From Tahibacter soli (GTDB lineage Bacteria > Pseudomonadota > Gammaproteobacteria > Xanthomonadales > Rhodanobacteraceae), in contig NZ_JAOVZO020000020.1 in the NCBI RefSeq assembly GCF_025717065.2, positions 186,001 to 250,000 of the forward strand: 64,000 nucleotides of DNA. Reading direction: 5' to 3'. The position numbers and the translations under genes are program-made. Positions 1-64,000 of this stretch are shown piece by piece. The notes beneath the pieces were generated by a model. That model searched no databases. It worked only from the letters and a program-made list of their open reading frames with translations, and was not told where the DNA came from. Numbering within the stretch: position 1 is the first letter of the stretch; each line of letters begins with the position of its first letter.

Positions 1-236
1 TTGCCGGCGTGCTTTCGGCCGGCGCCGAGCCGGCGCAGTTCGTCGAGCACCGCGCGGCGCTGCCGCGCGTTCATCTCGCCGCTGCTGCGCAGCGCCGGGC
101 CGTGTTCGGCCGACACGCGCGCGAGCATCGCGCGATAAGTCGCGTCGTCCATACGGAGTTGCCGACGGCCGGCATGGATCGCCGCGATTTCCCGGCGGCG
201 TTGCTCGTGCGTGCGGCTGTAGACGGCTTTTCCCAT
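1..236 (-). CDS. Mu-like phage gp16/GemA family regulatory protein (DUF1018), C-terminus off the edge
   Basis: Reading leftward from the ATG at 236, the frame stays open to base 1 and encodes MGKAVYSRTHEQRRREIAAI followed by HAGRRQLRMDDATYRAMLAR and, after a short spacer, RQRRAVLDELRRLG. This is the typical N-terminal pattern of the gp16/GemA (DUF1018) proteins found in the early region of Mu-like transposable phages. The start lies two bases after the stop of the upstream DUF3164 fragment, as expected for a phage early operon. About 78 codons are visible and the remainder is outside the window. GemA was linked in Mu to modulation of host gene expression; I cannot see a catalytic site. Confidence rests on motif recognition and on the DUF3164 neighbour. 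Confidence 0.72.
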   Translation of the reverse strand, partial: MGKAVYSRTHEQRRREIAAIHAGRRQLRMDDATYRAMLARVSAEHGPALRSSGEMNARQRRAVLDELRRLGAGRKHAG

Positions 237-238
237 GG

Positions 239-574
239 TCAGACCGCCGTGATATCGAGGCCGATCGGCTGGTACTGGCCGTTCGCGTCGCGCTCGTACA
301 CACGCACGTACGCTTTCAAGCCGACGACCTGCACCGCATCGCCGATCGCCTGCATCGCGCGCAGCCAACGTTCGTCCGTGATGTCCATGCGCCGCAGCGC
401 AAGCACGCTGCCCGTTCGGATGTTGCCCGCCTGATCGACACGGAACGCGTCGCTGATGAGCGTGCGCAACTCGCTGCGCGCGCCTTCGGTCCAGTCGCGC
501 AGGCATTCGTCAATCAACGCCTTAGCCGCCTGCAAGCGTTCGTCAAACACGATCGACTCGGCCATCGCGCGTTG
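239..574 (-). pseudogene. 5'-truncated DUF3164 protein of a Mu-like prophage
   Basis: The last ~112 codons match the C-terminal half of the DUF3164 family of Mu-like phages: FDERLQAAKALIDECLRDW, then LALRRMDITDERWLRAMQAI, ending YQPIGLDITAV. Family members as I know them are about 200 residues, with an N-terminal half upstream of a QRAxAE segment. Here that homology stops at about base 574. The open frame does continue to 670, but the sequence beyond 574 (HKSRSQGSEQF and upstream) does not look like the family. An internal ATG at 565 could still give a short product. The upstream phage genes expected to the right (transposition genes, N-terminus of this gene) are absent, and a host-type gene begins at 711, so the prophage is broken here. 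Confidence 0.6.
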
Positions 575-602
575 GAACTGCTCGCTTCCCTGACTTCGCG
601 AT

Positions 603-618
603 TTGTGCAGCAGCACAA
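603..618. repeat. 16-bp inverted repeat at the phage/chromosome junction
   Basis: TTGTGC-AGCA-GCACAA is a perfect inverted repeat with 6-bp arms. It lies in the non-coding stretch between the DUF3164 remnant and the start of the hydrolase gene. It could be an operator for the hydrolase or a small hairpin left at the prophage junction; nothing else distinguishes these options. Confidence 0.35.
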
Positions 619-710
619 CGTGCGTTTGCCGCGGCATTTCGCCGCATAGGTACGGTTCCGGCCAGCACACGACCTAGACTGCCTTCTTCACGTCCTACGA
701 GGAAACGCTC

Positions 711-1822
711 GTGAAACGCCGGCAGCGCCTGACCCTTGCCTTCGCGGTCTGTATGGCCGCGGCGATCGCCGCATTGCATCTGTGGCGCGCACAACGCCAA
801 CAGGCGTTCTACGATGTGCCGCTCGGCGGCATCGCGGAAATCGTTTGGGTCGACATCCGGCATCGCGATCAGTATCTGTTCGTTCGCGGGCTCGATCGCA
901 CCAAACCGATACTCTTGTTCCTGCCCGGCGGTCCCGGTGAAAGTTTCCTACCGCTCGCGCAGGTCTTCACCGCGAACTCGAACGCGACTTCGTCGTCGTC
1001 CACATCGAAATGGGCGGCGTCGGCATCAGTCCCGACTACGCGGCGACGCCGTCGTTCGACGACCTCGTCGCCGACACCGGCAGAGTCATCGACGCATTGC
1101 GCTCGCGCTACGACCGCGACGCGGTCTATCTCGTCGGCCACTCGTTCGGCTCGGCACTCGCGCTGCGCGCGGCACAGGCCTGGCCGGAAAAAGTCCGCGC
1201 CGTTGCCACCGTCGGCCAGACCGTCGACTGGCGCGCCGGCAACCGGCTCGCGCACGCCGAACTGTTGCGCCGCGCGAACGCCGAAAGCAATCGGCGCGCG
1301 CTCGACGAACTCGCGAAAATTCCGCCAGACCTCGTCAAGCCGAGCGATCCGACGCTGGTCGACTTCAACGCTGTGCAAGTGCTGCGGCGCTGGCAGGAGC
1401 ACTACGGCATCATGAACATCTTCCGGCAGCACACGGCGAAGGCGCATTGGGTCGAGTACCTGACCGCGCCGGGCCATTCGCTCAAAGAGTCGTGCCGTCT
1501 CGTCTACCGCGGGCCGTGCAAGCTCATCGCCGATTCGCCGAACTGGTGGTACAACTGGAATCTGGCCCTGCGCGGCATCGTCGCTTTCGACGCGACACGC
1601 GACGTGCCGCGTCTGGCCGTGCCGTATCTGGCCATCATCGGCAGCGACGACTGGGTGACGCCCGAATCGCTCGTGCTCGACTACGCCGCGAAGCTCGACG
1701 CGCCGGTCAAGCGCGTGGTTCGACTGCCCGGCGCACAGCACTACGCGTTTCTCGATCGGCCGCACGAATTTCAGCAGGCCGTCGCGCTGCTGTCGGCGCC
1801 GCAGAACTGGCCGAAGGACTAG
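711..1822 (+). pseudogene. alpha/beta hydrolase (prolyl aminopeptidase-like) disrupted by a single-base frameshift
   Basis: A GTG at 711 has an AGGA ribosome-binding site 7-8 bases upstream and opens a frame with an N-terminal membrane anchor (AFAVCMAAAIAALHLW) and the oxyanion-region motif FLPGGPGES. Near base 973 the frame breaks: FTxELERDFVVVHIEMGGVG needs one extra base in ttcaccgcgaac. The second frame continues through the nucleophile elbow GHSFGSA, a plausible acid region (IIGSDDW) and the catalytic-His region GAQHYAFLD, stopping at 1822. All elements of an alpha/beta hydrolase are present, in two frames. The product would be a membrane-anchored hydrolase of unknown substrate. A sequencing error is possible, since no other damage is visible. 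Confidence 0.72.
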
Positions 1823-3455
1823 CCTTTACTTTTTTCTTTTTGAACTTCGCCAATTCCGCTGCGAATCCCACGTCCGGCGTCGATTCCGGCACAGCGTTCT
1901 TCACCGGCTTCGCCACCTCGCTCGCCGCGCGCTTGAGTTTGGCCTTCGCCTTCGCCTTCGCCTCCGGGGCGGGCACGTTCGGCGCCGCCTCCCCCGCAAA
2001 GTGCCGTATCGTCGCCTCGGCATCGGCGGCGGAAAGATCGCCTTCCCAGTCCTCCATCAGCGACACCAGCACCAGCCGTTCGAATTCCTGCGCGAAGCGC
2101 CGCACGACGTCTTCCGGGTCGGCCACGAGCTTCGCGTCCACGATCAGCCCGAAATGCACGTTGCCGTTGTAGCTCAGGATCGACAGCCCCATGCCGATCG
2201 AGCCGTTCTGCGGCACCCAGAACATCAGCTCGCGCACGCGGCTGCCGGCCAGGTACAGCGGCATCTGCGGCCCCGGCACGTTCGTCGCGACCGCCGTCGC
2301 CTTGCGGCTGAAGAGTTCGAGCGCCATGCGCTGTACCGCGACCGGCGCCATGCCGACCGCCGCGAGCAGGCCGAACGTCAGCGCCGCCTGCCGCGAGCGT
2401 TTGAGTTCGCGCATGTTCGCCGCCACGCGCTCGAGCCTGCGCAGCGGGTTCGCCTCGCCGATCGGCAGGTCGAGAAACACGAGGCCGAAATGATTGCCGA
2501 GCTTCTTGGCGTGTTCGAGCGGACGCAGGTTCACCGGTACCGTGGCGCGAATCGTAATGCCGTCGACCGCCTCGCCGCGCTCGCGCAGATGTCCGCGCAG
2601 CGCGCCGGCGGCGCAGGCGAGCAGCACGTCGTTGACCGTGCAGCCGAGCGCCTTGCCGAGCGTTTTCACGTCTTCGAGCGGCAGCGGATCGGCCCACGCC
2701 ACGCGTTTGCTCACGCCGAGCGGGCCTTTGAAGGCGGTCGGCGGATCGTCCGGCAGCGCCAGCGCAACGGCGAGTTCTCGCGTGATCTCGGAACCCTCGC
2801 GCGCGAGCGTCGCGGCCACTTCCGGATCTTTCCACATCTCCAAGGTTTTGTCCCACGCCTTGCCGCCGGCCGCCACGGCCTTGGCGATGCCGGCGCGCGT
2901 GGGTTCGAGCAGACGATCGATCACGCTGCCCTGGTCTTTCTTGAGCCACACGCGCGCGAGTTCGGCGTGCTGCTCGGGGTTCGGGTTCGCGTCGGTCAGC
3001 GACAGCAGCACCTGCACCAGCGCCAGGCCGTCGGCATAGCAGTGATGGATGCGCGAAATCAGCACGCTGCCGCCGCGGTAGTTTTCGACGACATGGAACT
3101 GCCACAACGGTTTGGAATGATCGAGCGGCGTCGACGCGAGATGGCTCACGAGCCGCTCGAGTTCTTCCTTGCCGGCGGCGCCGGGCAGCGCGGTGAGGCG
3201 CACGTGCCAGTCGAGGTCGAAGTCGCCGTCGGTTTCCCAGGCCGCCGAGCTGCCGCTGTCGACGGCCTTCTGCCGAAAGCGTCGGTACGCGAGAAAGCGC
3301 TCGGCGAGCAGCTTCTTGAGCGCGGGAAGTTCGAGCCGGTCGTCGAACATCAGAACGCCGGTGATCATCATGAGGTTCGTCGGGCTTTCCATGCGCAGCC
3401 ACGCCGTATCGACTTTCGACATGGCGTCGCGCTTGCCGCGCAGCACTTCAAACAT
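1707..3455 (-). CDS. wax ester synthase/diacylglycerol O-acyltransferase (WS/DGAT) family acyltransferase
   Basis: The 582-residue product begins MFEVLRGKRDAMSKVDTAW, with a GGGGAGA ribosome-binding site before the ATG at 3455. It carries the acyltransferase motif HHCYADG (in SRIHHCYADGLALVQ) and the later signatures PVNLRP, NHFGLVFLDLPIGE and TNVPGP. The family transfers acyl groups from acyl-CoA to fatty alcohols or diacylglycerol for storage lipid. The C-terminus is Ala/Lys-rich (AKAKAKAKLKRA, KFKKKKV) and the frame then runs 116 bases into the convergent hydrolase gene. One extra A in the A6 run near 1830 would end the protein at 1819, inside the same CTAG that ends the hydrolase, so the last ~37 residues are probably not native. 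Confidence 0.85.
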   Translation of the reverse strand: MFEVLRGKRDAMSKVDTAWLRMESPTNLMMITGVLMFDDRLELPALKKLLAERFLAYRRFRQKAVDSGSSAAWETDGDFDLDWHVRLTALPGAAGKEELERLVSHLASTPLDHSKPLWQFHVVENYRGGSVLISRIHHCYADGLALVQVLLSLTDANPNPEQHAELARVWLKKDQGSVIDRLLEPTRAGIAKAVAAGGKAWDKTLEMWKDPEVAATLAREGSEITRELAVALALPDDPPTAFKGPLGVSKRVAWADPLPLEDVKTLGKALGCTVNDVLLACAAGALRGHLRERGEAVDGITIRATVPVNLRPLEHAKKLGNHFGLVFLDLPIGEANPLRRLERVAANMRELKRSRQAALTFGLLAAVGMAPVAVQRMALELFSRKATAVATNVPGPQMPLYLAGSRVRELMFWVPQNGSIGMGLSILSYNGNVHFGLIVDAKLVADPEDVVRRFAQEFERLVLVSLMEDWEGDLSAADAEATIRHFAGEAAPNVPAPEAKAKAKAKLKRAASEVAKPVKNAVPESTPDVGFAAELAKFKKKKVKASPSASSAAPTAARRPAEIRAADRETRSAVRRAVEPRA

Positions 3456-3566
3456 CGGTGTCTCCCCGCCGCGGTCTGGCCGCGATCTGTCCGTGCCGTG
3501 TAGCATCCCGGCAACAAACGAAAAAGGCAACGCCGCGCGAGGCCGACCCGCCGACAAGGAAACCCC

Positions 3567-4733
3567 ATGCACCACGCCAGCGACATCCTCCTCAGCCTGT
3601 TCATCATCTTCGTGGCCGCGCAACTGGGCGCGGAACTCGCGCAAAGGCTGAAACTGCCCGGCGTGGTCGGCGAAATCGCCGCAGGCTGCATCGTCGGCCC
3701 GTCCGTGCTCGGCTGGGTCGTGCCGAACGAGCCGCTCGAGGTGCTCGCGGAAATCGGCGTCGTGCTGCTGCTGTTCTCCGTGGGCCTCGAAACGCGCCTC
3801 GACGATTTGAAGCGCGTCGGCCGCAGCGCGTTTCTCGTCGGCGTGCTCGGCGTGATCATTCCGTTCGTCATGGGCTCGGCCTGGGCGCACCTGAGCGGGT
3901 TTCCGTGGAACAAATCGCTTTTTATCGCCGCCGCGTTCGTGGCGACCTCCGCCGGCATCACCGCGCGCGTGCTGCAGGAACTCGGCGCGCTGCAGCGCGT
4001 GGAGAGCCGCGTGATTCTCGGCGCCGCCGTGATCGACGACATACTCGCGATGCTGCTGCTCGGCGTGGTCGTGGCGCTGCAGGCCGGCGACTCGGTCAAC
4101 ATCGGGTCGCTCGCCGTCGTGCTCGTCGAAGCCGTGGGCTTTCTGCTCGTGATCGGCTGGGTCGGCACGCGCGTGATGCGCAGGAAGTCGCACTGGCTCG
4201 AAGGACCGGTGAACCCGCTGTCGCCGCTGACGATCGTGCTCGCGCTGTGTCTGGGCCTCGCGTTTCTGTCGACGAAGTTCGGGCTCGCGGCGATCATCGG
4301 CGCGTTTCTCGCCGGCATGATCGCCTCGGAAACGACGCAGCGCGAATCGCTGGAGCACCAGACGCAGCCGCTGCTGGCGCTGCTGACGCCGTTCTTCTTC
4401 GTGATCACCGGCAGCAAGATCGATCTCGCGCAGCTCGCGAACGCCGACGCGCTGATCATGCTGATCGTAGTGACGCTGATCGCGATCGTGTCGAAGCTCG
4501 CGGGCGGGTTTCTCGGCGCGCTGTCGCTCGGCCGGCGCGGCGCGACGATCGTCGGCGTCGGCATGGTGCCGCGCGGCGAAGTCGGCGTGGTGATCGCCAG
4601 CCTGGGCCTTACGGCCGGCGTGTTCACCGACAAGACGTATGCGGTGATCGTCGCGATGTCGCTATTGACCGCGATGGTGACGCCGCCGGTGCTGGCGGCG
4701 CTGCTCAGGCAGAAGGACGGGCCTGTGCCATAA
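3567..4733 (+). CDS. CPA2-family cation:proton antiporter, membrane domain only
   Basis: A 388-residue, very hydrophobic protein with about 12 transmembrane segments. It opens LFIIFVAAQLGAELAQRLKL PGVVGEIAAG, the usual start of KefB/NapA-type (CPA2) exchangers. VIDDILAMLLL contains the paired acidic residues of the ion-binding helix, and GVGMVPRGEVGVVIA is the conserved late helix motif. It lacks the C-terminal NAD-binding TrkA-N domain of Kef channels, so I call it a stand-alone Na+/H+ or K+/H+ exchanger; the ion cannot be told. An AAGGAAA ribosome-binding site precedes the ATG. The gene is divergent from the WS/DGAT gene across a 111-bp spacer that must hold both promoters. Confidence 0.88.
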   Translation: MHHASDILLSLFIIFVAAQLGAELAQRLKLPGVVGEIAAGCIVGPSVLGWVVPNEPLEVLAEIGVVLLLFSVGLETRLDDLKRVGRSAFLVGVLGVIIPFVMGSAWAHLSGFPWNKSLFIAAAFVATSAGITARVLQELGALQRVESRVILGAAVIDDILAMLLLGVVVALQAGDSVNIGSLAVVLVEAVGFLLVIGWVGTRVMRRKSHWLEGPVNPLSPLTIVLALCLGLAFLSTKFGLAAIIGAFLAGMIASETTQRESLEHQTQPLLALLTPFFFVITGSKIDLAQLANADALIMLIVVTLIAIVSKLAGGFLGALSLGRRGATIVGVGMVPRGEVGVVIASLGLTAGVFTDKTYAVIVAMSLLTAMVTPPVLAALLRQKDGPVP

Positions 4734-4780
4734 CCGCGCGAGCGGCGCAAAAATGCGCGCCGCGCGCCGGCCCGATTCCC

Positions 4781-6271
4781 CTACTGCCTCGTCGCCGGAT
4801 ACGTATTCGATCCGCGAATCAGGGAGAAACCGACGACGTCGCCGCCGTCGTTCTGCTCGAAGCGAATCGACATGTCCTGCGCCGTCATGAAGAACGCGTT
4901 CTTCGATTCGGCGAACAGCTCCAGGCGTTTCGGTCCGAACAGGTCGCTCTGAAAGTACAGGCGCTCGCCCTCGGCGACGACGCGCGCCGGCTTGTTCGCC
5001 AGCCGATAGTCGCCCGCCACGCGCCGGTTCGCGGCTGCGTCTGCGGCCATCGCCGTCTTTTCGATCACGGCGAATTCGGGCCAGCCGTATTCGGCGGCGA
5101 CGCTGCGCAGTATCTCGTCGATCAACGCCGTGCCGTTGTCGCCGTTCGTCAGCACGACGGCGCCCTGCCCCGTCGTCGTGTACCCGTAGATCTGCGCGCG
5201 GAACCCAGCGTTGCCGCCGCTGTGGCTGAAACTCGTCGTGTCTTTGAGTTTTTCGACGAAAAAACCGAGGCCGTATTCGCCGAGGCCGCGCGTAAGCATG
5301 GTCGAGGTCGTCGCACGCGACAGAACCTTGTCCGATCGTCCGGCTTGCGCCTGCTGCACTTCGACGATGACGCGCGCCAGGTCCGTCGGCGTCGTCCACA
5401 GACCCGCCGCCGCGGATTCCGGGTAGACATGCCATCGCCCGTCGATCGCCTTGCCGTTGCCGTCATGCGCCGTCGCCGCGCGGTCGCGCCATTGCGGCGG
5501 CAGCGTCTGCGCGAACGTGCTGTCGGTCATTCCCAGCGGATCGAGTACCGTCGCCTGCATGTACTGCGCGAACGGCTGTTGGCTCGCCTCGGTCATCATC
5601 AACTGGACGACGCTGTAGCCGCCGCCCGAATAGCGCCACGTCGTGCCGGGAACGATATCGACGCGAACGGCTTCGGAGCTCGCCGGCGGCGTGCCGTCCA
5701 GTACCTGCAGCAGCGTCGGTATTTTCCGACCGGCCGGATATCCGTCGTAGCCGTGAACGGTCAGGCCGGCGCCGTGATTGAGCAGCATGCGCAGCGTGAT
5801 TTCGTGATCTTTCGTGAGCGCGTTGTCCGGAATCTTCCAGGCGGCGAGCTGGCCGTTCGCACTGCCGTCGAGCGAGAGCCTGCCCTGCTCGACCAGGTGC
5901 AACGCGCCGATCGCGCTGATCGCCTTGCTGACCGACGCCGCCTGAAACAGCGTCTTCGTCGTCGCGGGCTTGTTGCCAGTCTTGTCGAGCACGCCGTAGG
6001 CGCGAGCCCATTGGATGCGCCCCTTGTCGATGACGGCGATGCCGACCGCGGGAACCTGATGGACCGCCATGCGCTCGACGAGCGTCATCTTCTGCGACGG
6101 CGCGCCCTTGACGACGACCGGCGCGGAAAGCCCTCGCTCGACGCGGGCGATCCTCGCTTCGACCGCGGACGATGCTTCCTGCACCGGCACCGACGGTTCT
6201 TGCGCGTAAATCTGTGTACATAGACAAAACAGCAATATTGTTGCGTATGGCTTCCGTGGCCTGGTCTTCAT
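4781..6271 (-). CDS. exported class-C beta-lactamase-type serine hydrolase (penicillin-binding protein family)
   Basis: The 496-residue product starts with a signal peptide (MKTRPRKPYATILLFCLCTQIYA, cleavage before QEP). It shows the beta-lactamase/DD-peptidase fold motifs: SxxK as SVSK in FQAASVSKAISAIGALHLVE, the tyrosine motif as WRYSGGGYSVVQ (YSG rather than YxN), and HSGGNAGF in place of KTG. The HxG form is typical of esterase-like and peptidase members, so true beta-lactamase activity is unlikely to be the main role. A ~110-residue C-terminal domain (MAADAAANRRVAGDYRLANK onward) resembles the lipocalin-like tail often fused to these proteins. It sits between the antiporter and a MITE-like repeat, and no operon partner is obvious. 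Confidence 0.85.
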   Translation of the reverse strand: MKTRPRKPYATILLFCLCTQIYAQEPSVPVQEASSAVEARIARVERGLSAPVVVKGAPSQKMTLVERMAVHQVPAVGIAVIDKGRIQWARAYGVLDKTGNKPATTKTLFQAASVSKAISAIGALHLVEQGRLSLDGSANGQLAAWKIPDNALTKDHEITLRMLLNHGAGLTVHGYDGYPAGRKIPTLLQVLDGTPPASSEAVRVDIVPGTTWRYSGGGYSVVQLMMTEASQQPFAQYMQATVLDPLGMTDSTFAQTLPPQWRDRAATAHDGNGKAIDGRWHVYPESAAAGLWTTPTDLARVIVEVQQAQAGRSDKVLSRATTSTMLTRGLGEYGLGFFVEKLKDTTSFSHSGGNAGFRAQIYGYTTTGQGAVVLTNGDNGTALIDEILRSVAAEYGWPEFAVIEKTAMAADAAANRRVAGDYRLANKPARVVAEGERLYFQSDLFGPKRLELFAESKNAFFMTAQDMSIRFEQNDGGDVVGFSLIRGSNTYPATRQ

Positions 6272-6316
6272 CGGCGGTTCGTCGTCGCATCGTGCGGGAG
6301 AGTCGGGGGACGCACT

Positions 6317-6484
6317 CTAGTGGCCTGTAACAGACAAATCAAAAGTAGCTCGCTCGTCCTGGCCGCGCAGTACTTGCTGCTCACTCGGCCAATAGCGGGT
6401 GCTATTGACCTCGCTCCGCAGCGGCGTCCTGCACGACCAGTCCTTCGCGATCCCTGTTCCGATTTGTCTGTTACAGGCCACCAG
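6317..6484. mobile_element. MITE/REP-like element, copy 1
   Basis: A ~160-bp non-coding block bounded by perfect 20-bp terminal inverted repeats, TGGCCTGTAACAGACAAATC at 6321-6340 and its complement at 6461-6480. The inverted repeat extends outward to CTRG with one mismatch. A diverged copy with the same ends and interior lies at 46811-46977, so this is a dispersed element. There is no transposase or convincing ORF inside; the interior contains a small AATAGC-GGGT-GCTATT inverted repeat. It occupies most of the ~350-bp gap between the divergent serine hydrolase and Cys-repeat genes and could supply hairpins at the transcript 5' ends. Such elements usually depend on a transposase encoded elsewhere. 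Confidence 0.75.
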
Positions 6485-6618
6485 CATCCGCCGTAGCGGC
6501 CCTTTGCGACGACAACAGGCACTGGCGCCTGTGAGAGGTTCGCGACGCAAGCGACATTTCCGCTTCCGTTGCCGCGAACGCCGTCATCCGACGTCGGCGG
6601 CGAGCCCGGAGTCTTGCG

Positions 6619-7899
6619 ATGGAACGTATCGGAATTCGTTCTTGGCAGTCGCCGTTCGTCGCGACCGCCGCGCTGTTGCTGTCTTGCGCCGCCGTCGCGG
6701 CGGAGCCGCCGTTCGCGTGTCGCGTCGGCACGCCCGACATCGCGACGGGTCTGCGCACCGGCGGCGCGAACGAGGTGGTCGCGTTGCGACCGAACGGCAA
6801 TCCCGTGGTCGCGTACTACAACCTGCCGCCGCCGGGAACGCCGCAGACGTATCCGCCTGACGCGGCGCTGTACCTGCGCCTGTGCAGCGATGCAGAGTGC
6901 ACGACCGGCACGACGCATACGATCGAGACGTCGACAGCGGCTGCAAGCGTCGATCTGTCGATCGCGCTGCGGCCCGGCGACGGCGCGCCGGTACTGTCGT
7001 ACTACAGCCGCAATCCCGCTTCGCCGGGCGTCAGAATCTACGTCTGCGCCGACGCGGCGTGTTCGAGCGGTGCACTCCGGATGCAGACGAACGAGCCCGA
7101 GTACGGCATTACGACGAGCGTATCGCTGTCGCCCGAAGAGCGACCGTTCGTCGCGTTCGGGGATCGGCGACCCGAAGGCGCCGTTTCGCGCCGGGACGAT
7201 CTCGCGGCGTGCCGATGCGCTGACGCAATGTGCACGAGTACCGTTTGCCGCACATTGGACGGCGTCGGCGCCAAGGGTCTGTATCCGTCGACGGTCTGGC
7301 GCACCGGTCCCGGAACCGACGATACGGCACTGATCAGCCACGTAGGCTACGACGGTGCCTTCGTGTATCAATGCGCCAACAGCGATTGCTCGGCGGGACT
7401 CGACCACCCGGTGCACACAACGCCGGCCGGCGCGACCGGCGCCTCGTATTCGGCGATGGTCAGGCGCATGAACGGGCTCCCGCTGGTCGTCTACGGCCTC
7501 TTCTACAACCCGCCTTCGGCGCCGCAATACGGCCTTCCGATATTGATCGACTGCGTCGACGCCAATTGCACGGCCGGTGCTTCGCGCACCCTGGATGCGA
7601 CCGAGCGCGACCTGCGCCTCGTGCGCATGGCGCTGCGGCCGAACGGTCGCGCCGTAGCGACCTGGGGCGAAACCGGCGGCGCGGCGTCGCTGTACCTGTA
7701 CCAATGCGCGAACCGCGACTGCACCACCGGCCGCGTCGCGACCACGCTGCCGAACGTCGAAGTCGGCCACGACCTTGCGATGCGCGGCGACGGCGTAGCG
7801 GTCGTCGCGTTCCGGCCACTGTCGTCGGGCACGGTGAAGCTCGCGTATTGCGGGCTGCCGGGTGATCTGATTTTTACCGACGATTTCGAGGCGCCGTGA
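6619..7899 (+). CDS. exported six-repeat protein with paired cysteines and an IF-x2-DF tail
   Basis: A 426-residue protein with a signal peptide (ATAALLLSCAAVAA, cleavage before EPPF). It contains about six repeats, each with a hydrophobic strand, a C-x4-C-[ST]-x-G knot and a strand ending in a V-x-[FYW]-like pattern: CSDAECTTG, CADAACSSG, CADAMCTST, CANSDCSAG, CVDANCTAG, CANRDCTTG. The cysteines are positioned to form one disulphide per repeat, and the strand pattern suggests a beta-propeller or beta-solenoid; this is inference. It ends DLIFTDDFEAP, similar to the tail of the beta-helix protein at 13777-16263 (DTIFKNGFDP), a short C-terminal pattern I associate with exported Xanthomonadales proteins. 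Function unknown; likely periplasmic, surface or secreted. Confidence 0.75.
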   Translation: MERIGIRSWQSPFVATAALLLSCAAVAAEPPFACRVGTPDIATGLRTGGANEVVALRPNGNPVVAYYNLPPPGTPQTYPPDAALYLRLCSDAECTTGTTHTIETSTAAASVDLSIALRPGDGAPVLSYYSRNPASPGVRIYVCADAACSSGALRMQTNEPEYGITTSVSLSPEERPFVAFGDRRPEGAVSRRDDLAACRCADAMCTSTVCRTLDGVGAKGLYPSTVWRTGPGTDDTALISHVGYDGAFVYQCANSDCSAGLDHPVHTTPAGATGASYSAMVRRMNGLPLVVYGLFYNPPSAPQYGLPILIDCVDANCTAGASRTLDATERDLRLVRMALRPNGRAVATWGETGGAASLYLYQCANRDCTTGRVATTLPNVEVGHDLAMRGDGVAVVAFRPLSSGTVKLAYCGLPGDLIFTDDFEAP

Positions 7900-7913
7900 G
7901 GGGTGCGGCGCGG

Positions 7914-8438
7914 TCAGTCGCGTAGCGTGTCGAACAGCGCGCCGATCGCCACATCGACCGTCCGCTCGCGATCGGTCTTGCAGACCCGCGGATTCATCGC
8001 CTTGAGAACGAACGTCGTCTCGCCATGCTTCACCTCGACGAGCTTCGGCGCGCCATCGAAAATGTGGCAGTCGATCGACGTTCCGGCCAGCGGCGCGAGC
8101 GCGTCGAACCGCTGCAGGATCGACGAAGCGTCAGGTACTCGCCGGGTTTCGACGAGACGCAGCCGGGTGCCGCCGAACGTCACGCCGTTGACGATCCGTT
8201 CGTTCGAATAGCGGCGAATCTCGCCTTCGGTAACGACCCAGCCGTAAGCCAGGTCCGCGAGCGAGATCGTTTGCCAGACGCGTACTTCGCGTGCGTTGCG
8301 CGACTTCGCCAGCGGTTTCAGATGCGCCGCTTTCGCGAATTCCCTGGCTTCCGCGTCGAGGTCGCCGATCGTCGGCAGCGAAGCTTCCTCGCCCGACAGC
8401 GCCAGCGCCGCGATCAGGAATATCGAATTCGATGTCAT
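7914..8438 (-). CDS. conserved-looking protein of unknown function
   Basis: A 174-residue protein starting MTSNSIFLIAALALSGEEAS, a short hydrophobic N-terminus that could be a weak signal peptide. I recognise no domain. It contains two cysteines (SIDCHIF and NPRVCKTD) that could pair, and a mixed alpha/beta pattern. It is the last gene of the leftward run that begins with the sigma factor at 16952 and lies 100 bp after the kinase stop, so co-transcription with the kinase is plausible. It ends 14 bp from the convergent Cys-repeat gene. Confidence 0.6.
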   Translation of the reverse strand: MTSNSIFLIAALALSGEEASLPTIGDLDAEAREFAKAAHLKPLAKSRNAREVRVWQTISLADLAYGWVVTEGEIRRYSNERIVNGVTFGGTRLRLVETRRVPDASSILQRFDALAPLAGTSIDCHIFDGAPKLVEVKHGETTFVLKAMNPRVCKTDRERTVDVAIGALFDTLRD

Positions 8439-8538
8439 GCGAACGCTCCGTCATCGTCGTTGCGGGCCGCAGCGCGCGAGCGGGCGCCGGTACGTGCAAC
8501 GGTCGACACGATCGTGGCGGGGTTTGGCCGGACCACGG

Positions 8539-11217
8539 TTACGCCGCCGCCCCTTCGAGCCGCGCGATCAGCGCGCGCACCGCCGCGAGCGGCGCGGGTG
8601 CCGGCTCGCCGCGCCATGTGCCGCCGAGGATGCGTTCGGCCGCGCGGGCGTCGGCGAGCGCCGCCGCAGCATCACCGCGTTGTGCGGCGATCGCGGCGGC
8701 CTGCGCGAGCACTTTCGCGTCTTCGAGCGATGCCGGCGAGGCCGTTCGCGCGGCCGTCGCGAGCGGGGCGATCAGCGTCTCGGCACCGGCCGCGTCGCCC
8801 GCGGCGAACCGCCACTGCGCCTCGAGCCGCGACCAGCGCTGCCGTGCGCGCGTTGCGTCGGCACCGATGTCGCGATCGAGCGATGCGAGCGCCGCGCGCG
8901 CGTCGTCCGCCCGCGCGAGCGCCAGCAGCGCTTCGGCACGATTGAGCCGCACCGCGAGGCACGGTGTCGACGCCGCCGCGCCGGCGCAGACGATCGCCAC
9001 GGCGTTCGCGAACGCCGCCTCGGCCTCCTCCGCACGGCCGCGCGAGAGTTCGGCGTCGCCCAGCGCATTGTGGATGGCGGCCACATTGGCACTTTTTGTA
9101 TCGATGCGTCCGAGCAGCGCGCGCAGGCCTTCGGCGGCCGCGTCGAACAGCCCGATCGCGCTCTGCGTGGCGGCCAGCTCCCAGGCGATGCCGTCGGCGA
9201 GGTTGCGGTCGAATCCCGGCGTCGCTTCCACTTGCGCCAGCGCGTGCCGCAGCAGCGGCTCGGCCTCGACGCCGCGGCCGTTCGCGCCGAGCGCGCCGGC
9301 GTACTGCTGCTCGACGTACAGCCGCGTGCCCGGCGACGACGCGGCGCCCTGCGCCTCGACGATGCGCCATGCGCGTTCCGCCGGCGCGAGCGCGTCGCCT
9401 TCGCGGCCGATCGCGCGCAGGAGCGACGCGTAGTTGCCGAGCGCCATCGCGTATTCGCCCGACGCCTCGCCGTTCGCGAGGCGATGCAGTTCGAGCGCTT
9501 CGGCCGCTGCCGCCGGTATCGCCGCGTAGTCGCCGGCGTTGAAAAAATAGTCGGTCTTGAACTCGATCGCCTGCGCGAGCACCTGGCGCGCCGGCGGGCC
9601 CGCCGCGCGCAGGCGCGCGATCGCCGTGTCGAGATCGGCCAGCGCCGTCTCGTCGCCGTCGAGCACGAGCGCGTAGTGCGCGAGGCGCGAGCGCGCCGCT
9701 TCGGTCGGCGCGACGGCCGCGCCGCCCGCGCGCTCGCCGGCGTCGACCGTCGCGCGCAGCACCGCCTGCGCCGCCGTGCGGTCGCCGAGCGACACGTATG
9801 TCGCGCCGATGCCGCCGAGCAGGCGCGCGGCGATCGCCGGCTGCCGGGCGGCTTCGGCCTCGACGCGCAGCGTCGCGCGCGACAGAAGATCGCTCGCGCG
9901 CGTGTCGACGCCTTTCGCGCGATACGGATCGGCGCCGAAGAACACGTCTTCGAGCAACGCCAGCGCGCTCTCTGTCGCGCGTTCGGCACGGCGCAGGCGC
10001 TCGGCTTCGCGCAGCGCGAGACCGAGCCCCGCAGCGAGCGACAGCACGATCGCCGCGCCTGCGCCCACCGCCACGCGATGCCGCCGCAGAAATCGCCGCA
10101 GCCGATAGCCGAGCGTGCCGTCGGTCGCGCTGACCGGCTCGCCGCGGCGCCAGCGCGCGAGGTCGTCGGCGAGGGCGCCGACGCTCGCGTAGCGACGGTC
10201 GGGGTCGGCGTGCATCGCGCGCTTGACGATGCGGTCGAGATCGCCGCGCAGGCTGCGCCGCAGGCCGGAAGGCGTGGTCGCGCGTGCCTGCGCGATCGCC
10301 TGCACGAGCGCGGCGTCGCCGTCGCGCAGCCGCGATTCCATGCGCGGCGCCTCGCCGGCAAACCGCGCCGGCGGGCGCAGGCCGCACAAGAGTTCGTACA
10401 GCAGCACGCCAAGTTGGAACACGTCGGTCTGCGTCGTGATCGGCCCGCGCTCGAACTGTTCGGGCGCCGCGTACTCGGGCGTGAACAGCGGGCGCGTGCC
10501 GCGCGTCGCGGCGTCGTCGCCGGGATCGAGCAACTTGGCGATGCCGAAGTCGAGGAGCTTGACCGCGCCGTCGCTTGCGACGAGCACGTTCGCGGGCTTC
10601 AGGTCGCGGTGCACGACGAGGTTGCGATGCGCGTAGGCCACCGCGTCGCACACGCGCAGGAACAGCGCGACGCGCGCGTCGACGTCGAGCCGGCGCGCGT
10701 CGCACCACGCCGCCAGCGGTTCGCCGTCGACGAGTTCCATCGCGAACCATGGTCGGCCGTCGCCGTCGATGCCGCCGTCGATCAGCCGCGCGATATTGGG
10801 ATGTTCGAGCCGCGCGAGAATCTCGCGCTCGCGCACGAAGCGCGCGAGCACCTCTTCCGAGTCCATGCCGCGCTTGATGCGCTTGACCGCCACCGGCAGC
10901 CGCGTGACGCCTTCCACCGGCTCGGCGCGATACACGGTGCCCATGCCGCCGCTGCCGAGCCGCCGCACGATGCGATACGGGCCGATCTGCGTACCGTGCA
11001 GCGGATCGTCGGCCGGGGCCTCGCCCGCGCGGTCGAAGCCATGCGTCGGCGCGGCGTCGCGTGCGAGCAGCGCGAGCGCTTCGGCGCGCAATGCCGGATC
11101 GTTCGCGCTGCGCGCGGCGATCCAGCCTTCGCGTTCGCCGGTGGGATGGTCGAGCGCGGCGCGTACGAGCGCGAGCGCGCGGCGCACGCGCTCGGTGCGG
11201 TCGGAGTCGATGTCCAT
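8539..11217 (-). CDS. transmembrane serine/threonine protein kinase with helical (TPR-like) C-terminal sensor region
   Basis: The start is the ATG at 11217, with AGGGGA upstream, giving 892 residues. All Hanks-kinase motifs are intact: glycine loop GSGGMG (88-93), Lys112 in VAVKRIK, HRDLKPAN (203-210), DFG (223-225) and APE (251-253). A transmembrane helix follows at about 382-402 (VAVGAGAAIVLSLAAGLGLAL), then ~490 residues of Ala-rich helical repeats resembling TPRs, expected to lie across the membrane as a sensor or scaffold. It lies downstream, on the same strand, of two exported beta-helix proteins and a sigma factor. Kinases of this architecture often neighbour TIGR02999/ECF43-type sigma factors and may phosphorylate them. 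Confidence 0.9.
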   Translation of the reverse strand: MDIDSDRTERVRRALALVRAALDHPTGEREGWIAARSANDPALRAEALALLARDAAPTHGFDRAGEAPADDPLHGTQIGPYRIVRRLGSGGMGTVYRAEPVEGVTRLPVAVKRIKRGMDSEEVLARFVREREILARLEHPNIARLIDGGIDGDGRPWFAMELVDGEPLAAWCDARRLDVDARVALFLRVCDAVAYAHRNLVVHRDLKPANVLVASDGAVKLLDFGIAKLLDPGDDAATRGTRPLFTPEYAAPEQFERGPITTQTDVFQLGVLLYELLCGLRPPARFAGEAPRMESRLRDGDAALVQAIAQARATTPSGLRRSLRGDLDRIVKRAMHADPDRRYASVGALADDLARWRRGEPVSATDGTLGYRLRRFLRRHRVAVGAGAAIVLSLAAGLGLALREAERLRRAERATESALALLEDVFFGADPYRAKGVDTRASDLLSRATLRVEAEAARQPAIAARLLGGIGATYVSLGDRTAAQAVLRATVDAGERAGGAAVAPTEAARSRLAHYALVLDGDETALADLDTAIARLRAAGPPARQVLAQAIEFKTDYFFNAGDYAAIPAAAAEALELHRLANGEASGEYAMALGNYASLLRAIGREGDALAPAERAWRIVEAQGAASSPGTRLYVEQQYAGALGANGRGVEAEPLLRHALAQVEATPGFDRNLADGIAWELAATQSAIGLFDAAAEGLRALLGRIDTKSANVAAIHNALGDAELSRGRAEEAEAAFANAVAIVCAGAAASTPCLAVRLNRAEALLALARADDARAALASLDRDIGADATRARQRWSRLEAQWRFAAGDAAGAETLIAPLATAARTASPASLEDAKVLAQAAAIAAQRGDAAAALADARAAERILGGTWRGEPAPAPLAAVRALIARLEGAAA

Positions 11218-11290
11218 GATGTCCCCTGTCGAACCGCGATCGTAGCGCGCGCAAAGCGGACGGCACATCTCGTTCGTCCGCGAACGCGCA

Positions 11291-13780
11291 TCACGGCGTC
11301 GGCGCCACGCAATTGCCGATTTCCGACGTGTTGCCGTCGGGGTCGGTCGCGGTTGCGCTGAGAAACCCGCCCGGCCCTACCGGCCCGTCGGGTACGCCGA
11401 TCGTGAACGGCGTGACGCCGAGCGGGCCGGTGGTGATCTGCGTATGCGCCAGCGAAACCTGCGCCGCGCCGCGGCCGGGCGCGCCGGCGCTGCAGCCGTA
11501 GCTGTAGTACACGTCGATGCGATACGCCGTTTTCACCGCGCCGTTGAGCGTGCCGGCGAGGTACGAGATGCCGTGGGCCGCGTCGTACGTGAGGCTCGCG
11601 AGCACCGGCCAGTTCTGCAGGTTGTTCGGGCCCGATGCGGGATTGACGGGCACGTTCGCGCTCGGTCCGGCCTGGCCGATGTCGATGTCGAGACCCTTTC
11701 CGTAGACCCGGTTGCCGAGCACGCTGTTGCCGTTGCCGCCGCTCGGCGAAATCCACACGCCGGGCGACGTGTCGGCCACGAAATAGTTGCCGCCCCACGA
11801 TGCGTCGAGCGGCGAGCCGATCGTGTTGTGGTGCGCGCCGAAGTTCACCAGCACGCCGGCGCCGGTGTTGGGCGAACCGTGGTTGGTGCCGACGCCGATC
11901 CCGTTGTCCTGCAGAAGGTTGCCGGTCGAAGCGGCGCCCGACAGCAGCACGCCGCTGCCCGTGCTGTGGCCGATGCTGTTGCGTTGCAGGAGGTTGTTTT
12001 TCGCGTTGAGGATCGCGACGCCGGTCGCGTTGCCGGCATAGCCGTAGCCGTCGGCCTGGAAGCCGATCACGTTGTTGGCGAGCGTCGAGCCGCCCGCGGC
12101 GTTGTCGAGCAGGATGCCCTCGGCCGAGCTGCCGGCGATGAAATTCTGCTCGGCCGGATCGTCGTAGCCGCCGATGAACGCGCCGCCGGAATTGCCGGTC
12201 ACGCGGATCGCGTTGCGGTTCGGCACGGTCAGCGGCACGAGGCCGAACTGGCTGCCCGAGATGCGATGGTTGCGGCCGCCCTCGAGCTTGATCGCGGCGT
12301 CGCTGAACCCCGAGAACACCATGCCGCGCACGACGAGGCGCGCGGTCGACGGCGCGGTCGGCGGCACGTGCAGCGCCCAGGGTTTTCCCAGACCGTTGAG
12401 AAACACGCAGTGCCGGCCGTTGAACTGCGAGAACAACAGCGTCGGCGACCAGCCCGGCTGCGTCGTGCCGTCGATCGTCACGTCGCCGGTGACGTCGGGC
12501 AAGGGCGCCGCGAGCGAGACGATGGCCGGACACGCCGCCGCCATGTTGAAGCGAATCGAGAACGGCCCGCTCGCGGCGCTCGCGGCCTTCAGCGCCGCGC
12601 GCAGCGAGCCCGGCGTCGGCGATGCGTTGCTGCCGTTGTCGCCGGTGTTCGTGACGATCGCGGTCGTCGCATCGTCGATCGGCGATTCGTACGCGCCGAT
12701 GTCGACGCGGCTGCCGACGATGCGCGCCTTGCCTTCCGCGTCGCGCGGCGGAAAGCCCTGCAGCTGGATGAACGATCCGCGGTTGATCGCCGGCGAGTTC
12801 GACGCGAGCCGGTACGTCGCCACCAGCGCGTCGTCGAAGCGCGGATCGGTGCGGACGTCCGTAGAAGGACTTTGCGGAAAACCGACGCTCGCCGAACGGT
12901 AGAGGTTGTGGCTCGCGACCAGCGGATAGACGTAGCCCGAAGGCTTGACGAACACGATGTCCGTCGGGTTGTTCCACACGATGTTGTCGACGATCTCGCT
13001 CAGGCGATCGCTCTCGCCCGACCCGCCGGAATCGGCCCGGCCGTTGATCAGCATGCCGGGGCCGAGCGTGTTGTCGACGATCGTGTTGTTCGTCGCCGTC
13101 ACCTGCGCGTCGGTATCGGATTCGAGCGTGAACATCGCCGCGCCGTCGCTCTGCGTGCCGATCGCCGGCACCAGCGCGTTGTCGGCGACCAGGTTGTTGA
13201 CGAAGCGCATTTGCGCCGCCCACAGGCTCACGACGCTGTTGCCGCGATTGCGTACGAAGCGGTTCTGGCGCAGCTCGCAGAACGTCTCGTCGCTGTCGCC
13301 CGAGAAATCGCGCGTCACGAGCAGAACCTCGCCGCGCGACATTTTCACGCCGTCGGCGCTGACGAACGACGTCGCGCCGTCGAACCGCGAGAACGTCAGC
13401 GCTTCGATCGTCGCCGCGCCCTTGCCCTTGAGCATGATGCCGATGCCCGACCCGAACGCGTTGCCCGCGTCGATCGTCGTGTTGCGCGGGTCCGGCTGGC
13501 GGCTCGCGCAGTTCGCCGTGTAGCCGCCGAGCAGCTTCAGCGACACGCCGTCGGCCGCGTTCGCGCCGAACAACCGCGTCAACGCATTGCCGACGTTGTA
13601 GCTGCCCTGCCGCACGCGGATCGTCACGACCTCGTCAGACTGAGCGCCGGTGTCGTAGTAGTCGAGCGCGCTCGCAAGCTCGCTCACCGTGCCGACGCAG
13701 AACGTCGCGGCGGACGTCCCGTTCGCCCACAGCGCGAAGGCGGTTAACAAAGTCACTTTTATCGATTTTATCGTGCTCAT
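11291..13780 (-). CDS. exported right-handed parallel beta-helix protein, downstream paralogue
   Basis: An 829-residue protein with a signal peptide (VTLLTAFALWANGTSAA). It has CSLREA-like features: FCVGTVSELASAL near the N-terminus, GSLRAALKAA mid-protein, VTIDGTTQPGW, and many short N/G-rich turns of a right-handed beta-helix (LANNVIGFQADGYG, NLLQRNSIGHSTGSG). It is closely similar along its length to the gene immediately upstream, so this is a tandem duplication. Its ATG (13778-13780) overlaps the upstream TGA (13777-13779) as ATGA, implying translational coupling. Unlike its sister it ends EIGNCVAPTP without the IF-x2-GF tail. Beta-helix proteins of this type are commonly surface adhesins or polysaccharide-active proteins; no catalytic residues can be assigned. 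Confidence 0.82.
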   Translation of the reverse strand: MSTIKSIKVTLLTAFALWANGTSAATFCVGTVSELASALDYYDTGAQSDEVVTIRVRQGSYNVGNALTRLFGANAADGVSLKLLGGYTANCASRQPDPRNTTIDAGNAFGSGIGIMLKGKGAATIEALTFSRFDGATSFVSADGVKMSRGEVLLVTRDFSGDSDETFCELRQNRFVRNRGNSVVSLWAAQMRFVNNLVADNALVPAIGTQSDGAAMFTLESDTDAQVTATNNTIVDNTLGPGMLINGRADSGGSGESDRLSEIVDNIVWNNPTDIVFVKPSGYVYPLVASHNLYRSASVGFPQSPSTDVRTDPRFDDALVATYRLASNSPAINRGSFIQLQGFPPRDAEGKARIVGSRVDIGAYESPIDDATTAIVTNTGDNGSNASPTPGSLRAALKAASAASGPFSIRFNMAAACPAIVSLAAPLPDVTGDVTIDGTTQPGWSPTLLFSQFNGRHCVFLNGLGKPWALHVPPTAPSTARLVVRGMVFSGFSDAAIKLEGGRNHRISGSQFGLVPLTVPNRNAIRVTGNSGGAFIGGYDDPAEQNFIAGSSAEGILLDNAAGGSTLANNVIGFQADGYGYAGNATGVAILNAKNNLLQRNSIGHSTGSGVLLSGAASTGNLLQDNGIGVGTNHGSPNTGAGVLVNFGAHHNTIGSPLDASWGGNYFVADTSPGVWISPSGGNGNSVLGNRVYGKGLDIDIGQAGPSANVPVNPASGPNNLQNWPVLASLTYDAAHGISYLAGTLNGAVKTAYRIDVYYSYGCSAGAPGRGAAQVSLAHTQITTGPLGVTPFTIGVPDGPVGPGGFLSATATDPDGNTSEIGNCVAPTP

Positions 13781-16263
13781 GGATCGAATCCGTTTTTGAA
13801 GATCGTGTCGTCGAGGGTTTCGGGCACGCAGTTGCCGAGTTCGGACGTGTTGCCGGCGGGGTCGGTCACGGTTGCGCTGATGCCGCCGGGCAGCAGCTTC
13901 GCGGCCTGGAACGGCACGGCGACCGTGAACGACGCGACGCCCTGTGCCCCGGTCGTGACCGTCGTCTTCATCATCGGAAACAGCGCGAGGCCGCGCCCCG
14001 GCGCCGGCGTGCTGCATTCGATGCCGTAGTAGAGATCGAGCCGGTACGTCGTCGACGGCGCGCTCGTCAGCGTGCCGCTGACGATTTCGACGCCGCCGGC
14101 AGCGGTATCGCGCACGGCGCTCGCGAGCACCGGCCAGTTCTGCAGGAGGTTCGGGCCGGTGGCCGGATTCGTCGGCTGGTTCGCGTTCGGGCCGGCCTGC
14201 GCAAGGTCGATGTCGAGCCCGCCGCTGCCGCTGATCGAATTGTCGAGCACGCGGTTGCCGGCGCCGCCGCTCGAGGAGATCCACACACCGGGCCCGCCGC
14301 TGCCGGCGATGAAGTTGCCGCCCCACGTCGCCGTCAGCGGCGCGCCGATCGTGTTGCCGTTCGCGGCGAAGTTGACGAGCACGCCGGCGCCGCCGTTGGC
14401 CGCGAGCGCGCCCGTGTAGCTGCGGCCGATCGTGTTGTACTGCACGACGTTGCCGCTCGTCGCGCTGCCCGACAGCGTGACCGCGTTCGACGTGCTGTTG
14501 CCGATGTAGTTGTACTGCAGCACGTTGTTTTTCGCGTTGAACGCGGTGACGCCGCTGGCGTTGCCGCCGTTGCCGGCACCGTCGGCCTGGAAGCCGATCA
14601 CGTTGTTCGCGAGCGTCGAGCCGCCGGCCGCGTTGTCGAGGTAGATCGCATCGGCGGTGCTGCCGGCGAACAGATTCACGGCGCCCTCGTCGTCGTAGCC
14701 GCCGACGAACGCGCCGCCCGAATTGCCGGTCACGCGGATCGCGTTGCGATTGGCCACGGTCAGCGGCACCGCGCCGAACTGGCTGCCCCAGACGCGGTGG
14801 TTGCGGCCGCCTTCGAGTTTGATCGCCGCGTCGCTGAAGCCGGCGAAGCCCATGCCGCGCACGACGAGCCGCGCGCTCGACGGCGCGGTCGACGGCACGT
14901 GCAGCCCCCACGCCGCGCCGCCGCCGTTGAGGTACAGGCACACGGTGCCGTCGAACTGTCCGAAGTGTTCGTTCGGCGTCCAGCCCGGCTGCGTCGTGCC
15001 GTCGATCGTCACGTCGCCGGTGATGTCGAGCATCGGCCCGGCGAGCGACAGCAGGCTCGGACAGCCGGCCGCGAGCGCGAAGCGGATCGCCGCGCGCAGC
15101 GAACCTGCAGTCGGCGCCGTGTTGCTGCCGTTGTCGGCCGTCGTCGTGACGATCGCGGTGGTCGCGTCGTCGATCGTCGATTCGTACGCGCCGATGTCCA
15201 CGCGGCTGCCGACGATGCGCGCCGCGCCGTCGGCGTCGCGCGGCGGAAAGCCCTGCAACTGCACGAATGCGCCGCGATTGACCGCCGGCGAGTTCGCCGC
15301 GAGCCGGTAGTTGCCGTTCGCCGCGTCGACGAAGCGCGGATCTACGTGCAGGTCGGTCGCGCCCTGCGGATAGTTGCTGTTTGAAGAGGCGTACAGATTG
15401 AAGTTCGAGACCAGCGGGTAGACGTGCTCGGGCGTGCCCGAGAACACGATATCGGTGCCGGCGTTGCCCCAGACGATATTGTCGGCAACCTCGCTCAGCC
15501 GCGCGCTGTCGCCGGTGATGAGCGTGTTGACGCGCAGCGCCGGCCCGCCGGTCGTGCCGGTGATCGTGTTGTTCGTCGCCGTGATCGCGGCGTCGACGTC
15601 GGCATCGAGCGTCACGGTCAACGCGCCGAGGAGCAGGCTGCCCGGCTGCGCCGGCGCGAGCGTGCTCTGCGCGATCACGTTGTTGACGAAGCGCATCTGC
15701 GCACCGCCCATGCGGACGACGGTCTGTCCGGCGTTGCGCACGAAACGGTTCTGGCGCACCTCGTAGACCGCCTCGTCGCTGGCGGTCGGCGCGTCGTTGT
15801 CGATCAGCAGCGTTTCGCCGTCCGACAGCACGATGCCGTTCGCGTTCGCGAGCGTCGTCGCGCCGGTGAAGCGCGTGAACGTCAATCCTTCGACGACGAG
15901 CCCGCCCGTGCCCTGCATCATGAGGCCGATGCCCGAACCCGGCGCGTCGGTGCCGTCGAGCACGGTGTTGCGCGGATCGGGCTGGCGGCTCGCGCAGCCG
16001 GCCGTATAGCCGCCGAGCAGCTTGAGCGTCACGTCGTCGTTCGCGTGCGCGCCGTAGAAGTGCGCCAGCGCGCCGCCGACGGCGTAGGTGCCCTGGCGGA
16101 CGCGGATCGTGACGGTTTCGCCGTCCTGGGCGACGAGGTCGTAGTAGGTCAGCGCGTTGGCGAGTTCGGCGACGCTGCCGACGCAGAAGCTTGCGGCGCG
16201 TGCCGACGGCACGGGCACGCAGGCGACGATCGCGAGCGCGATCGCGAAGTGGCGCAATAACAT
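13777..16263 (-). CDS. exported right-handed parallel beta-helix protein with IFKNGFDP tail
   Basis: An 828-residue protein with a clear signal peptide (MLLRHFAIALAIVACVPVPSARA, then ASFC). It shares with its downstream paralogue the opening FCVGSVAELANAL, the GGYTAGCASRQPDPRNT segment, VTIDGTTQPGW and repeated beta-helix turns such as LANNVIGFQADGAG. It ends TSELGNCVPETLDDTIFKNGFDP. The last ten residues resemble the tail of the Cys-repeat protein at 6619-7899 and may be a sorting or secretion signal. It starts 120 bp after the sigma-factor stop, so the sigma factor, both beta-helix genes and the kinase form one leftward array. Confidence 0.84.
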   Translation of the reverse strand: MLLRHFAIALAIVACVPVPSARAASFCVGSVAELANALTYYDLVAQDGETVTIRVRQGTYAVGGALAHFYGAHANDDVTLKLLGGYTAGCASRQPDPRNTVLDGTDAPGSGIGLMMQGTGGLVVEGLTFTRFTGATTLANANGIVLSDGETLLIDNDAPTASDEAVYEVRQNRFVRNAGQTVVRMGGAQMRFVNNVIAQSTLAPAQPGSLLLGALTVTLDADVDAAITATNNTITGTTGGPALRVNTLITGDSARLSEVADNIVWGNAGTDIVFSGTPEHVYPLVSNFNLYASSNSNYPQGATDLHVDPRFVDAANGNYRLAANSPAVNRGAFVQLQGFPPRDADGAARIVGSRVDIGAYESTIDDATTAIVTTTADNGSNTAPTAGSLRAAIRFALAAGCPSLLSLAGPMLDITGDVTIDGTTQPGWTPNEHFGQFDGTVCLYLNGGGAAWGLHVPSTAPSSARLVVRGMGFAGFSDAAIKLEGGRNHRVWGSQFGAVPLTVANRNAIRVTGNSGGAFVGGYDDEGAVNLFAGSTADAIYLDNAAGGSTLANNVIGFQADGAGNGGNASGVTAFNAKNNVLQYNYIGNSTSNAVTLSGSATSGNVVQYNTIGRSYTGALAANGGAGVLVNFAANGNTIGAPLTATWGGNFIAGSGGPGVWISSSGGAGNRVLDNSISGSGGLDIDLAQAGPNANQPTNPATGPNLLQNWPVLASAVRDTAAGGVEIVSGTLTSAPSTTYRLDLYYGIECSTPAPGRGLALFPMMKTTVTTGAQGVASFTVAVPFQAAKLLPGGISATVTDPAGNTSELGNCVPETLDDTIFKNGFDP

Positions 16264-16382
16264 GGTTCGAAGGTCCTCGATCGGTCGGCGCGGACGGACG
16301 GCCCGCGCAACGGGTTCGAAAGAGCCTTACGAATCCGAAAGGGTGCGACTGACAGCAGCGGCGATGCCGCCGGCTGAACCGC

Positions 16383-16952
16383 TCAGTCGGTGTCGGCGAT
16401 GAAGCGCAAGAGGAACATGCGCGCGGCGCGCCAGTCGCGAAACACCGTGCGTTCGCTGACGCCTCGCAATTGCGCGATCTCGGCGAAGCCGAGGCCGGCG
16501 AAGAGATGCATCTGTGCGAGTTCCGCGAGCGCGGGGTCGGTCGCCGTCAGCGACGTCATGACGCGGTCGAGCGCGAGCACGTCGAACGGTTCGTCGGCGG
16601 CAACGTCGGATGCGGCACCGAGCGTCAGCGGCTCGCCGCCGTCGCGCTTGTCGGCGTTGCGCAGGCGCGCGCGGTCGATCAGCAGCTGGCGCATCGCGCG
16701 CGCGACGAGGTTGAAAAAATGCAGGCGGCTCTCGGCGGGCAGCGCGCGGCCGTTGAGGCGCAGCCAGGTTTCGTTGACGAGTTCGGTCGTGCACAGCGTC
16801 TGGCGCGGGCCGATGCGCAGCACCGACTGCGCGCGCGAGCGCAGGTCGTCGTAGAGCAGCGCGAACAGGCGATCCGATGCGTCGGCGCGCCCGTTCCTTA
16901 GGCCGTCGAGCAGGTATTCGATGTCGGCGGCGTCGGCGGTTGCGGTCGTCAT
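16383..16952 (-). CDS. ECF-type sigma factor of the TIGR02999/ECF43-like group
   Basis: A 189-residue protein taken from MTTATADAADIEY (ATG 16952); an upstream start at 17030 is less likely. Region 2 reads RLFALLYDDLRSRAQSVLRI followed by QTLCTTELVNETWLRL; region 4 reads LAQMHLFAGLGFAEIAQLRG then VSERTVFRDWRAARMFLL. The N-terminal ELVNETWLRL and FFNLVARAMRQLLIDRAR blocks are characteristic of the TIGR02999 family. In ordinary ECF factors the first block is DAEDLVQETFLR; here the acidic DAED is replaced by Cys-Thr-Thr-Glu (54-57). Loss of this patch and control by threonine phosphorylation is established for EcfP/PknT in Vibrio, and a Ser/Thr kinase lies in the same array. Confidence 0.85.
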   Translation of the reverse strand: MTTATADAADIEYLLDGLRNGRADASDRLFALLYDDLRSRAQSVLRIGPRQTLCTTELVNETWLRLNGRALPAESRLHFFNLVARAMRQLLIDRARLRNADKRDGGEPLTLGAASDVAADEPFDVLALDRVMTSLTATDPALAELAQMHLFAGLGFAEIAQLRGVSERTVFRDWRAARMFLLRFIADTD

Positions 16953-17081
16953 GGGAAGGTCCGGCAGGGGCGATGAGTACGCATCGGCGATTCGGCAGCG
17001 GCGGACGAGATGCATGCCGGGCTGCTGCATCTCGGTGATAACGACGCGCAGCAGCGAACGCGAACGGCGACGGCGCCGCGA

Positions 17082-18506
17082 TCAGCCCTTCATCGCCTGA
17101 TACGCCTCCAGCGCCGCCTCGCGCGATTCCTTGAGATCGACCACCGGCTCCGGATACCCGCTGCGCGCGAGCAGCGTCGCATCCTTCCATGGCTCATGCA
17201 CGAGCTTCGCCGGAAACCGCGCCAGCTCCGGCACCCACCGCCGCACGTAGCTGCCGTCCGGGTCGAACCGTTCGCCCTGCGACACCGGGTTGAAGATGCG
17301 GAAATACGGCGACGCGTCCGCGCCCGTTCCCGCCGTCCACTGCCAGCCCTGCGTGTTGTTCGCGAGATCGGCGTCGACGAGCGTGTCCCAGAACCAGCGC
17401 GCGCCGTGGCTCCAGTGCTGGCGCAGGTTCTTCGTCAGAAAACTTGCCACGACCATGCGTACGCGGTTGTGCATCCAGCCCGTGTGCCACAGCTCGCGCA
17501 TGCCCGCGTCGACGATCGGCACGCCCGTGCGTCCGCGCCGCCACGCCGCGAGTGCGTCGTCGTCGCGCGGCGCCCACGGGAAGGCGTCGAACGCGGGGTT
17601 GAGATTGCGCTCGGGCGTGTGCGGAAAGTGGTACAGCAGGTGCAACGAAAAGTCGCGCCAGCCGAGTTCGCGCAGGTAAGGCTCGGCCGCCGCGCGCAGC
17701 CCCTGCGTGCGCCCGCCCGCGTCGCGCGCATACGCGTCGAGCTGCCAGTGGATCTGCCGCGGCGAAATTTCACCAAAGTGCAGATGTGGTGAAAGGCGCG
17801 ACGTGCCGGGCAGGTCGGGCCGGTCGCGGTCGGTGGCGTAGTCCACGAGGCCGTCGCCGCAGAAATCCGCGAGCGCCGCGTGCGCGCCGGCCTCGCCGGG
17901 CGTCCAGTTTTCGTGGAAGCCGGTGTCCCACGGAATGCGCGGCAGCAGGCCCAATGCGTCGAGCGCGAGCGATCCGGCGAGCGCCGGCGCATCGATGCGC
18001 GCCGGCGCCGGCAGCGGCGTCCGCGGCTCCAGCGTCGCACGCAGCTTGCGCCAGTACGGCGTGAACACGCGATACGGGCCGCCCTGCCCCGTTTCGATCT
18101 CCCACGGTTCGGCGAACATCGCGCCGTTGTGGCTGTGCGCCGCGGTGCCTTGCGCGCGCAGTTCGTGCTTTACGCGCTTGTCGCGCGCGACGATCGCCGG
18201 TTCGTACAGGCGGTTCCAGTACACCGCGTCGGCGCCGGTCGCGTGCGCGAGCGCCTGCAGCACGTCGAGGCTCGCGCCGCGCGCGATGTGCAGGCGCGCG
18301 CCGCGCCGCGCCAGATCGTCGGCGAGCGCGGCGAGCGAGTGATGCAGCCACCACCGGCTCGCGGCGCCGGGCTCCCAAGGCGCTTCTTCGTCGGGCGCGT
18401 GGATGTAGAGCGGCAGCACGCGCGCGTGCGCGGCGAGCGCGGCATCGAGCGCGGGATTGTCGGCCAGGCGCAGATCGCGGCGGAACCAGACGATAGCGGT
18501 GCTCAT
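17082..18506 (-). CDS. phrB: deoxyribodipyrimidine photo-lyase
   Basis: A 474-residue protein read from MSTAIVWFRRDLRLADNPAL (ATG 18506), the usual start of class I CPD photolyases. The N-terminal Rossmann-like antenna domain is followed by the FAD-binding helical domain with FHENWTPGEAGAH, TSRLSPHLHFGEIS, GRTGVPIVDAGMRELW, HTGWMHNRVRMVVASF and DADLANNTQGWQW. The enzyme reverts cyclobutane pyrimidine dimers using blue light and FADH-. Length and all active-site blocks are normal. It is divergent from the alpha-2-macroglobulin gene and ends 130 bp after the start of the sigma-factor gene. Confidence 0.93.
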   Translation of the reverse strand: MSTAIVWFRRDLRLADNPALDAALAAHARVLPLYIHAPDEEAPWEPGAASRWWLHHSLAALADDLARRGARLHIARGASLDVLQALAHATGADAVYWNRLYEPAIVARDKRVKHELRAQGTAAHSHNGAMFAEPWEIETGQGGPYRVFTPYWRKLRATLEPRTPLPAPARIDAPALAGSLALDALGLLPRIPWDTGFHENWTPGEAGAHAALADFCGDGLVDYATDRDRPDLPGTSRLSPHLHFGEISPRQIHWQLDAYARDAGGRTQGLRAAAEPYLRELGWRDFSLHLLYHFPHTPERNLNPAFDAFPWAPRDDDALAAWRRGRTGVPIVDAGMRELWHTGWMHNRVRMVVASFLTKNLRQHWSHGARWFWDTLVDADLANNTQGWQWTAGTGADASPYFRIFNPVSQGERFDPDGSYVRRWVPELARFPAKLVHEPWKDATLLARSGYPEPVVDLKESREAALEAYQAMKG

Positions 18507-18642
18507 CGCGGGAAACGACGTTCGAACATGGGGCGATCCTGTCGTCGGAATGTCGCGAGGGTAAACGCTCGCGCGCCGCACAGCGAGACGTATGCCCGCC
18601 TCGCGCCCCGAACCGCGCCGCAGTTTGCCCTGCGCCGGCCCT

Positions 18643-18648
18643 TATACT
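18643..18648 (+). promoter_or_regulatory. candidate -10 box for the alpha-2-macroglobulin/pbpC operon
   Basis: TATACT matches the sigma-70 -10 consensus at five of six positions and lies 31 bp before the ATG at 18680, in the 173-bp spacer divergent from phrB. No good -35 hexamer is visible at the standard distance, so the call is weak. Confidence 0.35.
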
Positions 18649-18679
18649 CCTCGTGCCTTCAACCGTAGGGAAACCGACG

Positions 18680-21600
18680 ATGGCTCTGCCCGCCTCTGTC
18701 CGTCGCGCCGGATGGCGCACCGTTGCGCTCTTCGCGCTCACCGCCGCGCTCGCCGCCTGCGACCGCTCCTCTTCGCAACTGCCGCAAGCCCAGGGCGAAA
18801 AGCCGCCGGTCGCGGCAGCCGCTCAAGCCGCGCCGCAAGGCTTCGCGCTGGCCGGCGCCGTCGCCGCGCAATACCAGGGCCAACTCGCGCTGAGCCTGGA
18901 ATTCACGCAGCCGCTCGCCGGTTCGCAGGCGTTCGACGGCCTCATCGCCGTGAAAGGCCCGAAGGGCGAAGACGTCAAGGGCAGCTGGGCGCTCGACGAC
19001 GACGGCAAGACGCTGCGTTTTCCCTATGTGGAGGCGAACCGGAACTACACCGTCACGATCAAGCCCGAGCTCGCCGCCGCCGACGGCAAGACGGTCGCGA
19101 GCGAGGTGCGCAAGGAGGTCTACACCGGTCCGCTGCAGCCCGCCGTCGGTTTCGCGTCGCAGGGCAACGTGCTGCCGGCGCGCGAGACGCGCGGCGTGCC
19201 GGTCGTGTCGGTCAACGTCAAGGAAGTCGACGTCGAATTCCTGCGCGTGCGCGACAAGGAACTGTCGAAGTTCTTCGCGAGCTACCAGAACAACGGCCGC
19301 CGTTCGGGCTACGACCTCGACGGCGATTCGGGCTGGTGGCAGAAAGGCAAGTGGCCGATCAACGCGATGGCCGATTCGGTCTACGCGAACCGCTTCGCGC
19401 TCGCCGGCAAGGAGAACGAGCGCACGCTGTCGTACCTGCCGATCCAGGAGCTGCCGGAGCTGTCCGAGCCCGGTCTCTACTTCGCCGTGATGAAGCGCGC
19501 GAACAGTTTTCGCGGCGAGTGGGAAACGAGCTATTTCTTCGTCAGCGACATCGGCCTGCATACGCGCGCCTACAAGGAGCAGCTGTTCGTTCACGCCGCG
19601 TCGCTCAAGTCGGGCGAAGCGTTGAAGGACATCGAACTGGCGATCCTCGACGCGCGCGGCGACACCATCCTCGCCGGCCGCACCGACGCCGACGGCAACG
19701 CGCTGCTCAACTACGCGCTCAAGGCCGATCAGGTGCTGGTGGCGAAAAACGGCCGCGACGTGTCGATGCTGCCGTTCAACCAGCCGGCGCTCGATCTGTC
19801 GGACTTCGCGGTGGCCGGCCGCGCGCAGCAATGGTTCGACGTGTTCGCCTGGTCGGGCCGCGACCTGTACCGCCCCGGCGAAACGCTGCGCCTGTCCGCG
19901 CTGCTGCGCGACAGCGACGGCAAGCCGGTCAAGCCGCAGACGCTGTTTCTCACGCTGAAGCAGCCCGACGGCCGCAACTGGACGCAGGCGAAGCTCGAAC
20001 CGAAGGAACTCGGCTACGTCGAGTGGACGCACACCGTGCCGGCCGACGCGCCCACGGGCCGCTGGCAGGTGGAATTCCGCACCGACCCGGCCGCCAAGGA
20101 GGCGAGCCAGGCGCTGACGTTCCGCATCGAGGAATTCCTGCCCGAGCGCCTGAAGCTCGATCTCGCCACCGCGCAGCCGCGCATCAAGCCCGGCGAGCCG
20201 CTCAAGCTCGACGTGCAGGGCGACTACCTCTACGGCGCACCGGCCGCGGGCAATCGCTTCACCGCGCGGCTGACGATCGCGAACGACGCGCATCCGCTCG
20301 ATGCGCACAAGGATTATTTCTTCGGCGACCCGACGCTCGAACTGCCGAAGGACGCGAAAGACGTCGTCGACGAGGCGCTCGACGACACGGGCAAGCTCAG
20401 CGCAACGATCGACGTGCTCGGCGACGTGAAGGCTACGGCGCCGATCGCAGCGATCGTGTCGGGCAGCGTGTACGAAAGCGGCGGCCGTACCGTGACGCGC
20501 ACGATGAAACGCACGGTGTGGCCGGCCGACGCGCTCGTCGGCGTGCGCCCGCTGTTCGACCCGAAGGACGGCGCAACCGCGAACGCGCGCGCCGGCTTCG
20601 AAGTGATCCGCGCGAGCGGCGGCGGCGAACTCGTCGCGGCGCAGGGCCTGAAGATGACGCTCGTGCGCGAACGCCGCGCGTATCACTGGAGCTACGACCG
20701 CGATTCCGGCTGGCGCTTCGACTACACACAGAGCTACGAGAACGGCGAGACGCGCACGCTCGACGTGGCCGCGGGCCAGTCGGCGAAGTTCGACGTGCCG
20801 GTCGAATGGGGCAACTACCGCGTCGAGATTCTCGACCCGGCCACGGGCCTGACGATGCGCTACCCGTTCGTCGCGGGCTGGAGCTGGGACGACGAAAACC
20901 GCGGCAAGGAAGCACGCCCGGACAAGATCAAGCTCGCGCTCGACAAGGAACAGTACAAGGCCGGCGACACCGTGAAGGTGACGGTCACGCCGCCGCACGC
21001 GGGCTCGGGCATCCTCGTCGTCGAAAGCGACAAGTTGCTGTTTACACAACGCGTCGACGTGAAGGACAGCGCGACGTTCGAGATACCGGTGACGGCCGAC
21101 TGGGAACGCCACGACGTCTACGTCAGCGCGCTGGTGCTGCGCGGCGGTTCGGCCGCGAGCAAGATCACGCCGGCGCGCGCGGTCGGCGTCGCGCACGTGA
21201 CGATGGACCGGCGCGACCGCAAGATCGCGGTCGAAGTGACCGCGCCGCCGCAGATGAAGCCGGAGACCGCGCTGCCGGTCGAGGTGAAGGCGCCGGCGCT
21301 CGCGGGCAAGACGGCGTACGTCACGGTGTCGGCGGTCGACGTCGGCATCCTCAACATCACGCGCTTCGCGCGGCCCGACGCGAACGCGTGGTTCTTCGGC
21401 CAGCGCCGCCTCGGCGTGGATTCGTACGACCTCTACGGCCGCGTGATCGAAAGCTACGACGGCGCGACGGCGAAACTGCGCTACGGCGGCGACCTGATGC
21501 TGGCGGGTCTGCCGCAGTCGCGACGGCCGACGGCGAAGGTGCAGACGGTCGATCTGTTCTCCGGCGTCGTGGCGCTCGACGCGCAGGGCAACGCGAAGCT

Positions 21601-23617
21601 CTCGCTGCCGGTGCCCGACTTCAACGGCACGCTGCGCGTGTCGGCGCAGGTGTTCGGCGACGACCGCTACGGCGGCGCCGACGTCGAAACGATCGTGCGC
21701 GCGCCGCTCGTCGCCGAGGTGTCGACGCCGCGCGTGCTCGCGCCCGGGGACACGGGCGTGCTGACGCTCGACGTGACGAACTTCTCCGGTGCGGAACGCG
21801 AGTTCGCCGTGCGCTTCGAGGCCGATCGCCCGCTGCGCATCGGCGACGCGCAGCGTTCGGTGAAGCTGGCGGATGGCGCGAAATCCACATTGCAATTTCC
21901 GCTGTCCGCCGAGGACGGCCTTGGCGTCGGCAAGTTCCGCCTCGTCGCCGACGGCGGCGACGTGAAGATCCGTCGCGAATACGAAATCGCCGTGCGGCCG
22001 GCCTGGCCGTCGGTGCTGCGCAGCAATCCGCAGGTATTGGACAAGGGCGGTGCGTCGGTCGCGCTCGGCGTCGACGCGATGGAAGGCTTCCTGCCCGATT
22101 CGGTCGACGCGCGCCTGACGATTTCGGCACTGCCGCCGCTGCCGTTCGCAAGTTCGATCAAGGGCCTGATCGACTATCCGTATGGCTGCGTCGAACAGAC
22201 GACGAGCCGGGGCTACGGCCTGCTGCTGCTCGACGCCGCGAACGCGAAGAACCTCGGCGTGAAGCCGCTGCCCGACGCGGTGCGCGGCGAGCGCATCGCG
22301 ACCGCGCTCAACCGCATCACGGCGATGCAGATTCCGTCGGGCCACTTCTCGATGTGGGGCGGCGAAAGCTACGTCAACGAGATGCTGACGCCGTACGTGA
22401 CCGAGTTTCTGCTCGACGCGCGCGACGCCGGCTTCGCGGTGCCCGACGCGGTGCTGCAGAAGGCGTTGAAGCGCCTCAACGACGATCTGTTGTCGGGCGG
22501 CCATCCGTACTACAGCTACGAAAACCCCGACCACCTGCGCTTCGCCGATCAGGCGTGGTCGGCGTACGTGCTGGCGCGCGTACAGCGCGCGCCGCTCGGC
22601 ACGCTGCGCGCGCTGTACGACAACGAGCGCGGCAAGTCGCTCACGGCGCTGCCGCTCGTGCACCTCGGCATCGCGCTTGCGCTGCAGGGCGACAAGGCGC
22701 GCGGCGAGAAGGCGCTGGCCGAAGCGTTCGCGAAGAAATTCGAACGGCCGCGCTATCTCGGCGACTACGGCAGCGACCTGCGCGACGACGCGCTGATGGT
22801 CGCGCTGACGCACCAGTTCGACCTCGACAAGCCCGAGTACGACGAACGCGTGATCGCGCTCGGCCGCGATCTGGTCGCGCGCAAGAGTTCGCAGTGGCGC
22901 TGGTACTCGACGCAGGAACAGAGCGCGCTCGCGCGGCTCGGCAAGGCTCTGGTCGGCGACGGCGACGCGAAGGTGGCCGGCGACGTGACCGTTGCCGGCA
23001 CGACGACGCCGATCGATCCGGTCACGCTGTGGAGCCGCGGCTTCGGTGCCGACGAACTGCGCGGCGGCGTGCGTGTCGCGCCGCTGTCGTCAGGCGCGCT
23101 GTACGTCAGCGAGGACGTGGCCGGCGTGCCGCGCACGCCGCCGGCGGCGAACGACAAGGCAGTCTCGATCGAACGGCGCTGGTACACGCTCGCGGGCGAG
23201 CCGTGGGACGGCGGCGATCTCAAGGAAGGCGAAGGCCTGATCGTCGGCATCAAGCTCGAGGCGCGCGAGGCGATGCCCGACGCGATCCTCACCGACCTCT
23301 TGCCGGGCGGCCTGGAAATCGAGAACTTCAACCTCACCGACGCCAAGCAGTGGGCCGGCGTCGTCGTCGACGGCGTGACGGTGACCGAACGCGCGTATGC
23401 GGCCGACGTGAAGCACGAGGAGTTCCGCGACGACCGCTACGTCGCCGCGCTCGCGCTGTCGCAGGGCCAGCAGGCGCACGTGTTCTATCTCGTGCGCGCG
23501 GTGTCGCCCGGCACGTACGTCGTGCCGCCGACGCAGGTCGAAGACATGTACCGGCCGGAGATTCGCGGCGTCGGCAAGAGCGAGCCGGCGCGCATCAAGG
23601 TGGTCGAGCCGCGATGA
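18680..23617 (+). CDS. bacterial alpha-2-macroglobulin lipoprotein (YfhM type) with intact thioester
   Basis: The start MALPASVRRAGWRT at 18680 follows GTAGGGA and gives 1645 residues with a lipobox ending LAAC (Cys27). The macroglobulin domains continue to a thioester motif YPYGCVEQT (Cys1170-Gln1173), followed by the alpha/alpha thioester domain (LTPYVTEFLLDARDAGFAVP) and a receptor-binding-like C-terminus. Bacterial A2Ms are periplasmic protease traps that covalently bind invading proteases and act with PbpC in cell-wall repair. The stop overlaps the pbpC start (ATGA), the well-known A2M-PbpC gene pair. After the lipobox Cys comes Asp (CDRSSS), the inner-membrane-retention +2 residue by the Lol rule. 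Confidence 0.93.
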   Translation: MALPASVRRAGWRTVALFALTAALAACDRSSSQLPQAQGEKPPVAAAAQAAPQGFALAGAVAAQYQGQLALSLEFTQPLAGSQAFDGLIAVKGPKGEDVKGSWALDDDGKTLRFPYVEANRNYTVTIKPELAAADGKTVASEVRKEVYTGPLQPAVGFASQGNVLPARETRGVPVVSVNVKEVDVEFLRVRDKELSKFFASYQNNGRRSGYDLDGDSGWWQKGKWPINAMADSVYANRFALAGKENERTLSYLPIQELPELSEPGLYFAVMKRANSFRGEWETSYFFVSDIGLHTRAYKEQLFVHAASLKSGEALKDIELAILDARGDTILAGRTDADGNALLNYALKADQVLVAKNGRDVSMLPFNQPALDLSDFAVAGRAQQWFDVFAWSGRDLYRPGETLRLSALLRDSDGKPVKPQTLFLTLKQPDGRNWTQAKLEPKELGYVEWTHTVPADAPTGRWQVEFRTDPAAKEASQALTFRIEEFLPERLKLDLATAQPRIKPGEPLKLDVQGDYLYGAPAAGNRFTARLTIANDAHPLDAHKDYFFGDPTLELPKDAKDVVDEALDDTGKLSATIDVLGDVKATAPIAAIVSGSVYESGGRTVTRTMKRTVWPADALVGVRPLFDPKDGATANARAGFEVIRASGGGELVAAQGLKMTLVRERRAYHWSYDRDSGWRFDYTQSYENGETRTLDVAAGQSAKFDVPVEWGNYRVEILDPATGLTMRYPFVAGWSWDDENRGKEARPDKIKLALDKEQYKAGDTVKVTVTPPHAGSGILVVESDKLLFTQRVDVKDSATFEIPVTADWERHDVYVSALVLRGGSAASKITPARAVGVAHVTMDRRDRKIAVEVTAPPQMKPETALPVEVKAPALAGKTAYVTVSAVDVGILNITRFARPDANAWFFGQRRLGVDSYDLYGRVIESYDGATAKLRYGGDLMLAGLPQSRRPTAKVQTVDLFSGVVALDAQGNAKLSLPVPDFNGTLRVSAQVFGDDRYGGADVETIVRAPLVAEVSTPRVLAPGDTGVLTLDVTNFSGAEREFAVRFEADRPLRIGDAQRSVKLADGAKSTLQFPLSAEDGLGVGKFRLVADGGDVKIRREYEIAVRPAWPSVLRSNPQVLDKGGASVALGVDAMEGFLPDSVDARLTISALPPLPFASSIKGLIDYPYGCVEQTTSRGYGLLLLDAANAKNLGVKPLPDAVRGERIATALNRITAMQIPSGHFSMWGGESYVNEMLTPYVTEFLLDARDAGFAVPDAVLQKALKRLNDDLLSGGHPYYSYENPDHLRFADQAWSAYVLARVQRAPLGTLRALYDNERGKSLTALPLVHLGIALALQGDKARGEKALAEAFAKKFERPRYLGDYGSDLRDDALMVALTHQFDLDKPEYDERVIALGRDLVARKSSQWRWYSTQEQSALARLGKALVGDGDAKVAGDVTVAGTTTPIDPVTLWSRGFGADELRGGVRVAPLSSGALYVSEDVAGVPRTPPAANDKAVSIERRWYTLAGEPWDGGDLKEGEGLIVGIKLEAREAMPDAILTDLLPGGLEIENFNLTDAKQWAGVVVDGVTVTERAYAADVKHEEFRDDRYVAALALSQGQQAHVFYLVRAVSPGTYVVPPTQVEDMYRPEIRGVGKSEPARIKVVEPR

Positions 23618-25968
23618 AGCGAACGTGGCGCGAACGCGCGCGGCGCGCCGCGAAGATCGCCGGCGGCGCGGCGCTCGCGCTCGCCGTCGCCGCGTTCGCG
23701 CTCGATCTCGCGTTTCCGCTGCCGCTGCCGGCGCCCGGCGCCGGCAGCACCGTGGTGCTCGCGCGCGACGGCACGCCGCTGCGCGCGTTCGCCGACGATC
23801 GCGGCATCTGGCGCTATCCGGTGACGCCGGACGACGTGTCGCCGCTGTATCTCGATGCGCTGCTGACGTACGAGGACCGCTGGTTCTACGCGCATCCGGG
23901 CGTCAATCCGGTGGCCATCGCGCGCGCGGTGGCGCAGATGGCGCGGCACGGCCGCGCGGTGTCGGGCGGCTCGACGCTGACGATGCAGGTGGCGCGCATC
24001 CTCGATCCGCATTCGCGCACGGCGTGGGGCAAGTGCAAACAGGTGTTGCGCGCGCTGCAGCTCGAAGCGCATTTGAGCAAAAATGAAATTCTGACGTTGT
24101 ATCTCAACTACGCGCCGTTCGGCGGCACGATCGAAGGCGTCGAGGCGGCGTCGTGGGCGTACCTGGGCAAGCCGGCGAAGCGCCTGAGCCACGCCGAAGC
24201 CGCGCTGCTCGCCGTGCTGCCGCAGGCGCCGAGCCGGCTGCGGCCCGACCGCAACGCCGACGGCGCGCGGCGCGCGCGCGACAAGGTGCTCGATCGCATG
24301 GCCGCGCTCGCGCGCTGGAGCGCCGACACGATCGCCGACGCGCGCATCGAAACCGTCTCGGCGCGCACGCTCGATCCGCCGCTGTCGGCCGCGCTGCTCG
24401 CCGAACGCCTGCGCGGCGAAAAAGCCGGCGAACGCGTCGTCGCGACGACGATCGACCGCGAACTGCAGGCCGCGATGGAAGCGCGCGTCGGCAACTATCT
24501 CGCGCGGCTGCCCGAACGCACGTCGGCGGCGCTGCTGCTGGTGGACAACGTTACTTTGGATACGCTCGCCTACGTCGGCTCCGGCGCGTTCGGCGACGCG
24601 GCGCGCCTCGGCCACGTCGACATGGTGCGCGCGCCGCGGTCGCCGGGATCGACGTTGAAGCCGTTCCTGTACGCGCTCGCGCTCGACGACGGCCTGATCC
24701 ACTCCGAAAGCCTGCTCGTCGACGCGCCGCAGTCGTTCGGCAGCTATCGTCCCGGCAATTTCGACCTCGCGTTCAACGGTCCGGTGTCGGCGGCGCAGGC
24801 GCTGCGGCTGTCGCTGAACGTGCCGGCGGTCGACCTGCTCGACCGCGTCGGCCCCGCGCGCTTCGCCGCGCGGCTCGCGAACGCGGGACTCGAACTCGAA
24901 TGGCCGCGCGGCGCGCAGCCGAACCTCGCGATGATCCTCGGCGGCACGGGCGCGCGGCTCGAGGAACTCGTCGGCGCCTACGTCGCGTTCAATCGCGGCG
25001 GCGTCGCGGCGCACGTGCGCCTGACGCCGGACGCGCCGCTCGTCGAGCGCCGCGCGTTCAGCGAAGGCGCCGCGTGGATCGTGCGCGACATGCTCGAGGC
25101 GAATCCGCGGCCGGGCCAGAGCCGCGACACGTTCGACCCCGGTTCGCGCGCGCGCCTCGCGTGGAAGACCGGCACGAGCTACGGTTTTCGCGACGCGTGG
25201 GCGATCGGCACGACGCGGCGCTACACGGTCGGCGTGTGGGTCGGCCGCCCGGACGGCACGCCGGTGCCGGGCCAGTACGGCGCGATGACCGCGCTGCCGC
25301 TGTTGTTCCAGGCGGTCGACAGCCTGCCGCGGTCGCCGGTCGACGCGACGCCGTCGCCGCCGCCGTCCACGGTGGCGGAAGCGGACATCTGCTGGCCGCT
25401 CGGCGTCGCGTTCGATACGGCGCATCCCGAGCTGTGCCACGAAAAGCACACCGCGTGGACGCTCGCGGGCGTCGTGCCGCCGACGCTGCCCGAGCGCGAC
25501 GCGCTCGCGTGGAACGATCATCGCGTGCGGCTGCGCGTCGATGCCGACGGCCGGCGCCTCTCGGCCGCGTGCGGCGCGCCGGTCGAGCGCAGCGTCGAAA
25601 TCGCGCGCTGGCCGTCGCTCGCGCAGCCGTGGCTCGGCGCGGCGCAGCGCCGCGCGTCGCGCCTGCCGCCGCTACGCGCCGGCTGCGCCGACGACGGACT
25701 CGACGCCGCGACGAACCTGCGCATCGAAGGCGTGGCGCCGGGCGCGACCCTCGTCCGCGCGCCCGGCGGCGAACGCGCGCCGCGCCTGTCGCTGCGCGCG
25801 CTCGGCGCGCAGGGCCGCGTGCAATGGCTCGTCAACGGCCGGCTCGAAGGCGAAACCGACGCGGCGCGCGCGTTCGTGCACGAGTTCGCGCAGGCGGGCG
25901 AGCAGTCGATCACGGCGCTGACCGCGAGCGGCGGCTACGCGCAGGTGCAGATCAGGGTCGCGCTTTGA
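23614..25968 (+). CDS. pbpC: penicillin-binding protein 1C (bifunctional transglycosylase/transpeptidase)
   Basis: A 784-residue protein translationally coupled to the A2M gene (ATGA at 23614-23617). It has one N-terminal membrane anchor (AALALAVAAFALDLAF), a GT51 glycosyltransferase with TYEDRWFYAHPGVNP (catalytic Glu87) and SGGSTLTMQVAR, and a transpeptidase with SxxK (Ser346-Lys349 in PGSTLKPF), SLN in LRLSLNVPA, and KTGTSYG (Lys518). The C-terminal ~100-residue domain (LRIEGVAPGATLVRAPGG onward) is the PbpC-type beta domain (BiPBP_C). It is expected to polymerise peptidoglycan at damaged sites while the A2M partner neutralises proteases. The 3' end overlaps convergent lpxK by 17 bp. Confidence 0.93.
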   Translation: MKRTWRERARRAAKIAGGAALALAVAAFALDLAFPLPLPAPGAGSTVVLARDGTPLRAFADDRGIWRYPVTPDDVSPLYLDALLTYEDRWFYAHPGVNPVAIARAVAQMARHGRAVSGGSTLTMQVARILDPHSRTAWGKCKQVLRALQLEAHLSKNEILTLYLNYAPFGGTIEGVEAASWAYLGKPAKRLSHAEAALLAVLPQAPSRLRPDRNADGARRARDKVLDRMAALARWSADTIADARIETVSARTLDPPLSAALLAERLRGEKAGERVVATTIDRELQAAMEARVGNYLARLPERTSAALLLVDNVTLDTLAYVGSGAFGDAARLGHVDMVRAPRSPGSTLKPFLYALALDDGLIHSESLLVDAPQSFGSYRPGNFDLAFNGPVSAAQALRLSLNVPAVDLLDRVGPARFAARLANAGLELEWPRGAQPNLAMILGGTGARLEELVGAYVAFNRGGVAAHVRLTPDAPLVERRAFSEGAAWIVRDMLEANPRPGQSRDTFDPGSRARLAWKTGTSYGFRDAWAIGTTRRYTVGVWVGRPDGTPVPGQYGAMTALPLLFQAVDSLPRSPVDATPSPPPSTVAEADICWPLGVAFDTAHPELCHEKHTAWTLAGVVPPTLPERDALAWNDHRVRLRVDADGRRLSAACGAPVERSVEIARWPSLAQPWLGAAQRRASRLPPLRAGCADDGLDAATNLRIEGVAPGATLVRAPGGERAPRLSLRALGAQGRVQWLVNGRLEGETDAARAFVHEFAQAGEQSITALTASGGYAQVQIRVAL

Positions 25969-26938
25969 GGCGTTCGGCGAGCGCGTCGAAGAACGCGTCG
26001 GGCAGCTGCGCGACCACCGGCAGCGCCCACCAGTGCGTCGGCGCGAACGCGCGGCATTTGACGGCGTCCTTCTCGGTCATCAGCACCGGCGCGTCGTCGC
26101 CGAACGCGAGATCGCTCGCCGCGTAGGCGTGATGGTCGGCAAACGGATGCTCGACCGGTTCGATGCCGAAAGCGCGCAGCGCGTCGAAGAAGCGCGTCGG
26201 GTTGCCGATGCCGGCGACGGCGTGCACGCGCTGTCCGGCGAACGCGGCGATCTCGGCGCGAAACAGCGCATCGTCGACGCGATACGCGCCGTCGTTGACG
26301 AGCCGCATCGCGATCTCGCCGCCCTGCGGCTCGCCGCCGTTGCACACGCGAAAGTCGACGCGTTCCAGACGTTCGAGCGGTTCGCGCAGCGGGCCGGCCG
26401 GCAGCAGCCGTTCGTTGCCGAAGCGGCGCGCGCCGTCGACGACGCAGATTTCCACATCGCGGCCAAGTCGATAATGCTGCAGGCCGTCGTCGGCGATCAC
26501 GACATCGACCTCGGCCGAACGCAGCAGCAGCTGCGCGGCGGCGACGCGGTCGCGGCCGATCGCGACCGGCGCGTGCGTGCGCTGATGGATCAGCAACGGT
26601 TCGTCGCCCACTTGCGCGGCGCTCGTCGCGTGATCGACGCAGAGCGGACCGCGTTCGGTGCCGCCGTAGCCGCGGCTGACGACGCCGGCGGCGATGCCGC
26701 GCGCGCGCAGAGCCTCGATCAGCGCGATCGTCAGCGGCGTCTTGCCGGTGCCGCCGACGGTGACGTTGCCGACGACGACGACGGGCTTGTCGATGCGGTG
26801 CGTGCGCAGGATGCCCGCGCGATAGAGGCGCCGGCGCAGCGCGGTGATGCCGGCGTAGAGCGAGGCGGCGAGACGCCAGGAAAGGGGCGGTGCGGTGTTG
26901 CCGTACCAAACGGCTTCGTGGCGGGATGCGTCAGACAC
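25952..26938 (-). CDS. lpxK: tetraacyldisaccharide 4'-kinase
   Basis: LpxK phosphorylates the 4' position of the lipid A disaccharide at the inner membrane. The P-loop VVVVGNVTVGGTGKTPLTIAL and the downstream VVSRGYGG, VIADDGLQHYRLGRDVEICV and NGRLLPAGPLREP-like (NERLLPAGPLREP) blocks are all present. I take the GTG at 26938 (SDASRHEAVWYGNTAPP); an in-frame TTG at 26953 is the alternative, and neither has a clear ribosome-binding site. It follows msbA on the same strand, as in other gammaproteobacteria, but a ~125-bp hairpin-pair repeat lies between them. Confidence 0.92.
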   Translation of the reverse strand: MSDASRHEAVWYGNTAPPLSWRLAASLYAGITALRRRLYRAGILRTHRIDKPVVVVGNVTVGGTGKTPLTIALIEALRARGIAAGVVSRGYGGTERGPLCVDHATSAAQVGDEPLLIHQRTHAPVAIGRDRVAAAQLLLRSAEVDVVIADDGLQHYRLGRDVEICVVDGARRFGNERLLPAGPLREPLERLERVDFRVCNGGEPQGGEIAMRLVNDGAYRVDDALFRAEIAAFAGQRVHAVAGIGNPTRFFDALRAFGIEPVEHPFADHHAYAASDLAFGDDAPVLMTEKDAVKCRAFAPTHWWALPVVAQLPDAFFDALAERLKARP

Positions 26939-26988
26939 TGCCGCGGGCCGCAATCGCGAGAATCGGAATTCGGGGCGATCGTTCGCGT

Positions 26989-27113
26989 AGCCCCCTCACC
27001 CAACCCTCTCCCCCAAGCGAGCTTGGGGGAGAGGGCTCAAGCGGCGCAGCGCCGGAATCCTCGACGCCTTCTCCCCCAACCGCGTTGGGGGAGAAGGTCG
27101 GGATGAGGGGGCG
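26989..27113. repeat. hairpin-pair intergenic repeat, copy A
   Basis: The element is bounded by CCCCCTCA (26991-26998) and TGAGGGGG (27104-27111) and contains two strong hairpins. The first has a 15-bp perfect stem, CCCTCTCCCCCAAGC with its complement at 27021-27035 and only GA between. The second has a 14-bp stem, CCTTCTCCCCCAAC with its complement at 27084-27097 and a CGC loop. A related copy lies at 30171-30299. It resembles BIME/REP doublets. Located between msbA and lpxK, it would form stable RNA structures that could attenuate transcription or protect the msbA mRNA 3' end. Confidence 0.7.
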
Positions 27114-27167
27114 ACGCCAAAGTTTTCCCTGTCGCAGCAGCGATGCCGTGCCGAGGCGTTCCATCGC

Positions 27168-28925
27168 CTAAGACACCGCGTCGTGAAACTGCATCTTGTG
27201 CAGCGCCGCGTAGTGGCCGTCGCGCGCGAGGAGTTCGGCGTGACTGCCCGCCTCGACGATGCGGCCGTGGTCGAGCACGACGATCTGGTCGGCGTGTTCG
27301 ATCGTCGAGAGCCGGTGCGCGATGACGAGCGTCGTGCGCTCCTTCATCAGTCGCGAGAGCGCATCCTGGATCAGCCGTTCCGATTCGGTGTCGAGCGCGC
27401 TCGTCGCTTCGTCGAGGATCAGGATCGGCGCGTTCTTCAGGATCGCGCGCGCGATCGCGATGCGCTGGCGCTGGCCGCCCGACAACAGCGCGCCGCCCTC
27501 GCCCACCATGCTGTGGATGCCGTGCGGCATGCGTTCGATGAATTCCATCGCGTTCGCCGCGCGCGCGGCCGCGACGATGTCGGCTTCGCTCGCGCCGCCG
27601 AGCGCGCCGTAGGCGATGTTGCGCGCGACCGTGTCGTTGAACAGCACGACATGCTGGCTCACCAGCGCGATCTGGCGGCGCAGGCTCTCGAGCGTCCAGT
27701 CGCCGATCGGCCGCCCGTCGACGACGATCTCGCCGTCGCTCGGTTCGTAGAACCGCGGAATGAGACTCACGAGGCTCGACTTGCCGCCGCCCGAACGCCC
27801 GACCAGCGCCGTGACGCTGCCGGGCGCGCAATAGAGGCTCACGTCGCGCAGCGCGTCGACGTGGCTGTCCGGATACTTCAGCGTGACGCGCTTCAGGTCG
27901 ATTTCGCCGCGGCTGCGGTCGAGCTCGTGCGTGCCGTGATCGGGCTCCGACGGCAGGTCGACGATCGCGAACAGGTCCTGCGCCGCCGCGACGCCGCGCT
28001 GCATCATCGCCTGCACCGTGGTCAGCCGCTTGAGCGACGGCAGCATCGTCAGCATCGCGGTGATGAGCGACATGAACGCGCCGGAGCTCATCGTTTCGAG
28101 CGTGGCCGGCCGCGTGGCGAAAAAGATGATGATCGCGAGCGCCGACGCCGCGACGATCTGCACGAGCGACGTCGACAGCGCATTGGTCGACGCCACTTTC
28201 AGATTGAGCACGCGGTTCTGCTCGTTGACCTCGGCGAATCGCCCGGTCTCGTAGCGCCTGCCGCCGAACACCTTCACTTCGCGCTGGCCGCCGACCACTT
28301 CCTCGACGATGCCGGTGACCGAGCCGACGGAATCCTGGATGCGCCGCGCGATGCGCCGGTAGCGCCGCCCGACGAACCACACGACGAGCGCGATCAGCGG
28401 CGCCATGATGAAAAGCGTCAGCGTCAGCTGCCAGCTGTGATACAGCATCACGCAGATCATGCCGGCGACCATCAGACTGTCGAGCACGATCACCTTGACC
28501 GCCTCGGTGCTGGCGTTGGCCACCTGCTCCACCGTGAACGTCACGCGCGACAGCAGCTGTCCGCTCGGCTCGCGATCGAAGAAGCTTGCGGGCATCGCAA
28601 GGTAGCGGCCGAAGATTTCCTCGCGCAGCCGGTGCACCACGCCGCGGCCGATGCGCGCGACGCCGTAGTCGGTGAACCACGTCGCGATGCCGCGCACGAC
28701 GAACAGCGACACGATGACGATCGGCATCCAGAAGATCGTCGTCGGATTGCGCGCGCCGAAGAGGTCGTCGAGCATCGGCTTGATCAGCCACGCGAACAGC
28801 GACGCGATGCCGGCGTCGAGCGCCATGCCGGCGAGCGCGAGCGAGGCGATGGGCCAGTGCCGCGCGCTGTAGCCGAGCAGGCGTCGGTAGGTGACGGCGG
28901 CCGACGCCGGCTTCGCGGCGCTCAC
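27168..28925 (-). CDS. msbA: lipid A export ATP-binding/permease protein
   Basis: A 585-residue fused ABC half-transporter. Six transmembrane helices occupy the first ~310 residues, and the nucleotide-binding domain has Walker A GRSGGGKSS, signature [14 protein letters not shown] and Walker B ILILDEATSALD. Synteny with exbB, exbD and lpxK identifies it as MsbA, the inner-membrane flippase for lipid A-core. The GTG start at 28925 overlaps the exbD TGA as GTGA, so the two are translationally coupled. Confidence 0.93.
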   Translation of the reverse strand: MSAAKPASAAVTYRRLLGYSARHWPIASLALAGMALDAGIASLFAWLIKPMLDDLFGARNPTTIFWMPIVIVSLFVVRGIATWFTDYGVARIGRGVVHRLREEIFGRYLAMPASFFDREPSGQLLSRVTFTVEQVANASTEAVKVIVLDSLMVAGMICVMLYHSWQLTLTLFIMAPLIALVVWFVGRRYRRIARRIQDSVGSVTGIVEEVVGGQREVKVFGGRRYETGRFAEVNEQNRVLNLKVASTNALSTSLVQIVAASALAIIIFFATRPATLETMSSGAFMSLITAMLTMLPSLKRLTTVQAMMQRGVAAAQDLFAIVDLPSEPDHGTHELDRSRGEIDLKRVTLKYPDSHVDALRDVSLYCAPGSVTALVGRSGGGKSSLVSLIPRFYEPSDGEIVVDGRPIGDWTLESLRRQIALVSQHVVLFNDTVARNIAYGALGGASEADIVAAARAANAMEFIERMPHGIHSMVGEGGALLSGGQRQRIAIARAILKNAPILILDEATSALDTESERLIQDALSRLMKERTTLVIAHRLSTIEHADQIVVLDHGRIVEAGSHAELLARDGHYAALHKMQFHDAVS

Positions 28926-29353
28926 TTTTTCGGTGCTTCCTTCGACGGCGTAGTGGCGATCGACAGCCGCGTGAAGCCGACCTGGCCGAGCGCGTCCATC
29001 GCGGTGACGACGGCCTGGTGCGGCGTCTTCGCGTCGGCGCGGATCGTCACCGGTCGCGTGCGGTCGTCGCCGGCGGTCTGCACGAGCGCTTCCTTGAGCG
29101 TGTCGACGCTCGGATTCAACACTTCGTTGGAATCGATGAAATAACGGCCGTCGCTGTCGATCTGCACGGTCAGCGACTGGTCGGGCGACGATTCCGCGGT
29201 TTCGCTGGCCTGCGGCAGATTCACCTTGAGCCGCGCGCGCTGCTCGAAGGTGGCGGTGAGTACGAAAAACATCAGCAGCGTGAGCATGACGTCGATCAAC
29301 GGAATCACGTTGATCTCGAAATCGTCTTCACGCCGGGCGGCGCCGAGCTTCAT
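28922..29353 (-). CDS. exbD: ExbD/TolR family biopolymer transport protein
   Basis: A 143-residue protein with a short cytoplasmic start (MKLGAARREDDFEINVIPLI), a single transmembrane helix (DVMLTLLMFFVLTATF) carrying the conserved proton-path Asp, and a periplasmic domain. With the ExbB-like protein 9 bp upstream it should form a proton-driven motor energising TonB or an equivalent. The stop overlaps the msbA start. Placement in front of msbA-lpxK suggests that envelope assembly and energised outer-membrane functions are co-expressed. Confidence 0.9.
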   Translation of the reverse strand: MKLGAARREDDFEINVIPLIDVMLTLLMFFVLTATFEQRARLKVNLPQASETAESSPDQSLTVQIDSDGRYFIDSNEVLNPSVDTLKEALVQTAGDDRTRPVTIRADAKTPHQAVVTAMDALGQVGFTRLSIATTPSKEAPKK

Positions 29354-29362
29354 GCGTCGTCC

Positions 29363-30016
29363 TCAGCGCACCGCGCGCACGGTACCGCCTGGCGCGGCCG
29401 CGGTTTCCGCGGCCGACTGCGCGGCGAGTTCGTCGAGCAGCGAGGTAGCCTCTTTCTCCATGCCGACGACGAGGCCGGCGACCTTGGAGCGGAAGAAGCG
29501 GTGGAACACGTACGCCGGCACCGCGACGACGAGGCCGAGCGCCGTGCACACGAGCGCCTCGCCGATGCCGCCGGCCATCTGCTGCGCGTCGCCGATGCCG
29601 TGCACCATCACCGCGAGGAACATGCGGATCAGGCCGATGACGGTGCCGAGCAGGCCCAGCAGCGGCGAAATCAGCGCGATCGTGCCGAGGGTGTTCAGAA
29701 AGCGCTCGAGGCGGTGCACGACGTGGCGGCCCGTGTCCTCGATGCGTTCCTTGATGATTTCGCGCGGGCGATTGCGCACGTTCAGCGCGGCGGCGAGCAA
29801 TTCGCCGAGCGGGGAATTTTTGCTCAACGTATCGATGTGCGACGGGTCGAGCTTGCGCGTACGCGCCCACGCGCGCACCTGCTCGCCGAGTTCGGGCGGA
29901 ATCACGGCCTTGCGGCGCAAGGTCCAGAAGCGCTCCAGGATGATGGCCAGGGCCATCGCCGAACAGACCAGAATGGGCGCCAGCGCCCAGCCGCCCGCCA
30001 TCAGGATTTCAAGCAC
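29363..30016 (-). CDS. exbB: ExbB/TolQ/MotA family proton channel protein
   Basis: A 217-residue protein from a GTG at 30016 (GGAG upstream). It has an N-terminal helix (WALAPILVCSAMALAIILER) and two C-terminal helices in the MotA/TolQ/ExbB domain (TIALISPLLGLLGTVIGLIR and GIGEALVCTALGLVVAVPAY). It forms the pentameric channel around the ExbD dimer. It is the first gene of exbB-exbD-msbA-(repeat)-lpxK. Confidence 0.9.
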   Translation of the reverse strand: MLEILMAGGWALAPILVCSAMALAIILERFWTLRRKAVIPPELGEQVRAWARTRKLDPSHIDTLSKNSPLGELLAAALNVRNRPREIIKERIEDTGRHVVHRLERFLNTLGTIALISPLLGLLGTVIGLIRMFLAVMVHGIGDAQQMAGGIGEALVCTALGLVVAVPAYVFHRFFRSKVAGLVVGMEKEATSLLDELAAQSAAETAAAPGGTVRAVR

Positions 30017-30170
30017 GTGCGATCACTCCGCTACGAAAAGCCGTGGGTTGCGGCCGACGGCCGCGCAATCAGGGCGATCATACCAGCGAAAACGGGGGTG
30101 CTTGTGCGGGAGTGCTCACGGCGCGGATGCGCGGCGCAGGACTTCGAGACATGCGAGACGTCGGACTTCT

Positions 30171-30299
30171 CCCCTCCCCCGACGCCGTCGGGGGAGAGGG
30201 CCGGGGTGAGGGGGCGACGCGGCGCGCTGCGTCGAGGTCGACGACACCCGTGCGTCGCCCCACCCTGCCCTCTCCCCGAGCAAGCTCGAGGGAAAGGGT
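30171..30299. repeat. hairpin-pair intergenic repeat, copy B
   Basis: CTCCCCCGAC-GCC-GTCGGGGGAG (30174-30196) is a 10-bp perfect hairpin. It is followed by GGTGAGGGGGCGACGC, whose near-complement GCGTCGCCCCACC lies ~50 bp downstream, and by an imperfect hairpin CCCTCTCCCCGAGC...GCTCGAGGGAAAGGG. The sequence vocabulary is the same as copy A at 26989-27113. It fills the 288-bp gap between the RND pump gene and exbB and probably acts as the terminator of the efflux operon. Confidence 0.65.
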
Positions 30300-30304
30300 T
30301 GCGG

Positions 30305-33300
30305 TTACGCCGCCGGCTCGCTCTTGCGCGAAATCCAGCCGCGCATGGCGTCGCGCCAGACGCGCCGCACCCACATGCGCATGTCGTCGAGCTGCGCGTA
30401 GATCACCGGCAGCGCGAGCAGCGTCACCGCCGTCGAGAAGACGAGGCCGCCGGCGATCGCACGCGCCATCGGATAGTACGGCGGGCCGTCGCCGCCCATT
30501 TCCGTGCTGCTGATGCACAGAGGCACCATGCCGAGGATCGCCGTGCCCATCGTCATCAGGATCGGCCGCAGGCGGTCGCGCGCGCCGGCGACCAGCGCCT
30601 CGGTGCGCCTCAGCCCTTCGTGCCGCAGCTGGTTCACGTGCACGATCATGACGATGCCGTTGTTCACGACGACGCCCATGAGGATCAGTATCCCGATCGA
30701 CGCCATGATCGAGAACACCGTGCCGGTCAGCCAGAACAGCCAGAACACGCCGAACACCGAGAACACGAACGTCGTCATGATCGCGGCCGGAAAAATCAGC
30801 GACTCGAACATGATGCACATCACCACATAGACGAGCACGAGCGCGAGCAGCGTGTTGTTCGCCATCTGCTGGCCCGCCTCGTCTTCCTCGTCGAAGCTGC
30901 GGCCGAAGCTCCAGCGATAGCCGGCCGGCAGGCTGACCGACTTCATCGCCGCCTCGATCGCCTTCTTCGCATCGTCCATCGTCGTGCCCGGCGCGAGGTT
31001 CGCGGCGATCGGCAGCGAGGTCTGGCGGCCGTCGCGCTGGATCGCCGACGCGGCCTCCTGCGTGCGCACGTCGACCATCGCCAGGAGCGGCACGAGCGTG
31101 CCGTCGGCGCGGCGCAGCTTGAAGTCGGCCATGTCGTTGACGCTCTGCGCGTCGGCGCCCTGGAAGCGCAGCCACACCGGGATCTCGGTGTCGCCGTTGC
31201 GGAACTCGCGCAGCGGCGCGCCGCGCAGCGCGATGCCGACGTAGCTCGCCACCTCGGTCGCCGAGAAGCCGTACGACTTGGCGCGTTCGCGGTCGACGCG
31301 CACGGCCACTTCGCGGTCGCCGGTACGTTCGGCCGTGCGCACGTCGCGCAGGCCCGGCACGCGCGCGAGCACCGGCATCACGGCCTCCGACAGCTCGTGC
31401 AGCTGCTCCATCGAGTCGCCGCTGAGCGAAATGCGCAGGCCCTCGCTGTTGCCGCCGCCGTTGCGGTCGAACGTCACCTTGCCGATCGGAATCTTCGGCA
31501 GCTCCTTGCGGATGTCCTCCATGACCGCCTGCGACGTGCGCGTCATCTCCTTCGCGTCGATCAGGATGACGTTGGTCATCGCGTTGCCGCGCTCGTCGGC
31601 GTAGCTGTACACCGACTTGATCTGGAACTCTTTCTTTTTTGACAGAAGGTACTCTTCCACCTTCGCGATCGACTTCTTCAGCTCGTCGAGGCGGTACAGG
31701 CCGTTGAGGTCGTACTGCAGGCGCAGCGTGGAGCCTTCGCCGGACGGAAACATGTCGAACTTCGTCTTCGTCATCGGCAGCGCGATGCTGACCACGGTCA
31801 GCAGCAGCACGCAGAACGTCGTGATCTTGCGATGCGCGAGCGTCCAGTCGATCAGGCGCGCGTAGCTGTCCTGCAGGCGCGTCACGAACGTCTTCTTGCC
31901 GACGAACTTCGGCGTCGGCAGGCGCGCCGACAGCATCGGCACGATCGTGACCGCGACGAGCCACGAGGCGAGATGCGCGATCGACATCGCGACCGCCACC
32001 TGGGTCAGGAAGATGCTGATCTGGTTCTTCGTGCCGAAGATGTTCGGCAGGAACACAACGATGCTCGCGAACGTGCCCGCGGCAATGGCCACGCCCACGG
32101 CCTGCGTGCCCTGCACCGCGCAGTACCACGGCTTTTCCGGGTACTTCTCGCGGTACTGGTAGATGCTTTCGACGACGACGACGGCGTTGTCGACGAGCAT
32201 GCCGACCGCGAGCAGCAGCCCCATCATCGACAGGATGTTGAGCGTGATGCCGAAGAAGTACATGCAGCCGAGCGTCATCACGAAGCAGATCGGAATCGCG
32301 AGCGACACCATCAGCGTCGAGTTGATGTCGCGCAGGAAGTAGAACAGCACGAACACCGACAGCAGCGTGCCGATGATGCCGGCCTCGGACAGCTCGTACA
32401 GCGACGAGGTGACCGCGTCGGCCTGGTCTTCGAGCGCGTAGACGTCGATGCCGCGCATTTCCGGCGACTGCTTGATGCGGTCGACCTCCTCGTTGACCAG
32501 CTTCCCGACTTCCACGAGGTTCGCGTTGCGCTCCTTGAAGATGTCGATGCCGATCGCCGGTCGCGTGTCGAGGCGGCGCATGTAGTCCAGGCGCGCGGGC
32601 TTCAGGCTCACGTCGGCGACGTCGCCGAGCTTCAGGCCGCGGTCGTTGATGACGAGGCTGCGCACGTCGTCGAGATTTTTCCACTCGCCCTGCGGCTGAA
32701 CGCGATAGCGCGTCTGGCCGTCGAGGATCTGGCCGGCGGAGACGGAAAAATTCGCCTTCTGCAGTTTTTCGTACAGCTCGTTGAGGCTCACGCCGGTCGC
32801 GGCGATGCGATCGGACGACAGCTCGATCTGCAGCTCGGGCGGCGAGACGCCCTGGATCTGCACGCGCGCCACGCCCGGAATGCGCTCGAGCGGACGCTTG
32901 ACCTTGCGGTCGAGCAGTTCGTACGAGTTCGACATGTCCATGTCGCTCGACACGCGCAGCTGCAGGATCGCCTCGTCGGACGTCGAGAACTTCAGCACCT
33001 GGTAGCGCTGCAGATCGGACGGCAGGTCCTTGCGGATCGCGTCGATCTTCTCGCGCGCCTCGACGGCCTTGACCGCGACGCTGTTGCCCCATTTGAACTG
33101 CAGGAAGATCTGCGCGCCGTCGGCGCGCGAGGTCGACTGCATGCGCTGGATGCCCGGGATCGTCGCGAGCGCCTCCTCGATCGGCCGCGCGAGCACGCGC
33201 TCGACCTCGGCCGGCGTCGAGCCCGGATACGGCACGTCGACGAACAGAAACGGCACTTCGATGTCGGGGAATTTCTCCAGCGGCAGCCGGACCGCGGCGA

Positions 33301-33379
33301 TCAGGCCGATCACCATCATCGACACGAAGAACATGATGATGGTGACGGGCCGTTTGAGGCTCAGCTCCGCGAGCGTCAC
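30305..33379 (-). CDS. RND efflux permease, second pump subunit (Asp-Asn variant)
   Basis: A 1024-residue RND (HAE-type) pump, from a GTG at 33379 that overlaps the TGA of the upstream pump as GTGA. N-terminal ELSLKRPVTIIMFFVSMMVI and KFPDIEVPFLFVDVPYPGS are family signatures, with twelve transmembrane helices and two large periplasmic loops. In helix 4 the proton relay reads GMLVDNAVVVVES, so the second of the two aspartates found in AcrB (Asp407-Asp408) is Asn. The other pump in the operon keeps both. The pair may form a heteromeric pump, as MdtBC does; substrate unknown. Confidence 0.9.
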   Translation of the reverse strand: MTLAELSLKRPVTIIMFFVSMMVIGLIAAVRLPLEKFPDIEVPFLFVDVPYPGSTPAEVERVLARPIEEALATIPGIQRMQSTSRADGAQIFLQFKWGNSVAVKAVEAREKIDAIRKDLPSDLQRYQVLKFSTSDEAILQLRVSSDMDMSNSYELLDRKVKRPLERIPGVARVQIQGVSPPELQIELSSDRIAATGVSLNELYEKLQKANFSVSAGQILDGQTRYRVQPQGEWKNLDDVRSLVINDRGLKLGDVADVSLKPARLDYMRRLDTRPAIGIDIFKERNANLVEVGKLVNEEVDRIKQSPEMRGIDVYALEDQADAVTSSLYELSEAGIIGTLLSVFVLFYFLRDINSTLMVSLAIPICFVMTLGCMYFFGITLNILSMMGLLLAVGMLVDNAVVVVESIYQYREKYPEKPWYCAVQGTQAVGVAIAAGTFASIVVFLPNIFGTKNQISIFLTQVAVAMSIAHLASWLVAVTIVPMLSARLPTPKFVGKKTFVTRLQDSYARLIDWTLAHRKITTFCVLLLTVVSIALPMTKTKFDMFPSGEGSTLRLQYDLNGLYRLDELKKSIAKVEEYLLSKKKEFQIKSVYSYADERGNAMTNVILIDAKEMTRTSQAVMEDIRKELPKIPIGKVTFDRNGGGNSEGLRISLSGDSMEQLHELSEAVMPVLARVPGLRDVRTAERTGDREVAVRVDRERAKSYGFSATEVASYVGIALRGAPLREFRNGDTEIPVWLRFQGADAQSVNDMADFKLRRADGTLVPLLAMVDVRTQEAASAIQRDGRQTSLPIAANLAPGTTMDDAKKAIEAAMKSVSLPAGYRWSFGRSFDEEDEAGQQMANNTLLALVLVYVVMCIMFESLIFPAAIMTTFVFSVFGVFWLFWLTGTVFSIMASIGILILMGVVVNNGIVMIVHVNQLRHEGLRRTEALVAGARDRLRPILMTMGTAILGMVPLCISSTEMGGDGPPYYPMARAIAGGLVFSTAVTLLALPVIYAQLDDMRMWVRRVWRDAMRGWISRKSEPAA

Positions 33380-36300
33380 GACGCATGCTCCAGCGTCGCG
33401 GAAGCCTGCTTCGCCGCGTGGCGCTCGGCGCGCGCGCGGTACCAGGCGTCGCCGCGGAAATCGAGGCGGTCGTAGACGATCGGAATCACGATGAGCGTCA
33501 GGAGCGTCGACACCGCGAGGCCGCCGATCACCGTGATCGCCATCGGCGCGCGCACTTCGGCGCCGTCGCCCAGGCCGATCGCGAGCGGCAGGAAGCCGAT
33601 CAGGGTGCACAGCGTCGTCATGACGATCGGACGCAGGCGCGACTCGGCGCCCTGCACGATCGCCTCGCGCCGCTCCACGCCGGCCTCGCGCAGCTGGTTG
33701 ACGCGGTCGATCAGCACGATCGCGTTCTTCACCACGATGCCGACGAGCATGATGAGGCCGATGAACACGACGACGCTGATCGCGTTGCCGGTGAGCTTCA
33801 GCGCCAGCACCGCGCCGACCGCCGCGAGCGGGATCGAGAACATGATCACGAACGGATGCAAGAGCGATTCGAACTGCGAGGCCATGACGAGATAGACGAG
33901 GAAGATCGCAAGACCCAGCGCGAAGATCAGCGAATTCGTCGACTGGTCGAGCTCTTCGCTCTGGCCGCCGATATTGACCGCGACGCCGGCCGCGAGCGGA
34001 TTCTTCGCCAGGATCGAGCGCACGTCCTCGACCGCGGTGCCGAGATCGCCGTAGGCGAGATTCGACGACACGATCGCGACGCGCTCCTGGCTCACGCGAT
34101 GGATTTCGCTCGGGCCTTCGGTCGCGATGACATCGGCGACGGCCGACAGGCGGATCGGTTTTTCGGCGCCGGGATTGACGATGAGGTTGCGGATGTCGTC
34201 GACGCTCGCGCGGTCGTCTTCGCGCGCCCGCACCAGCACGTCGATCTTGCGGTCGCGGAAGTTGTAGCGCGTGGCGACTTCGCCGCGCACCTTGCGCACC
34301 ACCTGGTCGGCGATCGTGCGCGTGGTGAGGCCGAGCGCGGCGGCGCGATCCTGGTCGAACCGGATCTGCACTTCGGGATAGCCGCCCTCGACGGTCGACT
34401 TGACGTCGGCGAAGCGCGGCGATCCGCGCAACAGGCCCGCCAGCTTCTTGCCGGCCTTTTCCAGTACGTCGAGGTCGTAGCCGCGGATCTCGATTTCGAG
34501 CGGCGTCGAGAACGACAACAGCTGCGGTCGCGAGAACTTCGTGTCGCCGCCCGGGTGCGTGGTCATCGTCTTGCGCAGCGCTTCGATCGCCGCGCGCTCG
34601 CCCTTTTCGCCGACGCCGGGCTTGAGCGCGATCAGGAGCTTGGCGATGTTCTCGCCCGATTCGGTCGGGTTGGCGTCGAGGCGCGTACCGACGCCCGACA
34701 CGCCGTAGATCGACTCGATGTTCGGATCGTCCGCGTGCTTCAACTGCAGTTCGCGCGCGAGCGCGTCGGTGTCGGCGAGCGGCGTGCCCGGCGCGAGCTT
34801 CACCGTCATTTCGAAGCGGCCCTGGGCGAGCTGCGGAATGAGGTCCATGCCGAGCGTCGGTACGAGCATCACGGAGCCGACGAACGACGCGGCCGAAAAC
34901 GCGAGCACGAGCCACGGGTGCTTGAGCGCGCCGGGCAGCATGCGCGTATAGCCGGCGGCGATCGCGTTGTACGGCAGCAGCACGCCCTTGCCGACGAAGC
35001 GCAGCACGGCGCCGACGATGCGGGCGACGAAACCGATCACGATCGCCGCAAGCCACACGATCGCGCGAATCGCCACGCCGATGCCGTAGCCGAGCATGCG
35101 CAACAGCCAGCCCGGCCAGCCGAACACGCCGGGGCGGCGCTCGGGCTTCGTGCGGACGCGCGCCTTGTTCTCGTCTTCTTCGACGAACGCGAGCGGCTTC
35201 TGACCCTTGAGCGACGCGAGCATCGGAATCAGCGTCATCGCGACGATCAGCGAAATCAGCATCGCGAACGTGATCGTCAGCGCCTGGTCGCGGAACAGCT
35301 GGCCGGCGACGCCCTGCACGAACACGAGCGGGAAGAACACGGCGACCGTCGTCAGCGTCGACGCGGTCACCGCCATGCCGACTTCCTTCGTGCCCTGGAT
35401 CGCCGCTTCGACGTACGACATTCCCTTCTCGCGCAGTCGCGCGATGTTTTCGAGCACGACGATCGAGTCGTCGACGACCATGCCGGTGGCGAGCGCGAGG
35501 CCGCCGAGCGACATCACGTTGAGCGACAGGTCGGCGCGGCCCATGAAGAAGAACGTCGTGACGAGCGATACCGGCAGCGACAGCGAGATGATGAACGTGC
35601 TCCAGCTGTCCTGCAGGAAGAAGAAGATCACGAGAATCGCGAGCAGGCCGCCGATCAGCGCGTCGATCTTCACCTCGTGCAGCGCGTGCTCGATGAAGAT
35701 CGACTGGTCGTCGATGACGGACAGCTTCGCGTCGGGCGGCAGCGTCGTCTTGAGCTTTTCGACGGCCTTCTTCACGCCCTGCGCGACGCTGACCGTATTG
35801 CCGTCGCCTTCCTTGTAGATCGCAAGCTCGATCGCCTCGGCGCCGTCGATGCGCACGATGCCTTCGCGTTCCTTGTAGCTCTGGTGAACCTTGGCGACGT
35901 CTTTCAACCGGATCGGCACGCCGTTGTCGATCTTGACCAGCAGCTCGCGCATTTCCTCGAGGTTCGCGAACTGGTTGATCGTGCGCACGAGGTAGCGCTG
36001 CGAGCCTTCTTCGATGCGCCCGCCGGAGATGTTGACGTTTTCGTCCTTGAGGCGCTGCACGACGTCGCTGACGGTCAGCGACAGCTGCGACAGCTTCTGC
36101 TGGTCGATCTCGACCGCGACCTCGTCTTCGAGGCCGCCGCCGACCTTGACCGCGGCGACGCCGCCGATCGGTTCGAGGCGCTTCTTGAGCTCGTCGTCGG
36201 CGAAGCGGCGCAGCTGCTTCAACTGCGCTTCGTTGAACGTCGCGGTCGGCTTCGCCGCGCCCAGGCCGTAGCGGATGATCGGGTCGGTCGACGGATTGAA

Positions 36301-36684
36301 GCGCAAGAGCAGCGGCTTTTTCGCTTCGAGCGGCAGCTGCAGCGTTTCGAGCTTGTCGCGAACCTCGAGGCTCGCCATGTCCATGTCGGTGCCCCAGGTG
36401 AATTCCAGGATCACGTCGGACTGGCCGGTGCGCGACACGGAATGCAGCTTGCGCACGTTCTTGACGACGCCGAGCGATTCCTCGACCGGCTTGGTGATGA
36501 GGTTTTCGATTTCGAGCGGCGCGGCGCCTTCGTATTCGGTGCGGACGGTCAGCGTCGGATACGAAAGATCGGGCAGCAGGTTCACCTTGAGCCCGGCGAG
36601 CGCGATGATGCCGAACAGCACGAAGGTCACCGTGACCATGCCGACGGTCACGCGGCGGCGGGTAGCCAGTTCCACAATGCTCAT
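33376..36684 (-). CDS. RND efflux permease, first pump subunit with an extended central insertion
   Basis: A 1102-residue RND pump. The ATG at 36684 overlaps the adaptor stop as ATGA. Helix 4 has the standard GMVVDDSIVVLEN relay. Compared with typical ~1030-residue pumps there is an extra ~70-residue segment after IPMLASLKGQKPLAFVEEDE, including a charged linker (NKARVRTKPERRPG) and a long hydrophobic/amphipathic stretch (GIGVAIRAIVWLAAIVIGFV ARIVGAVLRF). This falls between helices 6 and 7, on the cytoplasmic face in AcrB. It may be a membrane-surface helix or docking element for the partner pump. Confidence 0.9.
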   Translation of the reverse strand: MSIVELATRRRVTVGMVTVTFVLFGIIALAGLKVNLLPDLSYPTLTVRTEYEGAAPLEIENLITKPVEESLGVVKNVRKLHSVSRTGQSDVILEFTWGTDMDMASLEVRDKLETLQLPLEAKKPLLLRFNPSTDPIIRYGLGAAKPTATFNEAQLKQLRRFADDELKKRLEPIGGVAAVKVGGGLEDEVAVEIDQQKLSQLSLTVSDVVQRLKDENVNISGGRIEEGSQRYLVRTINQFANLEEMRELLVKIDNGVPIRLKDVAKVHQSYKEREGIVRIDGAEAIELAIYKEGDGNTVSVAQGVKKAVEKLKTTLPPDAKLSVIDDQSIFIEHALHEVKIDALIGGLLAILVIFFFLQDSWSTFIISLSLPVSLVTTFFFMGRADLSLNVMSLGGLALATGMVVDDSIVVLENIARLREKGMSYVEAAIQGTKEVGMAVTASTLTTVAVFFPLVFVQGVAGQLFRDQALTITFAMLISLIVAMTLIPMLASLKGQKPLAFVEEDENKARVRTKPERRPGVFGWPGWLLRMLGYGIGVAIRAIVWLAAIVIGFVARIVGAVLRFVGKGVLLPYNAIAAGYTRMLPGALKHPWLVLAFSAASFVGSVMLVPTLGMDLIPQLAQGRFEMTVKLAPGTPLADTDALARELQLKHADDPNIESIYGVSGVGTRLDANPTESGENIAKLLIALKPGVGEKGERAAIEALRKTMTTHPGGDTKFSRPQLLSFSTPLEIEIRGYDLDVLEKAGKKLAGLLRGSPRFADVKSTVEGGYPEVQIRFDQDRAAALGLTTRTIADQVVRKVRGEVATRYNFRDRKIDVLVRAREDDRASVDDIRNLIVNPGAEKPIRLSAVADVIATEGPSEIHRVSQERVAIVSSNLAYGDLGTAVEDVRSILAKNPLAAGVAVNIGGQSEELDQSTNSLIFALGLAIFLVYLVMASQFESLLHPFVIMFSIPLAAVGAVLALKLTGNAISVVVFIGLIMLVGIVVKNAIVLIDRVNQLREAGVERREAIVQGAESRLRPIVMTTLCTLIGFLPLAIGLGDGAEVRAPMAITVIGGLAVSTLLTLIVIPIVYDRLDFRGDAWYRARAERHAAKQASATLEHAS

Positions 36685-37859
36685 TTGCCGGCCTCCAGCA
36701 CCTGCACGAGGGTGCCGTCGCGCACGGCGTTGCGGCCGACCGTGATGACCTGATCGCCTTCCTTGAGGCCGTCGCGAACTTCGATGTATTCGCCGTCGGC
36801 GAAACCGACCTGCACGATATGGCGCTGCGCCTGCTTGGCCGGGCCTTTCGGCGCGTCGGTCTTGCCGGCGTCGATCTTCGCGTCGGGCTTGGCCGGTTCG
36901 GGCGGCGTCGCGGCGACCGCATCGCCGGGCGCGGCCTTCTTCGCGTCGGCCGGCGCGGCCGGCGGCGGCGCGTCGACGACGAGATAGACGGCCGTCTGAC
37001 CGTCTTCTTCGATCAGCGCGGCGCGCGGGATCGTCAGCGCGTCCTGCTTGCGGTCGTAGACGACGTCGATGCGGCCGAACATGCCGGGCTTGAGCGAATT
37101 CGGTTCGGGCTTGAAGCGGCAGGTGACGCGGAACGTGCCGCTGGCGGCTTCCACGACCGGACTGATGCGATCGATCGTACCGGCGAACGGCCGGCCCGGC
37201 AGCGCATCGACGACCATGCTGACCGACTGGCCCGGCTTCAGCGTGTTGAGTTCGCGCTCGGGCACGTTGAGCACGCCGAGCAGCGGATCGAAGTCGACGA
37301 TGTGGAACAGCGCCTGGTTGAGCTGGATCAGATTGCCTTCCTTGACCATGCGCTTGCCGATGACGCCGTCGATCGGCGCGACGACCGAGGTGTACGACAG
37401 CTCCAGGCGCATGAGGTCGTGCGCGGCGCGCTGGTTGTCGAGATCGAACTTGATCTTGTCGTGCTCCTCGATCGACAGGAGCTTCTTGGCGAACATCTCG
37501 TCGGCGCGGCGATAGTCGGCCTCGAGCTTGCGCAGCGTCGCCTCGGTCTTGGCGAGGTTGAGCTTCGGGCTCGAATCGTCGAGCCGCGCGAGCACCTGGC
37601 CTTCCTTGACCACGTCGCCTTCCTCGACCATCAGCTTGAGCAGGACGCCGTTCGTCTTGGCGACGACGTCGGCCTCGCGGTCGGCTTCGAGCGTCGCCGT
37701 GCCCGAATAGCTCGCATTGATCGGCCTGCGCGCCGCGACGGACGCTTCGACCGGTACGGTCGCGACCGCTTCTGCTTCCTTGCCCTTGTCCGGGCCCCCT
37801 TTACCGCACGCGGCCAGCCCCACGGCCACGACAAGAATCAATGCTGCTATGCGCGACAT
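36681..37859 (-). CDS. RND efflux periplasmic adaptor (membrane fusion lipoprotein)
   Basis: A 392-residue HlyD/AcrA-type adaptor. It starts with a lipoprotein signal ending VGLAAC (Cys18), followed by the barrel/lipoyl segments (GTATLEADREADVVAKTNGV, EEGDVVKEGQVLARLDDS), the coiled-coil hairpin (LNLAKTEATLRKLEADYRRA) and the beta-barrel domain. The C-terminal part has an unusual Ala/Pro/Lys linker (KKAAPGDAVAATPPEPAKPDAK) before the last strands. It is the first gene of a three-gene coupled efflux operon; no outer-membrane channel gene is nearby, so a TolC-type partner must be elsewhere. Confidence 0.9.
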   Translation of the reverse strand: MSRIAALILVVAVGLAACGKGGPDKGKEAEAVATVPVEASVAARRPINASYSGTATLEADREADVVAKTNGVLLKLMVEEGDVVKEGQVLARLDDSSPKLNLAKTEATLRKLEADYRRADEMFAKKLLSIEEHDKIKFDLDNQRAAHDLMRLELSYTSVVAPIDGVIGKRMVKEGNLIQLNQALFHIVDFDPLLGVLNVPERELNTLKPGQSVSMVVDALPGRPFAGTIDRISPVVEAASGTFRVTCRFKPEPNSLKPGMFGRIDVVYDRKQDALTIPRAALIEEDGQTAVYLVVDAPPPAAPADAKKAAPGDAVAATPPEPAKPDAKIDAGKTDAPKGPAKQAQRHIVQVGFADGEYIEVRDGLKEGDQVITVGRNAVRDGTLVQVLEAGK

Positions 37860-37921
37860 CTCACTTTCCCCATTTGAAGCCGACTGCGACCGGAGGGCAC
37901 GGAGCGCCCTGTGTGCTGGTA

Positions 37922-37953
37922 TGATGGTGTTATACTAAACTACATCACCATAG
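37922..37953 (-). promoter_or_regulatory. candidate promoter/operator of the RND efflux operon
   Basis: On the minus strand TATAAC (plus 37929-37934) is a good -10 box about 70 bp upstream of the adaptor ATG. It is framed by an inverted repeat, ATGGTG (37924-37929) and CACCAT (37946-37951), with 16 bp between arms, suitable for a TetR- or MarR-type repressor overlapping the -10 region. This AT-rich patch stands out in the 335-bp gap between the operon and the cytochrome genes. The rest of that gap (37954-38194) holds only a TATACT at 38140-38145 that could be the -10 box for the cytochromes. Confidence 0.42.
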
Positions 37954-38194
37954 ACCGCAAGCGCATCCATGGCCACCATGGATGCAGATCCACCGGGAAA
38001 GGATGCGGTTGCCCTCCGCATTCGATGCGAAGTATGAAATTCCGTTTAGCCGGAATCTTGAGCCGGTAGTCACAGCCCCTTTCGGCGGTAGCGTCCGGTT
38101 CAGCGACGGCGGAGGTGGAGCGCCGGCGCTCGCGCACGCTATACTCGCCGCTTTGTACCAGCCAGGCTTCATGCCACCGCCGGAAACGACAACG

Positions 38195-38527
38195 ATGACC
38201 CGACCGCTACTGCTTGCTTCCCTCCTTGCCGCCACCGCCTTCGCCAGCACCGTACACGCCGCCGGCGACAAGGAAGCGGGCCGGACCAAGGTCTACACCT
38301 GCGCCGGCTGCCACGGCGTGCCGGGCTACAAGAACGCGTATCCGAACTATCACGTGCCGCGCATCGCCGGCCAGAACTACGAATATCTCGTCTCCGCCCT
38401 CGCCGGCTACAAGAAGGGCGAGCGCGAACACCCGACGATGCGCGCGCAGGGCGAGAGCCTGTCGCAGCAGGACATCGAAGACATCTCCGCCTACCTCGCC
38501 AGCCTCGCTACCGCTCCGGCCAAGTGA
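38195..38527 (+). CDS. small exported monohaem cytochrome c
   Basis: The start MTRPLLLASLLAATAFASTVHAA (ATG 38195, GGAAAC upstream) gives a 110-residue precursor with a Sec signal. One haem site YTCAGCHGVPG is present, and HPTMRAQ supplies the likely axial Met, in a class I (c4/c5-like) cytochrome fold. A longer upstream frame exists but has no signal peptide in the right place. It is followed 17 bp later by a second cytochrome of the same type. Probable periplasmic electron carriers for a terminal oxidase. Confidence 0.87.
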   Translation: MTRPLLLASLLAATAFASTVHAAGDKEAGRTKVYTCAGCHGVPGYKNAYPNYHVPRIAGQNYEYLVSALAGYKKGEREHPTMRAQGESLSQQDIEDISAYLASLATAPAK

Positions 38528-38544
38528 TCGAAAGGAAGCCACCG

Positions 38545-38880
38545 ATGAACCGTACGTTTTCGCTGATCGCTTTCGGTGCCCTGGCCGCGCTGTCGAGCAT
38601 CGCTACCGCCGCGACCGTCGAAGATCGCGTCAAGCCGTGCGCCGCCTGTCACGGCGCGCAGGGCGTTCCGACCGATCCGCAGTATGCCAAGCTCGCCGGC
38701 CAGTACCGCGACTACCTCGAACAGGCGCTCAAGGAATACAAGTCCGGCAAGCGCAAGAACCCGATCATGACCGGCTTCGCCACGCCGCTGTCGGATCAGG
38801 ACATCAAGGACTTCGCCGCGTACTTCGCCGGCCTGCCGAGCGATCTTTCCGACCTCGACCATCACGTCCAGGGTCGCTGA
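38545..38880 (+). CDS. small exported monohaem cytochrome c, second of a tandem pair
   Basis: A 111-residue precursor from ATG 38545 with AAAGGAAG before it. Signal peptide FSLIAFGALAALSSIATAA, haem motif KPCAACHGAQG and axial-Met candidate NPIMTGF. The two cytochromes are similar in length and in the C-terminal helix (SDQDIKDFAAYFAGLP versus SQQDIEDISAYLASLA), suggesting duplication of a single-domain c-type cytochrome, equivalent to a split dihaem c4. A strong terminator follows. Confidence 0.87.
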   Translation: MNRTFSLIAFGALAALSSIATAATVEDRVKPCAACHGAQGVPTDPQYAKLAGQYRDYLEQALKEYKSGKRKNPIMTGFATPLSDQDIKDFAAYFAGLPSDLSDLDHHVQGR

Positions 38881-38898
38881 GCGCTCGACGTTTCTTCC

Positions 38899-38927
38899 AA
38901 AAAAACGCCGCGAAAGCGGCGTTTTTT
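38899..38927. terminator. bidirectional intrinsic terminator
   Basis: CGCCGC-GAAA-GCGGCG stem with a GAAA tetraloop. It is flanked by an A-run on the left and TTTTTT on the right (38922-38927), so it can terminate the cytochrome transcript rightward and the nfuA transcript leftward. Confidence 0.85.
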
Positions 38928-38942
38928 ACATCAGGCACGACC

Positions 38943-38964
38943 ACGCCGCGAAAGCGGCGTTTTA
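38943..38964 (+). terminator. second copy of the GCCGCGAAAGCGGC hairpin
   Basis: ACGCCGC-GAAA-GCGGCGT (38943-38960) followed by TTT repeats the stem and loop of the terminator 38 bp upstream. It lies between that terminator and the nfuA stop at 38988. It has a short U-tract only on the plus side and may act as a backup rightward terminator. Confidence 0.6.
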
Positions 38965-38987
38965 CTTGCGCAAGTTCTGCCGCTGCG

Positions 38988-39599
38988 TCACACCAGTGCC
39001 GACTTGCCTTCCTGCTCGCGCTTGAAATACGGTTGCTCGCCGGTCGCGTGATCGGTCGCGTCGCGTACCGCGGTGATTTCGGGAATGCGCTCGCGCAGCG
39101 TCTTTTCGACGCCGTGCTTCAACGTCACGTCGGCCATGCCGCAGCCGTGGCAGCCGCCGCCGAAACGCAGCAGCACGACGCCGTCGGCGGTGATTTCTTC
39201 GAGGCTGACGCGGCCGCCGTGCGAGGCGACGCGCGGATTGATCTCGGTCTCGATGACGTAGCGCACGCGCTCGACGAGGCTCGCGCCCTCGCCCGGCGCG
39301 TCGCCCTTGATGCGCGGCGCGCGAATCGTCAGCTGTCCGCCGGTCGCGCTCGTCTCGTAGTCGATGTCGGCCGCGTCGAGAAACGGCGCGCTCGCCGCCT
39401 CCACGTACAGCATGAAGCCGGTGCATTCGATCTGCCATTCGTCGCCGGCAAGATCGGCCGGTTCGCAGAATTCGAGCTGACAGTCGGCCGACGGCGTGCC
39501 GGCCTTGACCGCGCGCAGGCGGATGCCGAGACCGTCGATGCCCTGCTGCTCGATCAGCTTGTGGAAATGCTTCTGCGCGCGTTCGGAGATGTTGATCAT
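38988..39599 (-). CDS. nfuA: Fe/S biogenesis protein NfuA
   Basis: A 203-residue two-domain protein: an N-terminal degenerate A-type (HesB-like) domain ([20 protein letters not shown]) and a C-terminal Nfu domain with the cluster-binding CxxC in [16 protein letters not shown]. It binds a [4Fe-4S] cluster at the dimer interface and delivers it to client enzymes, especially under stress. Convergent with the cytochrome pair across the double terminator, and divergent from phhB. Confidence 0.93.
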
Positions 39600-39673
39600 G
39601 TCGGTTCCGAATGAATGTGGACCATTGTAGTCCTGATTTGCACGACCGCCAACGCGGCCGCGTATGCGGCGTC

Positions 39674-39679
39674 TATAAT
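39674..39679 (+). promoter_or_regulatory. -10 box for phhB
   Basis: A perfect TATAAT lies 25 bp before the phhB ATG, which fits a transcript start about 18 bp before the ATG. No convincing -35 box is seen at 16-18 bp. Confidence 0.5.
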
Positions 39680-39704
39680 CTCAAGATTCTTCACGGAGCC
39701 CGCC

Positions 39705-40043
39705 ATGAACCACGCCGAACTCGCCGCCGCGCATTGCCAGCCGCTCAAAGGCCCCGACCATGCGCTGTCGAGCGAGTCGGTCGCGCAACTGCTCGCGCAG
39801 CTGCCGGGCTGGTCGCTCGCCGCGAACGGCCGCGAGCTGCAACATGAGTTCCGTTTCCGCGATTTCCACCACACCATGGGTTTCGTCAACGCCGTTGCCT
39901 GGATGGCGAACCGCGAAGACCATCACCCGGATCTCGAAGTCGGCTACAACTACTGCCGCATGCGCTACTCGACGCACGACGTCGGCGGGCTGTCGCTGAA
40001 CGATTTCATCTGCGCCGCGAAGGTCGACGTCATCGCCGCGTGA
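39705..40043 (+). CDS. phhB: 4a-hydroxytetrahydrobiopterin (pterin-4a-carbinolamine) dehydratase
   Basis: A 112-residue protein from ATG 39705 (CGGAG upstream). The signature reads FRFRDFHHTMGFVNAVAWMA followed by EDHHPDLEVGYNYCRMRYST, which carries the catalytic His pair and the EDHHPD motif. It dehydrates the 4a-carbinolamine pterin formed by aromatic amino acid hydroxylases, recycling the cofactor; DCoH-type coactivator roles are also known. Its stop overlaps the next gene (TGATG). Confidence 0.92.
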   Translation: MNHAELAAAHCQPLKGPDHALSSESVAQLLAQLPGWSLAANGRELQHEFRFRDFHHTMGFVNAVAWMANREDHHPDLEVGYNYCRMRYSTHDVGGLSLNDFICAAKVDVIAA

Positions 40044-41557
40044 TGCGCCTTCCCGAGCGCGGCCGCGACGTCGCCGGCTGGATCGCCTATGCGCTGGCGA
40101 TCGTCGCCGCGGCGGCGTGCCTCGATGCGCTCGCCTGGCAGGCGTGGCGCGCGCACCTCGCGCGCGACGCCGCGCGCACGATCCTCCTGCTCGATCGCGG
40201 CGACACGCCGTATCGCTGGGCGCCCCGCCGCGAACGCGATCTCGTCGCCGGCCGCCTGTTCGGGAGCAGCGCCTACGAGTTCGACGAGCGCGGCCTGCGC
40301 GTGGAAGGCAACGGCGAGACGTTCCAGGTCGGTCTCCCGTTCGCCGGCGCGATCGACCTTGCAGTCTACGGACGGCTCGAACTCGATGCCGTCGACACGC
40401 CGGACGCGCAGACGACGCTGGTCGTGCGCGAGGCGTTGAGCGGCCCGATGCGGTTTGCGCGTCTCGCGACCGGCGCGCGCATGATCGATCTGGCGTCGCT
40501 GCCGTGGACCGATGAATTCGGTTCCGCCGTTTCAACGCCGAAGCGTCTGGCGATGCTGCGCGTCCAGGCGCGACCGCCGCGGGGCGACGCGTTCCGGCTG
40601 ACCGCCGCGCGCATGGTGCCGATGCACGAAAGGGTCTACTACGCACCGTGGATGCCCGTCGCGCCCGGCCCGATCAACGTCGCCGAACCGTCCGCCGACG
40701 CCGTGCCGCGCTATGCGCTCGACGACGGCCAGCCGCTCGAAGCGGCGATGGCGCAGCGCGACCGTCTGCTGCTGCAGGCGCCGGCCGCGCTGTTCGCAGC
40801 GGGCGTCGACGCCGCCGAACGCGTCGATGCCGCCGCGAGTGCGCTCGCTCTGCGCGACGCGGATGCGCGTCCGCTCGACCTGCGCTGGCCGGCGCTCGCG
40901 CTCTACGTGGCGGCGCTCGTTGCGCTGCGCCTGCGACCGCCGCGTCATGCGCGCCTGCGCGGCGCGCTCGAAGCCGCCGGCGCGCTCGCGGCGCCGTTCG
41001 GCCTCGTCATCGGCGGGTTCGTCGGCGACAACCCGGACGCCTGGACCGCGCTCGTCGCGACGGCCGCGCTCGCGTTCGCGCTGAGTCTGCGACCGGTCGA
41101 CAATCTGCCGCCGTGGCGCTGGTTCGGTCCGCCGGCCGCGGGCTTCGCGCCGCTGGCCACGGTCGTTCTCGCGATCGGCGTCGCCGCCTGGGGACATCGC
41201 GCCGAGGACGGCTTTCACTGGCCCGACGAAATCATGCTCGTGCGCTATCTCGCCTGGGCGGCGCTGCAGCAGTACCTGATCTGCGTCGTGCTCGCCGACC
41301 GGCTGAGCCTCGTCGGCCTGCCGCAGCGCTGGATCGCGTTCGCGGCGGCGCTCGTGTTCGCGCTGCTGCACACGCCCAACGCCGCGCTCATGCTCGCGAC
41401 GTTCGCCGGCGGGCTGATCTGGAGCGCGACCTGGGTGCGGCACCGCGCGTTGCTGCCGATCGTCGCGGCCCATGTGGCCAGCGCGACGATCCTGCTCGCC
41501 TGCCTGCCGCCCGAGATCCTGCGGTCGGCCGAAGTCAGCGCGCGTTTCTTTCTGTAG
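40043..41557 (+). CDS. CPBP-like intramembrane protein lacking the Glu-Glu motif
   Basis: A 504-residue membrane protein (ATG 40043 overlapping the phhB TGA; a GTG at 40040 would add one residue). The N-terminal half has one transmembrane helix and a periplasmic beta-rich region (FGSSAYEFDERGLRVEGNGE). The C-terminal half has about eight helices and resembles the CPBP/CAAX protease domain: YLAWAALQQYLICVVLADRL, LVFALLHTPNAALMLATFAG and LLPIVAAHVASATILL. The first block normally reads EExxxR; here it is QQ without the Arg, while the two His-containing blocks persist. It may be an inactive or mechanistically different member. I do not know the function. Confidence 0.72.
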   Translation: MRLPERGRDVAGWIAYALAIVAAAACLDALAWQAWRAHLARDAARTILLLDRGDTPYRWAPRRERDLVAGRLFGSSAYEFDERGLRVEGNGETFQVGLPFAGAIDLAVYGRLELDAVDTPDAQTTLVVREALSGPMRFARLATGARMIDLASLPWTDEFGSAVSTPKRLAMLRVQARPPRGDAFRLTAARMVPMHERVYYAPWMPVAPGPINVAEPSADAVPRYALDDGQPLEAAMAQRDRLLLQAPAALFAAGVDAAERVDAAASALALRDADARPLDLRWPALALYVAALVALRLRPPRHARLRGALEAAGALAAPFGLVIGGFVGDNPDAWTALVATAALAFALSLRPVDNLPPWRWFGPPAAGFAPLATVVLAIGVAAWGHRAEDGFHWPDEIMLVRYLAWAALQQYLICVVLADRLSLVGLPQRWIAFAAALVFALLHTPNAALMLATFAGGLIWSATWVRHRALLPIVAAHVASATILLACLPPEILRSAEVSARFFL

Positions 41558-41571
41558 CCGTTACAGGCGGT

Positions 41572-42531
41572 CTACGGCGCCGGCAGCTTGTCGAGCACGG
41601 CGGACAGATCGTCCGCGAGCGGCGCGGAGAAGCTGCGCGTCTTGCCGCCGAGTTCGAACTCGAACCGCTTGGCGTGCAGAAACAGACGCTTCAAGCCGTA
41701 CACCTTCATCGCCTTGTTGAACGCGGCGTCGCCGTACTTGTCGTCGCCGGCGATCGGATGGCCCATGTGCTCGGAATGCACGCGGATCTGATGCGTGCGG
41801 CCGGTTTCGAGCGTCGCCTCGACGAGACTCGCCGGGCCGTACAGTTCGATCACCTTGAAATGCGTCAGCGACGGCTTGCCCGTGTCGTCGACGCGCACCA
41901 TGCGTTCGCCGCCCTGCAGGATCGACTTGCGCAGCGGCGCGTTGACGCTCTTCGTCGCACGCGCCATGCGCCCCTGCAGCAGCGCGAGGTACTGCTTGGT
42001 CGTGCGGTTTTCGCGGATCAGTTCCTGCAGCCCGGTCAGCGCCGAGCGCTTGCGCGCGAGCACGAGCACGCCGCTCGTATCGCGGTCGAGCCGGTGCACG
42101 AGTTCGAGCGTGTCGTTCGGGCGCAGCGCGCGCAACAGCTCGATCGCGCCGTGGCTGACGCCGCTGCCGCCGTGCGCGGCGATGCCGGCCGGCTTGTTGA
42201 GCACGAGAAATTCCTTGTCCTCGAACAGGATCGCTTCGCCGACGCGCTCGACGAGCCCCTTGGCCGGCGCACCGGTTTCCTCCTTGTCGGCGACACGCAC
42301 CGGCGGGATGCGCACCTCGTCGTCGGCGGCAAGGCGGGTGTCGGGTTTGGCGCGCTTGCCGTTCACGCGCACCTGCCCGGTACGCACGATCCGATAGATC
42401 AGGCTCTTCGGCACGCCCTTGAGCTGGCCGGAAAGGAAATTGTCGATACGCTGCCCGTCGCGATCTTCCGGGACACGGACGATGCGCACACCGGAGCCCG
42501 CGTCTGGGGAAACGCCAGAAGTTCGCGCCAC
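41572..42531 (-). CDS. rluC: 23S rRNA pseudouridine synthase (955/2504/2580 type)
   Basis: A 319-residue protein with an N-terminal S4 RNA-binding domain (QRIDNFLSGQLKGVPKSLIY RIVRTGQVRVNGKR) and the RluA-family catalytic domain with VHRLDRDTSGVLVLAR (catalytic Asp in HRLDRDT) and TGRTHQIRVH. Divergence from rne identifies it as RluC, as in E. coli. The stop is 15 bp from the convergent CPBP-like gene. Confidence 0.93.
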   Translation of the reverse strand: MARTSGVSPDAGSGVRIVRVPEDRDGQRIDNFLSGQLKGVPKSLIYRIVRTGQVRVNGKRAKPDTRLAADDEVRIPPVRVADKEETGAPAKGLVERVGEAILFEDKEFLVLNKPAGIAAHGGSGVSHGAIELLRALRPNDTLELVHRLDRDTSGVLVLARKRSALTGLQELIRENRTTKQYLALLQGRMARATKSVNAPLRKSILQGGERMVRVDDTGKPSLTHFKVIELYGPASLVEATLETGRTHQIRVHSEHMGHPIAGDDKYGDAAFNKAMKVYGLKRLFLHAKRFEFELGGKTRSFSAPLADDLSAVLDKLPAP

Positions 42532-42533
42532 GA

Positions 42534-42563
42534 TTGAAAAAATCTGCTGTCAACTGGTAGACT
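42534..42563 (+). promoter_or_regulatory. candidate rne promoter
   Basis: TTGAAA (42534-42539, 5/6 match to the -35) and TAGACT (42558-42563, 4/6 to the -10) are separated by 18 bp. They lie immediately upstream of the rluC start codon on the other strand. Use of this promoter would give an rne leader of about 460 nt. Confidence 0.45.
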
Positions 42564-43030
42564 GGCGACGCGCTTCGCGCCAACTGAAACGTGAAAAACC
42601 CGGCTTTCGGAACACCGGATCGGAGAAAACACGTTCGAGCGGCGGCGCATTCGTCCGCTTCGTGCCTTGAAGGCCCCGTCGGTAATCCTGACCGGAGCCG
42701 CGCAAGGCGCCTTGAGGCATCGTAGCGGATCGGGTCGGAAATTGCCCGCAGCGCAGCAAGCGCCGCGAGGGTTTCCGGTCGCGCACGGCAACAAACAACC
42801 GCTGGGGAGACCGCAAGTCTTCCCGGTTCATAGAGACAAAAAGCGCTCCCGCTTCGTCGTGAGAGACGCGCAACCAGGACGGCGCCGGACCGGCGCATCG
42901 CGCCACCGTCGTCCGCCGATCGGATTTTTCCGGTCTTTCCGCACGCAGCTCTTCGCCGCGTGCCGCAGGGTCACCTGCGAGGTATGCGCCTGTCGCGCCG
43001 TCCGCGGTAGAGCGCATCAAGGACTACGAA
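42564..43030 (+). promoter_or_regulatory. long 5' leader of rne, probable autoregulatory region
   Basis: Nearly 500 bp separate rluC and rne without a convincing gene on either strand. In E. coli the ~360-nt rne leader is structured and is cleaved by RNase E to control its own level; the same layout here suggests the same feedback. I cannot fold the leader reliably by eye, so only its length and position support the call. Confidence 0.5.
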
Positions 43031-46000
43031 ATGAAGCGTATGTTGATCAACGCAACTCAGCGTGAGGAGTTGCGTGTGGCCATCGTCGACGGCCAGTCGC
43101 TGTTCGACCTCGATATCGAGATTCCGTCGAAGGAACAGAAAAAGGCCAACATCTACAAGGGCCGCATCACCCGCGTCGAACCTTCGCTGGAAGCCTGCTT
43201 CGTCGAATACGGCGGCGAGCGCCACGGCTTCCTCCCGCTCAAGGAAATCGCGCGCGAATTCTTCACCCCGGGCGTCGACCACAATCGCGCCGGCATCCGC
43301 GAACTGCTCAAGGAAGGCCAGGACGTCATCGTCCAGGTCGAAAAAGAAGAGCGCGGCAACAAGGGCGCGGCGCTGACGACGTTCATCTCGCTCGCCGGCC
43401 GCTACATGGTGCTGATGCCGAACAACCCGCGCGCCGGCGGCGTGTCGCGCCGCATCGAAGGCGAAGACCGCGCGAACCTCAAAGAGGTGCTCGACCACCT
43501 GAAGTGCCCGGACGACATGGGCCTCATCATCCGCACCGCCGGCATGGGCCGCGACGCGGAAGAACTGCAGTGGGACCTCGACTATCTCCTGCAGCTGTGG
43601 AAGGCGATCTCGGAAGCCGCGACCTCGCGCCCGGGACCGTTCCTGATCTACCAGGAATCGAAACTCATCATCCGCGCGCTGCGCGACTACCTGCGCAACG
43701 ACATCGGCGAAATCCTCATCGACCACGAGGATCTCTACTCCGACGCGCGCGACTTCATGCAGCAGGTGATGCCGAACAACCTGCGCAAGCTCAAGCTCTA
43801 CCGCGACACGACGCCGCTGTTCTCGCGCTTCCAGATCGAAACGCAGATCGAAAACGCGTTCGAGCGCAACGTGCGTCTGCCGTCGGGCGGCTCGATCGTG
43901 ATCGACCAGACCGAAGCGCTGACCGCGATCGACATCAACTCGGCGAAAGCGACGAAGGGCGGCGACATCGAGGAAACCGCGTTCAACACGAACCGCGAGG
44001 CGGCGATCGAGATCGCGCGCCAGCTGCGCATTCGCGACGCCGGCGGCCTGATCGTCATCGACTTCATCGACATGGACAGCCCCAAGCACCAGCGCGAAGT
44101 CGAGGAAACGCTCAAGGACGCGCTCAAGCTCGACCGCGCGCGCGTGCAGCTCGGCCGCATTTCGCGCTTCGGCCTCATGGAAATGTCGCGCCAGCGCCTG
44201 CGCCCGAGCCTGGGCGAATCGACCCAGATCGTCTGCCCGCGCTGCACCGGCCACGGCCGCATCCGCAGCGTCGAGTCGCTGTCGCTGTCCGCGCTGCGCC
44301 TCGTCGAAGAACACGCGATGAAGGACAACACCGGCCAGGTGCTGGTGCAGGCGCCCTCGACGGTCGCCAACTACCTGCTCAACGAAAAGCGCCGCCAGGT
44401 CAGCGAGATCGAACAGCGTCACGACGTGGCGGTGATCATCGTCGCCGACGAGAAGCTCGAAACGCCGCATCTTGAAATCCAGCGCCTGAAGGCCGCCGAC
44501 ATCGGCGACAACCAGCGGCCGAGCTACGACCGCCTGACGCCGATCGTCACGACGCCGCCGCCGCAGGTGGCGCAGCCGAGCGCCGAACCGGAACGGCCGG
44601 CCGTGAGCCGCGTCGTGCCGGCGAGCCCGGCGCCGCTGCGTCCCGAATCCGAGCAGGACGACGACGAAGCGCCGAAGCCGGCAGCGGCGCCGCGCAAGGC
44701 CGCGGCGACGGCGCCGCGCGCTCCTGCGCCGGGCTTCTTCGAACGCATGTTGTCGTGGTTCCGCAAGCCGGCGCACCCGCCGGTCGCGGCGCCGCAGCCC
44801 GCCAAGCCCGAGCCCCGCCCGGCCGGCGGTGGCCGCAACGAACAGCGCGACCAGCGCGGTCGTCCGGGCCGCGACGGCCGCGGCGATCGCGACAACCGTG
44901 GCCGCGACCAGCAGCGCGGCGGTCGCGACGGCAAGCCGCGCGACGATGCGCAGAAACCGCGCGACGGCGCGCAGCAGCAGGGCAAGCCGCAGCAGCAACA
45001 GCGCCCGCCGCAGGAACCGCGTCCGCCGAAGCCCGAACGCCCGCAGTCCGAGCGTCGCCCGCAAGGCGACAAGCCGCAGACCGACAAGCCGCAGGGCGAG
45101 CAGCGCCAGCCGCGTCCGGATCGCCAGGGCGAGCCGCGCGGCGACCAGCGCATGACGACCCCGCCGCCGCCGTCCGCCGAACGTCCGGCGAAGCCGACGC
45201 CGGTACCGCCGTCCGCCGCGCCGGTCGCACCGGCGGCCGCCGCCGAAACGGCACCGGTCGCAAAGATTCCGGGCACCGATGCCGGTGCCATCGCCGCAGC
45301 CGCCGATGCGAGCGTCGCCGCCGCGAAGCCGGCCGTGCCGGCAACGAGCACCGACGGTGCGCCGGTCACCGATGAGGCGCGCGAAGGCAGCCGTCGTCGC
45401 CGCGGTCGTCGCGGCGGCCGCCGCCGTCGCCGCAACGAGGGCGGTGTCGAATCCGCCGACGGCGTGAACGCCGATCTCGATATCGATTTCGACGACGAGG
45501 AAGGCGAAGGCGACAACGACGCGGCGAGCGGCGGCAAGCCCGCGCAGACGGCCGCAGCGCCGAAGCCGGTTGAAGCCGTGACGCCGGCCGCGCCGAAGCC
45601 GGTCGAGGCCGCGACGCCGGCCGCTGCGCCGGTCGCACCGAAGCCGGTCGAGGCCGTGACGCCGGCCGCTGCGCCGATCGCGCCGAAGCCGGTTGAAGCC
45701 GCTACGCCGGTCGCCGCGCCGATCGCGCCGAAGCCGGTTGAAGCCGCGACGCCGGTCGCCGCGCCGGTCGCACCGAAGCCGGTCGAGGCCGCGACGCCGG
45801 TCGCCGCGCCGATCGCGCCGAAGCCGGTCGAGACCGCGACGCCGGCCGCTGCGCCGGTCGCACCGAAGCCGGTCGAGGCCGCGACGCCGGTCGCGCCGAA
45901 GCCGGTCGAAGCCGCGACGCCGGCCGCCGCGCCGATCGCCCCGAAGCCGGTCGAAGCCGCGACGCCGGCCGCCGCGCCGATCGCGCCGAAGCCGGTCGAA

Positions 46001-46684
46001 GCCGTGACGCCGGTCGCTGCGCCGGTCGCCTCGAAGCCGGTCGAAGCCGCGACGCCGGCCGCCGCGCCGATCGCGCCGAAGCCGGCCGAAGCCGCGACGC
46101 CGGCCGCCGCGCCGATCGCCCCGAAGCCGGTCGAAGCCGCGACGCCGGCCGCTGCGCCGATCGCACCGAAGCCGGTCGAAGCCGCGACGCCGGTCGCTGC
46201 GCCAATCGCGCCGAAGCCGGTCGAAGCCGTGACGCCGGTCGCTGCGCCAATCGCGCCGAAGCCGGTCGAAGCCGCGACGCCGGTCGCTGCGCCGAAGCCC
46301 GTCGAAGCCGCGACGCCGGTCGCTGCGCCGATCGCGCCGAAGCCGGTCGAAGCCGCGACGCCGGAACCGAAGCCGTCCGACGCCGCCGAATCGCGCGGTC
46401 CGACCGCAAGTCAGCTCTCGTTGACGATGCCGGAACCGAAGCCCGCGCCGGCCGCTGCGCCGTCTCCGACGGTCCAGGCGCCGGCCGCCGCGCCGACGCC
46501 GGCCGCCAAGCCGGTGTCCGCGCCGATCGAAAACTTCGAGGCGCCGCCGCACGGCACGAGCATCCGCCAGGCCGTGCATTCGGCGCTGCACACGCCGCCC
46601 GCAACGCCGGTGCCGGCCGAGAAGCCGGCAGCGAAGCCCGAGGCCGACGCGCCGCCGGCACCGACCGACGGCGAGCCGAAGTAA
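43031..46684 (+). CDS. rne: ribonuclease E
   Basis: A 1217-residue protein beginning [20 protein letters not shown], essentially the canonical RNase E start. The S1 domain ([33 protein letters not shown]), the DNase I-like catalytic domain with its two metal aspartates ([31 protein letters not shown]) and the zinc link (CPRCTGHG) are intact. The C-terminal half is a disordered scaffold: an Arg/Gln/Pro-rich stretch, an [22 protein letters not shown]-binding patch, then ~19 tandem [15 protein letters not shown] repeats, and finally ~100 residues of Pro/Ala tail. It is the main endonuclease of mRNA turnover and tRNA/rRNA maturation. Confidence 0.96.
45561..46372 (+). repeat. 45-bp minisatellite inside rne
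   Basis: About nineteen tandem units, most of 45 bp encoding a 15-residue [15 protein letters not shown] unit, with a few shortened to 30-36 bp. Variation between units is mostly Ala/Val and Val/Ile swaps plus synonymous changes. All units are multiples of three and keep the frame. The array lies in the disordered scaffold of RNase E and is likely to vary in copy number between strains. Exact boundaries are approximate. Confidence 0.85.
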
Positions 46685-46729
46685 GACGCGACCGCGACCG
46701 GCTTCGAACCGAGCCGGTCGTCGCGTCTT
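46683..46729 (+). terminator. hairpin immediately after rne
   Basis: AAGACGCGAC (46683-46692) pairs with GTCGCGTCTT (46720-46729), and an inner GACCGGCT/AGCCGGTC stem lies inside. This gives a long interrupted stem starting right at the rne stop. There is no U-run after it, so it may stabilise the mRNA end or work with Rho rather than being a classical intrinsic terminator. Confidence 0.5.
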
Positions 46730-46751
46730 GAGATTCCGGAAAGTTCTGACC

Positions 46752-46780
46752 GAACGCGGCGCCGTATGCGCCGCGTTCGT
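46752..46780. terminator. second hairpin downstream of rne
   Basis: CGAACGCGGCGC (46752-46763) and GCGCCGCGTTCG (46769-46780) form a perfect 12-bp stem with a CGTAT loop. A TCGTTTC tail follows. It is the strongest hairpin in the rne/response-regulator gap. Confidence 0.5.
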
Positions 46781-46810
46781 CGTTTCAGGGGCTTCGTTTG
46801 CGACGCGCCG

Positions 46811-46977
46811 ACTGGTGGCCTGCAACAGACAAATCGAAAGTAGCTCGCTCGTCCTGGCCGCGCATGACTTGCTGCTCACTCAGCCAATAGCTTGTGCTCG
46901 GCTTCGCTCCGCAGCGGCGTCCTGCACGATGCGTCCTTCGCGATCCCTCTTCCGATTTGTCGGTTGCAGACCACTAG
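46811..46977. mobile_element. MITE/REP-like element, copy 2
   Basis: A ~160-bp block with the same terminal repeats and interior as 6317-6484. Left end CTGGTGGCCTGCAACAGACA; the right end, read in reverse, is CTAGTGGTCTGCAACCGACA. Interior words CGAAAGTAGCTCGCTCGTCC and GCAGCGGCGTCCTGCACGA match copy 1 with scattered substitutions and small indels. It lies between the rne hairpins and the response-regulator stop, in a convergent gap where insertion is harmless. The two copies are diverged, so the element is not a very recent arrival. Confidence 0.75.
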
Positions 46978-46981
46978 CCAT

Positions 46982-47665
46982 TCAATCGCGCGGCTTGCGC
47001 TGCGTACCGTTCGCGGTTTCGCATGCGCTGCCCGGGTCGAGCAGTCCGTGTAATTGTGCAAGATGTGCCAATGCAACGACGTTGTCGATATCGAGCTTCG
47101 CGAAGATGTTCGCCTTGTGCGTCGAAATCGTCTTGTTGCTGATGCGCAGGTGGCGTCCGGTCGTCAGCGCGTCGTCGCCCTGTGCGAAGCGTATCGCGAC
47201 CTCGAGCTCGCGCTTGCTCAACGCATCGAACGGCGAACCGCCGGTGCCGGTAACCGCCTCCATCGCCAGCTGCTGCGCGATCGACGCGGCGAGATAGCGC
47301 CGGCCGTCGGCGACCTGCCGTATCCCCTGCAACAGTTCGTCGTCGGAACAGGCCTTGGTCACGTAGCCTGCCGCTCCGGCTTCGAGCAGACGGCGCGGAA
47401 ACGGCGAATCGCCGGCGACGGTCACGATGACGATGCGCGTACGCAGGTCGGCCTTGCGCGCGCGCTCGGTCACCTCGATGCCAGTGAGGCACGGCATGTG
47501 CAGGTCGAGCAGCGCAACGTCGGGTTCGAGCTTCTTGAGCAGCGCGAGCCCCGCCTCGCCGTCGCCCGCTTCGCCGACGATCTCGAAGCCGCCGGCCTTC
47601 TCCAGAATCAGGCGCAGACCCGTACGCATCATCGCGTGGTCGTCGATCAGTGCCACCGAAATCAC
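46982..47665 (-). CDS. NarL/FixJ-family response regulator, GacA/UvrY-like
   Basis: A 227-residue protein from the GTG at 47665, preceded by GGAGG at ideal spacing; an upstream in-frame start at 47782 has no such site. The receiver domain begins ISVALIDDHAMMRTGLRLIL, with phospho-acceptor Asp54 in LLDLHMP, switch Thr82 and Lys104. The C-terminal LuxR-type helix-turn-helix reads LSKRELEVAIRFAQG and ISNKTISTHKANIFAKLDI. Order, length and the SPFPRRLLEAGAAGYVTKAC block resemble GacA/UvrY, which activate CsrA-titrating small RNAs in response to BarA/GacS. No kinase gene is nearby. Confidence 0.85.
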   Translation of the reverse strand: MISVALIDDHAMMRTGLRLILEKAGGFEIVGEAGDGEAGLALLKKLEPDVALLDLHMPCLTGIEVTERARKADLRTRIVIVTVAGDSPFPRRLLEAGAAGYVTKACSDDELLQGIRQVADGRRYLAASIAQQLAMEAVTGTGGSPFDALSKRELEVAIRFAQGDDALTTGRHLRISNKTISTHKANIFAKLDIDNVVALAHLAQLHGLLDPGSACETANGTQRKPRD

Positions 47666-47697
47666 GTCGTTACCTCCAGACCCCTCGCGCCACGCTA

Positions 47698-47713
47698 CGT
47701 AACAGGTGTTACG
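47698..47713. promoter_or_regulatory. palindromic operator candidate upstream of the response regulator
   Basis: CGTAACA-GG-TGTTACG is a near-perfect 16-bp palindrome, 33 bp upstream of the GTG start at 47665. The position suits autoregulation by the LuxR-type regulator or control by another dimeric factor. It is one of very few AT-containing palindromes in this GC-rich region. Confidence 0.45.
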
Positions 47714-47930
47714 AAGGCAACAAGATTTGCCAGGAGCGAGCGTACGGTACGGCGCAGTCCTCAACCAAATCCACGGTCGCATAGGGCGCGCATGGAGCGG
47801 CGACGATCACTGCGTTATCCTTGCCAGCTGCTGCGGAGCGCAGATTCAGGTTCCGGCGAATGCCAACTCGCTGTAGTCGTGCGATTCGCTAGCATTGGTC
47901 GAGCGCGACGCGTGCAGATGCGGTTGCAAC

Positions 47931-48001
47931 GGAGAGATGGCCGAGCGGTTTAAGGCAGCAGTCTTGGGACTGCCGTGGGTTCATGCCCACCGTGGGTTCG
48001 A
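47931..48001 (+). pseudogene. truncated tRNA-Ser copy 1 (no 3' part, damaged anticodon loop)
   Basis: GGAGAGATGGCCGAGCGGTT onward equals the 5' 72 nt of the intact tRNA-Ser at 48340, ending in the T-loop at TTCGA. The acceptor 3' strand, half of the T-stem and CCA are missing. The anticodon loop is CTTGGG, one base shorter than the intact CTTGAAA. It cannot fold into a complete tRNA. Confidence 0.85.
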
Positions 48002-48134
48002 TTGATTCGTCGGGAAAGAATCAAGACGGCCGCAGGGCCGGCCCCTCGCGCAGCGAGGGGTGAGGCCCAGGGATGGGCCGAACAATCCCACCGGCAACGG
48101 TTGCGTCGAGTTCGAAAGCGGATGCGGTTACAAC

Positions 48135-48206
48135 GGAGAGATGGCCGAGCGGTTTAAGGCAGCAGTCTTGAAAACTGCCGTGGGTTCATGCCCACCGTGG
48201 GTTCGA
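48135..48206 (+). pseudogene. truncated tRNA-Ser copy 2
   Basis: Identical over 72 nt to the 5' portion of the intact gene, including the UGA anticodon loop and the long variable arm. It breaks at the same T-loop position as copy 1 and continues into the hairpin TTGATTCGT-CGGGA-ACGAATCAA. Without the 3' acceptor strand it is not a functional tRNA. Confidence 0.87.
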
Positions 48207-48339
48207 TTGATTCGTCGGGAACGAATCAAGACGGCCGCAGGGCCGGCCCCTCGCGCAGCGAGGGGTGAGGCCCAGGGATGGGCCGAACAATCCCACCGGC
48301 AACGGTTGCGTCGAGTTCGAAAGCGGATGCGGTTACAAC

Positions 48340-48429
48340 GGAGAGATGGCCGAGCGGTTTAAGGCAGCAGTCTTGAAAACTGCCGTGGGTTCATGCCCAC
48401 CGTGGGTTCGAATCCCACTCTCTCCGCCA
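48340..48429 (+). tRNA. tRNA-Ser(UGA)
   Basis: Intact 90-nt class II tRNA. The acceptor GGAGAGA pairs with TCTCTCC, followed by the discriminator G and an encoded CCA (48427-48429). D-loop GCCGAGCGGTTTAAGGC, anticodon loop CTTGAAA with anticodon TGA at 48374-48376, long variable arm GTGGGTTCATGCCCACC, T-arm CGTGGGTTCGAATCCCAC. The UGA anticodon reads UCA and other UCN codons. It is preceded by two truncated copies. Confidence 0.96.
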
Positions 48430-48547
48430 CCTTGTTTGAGTGCAGCCCAAGTCCCCGAAGAGCTTGAGAAGTCCAGGGGCACGGGCGATTCCAAAGCCCC
48501 GATTTTTGCTCTAGAGCAACCTCGCGAAAAGGCAAGCTCAAGGACCC

Positions 48548-48985
48548 ATGACAATCCTGACTGTCCTCAGCGCAAACCGCTTCCTGCTGCTCCGCCGGAC
48601 GATCGTCTGCGTCCTTGCCGGACTGCTGATCGTCTATCACTGCACCGTCCTCTACGATCTTTATCTGGGCGTCGGCAACCATGACGGGCTGTACGACAGG
48701 ACAGCGAACGGCACGCCAAAATCCTACGAGTACATCCAGTCGGCGCTCCGCTTCGTCATCATCGCCGGCCTGACGCTGGTCGCGTGCGGCATCCGCCGCG
48801 CCCTATGGGTGATGTGGGCGGGCATCGGCGCACTGGTTGCAACCCACTACTGGGCGCATTTTGGCGACATCCCCGTCGCCTTTACCGCAGGGCGTCATCC
48901 GCTGTCCTACCTGAAAGGCTTCATTTTTCCGACGGTCATCACGCTGTTGACGCTGCTGCCATCCCGGCCGACCGGCAGCCGTTAA
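48548..48985 (+). CDS. small membrane protein of unknown function
   Basis: A 145-residue protein from ATG 48548 with AAGGA five bases upstream. It has about four hydrophobic helices (TIVCVLAGLLIVYHCTVLYDL, ALRFVIIAGLTLVACGI, ALWVMWAGIGALVATHYW, YLKGFIFPTVITLLTLLP). No family recognised. Its base composition is visibly less GC-rich than its neighbours and it sits directly 3' of a tRNA gene, a common landing site for acquired genes. The following 190 bp to 49178 contain nothing I can support. Confidence 0.62.
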   Translation: MTILTVLSANRFLLLRRTIVCVLAGLLIVYHCTVLYDLYLGVGNHDGLYDRTANGTPKSYEYIQSALRFVIIAGLTLVACGIRRALWVMWAGIGALVATHYWAHFGDIPVAFTAGRHPLSYLKGFIFPTVITLLTLLPSRPTGSR

Positions 48986-49178
48986 TGCGGCGCTTTCTGA
49001 ACCGAGCCGCCCCGATACCACCGCTGAGCGATGCGGGCGGCGCATCGATGAAGTCGCTTCATCCCACGATCAAAGCCATCGGGCTCGCGCAATGATCGAC
49101 CCTCGTTCGCACGGCTTGAATCCCGTGCGTGGTCGTGCACCTGCGCTACCACGCTTTCGGCCTTGAGAGTCGGGCGCC

Positions 49179-50090
49179 CTACCTCCCGCCCGCTTCCCCG
49201 AACACCAACGCCTGATGCACCGCCGCCCCGGCCAGCACCCCGTCGGCCGAGGCGAACGTCGCATTGTGCATCGGCCGCGCGATGTCGCCCGCCGCGTACA
49301 CGCCCGCGACGCTCGTCATCCGCATCGCGTCTGTGCGGATCACCGGGCCGAACGGCCCGTCCTCGAGCTCGCAGCCGAGCTGCCCGGCAATCGCACTGCG
49401 CAGGCGCGTGCGCGGCGCGAGATACAACGCCGCGATCTCGACGAAGCGTCCGTCGGCGAGTCGCACGCCCGCCAGATCCGGCGCCTCGCCTTCAAGGCCG
49501 ACGATCGGCGCCGCTTCGATCGCTACCTTGCGCGCAGCCAGCCGTGCGCGCGTCTCGTCGTCCGGCAGCGCACCGCCGTGGAGAAAGAATGTCGTCGGTC
49601 CCCATTCGGGAATCAGCGCGGCCTGATGCGCCGAGGCCGCCAGAACGCTCAGCACGCCGAGCGGACGATCGAGAAACTCGTAGCCGTGGCAATACGGGCA
49701 ATGCAGCACCGATTTGCCCCAGCGCTCCCGGATGCCGGGGATATCGGGCAAGCCGTCGTCGAGGCCGAACGCGAGCACGAGTTTCTTCGCCGGCAACGCA
49801 TCGCCGCCGGCCGTCGCGACGACGAAGCCGTCGCGGTCGGCGCTCGCGGCTGTCGCCTCGGCGTCGACGAACCGCACGCTCGGATACGCGGCGACCTTCT
49901 CGCGCGCGTTCGCGATCATCTCGCGGGGTGGCATGCCGTCCTGGCCGAAGAAGCCGTGCGACGCCGCGGCAAACCGGTTGCGCGGCGTGCCGGTATCGAG
50001 CACGCACACCGAGCGGTTCGCACGCGCGAGCTGCATTGCCGCCGAGAGGCCGGCATAGCTGCCGCCGACCACGATTGCGTCATAGCGCAT
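49179..50090 (-). CDS. FAD-dependent thioredoxin reductase-like oxidoreductase
   Basis: A 303-residue flavoprotein with the FAD-binding start YDAIVVGGSYAGLSAAMQLA, a redox-active CxxC in LHCPYCHGYE (Cys131/Cys134) and the C-terminal FAD motif VAGVYAAGDIARPMHNAT. It lacks the canonical GxGxxA NADPH motif in clear form (LGVLSVLAASAHQAAL stands in its place), as in many thioredoxin reductase-like proteins of the GliT/HlmI type. It overlaps the 3' end of the Rrf2 regulator gene by 11 bp, so the two form a regulator-enzyme operon, probably responding to redox or electrophile stress. Confidence 0.87.
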   Translation of the reverse strand: MRYDAIVVGGSYAGLSAAMQLARANRSVCVLDTGTPRNRFAAASHGFFGQDGMPPREMIANAREKVAAYPSVRFVDAEATAASADRDGFVVATAGGDALPAKKLVLAFGLDDGLPDIPGIRERWGKSVLHCPYCHGYEFLDRPLGVLSVLAASAHQAALIPEWGPTTFFLHGGALPDDETRARLAARKVAIEAAPIVGLEGEAPDLAGVRLADGRFVEIAALYLAPRTRLRSAIAGQLGCELEDGPFGPVIRTDAMRMTSVAGVYAAGDIARPMHNATFASADGVLAGAAVHQALVFGEAGGR

Positions 50091-50541
50091 GCGTCTGTTC
50101 CTCGATCGTCTGGCCGCGCTCGGCGAGGCGGCGATTGAAGTCGGCGGACAACGCGGCCAGCGTCACGGCCGCGAGGTGGGACTGGAAAATCGTCTCGGCC
50201 TCGCGAAAAGCGCCGTCGAGCGCGCGGTTGACCGATTGTTCGACGAGGCAATGCGGCATCTGCGTGCGATGACTCATCGCCACGAGCGTCGGCTCGCCGA
50301 CCGCCTTGTAGATATCGGCCAGCGTGACCGTCGCCGGATCGCAGGCGACCGCCCAGCCGCCGCCGTGACCCTTCGCCGACGTGACGAAGCCCTGGTCGCG
50401 CAGGCCGGCCATCACTCGCCGCACGACGACGGGATTGGTTCCCATCACCCGCGCGAGCTGCTCGGAGGTCGCCGGCGCCTTCATGCCGAGCATGTGCAGC
50501 AGGACGTGCAGGACGCCTGAAAGTTTGCTGTCGCGTTTCAT
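50080..50541 (-). CDS. Rrf2-family transcriptional regulator
   Basis: A 153-residue winged-helix protein: KLSGVLHVLLHMLGMKAPAT then SEQLARVMGTNPVVVRRVMA GLRDQGFVTSAKGHGGGW, the Rrf2 DNA-binding domain. Only two cysteines are present (Cys67, Cys98), so the three-Cys iron-sulphur site of IscR/NsrR is absent; a thiol-based sensor of the CymR/YwnA type is more likely. The gene starts at a non-SD ATG that coincides with the predicted transcription start. It is co-transcribed with the flavoprotein gene. Confidence 0.87.
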   Translation of the reverse strand: MKRDSKLSGVLHVLLHMLGMKAPATSEQLARVMGTNPVVVRRVMAGLRDQGFVTSAKGHGGGWAVACDPATVTLADIYKAVGEPTLVAMSHRTQMPHCLVEQSVNRALDGAFREAETIFQSHLAAVTLAALSADFNRRLAERGQTIEEQTHAL

Positions 50542-50548
50542 GGAACTA

Positions 50549-50576
50549 ATTATGTTGCATGAAATCGAAATTGCAA
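50549..50576 (-). promoter_or_regulatory. promoter of the Rrf2-flavoprotein operon, with overlapping inverted repeat
   Basis: On the minus strand TTGCAA (-35, plus 50571-50576) and CATAAT (-10, plus 50549-50554) are separated by 16 bp. The -10 lies 7 bp from the ATG at 50541, so transcription should start at or next to the start codon and give a leaderless mRNA; no Shine-Dalgarno is seen. TTGCA (50555-50559) and TGCAA (50572-50576) form an inverted repeat spanning the promoter spacer, a likely Rrf2 operator. Confidence 0.6.
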
Positions 50577-50766
50577 GGGCTCATGCGACCGGCGCTGCAT
50601 CGCGCGACGGTCTTGCCATGCGGGTCGCTTGCACGAACGGACTCGGCAGCGCTTTTTTTATTGATAAATAGCTGACAATTTCTACACATGACGGTTCGCC
50701 CGCCCGCGTTCGCCTGGCGCGTACGTCGACGCTTCGGTTTCGCCGAGCCGCCGTCATGTATTTGCC

Positions 50767-50994
50767 ATGATCGCCTACGCGAACCTCTCCGGCGATTCGC
50801 CGATCGTCGCCTACCGCTGCGGCGCCGACTACATCGACGTCGCGTTTCGCGATGCCGGCGTCTACCGCTATACCCGCGCGAGTGCCGGCGCACACCGCGT
50901 CGCCGCAATGAAACGCCTGGCGGCGGCCGGACGCGGACTGGCCGCGTTTATCGCCCGAGAGGCGCACGACCGCTACGCCGAAAAGCGGGACTGA
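50767..50994 (+). CDS. KTSC-domain-like small protein
   Basis: A 75-residue protein: MIAYANLSGDSPIVAYRCGA DYIDVAFRDAGVYRYTRAS. The strand pattern IDVxFxxxGVYRY is that of the KTSC fold, short proteins or domains associated with phage and nucleic-acid proteins but of unknown role. The usual KTSC tetrad itself is not evident. It is divergent from the Rrf2 operon across 225 bp, which includes an AT-rich patch (TTTTTTTATTGATAAATAG, 50652-50670) that may hold its promoter. Confidence 0.6.
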   Translation: MIAYANLSGDSPIVAYRCGADYIDVAFRDAGVYRYTRASAGAHRVAAMKRLAAAGRGLAAFIAREAHDRYAEKRD

Positions 50995-51035
50995 ACGCGC
51001 CGCGTCCGCGAAACGTCGCTAGGTCGATGCGCCGA

Positions 51036-51072
51036 TTACAGCTGTAACTTCATACAGTCCTTACAGCTGTAA
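51036..51072. promoter_or_regulatory. twin 12-bp palindromic operators upstream of the GTPase cluster
   Basis: TTACAGCTGTAA occurs at 51036-51047 and again at 51061-51072. Both copies are perfect palindromes, followed by C, with centres 25 bp apart. The spacer contains an extra ACAG half-site. Two identical operators just upstream of the candidate promoter suggest cooperative binding of a dimeric regulator. I do not recognise the site as that of a known regulator. Confidence 0.65.
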
Positions 51073-51082
51073 CGTACACTCC

Positions 51083-51111
51083 TGTACAAGTTTTTTTTGC
51101 GATGATAGATT
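51083..51111 (+). promoter_or_regulatory. candidate promoter of the GTPase/roadblock operon
   Basis: TGTACA (51083-51088, 4/6 to the -35) and TAGATT (51106-51111, 4/6 to the -10) are 17 bp apart, with a T8 run in the spacer. The -35 box is half of a GTACA-CTCC-TGTAC inverted repeat (51074-51087) that abuts the second 12-bp palindrome. An alternative reading is that this hairpin plus T8 is a weak terminator for the KTSC gene. The leader to the ATG at 51247 is about 130 nt. Confidence 0.45.
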
Positions 51112-51246
51112 CGATGCACATCTCGGAGCTGGTTCAACGCCGCAGACGAAGGAACTTTGCATCGCCGCGCACGGCGATGCGGAGCGGTTCGAGACGCTTT
51201 CGACCCGTGCCTTGAGTCGGCGTCACCGACCAGACGGGGGGCACTG

Positions 51247-52179
51247 ATGCAAAAACGGAAAATCGCCGTGGTCGGCCTCGGCGACGATGCAACTCACGCG
51301 TTCCAGTCGATGCTCAAAATCCTCGACGGACGAGCCGCCGCTGCGTGGGAACTGTCTACACCGGAACGGGCCGAAGTGCTGATGGCCGGCGCCCATTCCA
51401 ACGAACCGGCAATCGCGCATTGGGCGCGCACCGACAAGCCGATGATCGCCGTCTACGAGGGCGGCTCGGTCCGACCCGTCGGCACGCATACGCTGTGTCA
51501 TCCGTTTCGCGTGATGCAACTGCTCGGCGTGCTCGACGACATCGAACGCGCGCTCGTGACGCCTGTGCGCACAGCGCCGCCGGTCGAGCAGTTGCACCCG
51601 GGCTGGGCATTCGCCGAATCGCTGCGACGCCTCACGCGCTGCACCGCGACGGGCCGGCTGTACGCGAGCGCCAGCGCGTTCGGAACGCTGTTCGTCAAGG
51701 ACGACCTCTCGGCCTACTTCATCGGCGCGGATCTATGGCCGCAGTTCACGCAGCGCCACGTCGAACTGTCGGCGCTGGAAGGCACGGCCGAGCGGGCGCC
51801 GGAAGGCCACGCGCGCCGGCCGGTACTGGAACTGGCGTGGTTCAGCGGCCTGAACGGGCCTGCCGGCCTCGCACCGTGGCTCGATCGCCGCGCCGGCCAC
51901 CGCCTGCGCCGTTGGCCGGATTTCGGCCTCGTGCGCGGCACGCGCGACCAGTTGGCGCTGTCGGCGGCGTTGTCGCAAAACGCACTCACGCTCGAACAGC
52001 TCGCGCAGACGACGCGACAGCCGCAAGCGCAGGTCGAGCGGTTTCTCAACGCCTGCTCCATGGCGGGCATCCTCGCGAGCGCGATCGACGCGACGGCGCC
52101 GGCGCCGGTCGCTCCGCCGCCGTCGCGTTTCGGCAATCTGATACGCGGACTGCGCCAGCGCCTGGGATTGTCCGAATGA
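51247..52179 (+). CDS. unknown protein of the GTPase cluster, Rossmann-like N-terminus and possible winged-helix C-terminus
   Basis: A 310-residue protein from ATG 51247. The N-terminal ~100 residues (KIAVVGLGDDATHAFQSMLK, PERAEVLMAGAHS, TDKPMIAVYEGGSVRPVGTH) look like an alpha/beta receiver-type fold, but a full phospho-acceptor set is not evident. The C-terminal part (LALSAALSQNALTLEQLAQT TRQPQAQVERFLNACSMAGI) looks like a winged helix. A DUF742-type winged helix protein (CvnC) occupies the corresponding place in actinobacterial conservons; the similarity here is by pattern only. The stop overlaps the GTPase start (ATGA). It may be an effector or regulator of the GTPase. Confidence 0.7.
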   Translation: MQKRKIAVVGLGDDATHAFQSMLKILDGRAAAAWELSTPERAEVLMAGAHSNEPAIAHWARTDKPMIAVYEGGSVRPVGTHTLCHPFRVMQLLGVLDDIERALVTPVRTAPPVEQLHPGWAFAESLRRLTRCTATGRLYASASAFGTLFVKDDLSAYFIGADLWPQFTQRHVELSALEGTAERAPEGHARRPVLELAWFSGLNGPAGLAPWLDRRAGHRLRRWPDFGLVRGTRDQLALSAALSQNALTLEQLAQTTRQPQAQVERFLNACSMAGILASAIDATAPAPVAPPPSRFGNLIRGLRQRLGLSE

Positions 52180-52733
52180 GCGGCGCCGACAGCGAATTCA
52201 AAATCGTCTTCACCGGGCCGATGGGCGTCGGCAAGACGACCGCGATCGCGGCAATCAGCGACGAAGCGCCGGTGTCGACCGACGTGTTCAACACCGACCG
52301 CGAAGCCTTCGACAAGGCGCTCACGACCGCCGGTCTCGACTACGGCCACATCGCACTCGACGACGGCACCGCGGTGCGCCTGTACGGAACGCCGGGCCAG
52401 GCGCGCTTCCGCTTCATGTGGGACATCCTGGGCCTGAACGCGGCCGGGGTGATCGTATTGATCGATGCGTCGCAGTCGGACGCGCTCGTCCAGCTCGATC
52501 ACTTCGTCGACGCGTTCGGCAGCGGCAAACGTACGCCGATCGTGATCGGCGTCGGCCGTCTCGATCACGCCGGCGCGCCGCCGCTCGACGCGTTCTCGCA
52601 GCGGCTGGAAACGCGCGGCCTGACGCTGCCGGTGTTCGGCGTCGACGTGCGCCGCCGGCCCGACGTGCTGCTGCTGGTCGACACCCTCCTGTGCCTCATC
52701 GAAACCGCCGACCCGACGAGACTCACCGCATGA
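52176..52733 (+). CDS. Arf/CvnD-like small GTPase (SR1/MglA-related)
   Basis: A 185-residue P-loop protein. Walker A is GPMGVGKTT (residues 14-22). The G3 region is VRLYGTPGQARFRFMWDILG, the GTPGQxRFxFMW form typical of the bacterial GTPases of conservons (CvnD, COG2229). The G2 threonine candidate lies in TTAGLDYGHIALDD. The G4 box NKxD is degenerate (GVGRLDHAG), keeping Asp but not Asn-Lys, so guanine specificity may be relaxed. The gene overlaps both neighbours by ATGA. Expected to switch between GTP and GDP states with roadblock proteins as regulators. Confidence 0.87.
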   Translation: MSGADSEFKIVFTGPMGVGKTTAIAAISDEAPVSTDVFNTDREAFDKALTTAGLDYGHIALDDGTAVRLYGTPGQARFRFMWDILGLNAAGVIVLIDASQSDALVQLDHFVDAFGSGKRTPIVIGVGRLDHAGAPPLDAFSQRLETRGLTLPVFGVDVRRRPDVLLLVDTLLCLIETADPTRLTA

Positions 52734-53134
52734 GCGCAGCGCCGCGTTTCGGAAAAGTCGCCACCGGAGTGGCGCAGAAGCAGCTCGAAGCCTTCGGCCA
52801 GTCGACGCCCGGCGTCGTCTCGGCGGTGCTGCTGTCCGCCGACGGGTTCGAAGTCGCTTCGCTGCAGGTCGGCAAGAGCGGCGCCGAACGGCTCGCGGCG
52901 ATGGGCAGCTCGCTCGGCGCGATCGGCTCTGCTATCGCCAAGGAAGCCGGCATCGTCGAATGCAATCGCATGATCATCGAGGCCGACAGCGGCACGGTCG
53001 TGATCATGCACGTGCCCGACGCGAAACCGCCGATGTCGCTCGCAATCGTCGCGAACGGCGCGTCGGTGCTCGGGCAGCTCCTGTGGGCCGCGCGCAACTG
53101 CTGCAGCGCAATCGGACGTGCCTTTCGCGAATAG
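52730..53134 (+). CDS. roadblock/LC7-like protein 1
   Basis: A 134-residue protein overlapping the GTPase stop (ATGA). SAVLLSADGFEVASLQVGKS GAERLAAMGSSLGAIGSAIA is the roadblock signature (V-x-x-A-x-L-x-S-x-D-G-F-x-V, then an Ala/Gly-rich helix). MIIEADSGTVVIMHVPD then supplies the second strand pair. Roadblock proteins such as MglB and CvnB act as GAPs or scaffolds for bacterial Ras-like GTPases. Confidence 0.82.
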   Translation: MSAAPRFGKVATGVAQKQLEAFGQSTPGVVSAVLLSADGFEVASLQVGKSGAERLAAMGSSLGAIGSAIAKEAGIVECNRMIIEADSGTVVIMHVPDAKPPMSLAIVANGASVLGQLLWAARNCCSAIGRAFRE

Positions 53135-53212
53135 AACGAGCCCGGGCGTCGCACCGCGCCCGGGTTCGCGCAGCATCGACCGGTGCGCCGTTTCCTACGA
53201 AGGAGAAGTCCC

Positions 53213-53572
53213 GTGGCCAATATCAACGAAAGCCTTGCGAACCTGCTGCAGGCCGACGGCGCGCTGTGCGCGGCGCTCGTCGACGCGAACAGCGGCATGA
53301 CGCTCGGACGCATCGGCAGCGGTCTGGATCTCGATCTCGCGGCGGCCGGCAATACCGAGGTCGTACGCGCGAAGATGAAGACGATGAAGAGCCTCGGGCT
53401 CGCCGACAGCATCGAAGACATCCTCATCACGCTCGGCAAGCAATATCACATCATTCGCCCGATCGCCGCCAAGCCGGGATTGTTCCTTTATCTCGTTCTG
53501 GACAAGGCGAAATCGAATCTCGCGCTCGCGCGGCGCAACTGTCAGGACGCCGAGGCGTCGCTGGTCGTCTGA
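53213..53572 (+). CDS. roadblock/LC7-like protein 2
   Basis: A 119-residue protein from GTG 53213 with a strong AAGGAGAAG ribosome-binding site; 78 bp separate it from roadblock 1. INESLANLLQADGALCAALV DANSGMTLGRIGSGLDLDLA is a roadblock-like start. EDILITLGKQYHIIRPIA and LFLYLVLDKAKSNLALARR follow the same fold. It is diverged from roadblock 1, so the two may form a heterodimer or act at different steps. The strong separate ribosome-binding site suggests it is made in excess. Confidence 0.8.
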   Translation: MANINESLANLLQADGALCAALVDANSGMTLGRIGSGLDLDLAAAGNTEVVRAKMKTMKSLGLADSIEDILITLGKQYHIIRPIAAKPGLFLYLVLDKAKSNLALARRNCQDAEASLVV

Positions 53573-53724
53573 ATCCCGCGACCGTCCGGCACCACCGACC
53601 ACACGCTGCAGGCTTCGCTGTCGCGCATGCGGCGCGCGGTCGCTCGCGCCAGCGACGACCGCGCGCCGCGACGCGAACGCGGCAAGACAGGTAACTGCCG
53701 GAGGTCCGCGGCTCGTCCGCACGA

Positions 53725-54655
53725 TCACCAGCGATAGCGCGCGGTCGCGCTGACCTGGCGCTCGTAGCCGTAGTAGCACCACGTATTGCTGTTGCAGACC
53801 GACACGTAATTCCTTGTCGAGCAGGTTGCTCGCGTTGAGCTGCAGGCGCCAGCGTTCGAGGTCGTAGTGCAGCGCGGCGTCGAAGAGCGTGTAGCCCGGC
53901 GTCTCCCACTGGTTGTAGATGTCGCCGAAATGGCGACCGACGTAGCGCACGCCGCCGCCGAAGCCGAATCCGGCGAGCGCGCCTTGCGTCAACGTGTAGT
54001 CGAAGCCGGCCGACGCCTGCTGCCGCGGCACCAGCGCCACCTTCTTGCCGAGCGACGGCAGGTCGGTGGTGCGGGTCACTTCCGAATCGGTGTACGTGTA
54101 CGCGCCGTAGACCGACAGGCCCGGCCCCAGGTTCCAGCGCCCTTCGAGCTCGATGCCCGACAGCTTCGTCTCGCCCCGCTGCACCTGGTGCAGCGTGTGG
54201 CTCGGGTCGATCGTCTTGGAATTTTTCTGCGTGATTTCAAACGCCGCGAGTGTGACGAGCCCGTCGGCGCCGGCCGGCTGGAACTTGACGCCGGCCTCGA
54301 CCCGGTCGCCCGTCGCCGGTTCGAACGGCCGGCCGGCGAAGTCGCTGCCGACGGTCGGCTGGAACGACTGCGAGTACGACGCGTACGGCGCGAAACCGCT
54401 GTCGAACAGATAGCTCACGCCGACGCGGCCGGAGGCCTCGTCGTCGGACTGCGACGCGCTCGTGCGCGCGATGAGATCGTCGGTGTCGGTATCGACCCGG
54501 TCCTTGCGCACGCCGAGCATCACGATCCGGCGATCGATCGAAAGCTGATCCTGCGCGTAGACGCCGAGCTGCTTCTGCACCTGGTCGGTGTGGCTCGTGT
54601 ACGCGGGTATCGTCACCGGCGTGCCGTACACCGGATCGAAAGAGCGCGGCGCGCG
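53725..54655 (-). pseudogene. TonB-dependent siderophore receptor, 5'-deleted and frameshifted
   Basis: The C-terminal ~300 residues of a FpvA/FhuA-type outer-membrane barrel: DPVYGTPVTIPAYTSHTDQV, LGVYAQDQLSIDRRIVMLGV RKDRVDT, YASYSQSFQPTVGSDFAGRP FEPATGDRVEAGVKF, and FDAALHYDLERWRLQLNASN LLDKE. The plug and first half of the barrel are missing. Near 53811 one extra base disrupts the frame; correcting it restores DKEYVSVCNSNTWCYYGYER and the terminal aromatic strand ATARYRW followed by a stop at 53725. The normal length is 700-800 residues, so this is a dead gene that once imported a ferric siderophore. Confidence 0.85.
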
Positions 54656-54754
54656 CGGTTCGGCGTCGGAACATCGGAGGGCCTCTGGCAATGGCGGTTC
54701 GTGCGCGGCTTTCCCGCACGTCGGACCGCGGCGGTTGACGGCGGCAGGTTATCT

Positions 54755-54778
54755 CAAATAGTAATGCTTCTCACTTGC
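54755..54778 (-). promoter_or_regulatory. relict Fur-box-like site of the deleted receptor
   Basis: Read on the minus strand, GCAAGTGAGAAGCATTACTA then TTTG resembles the Fur-box pattern (GCAAATGAGAATCATTATCATTTG-like) found before Xanthomonadales siderophore receptors. It lies ~100 bp upstream of the receptor fragment in the correct orientation, so the promoter appears to have survived while the 5' coding part was lost. Confidence 0.42.
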
Positions 54779-54855
54779 TTTAAATCGATCCGGCTTCTCG
54801 CCGGGCGCGTCCCGGGAGCCGGCCCCGATACGCGCTAAAGTCGGCCTTTGGTTCA

Positions 54856-56280
54856 ATGCACCGATCGATGCCGAATCCGACCGCCGACACGTTCCGACCG
54901 ACACCGCACCCGTGGCTGGCGCTCGCCGCCGCGCTGATCGCGATCAAGCTCGTCGCCGGCATTGCCGATCCCACGGTCCGCTTCTTTCTCGGCGATTCGG
55001 AAAGCTATCTGCACGCGGCGCTGACCGGCTGGGTTCCGCCGGACCGCTCGTTCCTCTATCCGATGTTTGTGCGCGTCGGGGCAGTCGCGTTCGGATCGCT
55101 GACGGCGCTCGTCGCCGCGCAGTCGCTGTGCGGCGTCGCGACCGCGCTCCTGTGCGCGCGCATCGCCGTCGACCTCGGCGTCGCGTTCCGCTACGCGGCG
55201 CTGGCGGCGGCGATCATCGCGCTCGAACCGGCGCAGTTGTTCTACGAACGCATGGTCATGGCCGAAAGCCCCGGCACGCTGTGCCTCGTGACCACGATCG
55301 CCTGCGGCATCGCGTACGCGCGCCGGTGCGACTGGCGCTGGCTCGTGCCGATGGCGGTCGCGGGTGCGGCAACCGTCGCGCTGCGCATGAGCCTGCTGCC
55401 GGTCGTGCTCGGCTTCGCGCTCGTACCGCCGTTCGCGGCGCTGTTCGCGCGCAAACGCCCGTCATGGCCCCGCCTCGCGCTGCATGCGGCTGTAGCGCTC
55501 GTGGCGACCGCGTTCGCGCATGCCGGCTATCAGCGCCTGTACGGCCATGTCGCGCAAACCGAGCCGACGTATCTGCGCGCGAGCGGCACGTTCCGCCTCG
55601 GCCTCGTCGCACCGCTGGTCAAACCCGAACACCTCGAACGCTACGGCGTCTCGCGCGACGTTCTCGCAACGCTCGGGCCGGACCTGCGCAACCCGCTGCT
55701 GCGCGAACAGCAGCTGTGGCTGCCCGACGGCCTGATCCACACGCTCAAGCGCGAACTCGGCGACGAGCGCGCCGAAGTCGTCGCGCGCAAGATCGCGGCG
55801 CGCGCGCTGCGCGAGAACATTCCGGGCTTTCTCGCGATGCAGGCCGGCAGCATGACCGACTATTTCGTGCGCACCGTCACGGCGCCGCGTCTGGAAGACG
55901 ACGTCGGCACGCGACCGCTTTCCGACGACATTCGCAATGCCGTCCGCGAAAGGCTCGGCCACGACGCGAGCCGCACGCACGCGACGTTCAACCCGGTCGC
56001 GCGGTACTTCATCGCCGCGGCGCCGCCGTGGCTGACGTTCTGTCTGTTTGCGCTCGCACCGCTCGCCGTCGCGGCGCTCGTACGCAGCCCGCGCGAATAC
56101 CGGGCCGCGTCGCTGGCGTTCGCGCTCGCCACGTGCGGCCTCGTGGCCGGACACTTTCTGTTTTCGCACATCGTGTCGTTCCGCTACCTGCATCCGTTCG
56201 CGCCGCTCGCGCTCGTCGCGATCGCGGCCGCATTCACGCGTCGCGGCGATAGATCCACCAGCGCGACGATGCGTAATTGA
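54856..56280 (+). CDS. polytopic membrane protein, probable GT-C glycosyltransferase
   Basis: A 474-residue protein with about ten transmembrane helices (ATG 54856; ATG 54868 is an alternative). The first periplasmic loop has the Asp-rich stretch FLGDSESYLHAAL, and PPDRSFLYPMFVRV follows. The layout (loop after helix 1 with acidic residues, long periplasmic region near ERYGVSRDVLATLGP) is that of lipid-linked-sugar GT-C enzymes such as GT39/ArnT-like proteins. It is convergent with gtrA, with a 47-bp overlap. In GtrA/GtrB/GtrC systems the third protein is a membrane glycosyltransferase of this type, so a role in attaching a sugar to a surface glycan is plausible. Confidence 0.7.
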   Translation: MHRSMPNPTADTFRPTPHPWLALAAALIAIKLVAGIADPTVRFFLGDSESYLHAALTGWVPPDRSFLYPMFVRVGAVAFGSLTALVAAQSLCGVATALLCARIAVDLGVAFRYAALAAAIIALEPAQLFYERMVMAESPGTLCLVTTIACGIAYARRCDWRWLVPMAVAGAATVALRMSLLPVVLGFALVPPFAALFARKRPSWPRLALHAAVALVATAFAHAGYQRLYGHVAQTEPTYLRASGTFRLGLVAPLVKPEHLERYGVSRDVLATLGPDLRNPLLREQQLWLPDGLIHTLKRELGDERAEVVARKIAARALRENIPGFLAMQAGSMTDYFVRTVTAPRLEDDVGTRPLSDDIRNAVRERLGHDASRTHATFNPVARYFIAAAPPWLTFCLFALAPLAVAALVRSPREYRAASLAFALATCGLVAGHFLFSHIVSFRYLHPFAPLALVAIAAAFTRRGDRSTSATMRN

Positions 56281-56623
56281 CGACGAGACCGGCAACCGAC
56301 CCGGCCGCGACGCCGAGTTCGGGGTACGTGCGCACGATTTCGACAAACGTATACAACAACGCATACGTGCCGTAGTTCACGACGAAGCCGCCGGTCATCG
56401 CGGCGAGATAGCGCGCCCATTCGCCGAGAAGCCCGTAGCGGCGCACGCCGCGAAACGTGTTGTGGCGATTGAACAGCCAGGTCGCGGTCGCCGCGCACAG
56501 GAACGAGAACACGCGCGCGAGGTACGCGTTTGCGGCGAACGCGGAAATCAGGAGGCGCAGCACGCCGGCGTCGACGAGAAAGCCGATCACGCCGCCGATG
56601 CAGAACAGAAGAAACTGCGGCAC
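56234..56623 (-). CDS. GtrA family membrane protein (polyprenyl-phosphate-sugar flippase candidate)
   Basis: A 129-residue protein with four helices: FLLFCIGGVIGFLVDAGVLR LLIS, ARVFSFLCAATATWLFNRHN TF, and ARYLAAMTGGFVVNYGTYAL. The W[LF]FNRxxTF motif is the GtrA signature. It is thought to flip bactoprenol-linked sugars. It starts at a GTG five bases after the GT2 stop, so it is co-translated with that glycosyltransferase. Confidence 0.88.
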   Translation of the reverse strand: MPQFLLFCIGGVIGFLVDAGVLRLLISAFAANAYLARVFSFLCAATATWLFNRHNTFRGVRRYGLLGEWARYLAAMTGGFVVNYGTYALLYTFVEIVRTYPELGVAAGSVAGLVVNYASSRWWIYRRDA

Positions 56624-56627
56624 GGCG

Positions 56628-57563
56628 CTACTCCCCGCCCGGCGTCGGCTGCGCCAGATACGCGAGCATCTTCGTCTCGCGCCGGCCGCGCGTGACCGTG
56701 TCGAGCACGAGCCCGGCGAACAGCGACAGCGCGGCCGAGAGCATCAGGCCGGTCGACAGGATCGCGGTCGGAAAACGCGGCACGAGGCCGGTGTGCGCGT
56801 AGGTCACGAACAGCGGAATCGCGAGCGCGACCGACGTAAGCGCGAGCAGCGCGGCGATGATCGAATAGCACGCCAGCGGCCGTTCGGCCGCGAACAATCG
56901 CACCATCGTCGAGACGATGCGCACGCCGTCGCGTACGGTCGACAGCTTGCTGTGCGAGCCTTCCGGCCGCTCCTTGAACGGCGTGGACATCTCGCCCACT
57001 GCCATCCGCAGCTCTAGCGCGTGCACGGTCAGCTCGGTTTCGATCTCGAAGCCCGACGACAGCACCGGAAACGACTTGGCGAAGCGGCGCGAGAACACGC
57101 GGTAGCCGGTGAGGATGTCCGAGCAGTTGCGACCGAACAGCCGCGACAGGAAGCCGCTGAGCAGGCGATTGCCGAACGCGTGGCCGGGCCGGTGCACGCC
57201 GGTGTGGATCGGCTCGCGCACACCGACGACCATGTCCAGACGTCGTTCGAGCAAAGTTCCGACGAGCCGCGGCGCGCTCGCCGCGTCGTACGTGTCGTCG
57301 CCGTCCACCATCACGTACGCATCGGCGTCGACGTCGGCGAACATGCGCCGCACGACGTGACCCTTGCCCTGCAGCTCGACGCGCCGCACGATCGCGCCGG
57401 CCTGCGCGGCCACGGCGGCCGTCGCGTCGCGCGAGTTGTTGTCGAACACGAAGACCTGCGCGCCAGGCAGCGCCGCGCGGAACGCCGCGACTACCGCGCC
57501 GATCGCGATAGCCTCGTTAAAGCAGGGAATCAGAACCGCGACACGCACGGCGCCCGCGGTCAT
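56628..57563 (-). CDS. GT2 polyprenyl-phosphate glycosyltransferase (GtrB/DPM1-like)
   Basis: A 311-residue protein from ATG 57563; a GTG at 57569 would overlap the mtnA stop as GTGA. AVLIPCFNEAIAIGAVVAAF R and VMVDGDDTYDA (DxD-type metal site) mark a GT-A family 2 enzyme. FKERPEGSHSKLSTVRDGV is the conserved GSxSKL region of DPM1/GtrB. Two C-terminal helices (YSIIAALLALTSVALAIPLF; AILSTGLMLSAALSLFAGLV) anchor it. It probably loads a sugar onto undecaprenyl phosphate for GtrA to flip. Confidence 0.88.
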   Translation of the reverse strand: MTAGAVRVAVLIPCFNEAIAIGAVVAAFRAALPGAQVFVFDNNSRDATAAVAAQAGAIVRRVELQGKGHVVRRMFADVDADAYVMVDGDDTYDAASAPRLVGTLLERRLDMVVGVREPIHTGVHRPGHAFGNRLLSGFLSRLFGRNCSDILTGYRVFSRRFAKSFPVLSSGFEIETELTVHALELRMAVGEMSTPFKERPEGSHSKLSTVRDGVRIVSTMVRLFAAERPLACYSIIAALLALTSVALAIPLFVTYAHTGLVPRFPTAILSTGLMLSAALSLFAGLVLDTVTRGRRETKMLAYLAQPTPGGE

Positions 57564-57565
57564 CG

Positions 57566-58582
57566 TCACGCCCCGAACAGCGCCGTCATCGCCTTGCGGT
57601 TCGGGCGCTCGATCACGCCGCGCTCGGTGACGATCGCGTCGATCAGCGAGGCCGGCGTCACGTCGAACACGGGATTCCACGCGTTCGCGCCTTCGACGAC
57701 GGTGCGCGTGCCCGCAACGCCCAGGAGTTCGGCCGGATCGCGCAGTTCGATCTCGATGCCGGCGCCATCCGGCGTCGCCATGTCGACCGTCGACGACGGC
57801 GCGACGACCATGAACTTCACGCCGTGGTGCTTCGCGGCGATCGCGAGCTGGTACGTGCCGATCTTGTTCGCGGTGTCGCCGTTCGCGGCGATGCGGTCGG
57901 CGCCGACGATCACCCACTGCACGGCGCCCGAACGCATGAGATACGCGGCGGCCGAATCGGCGATCAGCTGCGCCGGTATGCCGTCCTGCACGAGTTCCCA
58001 CATCGTCAGTCGCGCGCCCTGCAGCCACGGCCGCGTTTCGCCGGCGTACACCTTGGAAATCTTTCCGCCGGCGACGCCGGCACGAATGACGCCCAGCGCC
58101 GTGCCGAAGCCCGCGGTCGCGAGCGAACCGGTATTGCAATGCGTCAGCACGCCGCCGCCCGACAGCAGCGCCGCGCCGAGCTGGCCCATGTGCCGGTTCG
58201 CGGCGAGGTCTTCGTCCTGGATCGCACGGGCCTCGTCGGCGAGCCTGCCGGCGTCGGCGCCCGCGTCGATCGCGCGCTGCATGCGTTCGAGCGCCCACAT
58301 GAGATTGACCGCCGTCGGCCGCGACGCGCGCAGCTGCGTGATCGCCTCGGCGAGAAGCTCGGGCGCCTGCTGCGCCGCGAGCACGACGCCCCACGCCGCG
58401 GCGATGCCGATCGCGGGCGCGCCGCGCACGACGAGATCCCTGATCGCCTGCGCGACGTCGGCCGCGCTGCGGCAGTCGACGAACACGGTCTCGAACGGCA
58501 GCCGGCGCTGGTCGAGCAGGCGCAGATGATCGCCGTGCCAGTGCACGGCCCGCACGGTGTCGTAGCGGTCCAGGTCGTTCAT
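57566..58582 (-). CDS. mtnA: S-methyl-5-thioribose-1-phosphate isomerase
   Basis: A 338-residue protein. [40 protein letters not shown] (catalytic Cys in HCNTG) and [20 protein letters not shown] (catalytic Asp) are the MtnA signatures. It converts MTR-1-P to MTRu-1-P in methionine salvage. It is followed with essentially no gap by the GT2 and gtrA genes, an unexpected operon partner set, and starts 51 bp after the ABC transporter stop. Confidence 0.94.
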
Positions 58583-58633
58583 GGGCGTTCCCTCATTCGC
58601 AATGGCAAAGGATACCGCAGGGCCGCGTCGCGC

Positions 58634-60420
<1,787 letters not shown>

Positions 60421-60427
<7 letters not shown>

Positions 60428-61290
60428 CGAGAAAGCCTAGCACGGAGATCCCCGCAAAACGCGTGTCGCCGCCGCCGGCCGAGCGCGATCGCGACGCGGA
60501 GTTCCAGGCGCTGCTGCGCACCGCGTGCCTGAAGGCCGCCGGCGTCGGCGCGCTGTCGGCGCTGGCCGGCGCGATTCCCGGCGCGGGCATCCTCTTGCGT
60601 TTCACGCTCGGCGAAATCGCCGACATGGCCGCGGTCAGCGCCATTCAGGAGTCGCTGATCGAAGACACGCTCAAACTCTACGACCTGCCGCTGCCCGACG
60701 CGCTGCGCAAGCCGCTGATCGCGCAGATCAGCGCGCTCGGCGTCGGCGCGAGCGTCAGCGTCGACGCGCTCGGCCGCCGTCTGTTCGCGCGCTACGGCGG
60801 CACGATCGGCGGCGGCGTGCTCGGCCGCGTGGCGCCCATCGCCGCCGTGCTGACCAGTGCGCTCGGCAACGCGTCGACGACGTACGCGATCGGGCGCCGC
60901 GCGCAGGCGTTCGCGAAGATCGGCGAAGTGCGGACCGACGGTCTCGCCGATGCGTTCCGCGCGTTCACCGGCGTCGACGAGCGCAAGGTGTGGGACTGGT
61001 CGGTCGCCGCGACGAAGGAAGCGCTCGGCAGCATCGGCAGCGTGCTCTCGCGCGTCGCCGCGCTCAATCCGTTCGCCGAGAAAACCGTCGAGGGCGAAGC
61101 CGACGACGCGCCGGCGCTGGAGAAGCCGCGTCGCGCCGCGAAGAAGGCCGCCGCGAAGACGACCGCCACGAAGAAACCGGCGGCGAAGAAACCGGCAGCG
61201 AAGAAGGCCGCGGCGAAGAACGCCACGAAAAAGGCGACCGCGAACAAGGCGGCGGCGACGAAGAAAACCGCGAAACGCGCCAAGGAATAG
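60421..61290 (+). CDS. DUF697/EcsC-like membrane-associated protein with a histone-H1-like Lys/Ala tail
   Basis: A 289-residue protein from ATG 60421, with GAGGTGGAAG upstream. The middle has Gly/Ala-rich hydrophobic helices ([45 protein letters not shown]) in an order resembling DUF697/YcjF-type domains. The last ~60 residues are a basic low-complexity tail ([20 protein letters not shown]) like bacterial H1-like proteins (AlgP, Hc1). A membrane-associated domain joined to a DNA- or RNA-binding tail could tether nucleic acid to the membrane; that is speculation. No specific function assigned. Confidence 0.7.
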
Positions 61291-61342
61291 CCGCAAGGGA
61301 CGCGTGCTAGAGTCGCCGCGCCCGTTCCAGGGAAGGACAGTC

Positions 61343-62254
61343 ATGACGGTCAACGCAACGCTCGACACGTTTTTCGGCAAGCCCGTGCGCGACTTCAGCC
61401 ACGGCGACCGCGTCGGCGATCCGCGCGCGGTCTACCGCCTGATGCAGGAATACGAAGCCGACGAGACGCAGGAAGAACTGCTCGCCGAATTTCTCGGGCA
61501 GACGAACCTCGCAACGCTCGACGCGCTCGTGATCGGCAGCTGGGCGAACGGACCCGAGGAATCGCCGGCCGGCTATCTCGAGGCGCTGATCGCGCGCCGC
61601 GCCGAACTGCCCGCGCTGCGCGCGCTGTTCGTCGGCGACATGACCTGCGAGGACTGCGAAATCTCGTGGATCATCCAGACCAACTACGCGCCGCTCCTGG
61701 CCGCGTTCCCGCAGCTCGAAACCCTGCGCATCCGCGGCGCCGAGCAACTCGTCGTACCGCCGTTCGCGCACGCGTCGCTGAAGGAGCTCGCGATCGAAAC
61801 CGGCGGCCTGCCCGACGCGGTCGTCGCCGGCATTGCGCAGTCGACTCTGCCGCAGCTCGAACACCTCGAACTGTGGCTCGGCGACGAAAACTACGGCTTC
61901 GGCGGATCGATTGCGCCGTACGCCGACCTGCTGGCGCGCATCGACCCCTCGCGCCTCACGTATCTCGGCCTGCGCAACGCGACGATCAGCGACGAGATCG
62001 CCGAACACGTCGCGCGGCAGCCATGGCTCGGCCGTCTGCATACGCTCGATCTTTCCATGGGCACGCTCGGCGACCGCGGCGCGCTCGCGCTCGCGGCCAG
62101 TCCGCATATCGCGGGCCTGAAGCGCCTGGACGTGCGCCATCACTACATCGGCGACGCGGCGATCGCGAAGCTGCGCGCGCTGCCGCTCGAACTCATCATC
62201 GACGGCGCGGAGGAAGAAGACGACGGCGAACGCTACGTGCAAGTAAGCGAGTGA
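61343..62254 (+). CDS. STM4015 family leucine-rich protein
   Basis: A 303-residue protein from ATG 61343 (AAGGACAG upstream). FFGKPVRDFSHGDRVGDP at the start is the family hallmark. Leucine-rich-like repeats follow (FPQLETLRIRGAEQLVVPPF, LPQLEHLELWLGDENYGFGG, LTYLGLRNATISDEIAEHVA, RLHTLDLSMGTLGDRGALAL). It is the first gene of the STM4015-STM4014-STM4013 order known from Salmonella and many other bacteria. The family has no established biochemical role; the repeat fold suggests a binding or scaffold function. The TGA overlaps the next ATG. Confidence 0.85.
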   Translation: MTVNATLDTFFGKPVRDFSHGDRVGDPRAVYRLMQEYEADETQEELLAEFLGQTNLATLDALVIGSWANGPEESPAGYLEALIARRAELPALRALFVGDMTCEDCEISWIIQTNYAPLLAAFPQLETLRIRGAEQLVVPPFAHASLKELAIETGGLPDAVVAGIAQSTLPQLEHLELWLGDENYGFGGSIAPYADLLARIDPSRLTYLGLRNATISDEIAEHVARQPWLGRLHTLDLSMGTLGDRGALALAASPHIAGLKRLDVRHHYIGDAAIAKLRALPLELIIDGAEEEDDGERYVQVSE

Positions 62255-63351
62255 TGCTCGCCGTCGGCGTCGTCGCCAATCGCCGCATCGCGCTGCTCGC
62301 CGGCGCCGTCGCCGCGCGCGGCGGGCGGTTTGCGGCGATCGACTGGAAGGAACTCCTGACCGACGCGGGCCTCGACCGGCTCGCGGGCGCCGCCGCGGCG
62401 CATCGCTGGTGCAAGTTCGATTCGCCGGGCGAGGACGCGACGCTGACCGACGCGCTGATCCGGCGCGGCTGGCGGCTCGACGGCGAGCGCGGGCCGCCGC
62501 CCGAACCGCTGCGGCACGGCGAGCTCGCATACGGACACTGGTGGTTTCTCGGCTTCGCCGACCTGCTGCGCCGCGCCGGCGAACGGCTCGCGGGCGTCGC
62601 GTCGCTGCGGCTCGTCAATCCGGCCGCCGACATTCTCGACATGACCGACAAATGGATTTGTCAACAACGCCTGGGCGCGGCCGGCGTCGCGGTACCCGAG
62701 CCGCTCGGCACGATAGAGGGATTCGGCGCGTTCGACGCGCGTCATCCGCCCGACGCCGCACCGCGCGTGTTCGTCAAGGCGCGCTACGGATCGTCGGCGG
62801 CCGGCGTGATCGCGCTGCAGCGCCATCGCGACGGCCGTCTCGTCGCCACGACCTCGGCGCGCATCGGCGACGACGGCCGCGTGTACAACCATCTGCGTGT
62901 CGCGCGTCACACCGACCGCGCGACGATCGCACGGCTCGTCGACCGGCTTGCGGCGCAGGGTGCGTACGCCGAGCGCTGGGTCGCCAAGCCGCGCACGCCG
63001 GCCGGCGCGGGTCTGTCGCACGACCTGCGCGTCGTCGCGTTCGGCGGCCGGCCGCGCCAGCGCATCGCGCGCATGAGCGCCACGCCGCTGACGAACCTGC
63101 ATCTGGGCAACCGCCGCGCGGCGCCCGACTGGCACGGCGACGCCGAAAACGCGGCGCTCGACGGCGCGAGCGCCGCGGCGGCAAGCGCGTTCGCGCGCAG
63201 CCACTCGATCGGACTCGACATGATCGTGCGCGGCCGCGAAGCGATCGTCATCGAAGCGAACGCTTTCGGCGACCTCCTGCCCGGCCTCGTGCACGAAGGC
63301 CGCACGACCTACGACGACCAGGCATGGCTCGCCGCCGCCGATGAACGCTGA
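62254..63351 (+). CDS. STM4014 family ATP-grasp-like protein
   Basis: A 365-residue protein starting at ATG 62254 (TGATG with STM4015). It opens VGVVANRRIALLAGAVAARG. It shows ATP-grasp features: an early lobe ending MTDKWICQQRLGAAGVAVPE, the nucleotide-binding strand RVFVKARYGSSAAGVIAL, and the metal-binding end GLDMIVRGREAIVIEANAFG DLLPG. ATP-grasp enzymes make acyl-phosphate intermediates to form amide or peptide-like bonds, so it may ligate an amino acid or small acid in a modification pathway. It overlaps the next gene by 11 bp. Confidence 0.87.
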   Translation: MLAVGVVANRRIALLAGAVAARGGRFAAIDWKELLTDAGLDRLAGAAAAHRWCKFDSPGEDATLTDALIRRGWRLDGERGPPPEPLRHGELAYGHWWFLGFADLLRRAGERLAGVASLRLVNPAADILDMTDKWICQQRLGAAGVAVPEPLGTIEGFGAFDARHPPDAAPRVFVKARYGSSAAGVIALQRHRDGRLVATTSARIGDDGRVYNHLRVARHTDRATIARLVDRLAAQGAYAERWVAKPRTPAGAGLSHDLRVVAFGGRPRQRIARMSATPLTNLHLGNRRAAPDWHGDAENAALDGASAAAASAFARSHSIGLDMIVRGREAIVIEANAFGDLLPGLVHEGRTTYDDQAWLAAADER

Positions 63352-64000
63352 CGCGATACCCGACATGCGCCGCATCGTCGGCGCACGCGACGTCGCATTC
63401 GTAACGCTCGACACGCTGCGCTACGACGTCGCGCAGGCGCAGTGGCGCGCCGGCGCGCTGCCCCACCTCGCTCGCCTGCTGCCCCCGACGGGATGGGAGC
63501 CGCGCCACACGCCCGGCACCTTCACCTACGCGGCGCACGCGGCTTTCTTTGCGGGCTTTCTGCCGACGCCGGTCGCGCCGGGCCTGCATCCGCGTCTGTT
63601 CGCGCTGCGCTTTCCCGGCAGCGAGACGACCGGCGAACGCACTTGCGTGTTCGACGACGCCGCGACGATCGTCGAAGGCTTCGCCGGGCGCGGCTACCGC
63701 ACGATCTGCATCGGCGGCGTCGGATTCTTCAACCTGCAAGGCCCGCTCGGATGCGCGCTCGCCGCGCCGTTCGACGAAAAGTACTGGCGGCCCGAATTCT
63801 CGGTCGCCGCGTCGCGCTCGACCGACGCGCAGGTCGCGCTCGCGTGCGAGCGGCTCGCCGACCCGGCGCTCGCGGCGCGGCGCGTTTTTCTGTTTCTCAA
63901 CGTATCGGCGCTGCACCAGCCGAACCGCCACTACGTGCCGGGCGCCGCGCACGACACGCTCGCCTCGCACGCGGCGGCGCTCGCGTACGTCGACACGGCG
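63341..64000 (+). CDS. STM4013/SEN3800 family hydrolase, C-terminus off the right edge
   Basis: From ATG 63341 the frame is open to the window end (220 codons). FVTLDTLRYDVAQAQW carries the metal-binding Asp of the alkaline phosphatase/sulfatase superfamily. GTFTYAAHAAFFAGFLP provides the usual Thr/Ser nucleophile position. CIGGVGFFNLQGPLGCALAA, FDEKYWRPEFSVAASRS and FLFLNVSALHQPNRHYV are STM4013-specific blocks. In the conserved order the next genes are STM4012 and STM4011 radical SAM proteins, expected just beyond 64000. Confidence 0.87.
   Translation, partial: MNADAIPDMRRIVGARDVAFVTLDTLRYDVAQAQWRAGALPHLARLLPPTGWEPRHTPGTFTYAAHAAFFAGFLPTPVAPGLHPRLFALRFPGSETTGERTCVFDDAATIVEGFAGRGYRTICIGGVGFFNLQGPLGCALAAPFDEKYWRPEFSVAASRSTDAQVALACERLADPALAARRVFLFLNVSALHQPNRHYVPGAAHDTLASHAAALAYVDTA

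Follow-up and report, generated by a model that had tools for sequence, protein, structure and literature searches.

Gene organisation and relation to Group 3 MglA systems

The four genes at positions 51247-53572 of the 64-kb window (the whole stretch of Tahibacter DNA analysed) raise the question of what kind of switch is formed when a small GTPase and roadblock proteins are led by a multi-domain protein with no kinase beside it. The sequence and its open reading frames gave the gene order A-G-RB1-RB2:

51247..52179, + strand: gene A, 310 aa; receiver-like N-terminus, middle alpha/beta region, winged helix and C-terminal amphipathic helix (ORF call, AlphaFold model)
52176..52733, + strand: gene G, 185 aa; small GTPase of the MglA family, Group 3 type (ORF, motifs, profile search, tree)
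52730..53134, + strand: gene RB1, 134 aa; roadblock/LC7 protein, predicted GAP (Pfam Robl_LC7, PDB relative, D-G pair)
53200..53205, + strand: ribosome-binding site AAGGAG of RB2 (sequence)
53213..53572, + strand: gene RB2, 119 aa, GTG start; divergent, predicted roadblock fold (AlphaFold topology)

The start codon of G lies within the stop codon of A (ATGA, 52176-52179) and that of RB1 within the stop codon of G (ATGA, 52730-52733); RB1 and RB2 are separated by 78 bp. The sequence-only reading had recorded these two overlaps joining three genes, and the separate ribosome-binding site of the fourth, correctly to the base. Its description of a conservon-like, kinase-free GTPase/roadblock module in a proteobacterium also holds, no kinase being found among the four operon genes by ORF or Pfam analysis, and the multi-domain protein that it placed first is probably a regulator with receiver-like and winged-helix parts. 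The same reading knew of no described proteobacterial system with this set. The exact gene set is, however, already in print, having been catalogued as 'Group 3 MglA' by Wuichet and Sogaard-Andersen in 2014 (PMC4316618).

In that study, Group 3 is defined by a GTPGQ G3 box, no arginine beside the G2 threonine, a G4 box without lysine and a DxR G5 box; the operons, from beta- and gamma-proteobacteria, comprise an unknown REC/wHTH protein, the GTPase and one or two roadblocks (PMC4316618). The motifs of G, which contains the stretch GTPGQARFRFMW, were read as follows:

52215..52241, + strand: G1 box, GPMGVGKTT (motif reading)
52383..52409, + strand: G3 box, YGTPGQARF, residues 70-78 (motif reading)
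52554..52565, + strand: degenerate G4 box, GRLD, with no N/T and with Arg replacing Lys of the canonical [NT]KxD (motif reading)
52644..52652, + strand: G5 box, DVR, of the Group 2/3 type DxR (motif reading)

The GTPGQ-type G3 and degenerate G4 had been recognised beforehand. The G2 region is APVSTDV, with no arginine beside the conserved threonine, so that the GTPase carries all four of these Group 3 motif features (GTPGQ, G2 without arginine, GRLD and DVR). The operon has the Group 3 composition, its second roadblock by predicted fold only, and the first protein has a receiver-like N-terminus and winged-helix C-terminus according to the AlphaFold model and a widened profile. Judged by sequence and model, the window thus fits the Group 3 features tested and is a new member of an already catalogued, little-studied type of system, which it resembles in gene content, domain layout of the first protein, GTPase motifs and taxonomic range. 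It differs in that A lacks the receiver phospho-acceptor and lysine, the first G4 residue is G rather than T, RB2 lies beyond the reach of Pfam and three such modules occur within the one genome. No loss of guanine specificity is claimed from the degenerate G4 box: CvnD9, a Group 2 protein with an aberrant G4 box of its own, is an active GTPase (PMC4316618).

Protein A and the DNA upstream of it

The AlphaFold model of A (mean pLDDT 88.3) and the alignments distinguish three parts of interest:

51247..51558, + strand: receiver-like (pseudo-receiver) domain, residues 1-104 (model, column counts)
51901..52083, + strand: LRRWPDFG motif and winged-helix region, about residues 219-279 (conservation, model)
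52126..52161, + strand: C-terminal basic amphipathic helix, residues 294-305, predicted membrane tether (model, hydrophobic moment and charge)

Receiver ancestry emerged with the wide profile A5, whose best PDB chain was 8svz_A (E 7.9e-6); FleR (7w9h) scored E 6.9e-4, these being the two solved response regulators below E 0.001, and response regulators formed the majority of the 53 chains listed up to E 10. The narrow profile A1, representing the window's own clade (47 of 68 matches used), matched nothing in the PDB up to E 10, and Pfam Response_reg matched one of 33 A5 members (E 0.19). Columns were counted in 29 of the 32 non-window A5 rows, excluding a BLUF-bearing row and the two other A proteins of the same genome. 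Residue 48 is G in the window, and D in 21 and N in 8 of these 29 relatives; Asp does not occur at this phospho-acceptor position, where strand 3 ends, in any of the 48 A1 rows. The window has H85-P86 where 21 of the 29 have K. These alignments show that the receiver-like domain of the window protein no longer has the phospho-acceptor, at whose position wider relatives retain Asp or Asn.

Within the winged-helix region, W223 and P224 are invariant in A1 and nearly invariant in A5, and the model places helices at 233-244, 249-256 and 260-272 and a strand at 276-279. Pfam matches of this region to HTH families were weak. The end helix follows a linker of lower confidence. Under a criterion set after the sequences had been seen (hydrophobic moment of at least 0.5 and net charge of at least +2), such a tail is present in 45 of 48 A1 rows, 27 of 32 A5 rows and two of three Deinococcota proteins encoded in the same slot; among other C-termini the counts were 0/49 for RB2, 0/19 for G and 8/17, about half, for RB1. 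By this criterion, most A proteins have a short, basic and amphipathic helix at the C-terminus like those of membrane tethers, and A itself is predicted to be tethered.

Three elements were noted upstream of A:

51036..51047 and 51061..51072, + strand: two perfect palindromes TTACAGCTGTAA, candidate operator (exact sequence search)
51081..51111, + strand: block CCTGTACAAG-T8-GCGATGATAGATT, possible promoter (by eye; comparable blocks precede A in four named relatives, L004-L007)

The block was not called by a consensus promoter scan. The 2014 authors took the wHTH of the unknown protein for a DNA-binding output (PMC4316618), and A may accordingly be a transcription factor resembling a DNA-binding response regulator and modulated by the GTPase/roadblock set, with TTACAGCTGTAA as its operator. 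The REC-like plus wHTH layout and the HTH-type Pfam matches in scattered relatives of A agree with this. The palindromes are likewise what an autoregulator might use: their exact sequence occurs just twice in the 6.65-Mb assembly, both times upstream of A, against about 0.035 occurrences expected from the base composition of the window (the reversed letter string occurs once). However, TTACAGCTGTAA is missing from all 13 of the other upstream stretches compared, that of the paralogous operon included, and from every other locus examined; as a family-wide operator it was rejected, being species-specific at most. The conserved wHTH residues also look, by inspection, hydrophobic or small (FLNAC) more than basic, and most A proteins end in the basic amphipathic tail. 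On this balance a DNA-binding role for A is conceivable and we would not expect it.

Distribution, gene order and association with type IV pili

All 19 named genome loci located through A keep the order A-G-RB1-RB2, which argues that the module is not a chance assembly. By their coordinates, L025, L026, L027, L029 and L030 represent the same genomes as L004, L006, L005, L007 and L021, and these pairs are not independent. Row set A2 comprises 8 loci and 40 of the 120 matches listed out of 7950. Class-wide, the GTPase family was present in 46 of 274 genomes sampled. Loci from 29 of the 46 were compared (30 were fetched, one being the window's own) with own-built profiles at E<=0.1: A adjoins G in 27 of the 29 and RB1 lies nearby in 26. 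At family level, no GTPase was found near the A-like match in nine of the 29 loci searched; A-like proteins can thus occur by themselves as well. Neighbouring genes were rejected as a functional hint, since among the 25 rows listed none was common to Tahibacter-type and Alcanivorax loci, antisense frames of the module aside; these differing surroundings also speak against chance as the source of the conserved order.

A PilP match was found in 45 of the 46 GTPase-positive genomes and in 179 of the 228 others (Fisher p 0.0007, kinship ignored); the remaining genome, G469, has the GTPase and no PilP match. Nothing in the flanks of the window was recognised as pilus-related. In Snodgrassella, whose mgl operon was studied as a follow-up on Group 3, a change in mglB altered spreading dependent on type IV pili (PMC11112851).

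Such a link would also be expected of a polarity module of the Myxococcus xanthus type, with A corresponding to RomR, which positions and activates MglA, RB1 and RB2 to MglB and MglC, and the choice of pole for pili as output. The Group 1 system of Myxococcus (MglA, MglB, MglC and RomR) works with the same kinds of part, namely a GTPase, a roadblock GAP and a receiver-domain partner, and RomR/RomX has been named as the GEF of MglA (PMC9481161). The receiver-like protein with two roadblocks, the PilP association and the Snodgrassella phenotype all fit this scheme. Against it, G lacks the Group 1 motifs: in place of the TVPGQ G3 and the intrinsic arginine finger in G2 stand GTPGQ and VSTDV. In the 2014 survey, Myxococcus mglA is described as not near its response-regulator partners (PMC4316618). 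Equivalence with the Myxococcus polarity system is in our view doubtful.

The roadblock proteins

RB1 matched Pfam Robl_LC7 at E 1.1e-7 (31.9 bits, cut-off 23), and its D38-G39 pair is invariant. Its best PDB relative was mycobacterial Rv3364c (9hef, E 2.5e-6), which we take to be MfpD; CvnB5 followed at E 0.22. RB2 was less tractable. Neither the window protein nor its 48 relatives matched Robl_LC7 in Pfam scans, the relatives reaching six other families at E 0.05-0.25 only, and a PDB profile search gave no match up to E 10. The two roadblock proteins described from the sequence thus have a thinner basis than was thought: RB1 is secured by Pfam, and RB2 was recovered not by sequence but by the AlphaFold topology (alpha-beta-beta-alpha-beta-beta-beta-alpha, mean pLDDT 83.6), whose order of elements is that of a roadblock. 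RB1 and RB2 were rejected as alignable homologues (hhalign probability 0.4, no alignment), so that the assignment of RB2 draws on its fold and on the source name Roadblock/LC7 carried by some relatives. RB2 is predicted to be a divergent protein of roadblock fold; of the 12 genomes found with it, 11 also have the GTPase.

Comparison with actinobacterial conservons

The conservons or AGPS of actinobacteria (CvnA-D; Mfp) share with the window a roadblock, a GTPase, a degenerate G4 box and a DxR G5 box. The small DUF742 protein of conservons is a winged helix. It is encoded just upstream of the GTPase, directly before it in nine of nine conservons fetched, and in the window the winged helix of A is encoded at that place. 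MfpC, a mycobacterial DUF742 member, has been reported as a likely GEF. The sequence-only reading had also proposed comparing A with DUF742. The C-terminal profile of A resembled it in a pairwise comparison (P 0.0012, 72 columns), but the hhalign probability was only 19%; the Deinococcota proteins gave P 0.0006 over 45 columns and 28%, and three unrelated controls gave P 0.15-0.42. The resemblance is a weak lead, and generic winged-helix similarity may be its source.

The GTPase had been called CvnD-type. In a tree of 31 rows (14 from the class; the long rows of Comamonas, Agarilytica and the third GTPase of the window's own genome omitted), a 98/98 branch separates 20 proteobacterial GTPases from 11 of Actinomycetota and Deinococcota. 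Window G shares its side of this tree, drawn without the Group 3 sequences of PMC4316618 itself, with 19 other proteobacterial rows, one of them a fragment from Neisseria; it is a putative member of the published Group 3 clade of beta- and gamma-proteobacteria. G does not branch with CvnD, though a forced union with the Actinomycetota gave p-AU 0.0528, just short of rejection. In another tree, which included it, the third GTPase of the genome leans weakly to Actinomycetota/Deinococcota (81/48). That the module is a proteobacterial conservon (Group 2) which lost its kinase and DUF742 protein, as the G4 and G5 features common to Groups 2 and 3 (PMC4316618), the mycobacterial relative of RB1 and the faint DUF742 signal might suggest, is very improbable and was rejected, given an operon without kinase, no DUF742 match in the genome at E<=0.001, and a GTPase outside the actinobacterial branch. 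Unlike conservons, the window module also joins input and winged helix in one protein.

Proposed mechanism and exchange of the input domain

The reading that we favour, at somewhat better than even chance, is a Group 3 MglA-type system in which A takes an input and sets the nucleotide state of the GTPase at the membrane, with hydrolysis assisted by the roadblocks. The C-terminal tail would tether A to the membrane, and its winged helix would act as exchange factor for G, by analogy with the conservon DUF742 protein and MfpC. RB1 and RB2 would be the GAP, together probably speeding GTP hydrolysis as do MfpD and MglB. Because the receiver-like domain has no phospho-acceptor, the window protein would respond to the binding of a protein or to a conformational cue instead of phosphorylation. 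The output is likely to be surface behaviour dependent on type IV pili. No input, exchange factor or output of Group 3 was established in the literature found, despite the breadth of the family. The exchange of domains described below and the conserved tail make three points testable: the signal that A perceives, the location of A, and the loading of the GTPase by the winged helix of A.

On plasmid pSU2 of the marine Agarilytica, the order is RB2, a protein joining BLUF (Pfam E 8.1e-23) to the WPDF C-terminus, G and RB1. Here the protein in the gene position of A carries a BLUF blue-light domain where A has its receiver-like half; this version would let light drive the GTPase switch. The Agarilytica GTPase, a very long row, falls with Actinomycetota and Deinococcota (96/91), apart from window G. 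Deinococcota operons (Thermus oshimai, Deinococcus radiophilus and D. gobiensis) likewise combine an input-type front with an HTH-like region and a basic tail in a single two-part protein, whose gene immediately precedes those of the GTPase and roadblock. Unlike the window, they have a DUF4388/PATAN front, one roadblock and a GTPase in another branch.

We tentatively suggest, as a generalisation that may well prove too broad, that Group 3 modules serve proteobacteria as their equivalent of receptor-G-protein signalling: a tethered protein with swappable input (receiver-like or BLUF; PATAN in Thermus), a winged-helix exchange factor, a basic anchor and a roadblock-pair GAP. They would include a Ras-like switch driven by blue light in Agarilytica and one or more further bacteria, and a phosphorylation-independent receiver in the Tahibacter/Alcanivorax branch.

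Of the two Deinococcota fronts scanned, that of Thermus exceeded the Pfam cut-off for DUF4388/PATAN and that of D. radiophilus gave E 0.07. A second BLUF-WPDF protein, P0190, is present in the protein database with 44% identity.

Operon structure and assignment to Group 3

The sequence and its open reading frames reproduced exactly the four-gene layout, ATGA overlaps and fourth-gene ribosome-binding site that had been described in the sequence-only reading.

51247-52179: A, predicted receiver-like and winged-helix protein
52176-52733: G, Ras-like GTPase
52730-53134: RB1, roadblock-type protein
53213-53572: RB2, protein of predicted roadblock fold, GTG start

ATGA overlaps occur at both the A/G and G/RB1 junctions and the GTG start of RB2 lies 7 nt past AAGGAG. 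The window belongs to contig C20 of a 6.65 Mb assembly. The MglA-family GTPases were divided into five groups by Wuichet and Sogaard-Andersen (PMC4316618). In their scheme, Group 3 is confined almost exclusively to beta/gamma-proteobacteria, its operons combine an unknown protein, the GTPase and one or two roadblock proteins, its GTPases are marked by GTPGQ, a G4 often without Lys and an arginine in G5, and its unknown protein is predicted by Phyre2 to be receiver-like at the N-terminus and winged-helix at the C-terminus. The window operon fits the Group 3 system as set out there. The sequence-only reading knew of no described proteobacterial system with this exact set; the kind has been known since 2014, and the locus is a further member of it. 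The interpretation offered in that reading is supported in part.

Elsewhere in the window, a tandem repeat (47917-48411; 205-bp unit, 2.4 copies, 98% alike) holds in its last copy the only tRNA-Ser(tga) called, at 48340-48429; the earlier copies apparently repeat just part of this gene. A 45-bp repeat of approximately 18 copies (45582-46364) encodes an amino-acid repeat inside the ORF at 43031-46684, which we take to be RNase E-like.

The GTPase and roadblock proteins

G carries the boxes GPMGVGKTT (G1), VSTDV (G2), YGTPGQARF (G3), GRLD (G4) and DVR (G5). G4 reads T-[RKQH]-x-[DE] in many class rows of the GTPase alignment; in the window clade G replaces T, and the last Asp is frequently gone too. 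In a 31-row tree built without the long rows, window G and 19 proteobacterial rows, one a piece from Neisseria gonorrhoeae, were split from eight Actinomycetota and three Deinococcota rows by a branch supported at 98/98. Constraining the window's four-row clade to join the Actinomycetota rows cost 14.6 log units (p-AU 0.0528, with a program warning of long branches there), so that this union is disfavoured, short of formal rejection. A larger tree pointed in the opposite direction for the very long row of Agarilytica, which grouped with Actinomycetota/Deinococcota (96/91), and the genome's own third GTPase and that of locus L045 leaned weakly the same way (81/48). The Comamonas GTPase, a row longer still, fell near the window clade (69/92 for the wider group). 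In a Neisseria gonorrhoeae record (L097, 2902-3540), a Group 3-type GTPase gene is split over two reading frames, representing either a broken gene or a sequencing error.

Pfam recognises RB1 as a roadblock protein, and it carries the D-G pair seen in Groups 2-5; among solved structures its best match is Rv3364c (9hef, E 2.5e-6). RB2 matched neither Robl_LC7 nor any PDB entry and gave no alignment with RB1; its model predicts the roadblock order of secondary-structure elements.

Predicted domain structure of protein A

The model of A, built from a 48-row alignment (mean pLDDT 88.3), alternates strand and helix over residues 1-104, a predicted arrangement that fits a receiver minus helices 2 and 4. 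An intermediate alpha/beta region comes next, then a winged helix at residues 233-279, a lower-confidence linker and a final helix (294-305). The narrow profile of the window clade's A proteins (A1) matched no solved structure. The widened family profile (A5) matched two response regulators below E 0.001, the best at 7.9e-6, and response regulators made up most of the 53 chains listed at E 10 or better. This lends independent support to the Phyre2 prediction; Pfam Response_reg matched one of 33 A5 members, at E 0.19.

At the phospho-acceptor column wider relatives carry D (21/29) or N (8/29), and the A1 rows carry D in 0/48, G in 29/48 and E in 1/48. In strand 5, before the conserved P, K is present in 21 of 29 wider relatives and H in 44 of 48 A1 rows. 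Because both the phospho-acceptor D and the strand 5 K are replaced, the N-terminus of A in the window clade is a predicted pseudo-receiver. Two A-like proteins from other members of the taxonomic family, without a detected nearby GTPase (L043 1462-2631 and L046 1462-2601, minus strand), keep the receiver's DxD and K-P; a neighbour that looks gltX-like is present at both loci, and one at L043 looks accD-like.

A proteins mostly end in a short basic amphipathic segment. By a mark picked after the tails had been seen (hydrophobic moment of at least 0.5, net charge of at least +2), this was present in 45/48 A1 rows, 27/32 A5 rows and two of three Thermus/Deinococcus proteins of A's slot. Among other module proteins it was found in no G (0/19) or RB2 (0/49), but in 8/17 RB1. 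We take the tail to be similar to the membrane-targeting helices of FtsA or MinD.

DUF742 had no match in the genome; in actinobacterial conservons it lies directly 5' of the GTPase gene (9/9 fetched). By P, the C-terminal profile of A comes closer to DUF742 (P 0.0012, probability just 19%) and to the Deinococcota proteins (P 0.0006, probability just 28%) than it does to any of three controls from unrelated families (P 0.15-0.42).

Distribution and conservation

The genome holds three modules, the window's included. A second, complete operon (A2-G2-RB1-RB2) lies at C20:640k. In the third, at C18:1133k (L085 4400-8005), RB1, RB2 and A run in one direction and the GTPase gene faces away from them; a solitary extra RB2 gene lies approximately 140 kb distant at C18:996k (L086 2983-3336). 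A and A2 share little similarity (29% across 142 alignment columns in the C-terminal part; hhalign E 5e-11).

The nearest named protein relatives belong to Tahibacter, Dokdonella and further Rhodanobacteraceae, with Alcanivorax next, so that a Tahibacter-like gammaproteobacterium is the most likely host. When named genomes were scanned once using the alignment of A, all 19 loci returned had the order A-G-RB1-RB2; identity to the window was highest for RB2 in most of them (75-87%) and lowest for A (30-52%). Antisense frames of the module aside, no neighbour common to Tahibacter-type and Alcanivorax loci appeared among the 25 matches listed. At family level 29 loci were examined, five from genomes of that scan: the window's order was present in 16, RB1-RB2-A-G and RB1-A-G in one each, A-G without a detected roadblock in two, and an A-like match without a GTPase detected nearby in nine.

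Sampled over the class, the GTPase occurred in 46 of 274 genomes (E<=1e-12). With our own profiles, 27 of 29 GTPase loci from these genomes also had A, 26 had RB1, and nine had an RB2-like match, seven of them weak. RB2 proper occurred in 12/274 genomes, together with the GTPase in 11 and without it in G345 (Fisher p 1e-8). L075, L080 and L083 each hold two GTPase genes, which flank A in L075 and L080 and are adjacent in L083, possibly representing a GTPase pair.

Proposed role of A and possible output of the system

Plasmid pSU2 of Agarilytica rhodophyticola encodes, in this order, RB2, a BLUF protein, the GTPase and a roadblock; the RB2 is a close match (E 1e-56), the GTPase a distant one. 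In the BLUF protein, Pfam BLUF covers residues 1-95 (8.1e-23) and is followed by the WPDF region of A and a basic tail; our A profile matches it over a short stretch of 36 positions (E 7e-6). Searching with the C-terminal part alone returned two BLUF-type proteins only, that of Agarilytica and P0190, a second BLUF-WPDF protein (44% identity, E 1.6e-22; BLUF from precomputed Pfam). A Comamonas plasmid carries A-G-RB1-RB2 in the window's order with a short A. No literature on a Group 3 system with BLUF was among the ten of 31 matches listed.

Since A can have a photosensor as its front half and its gene overlaps that of the GTPase, it is best read as the input protein. The mycobacterial CvnC homologue MfpC is reported to be a likely GEF, and the roadblock MfpD a GAP (PMC13343842). 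Together with the input reading, the position of DUF742 in conservons and the profile nearness, these roles suggest a mechanism in which A would act as input, GEF and membrane tether, RB1/RB2 as GAP and G as the switch. The locus is of interest for the anatomy of A, which turns signal reception and relay by these switches into a testable question.

That A is instead a transcription factor keeps weight because two perfect TTACAGCTGTAA palindromes lie upstream of its gene and the genome has no other exact copy (in reverse, the same letters occur once), but they are absent from 13 other upstream stretches.

In the proposed mechanism, the output is the least certain part. No further literature recognised as on Group 3 systems was found, subscription papers being mostly outside coverage. 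A Snodgrassella study (PMC11112851) concerns a Group 3 mgl locus and reports motile flares on soft agar after a change in an orphan mglB, an effect read by its authors as T4P-dependent. A PilP match was present in 45 of 46 GTPase-positive genomes and 179 of 228 others (p 0.0007, not kinship-corrected, sets compared by hand); this association and the Snodgrassella result point to type IV pili.
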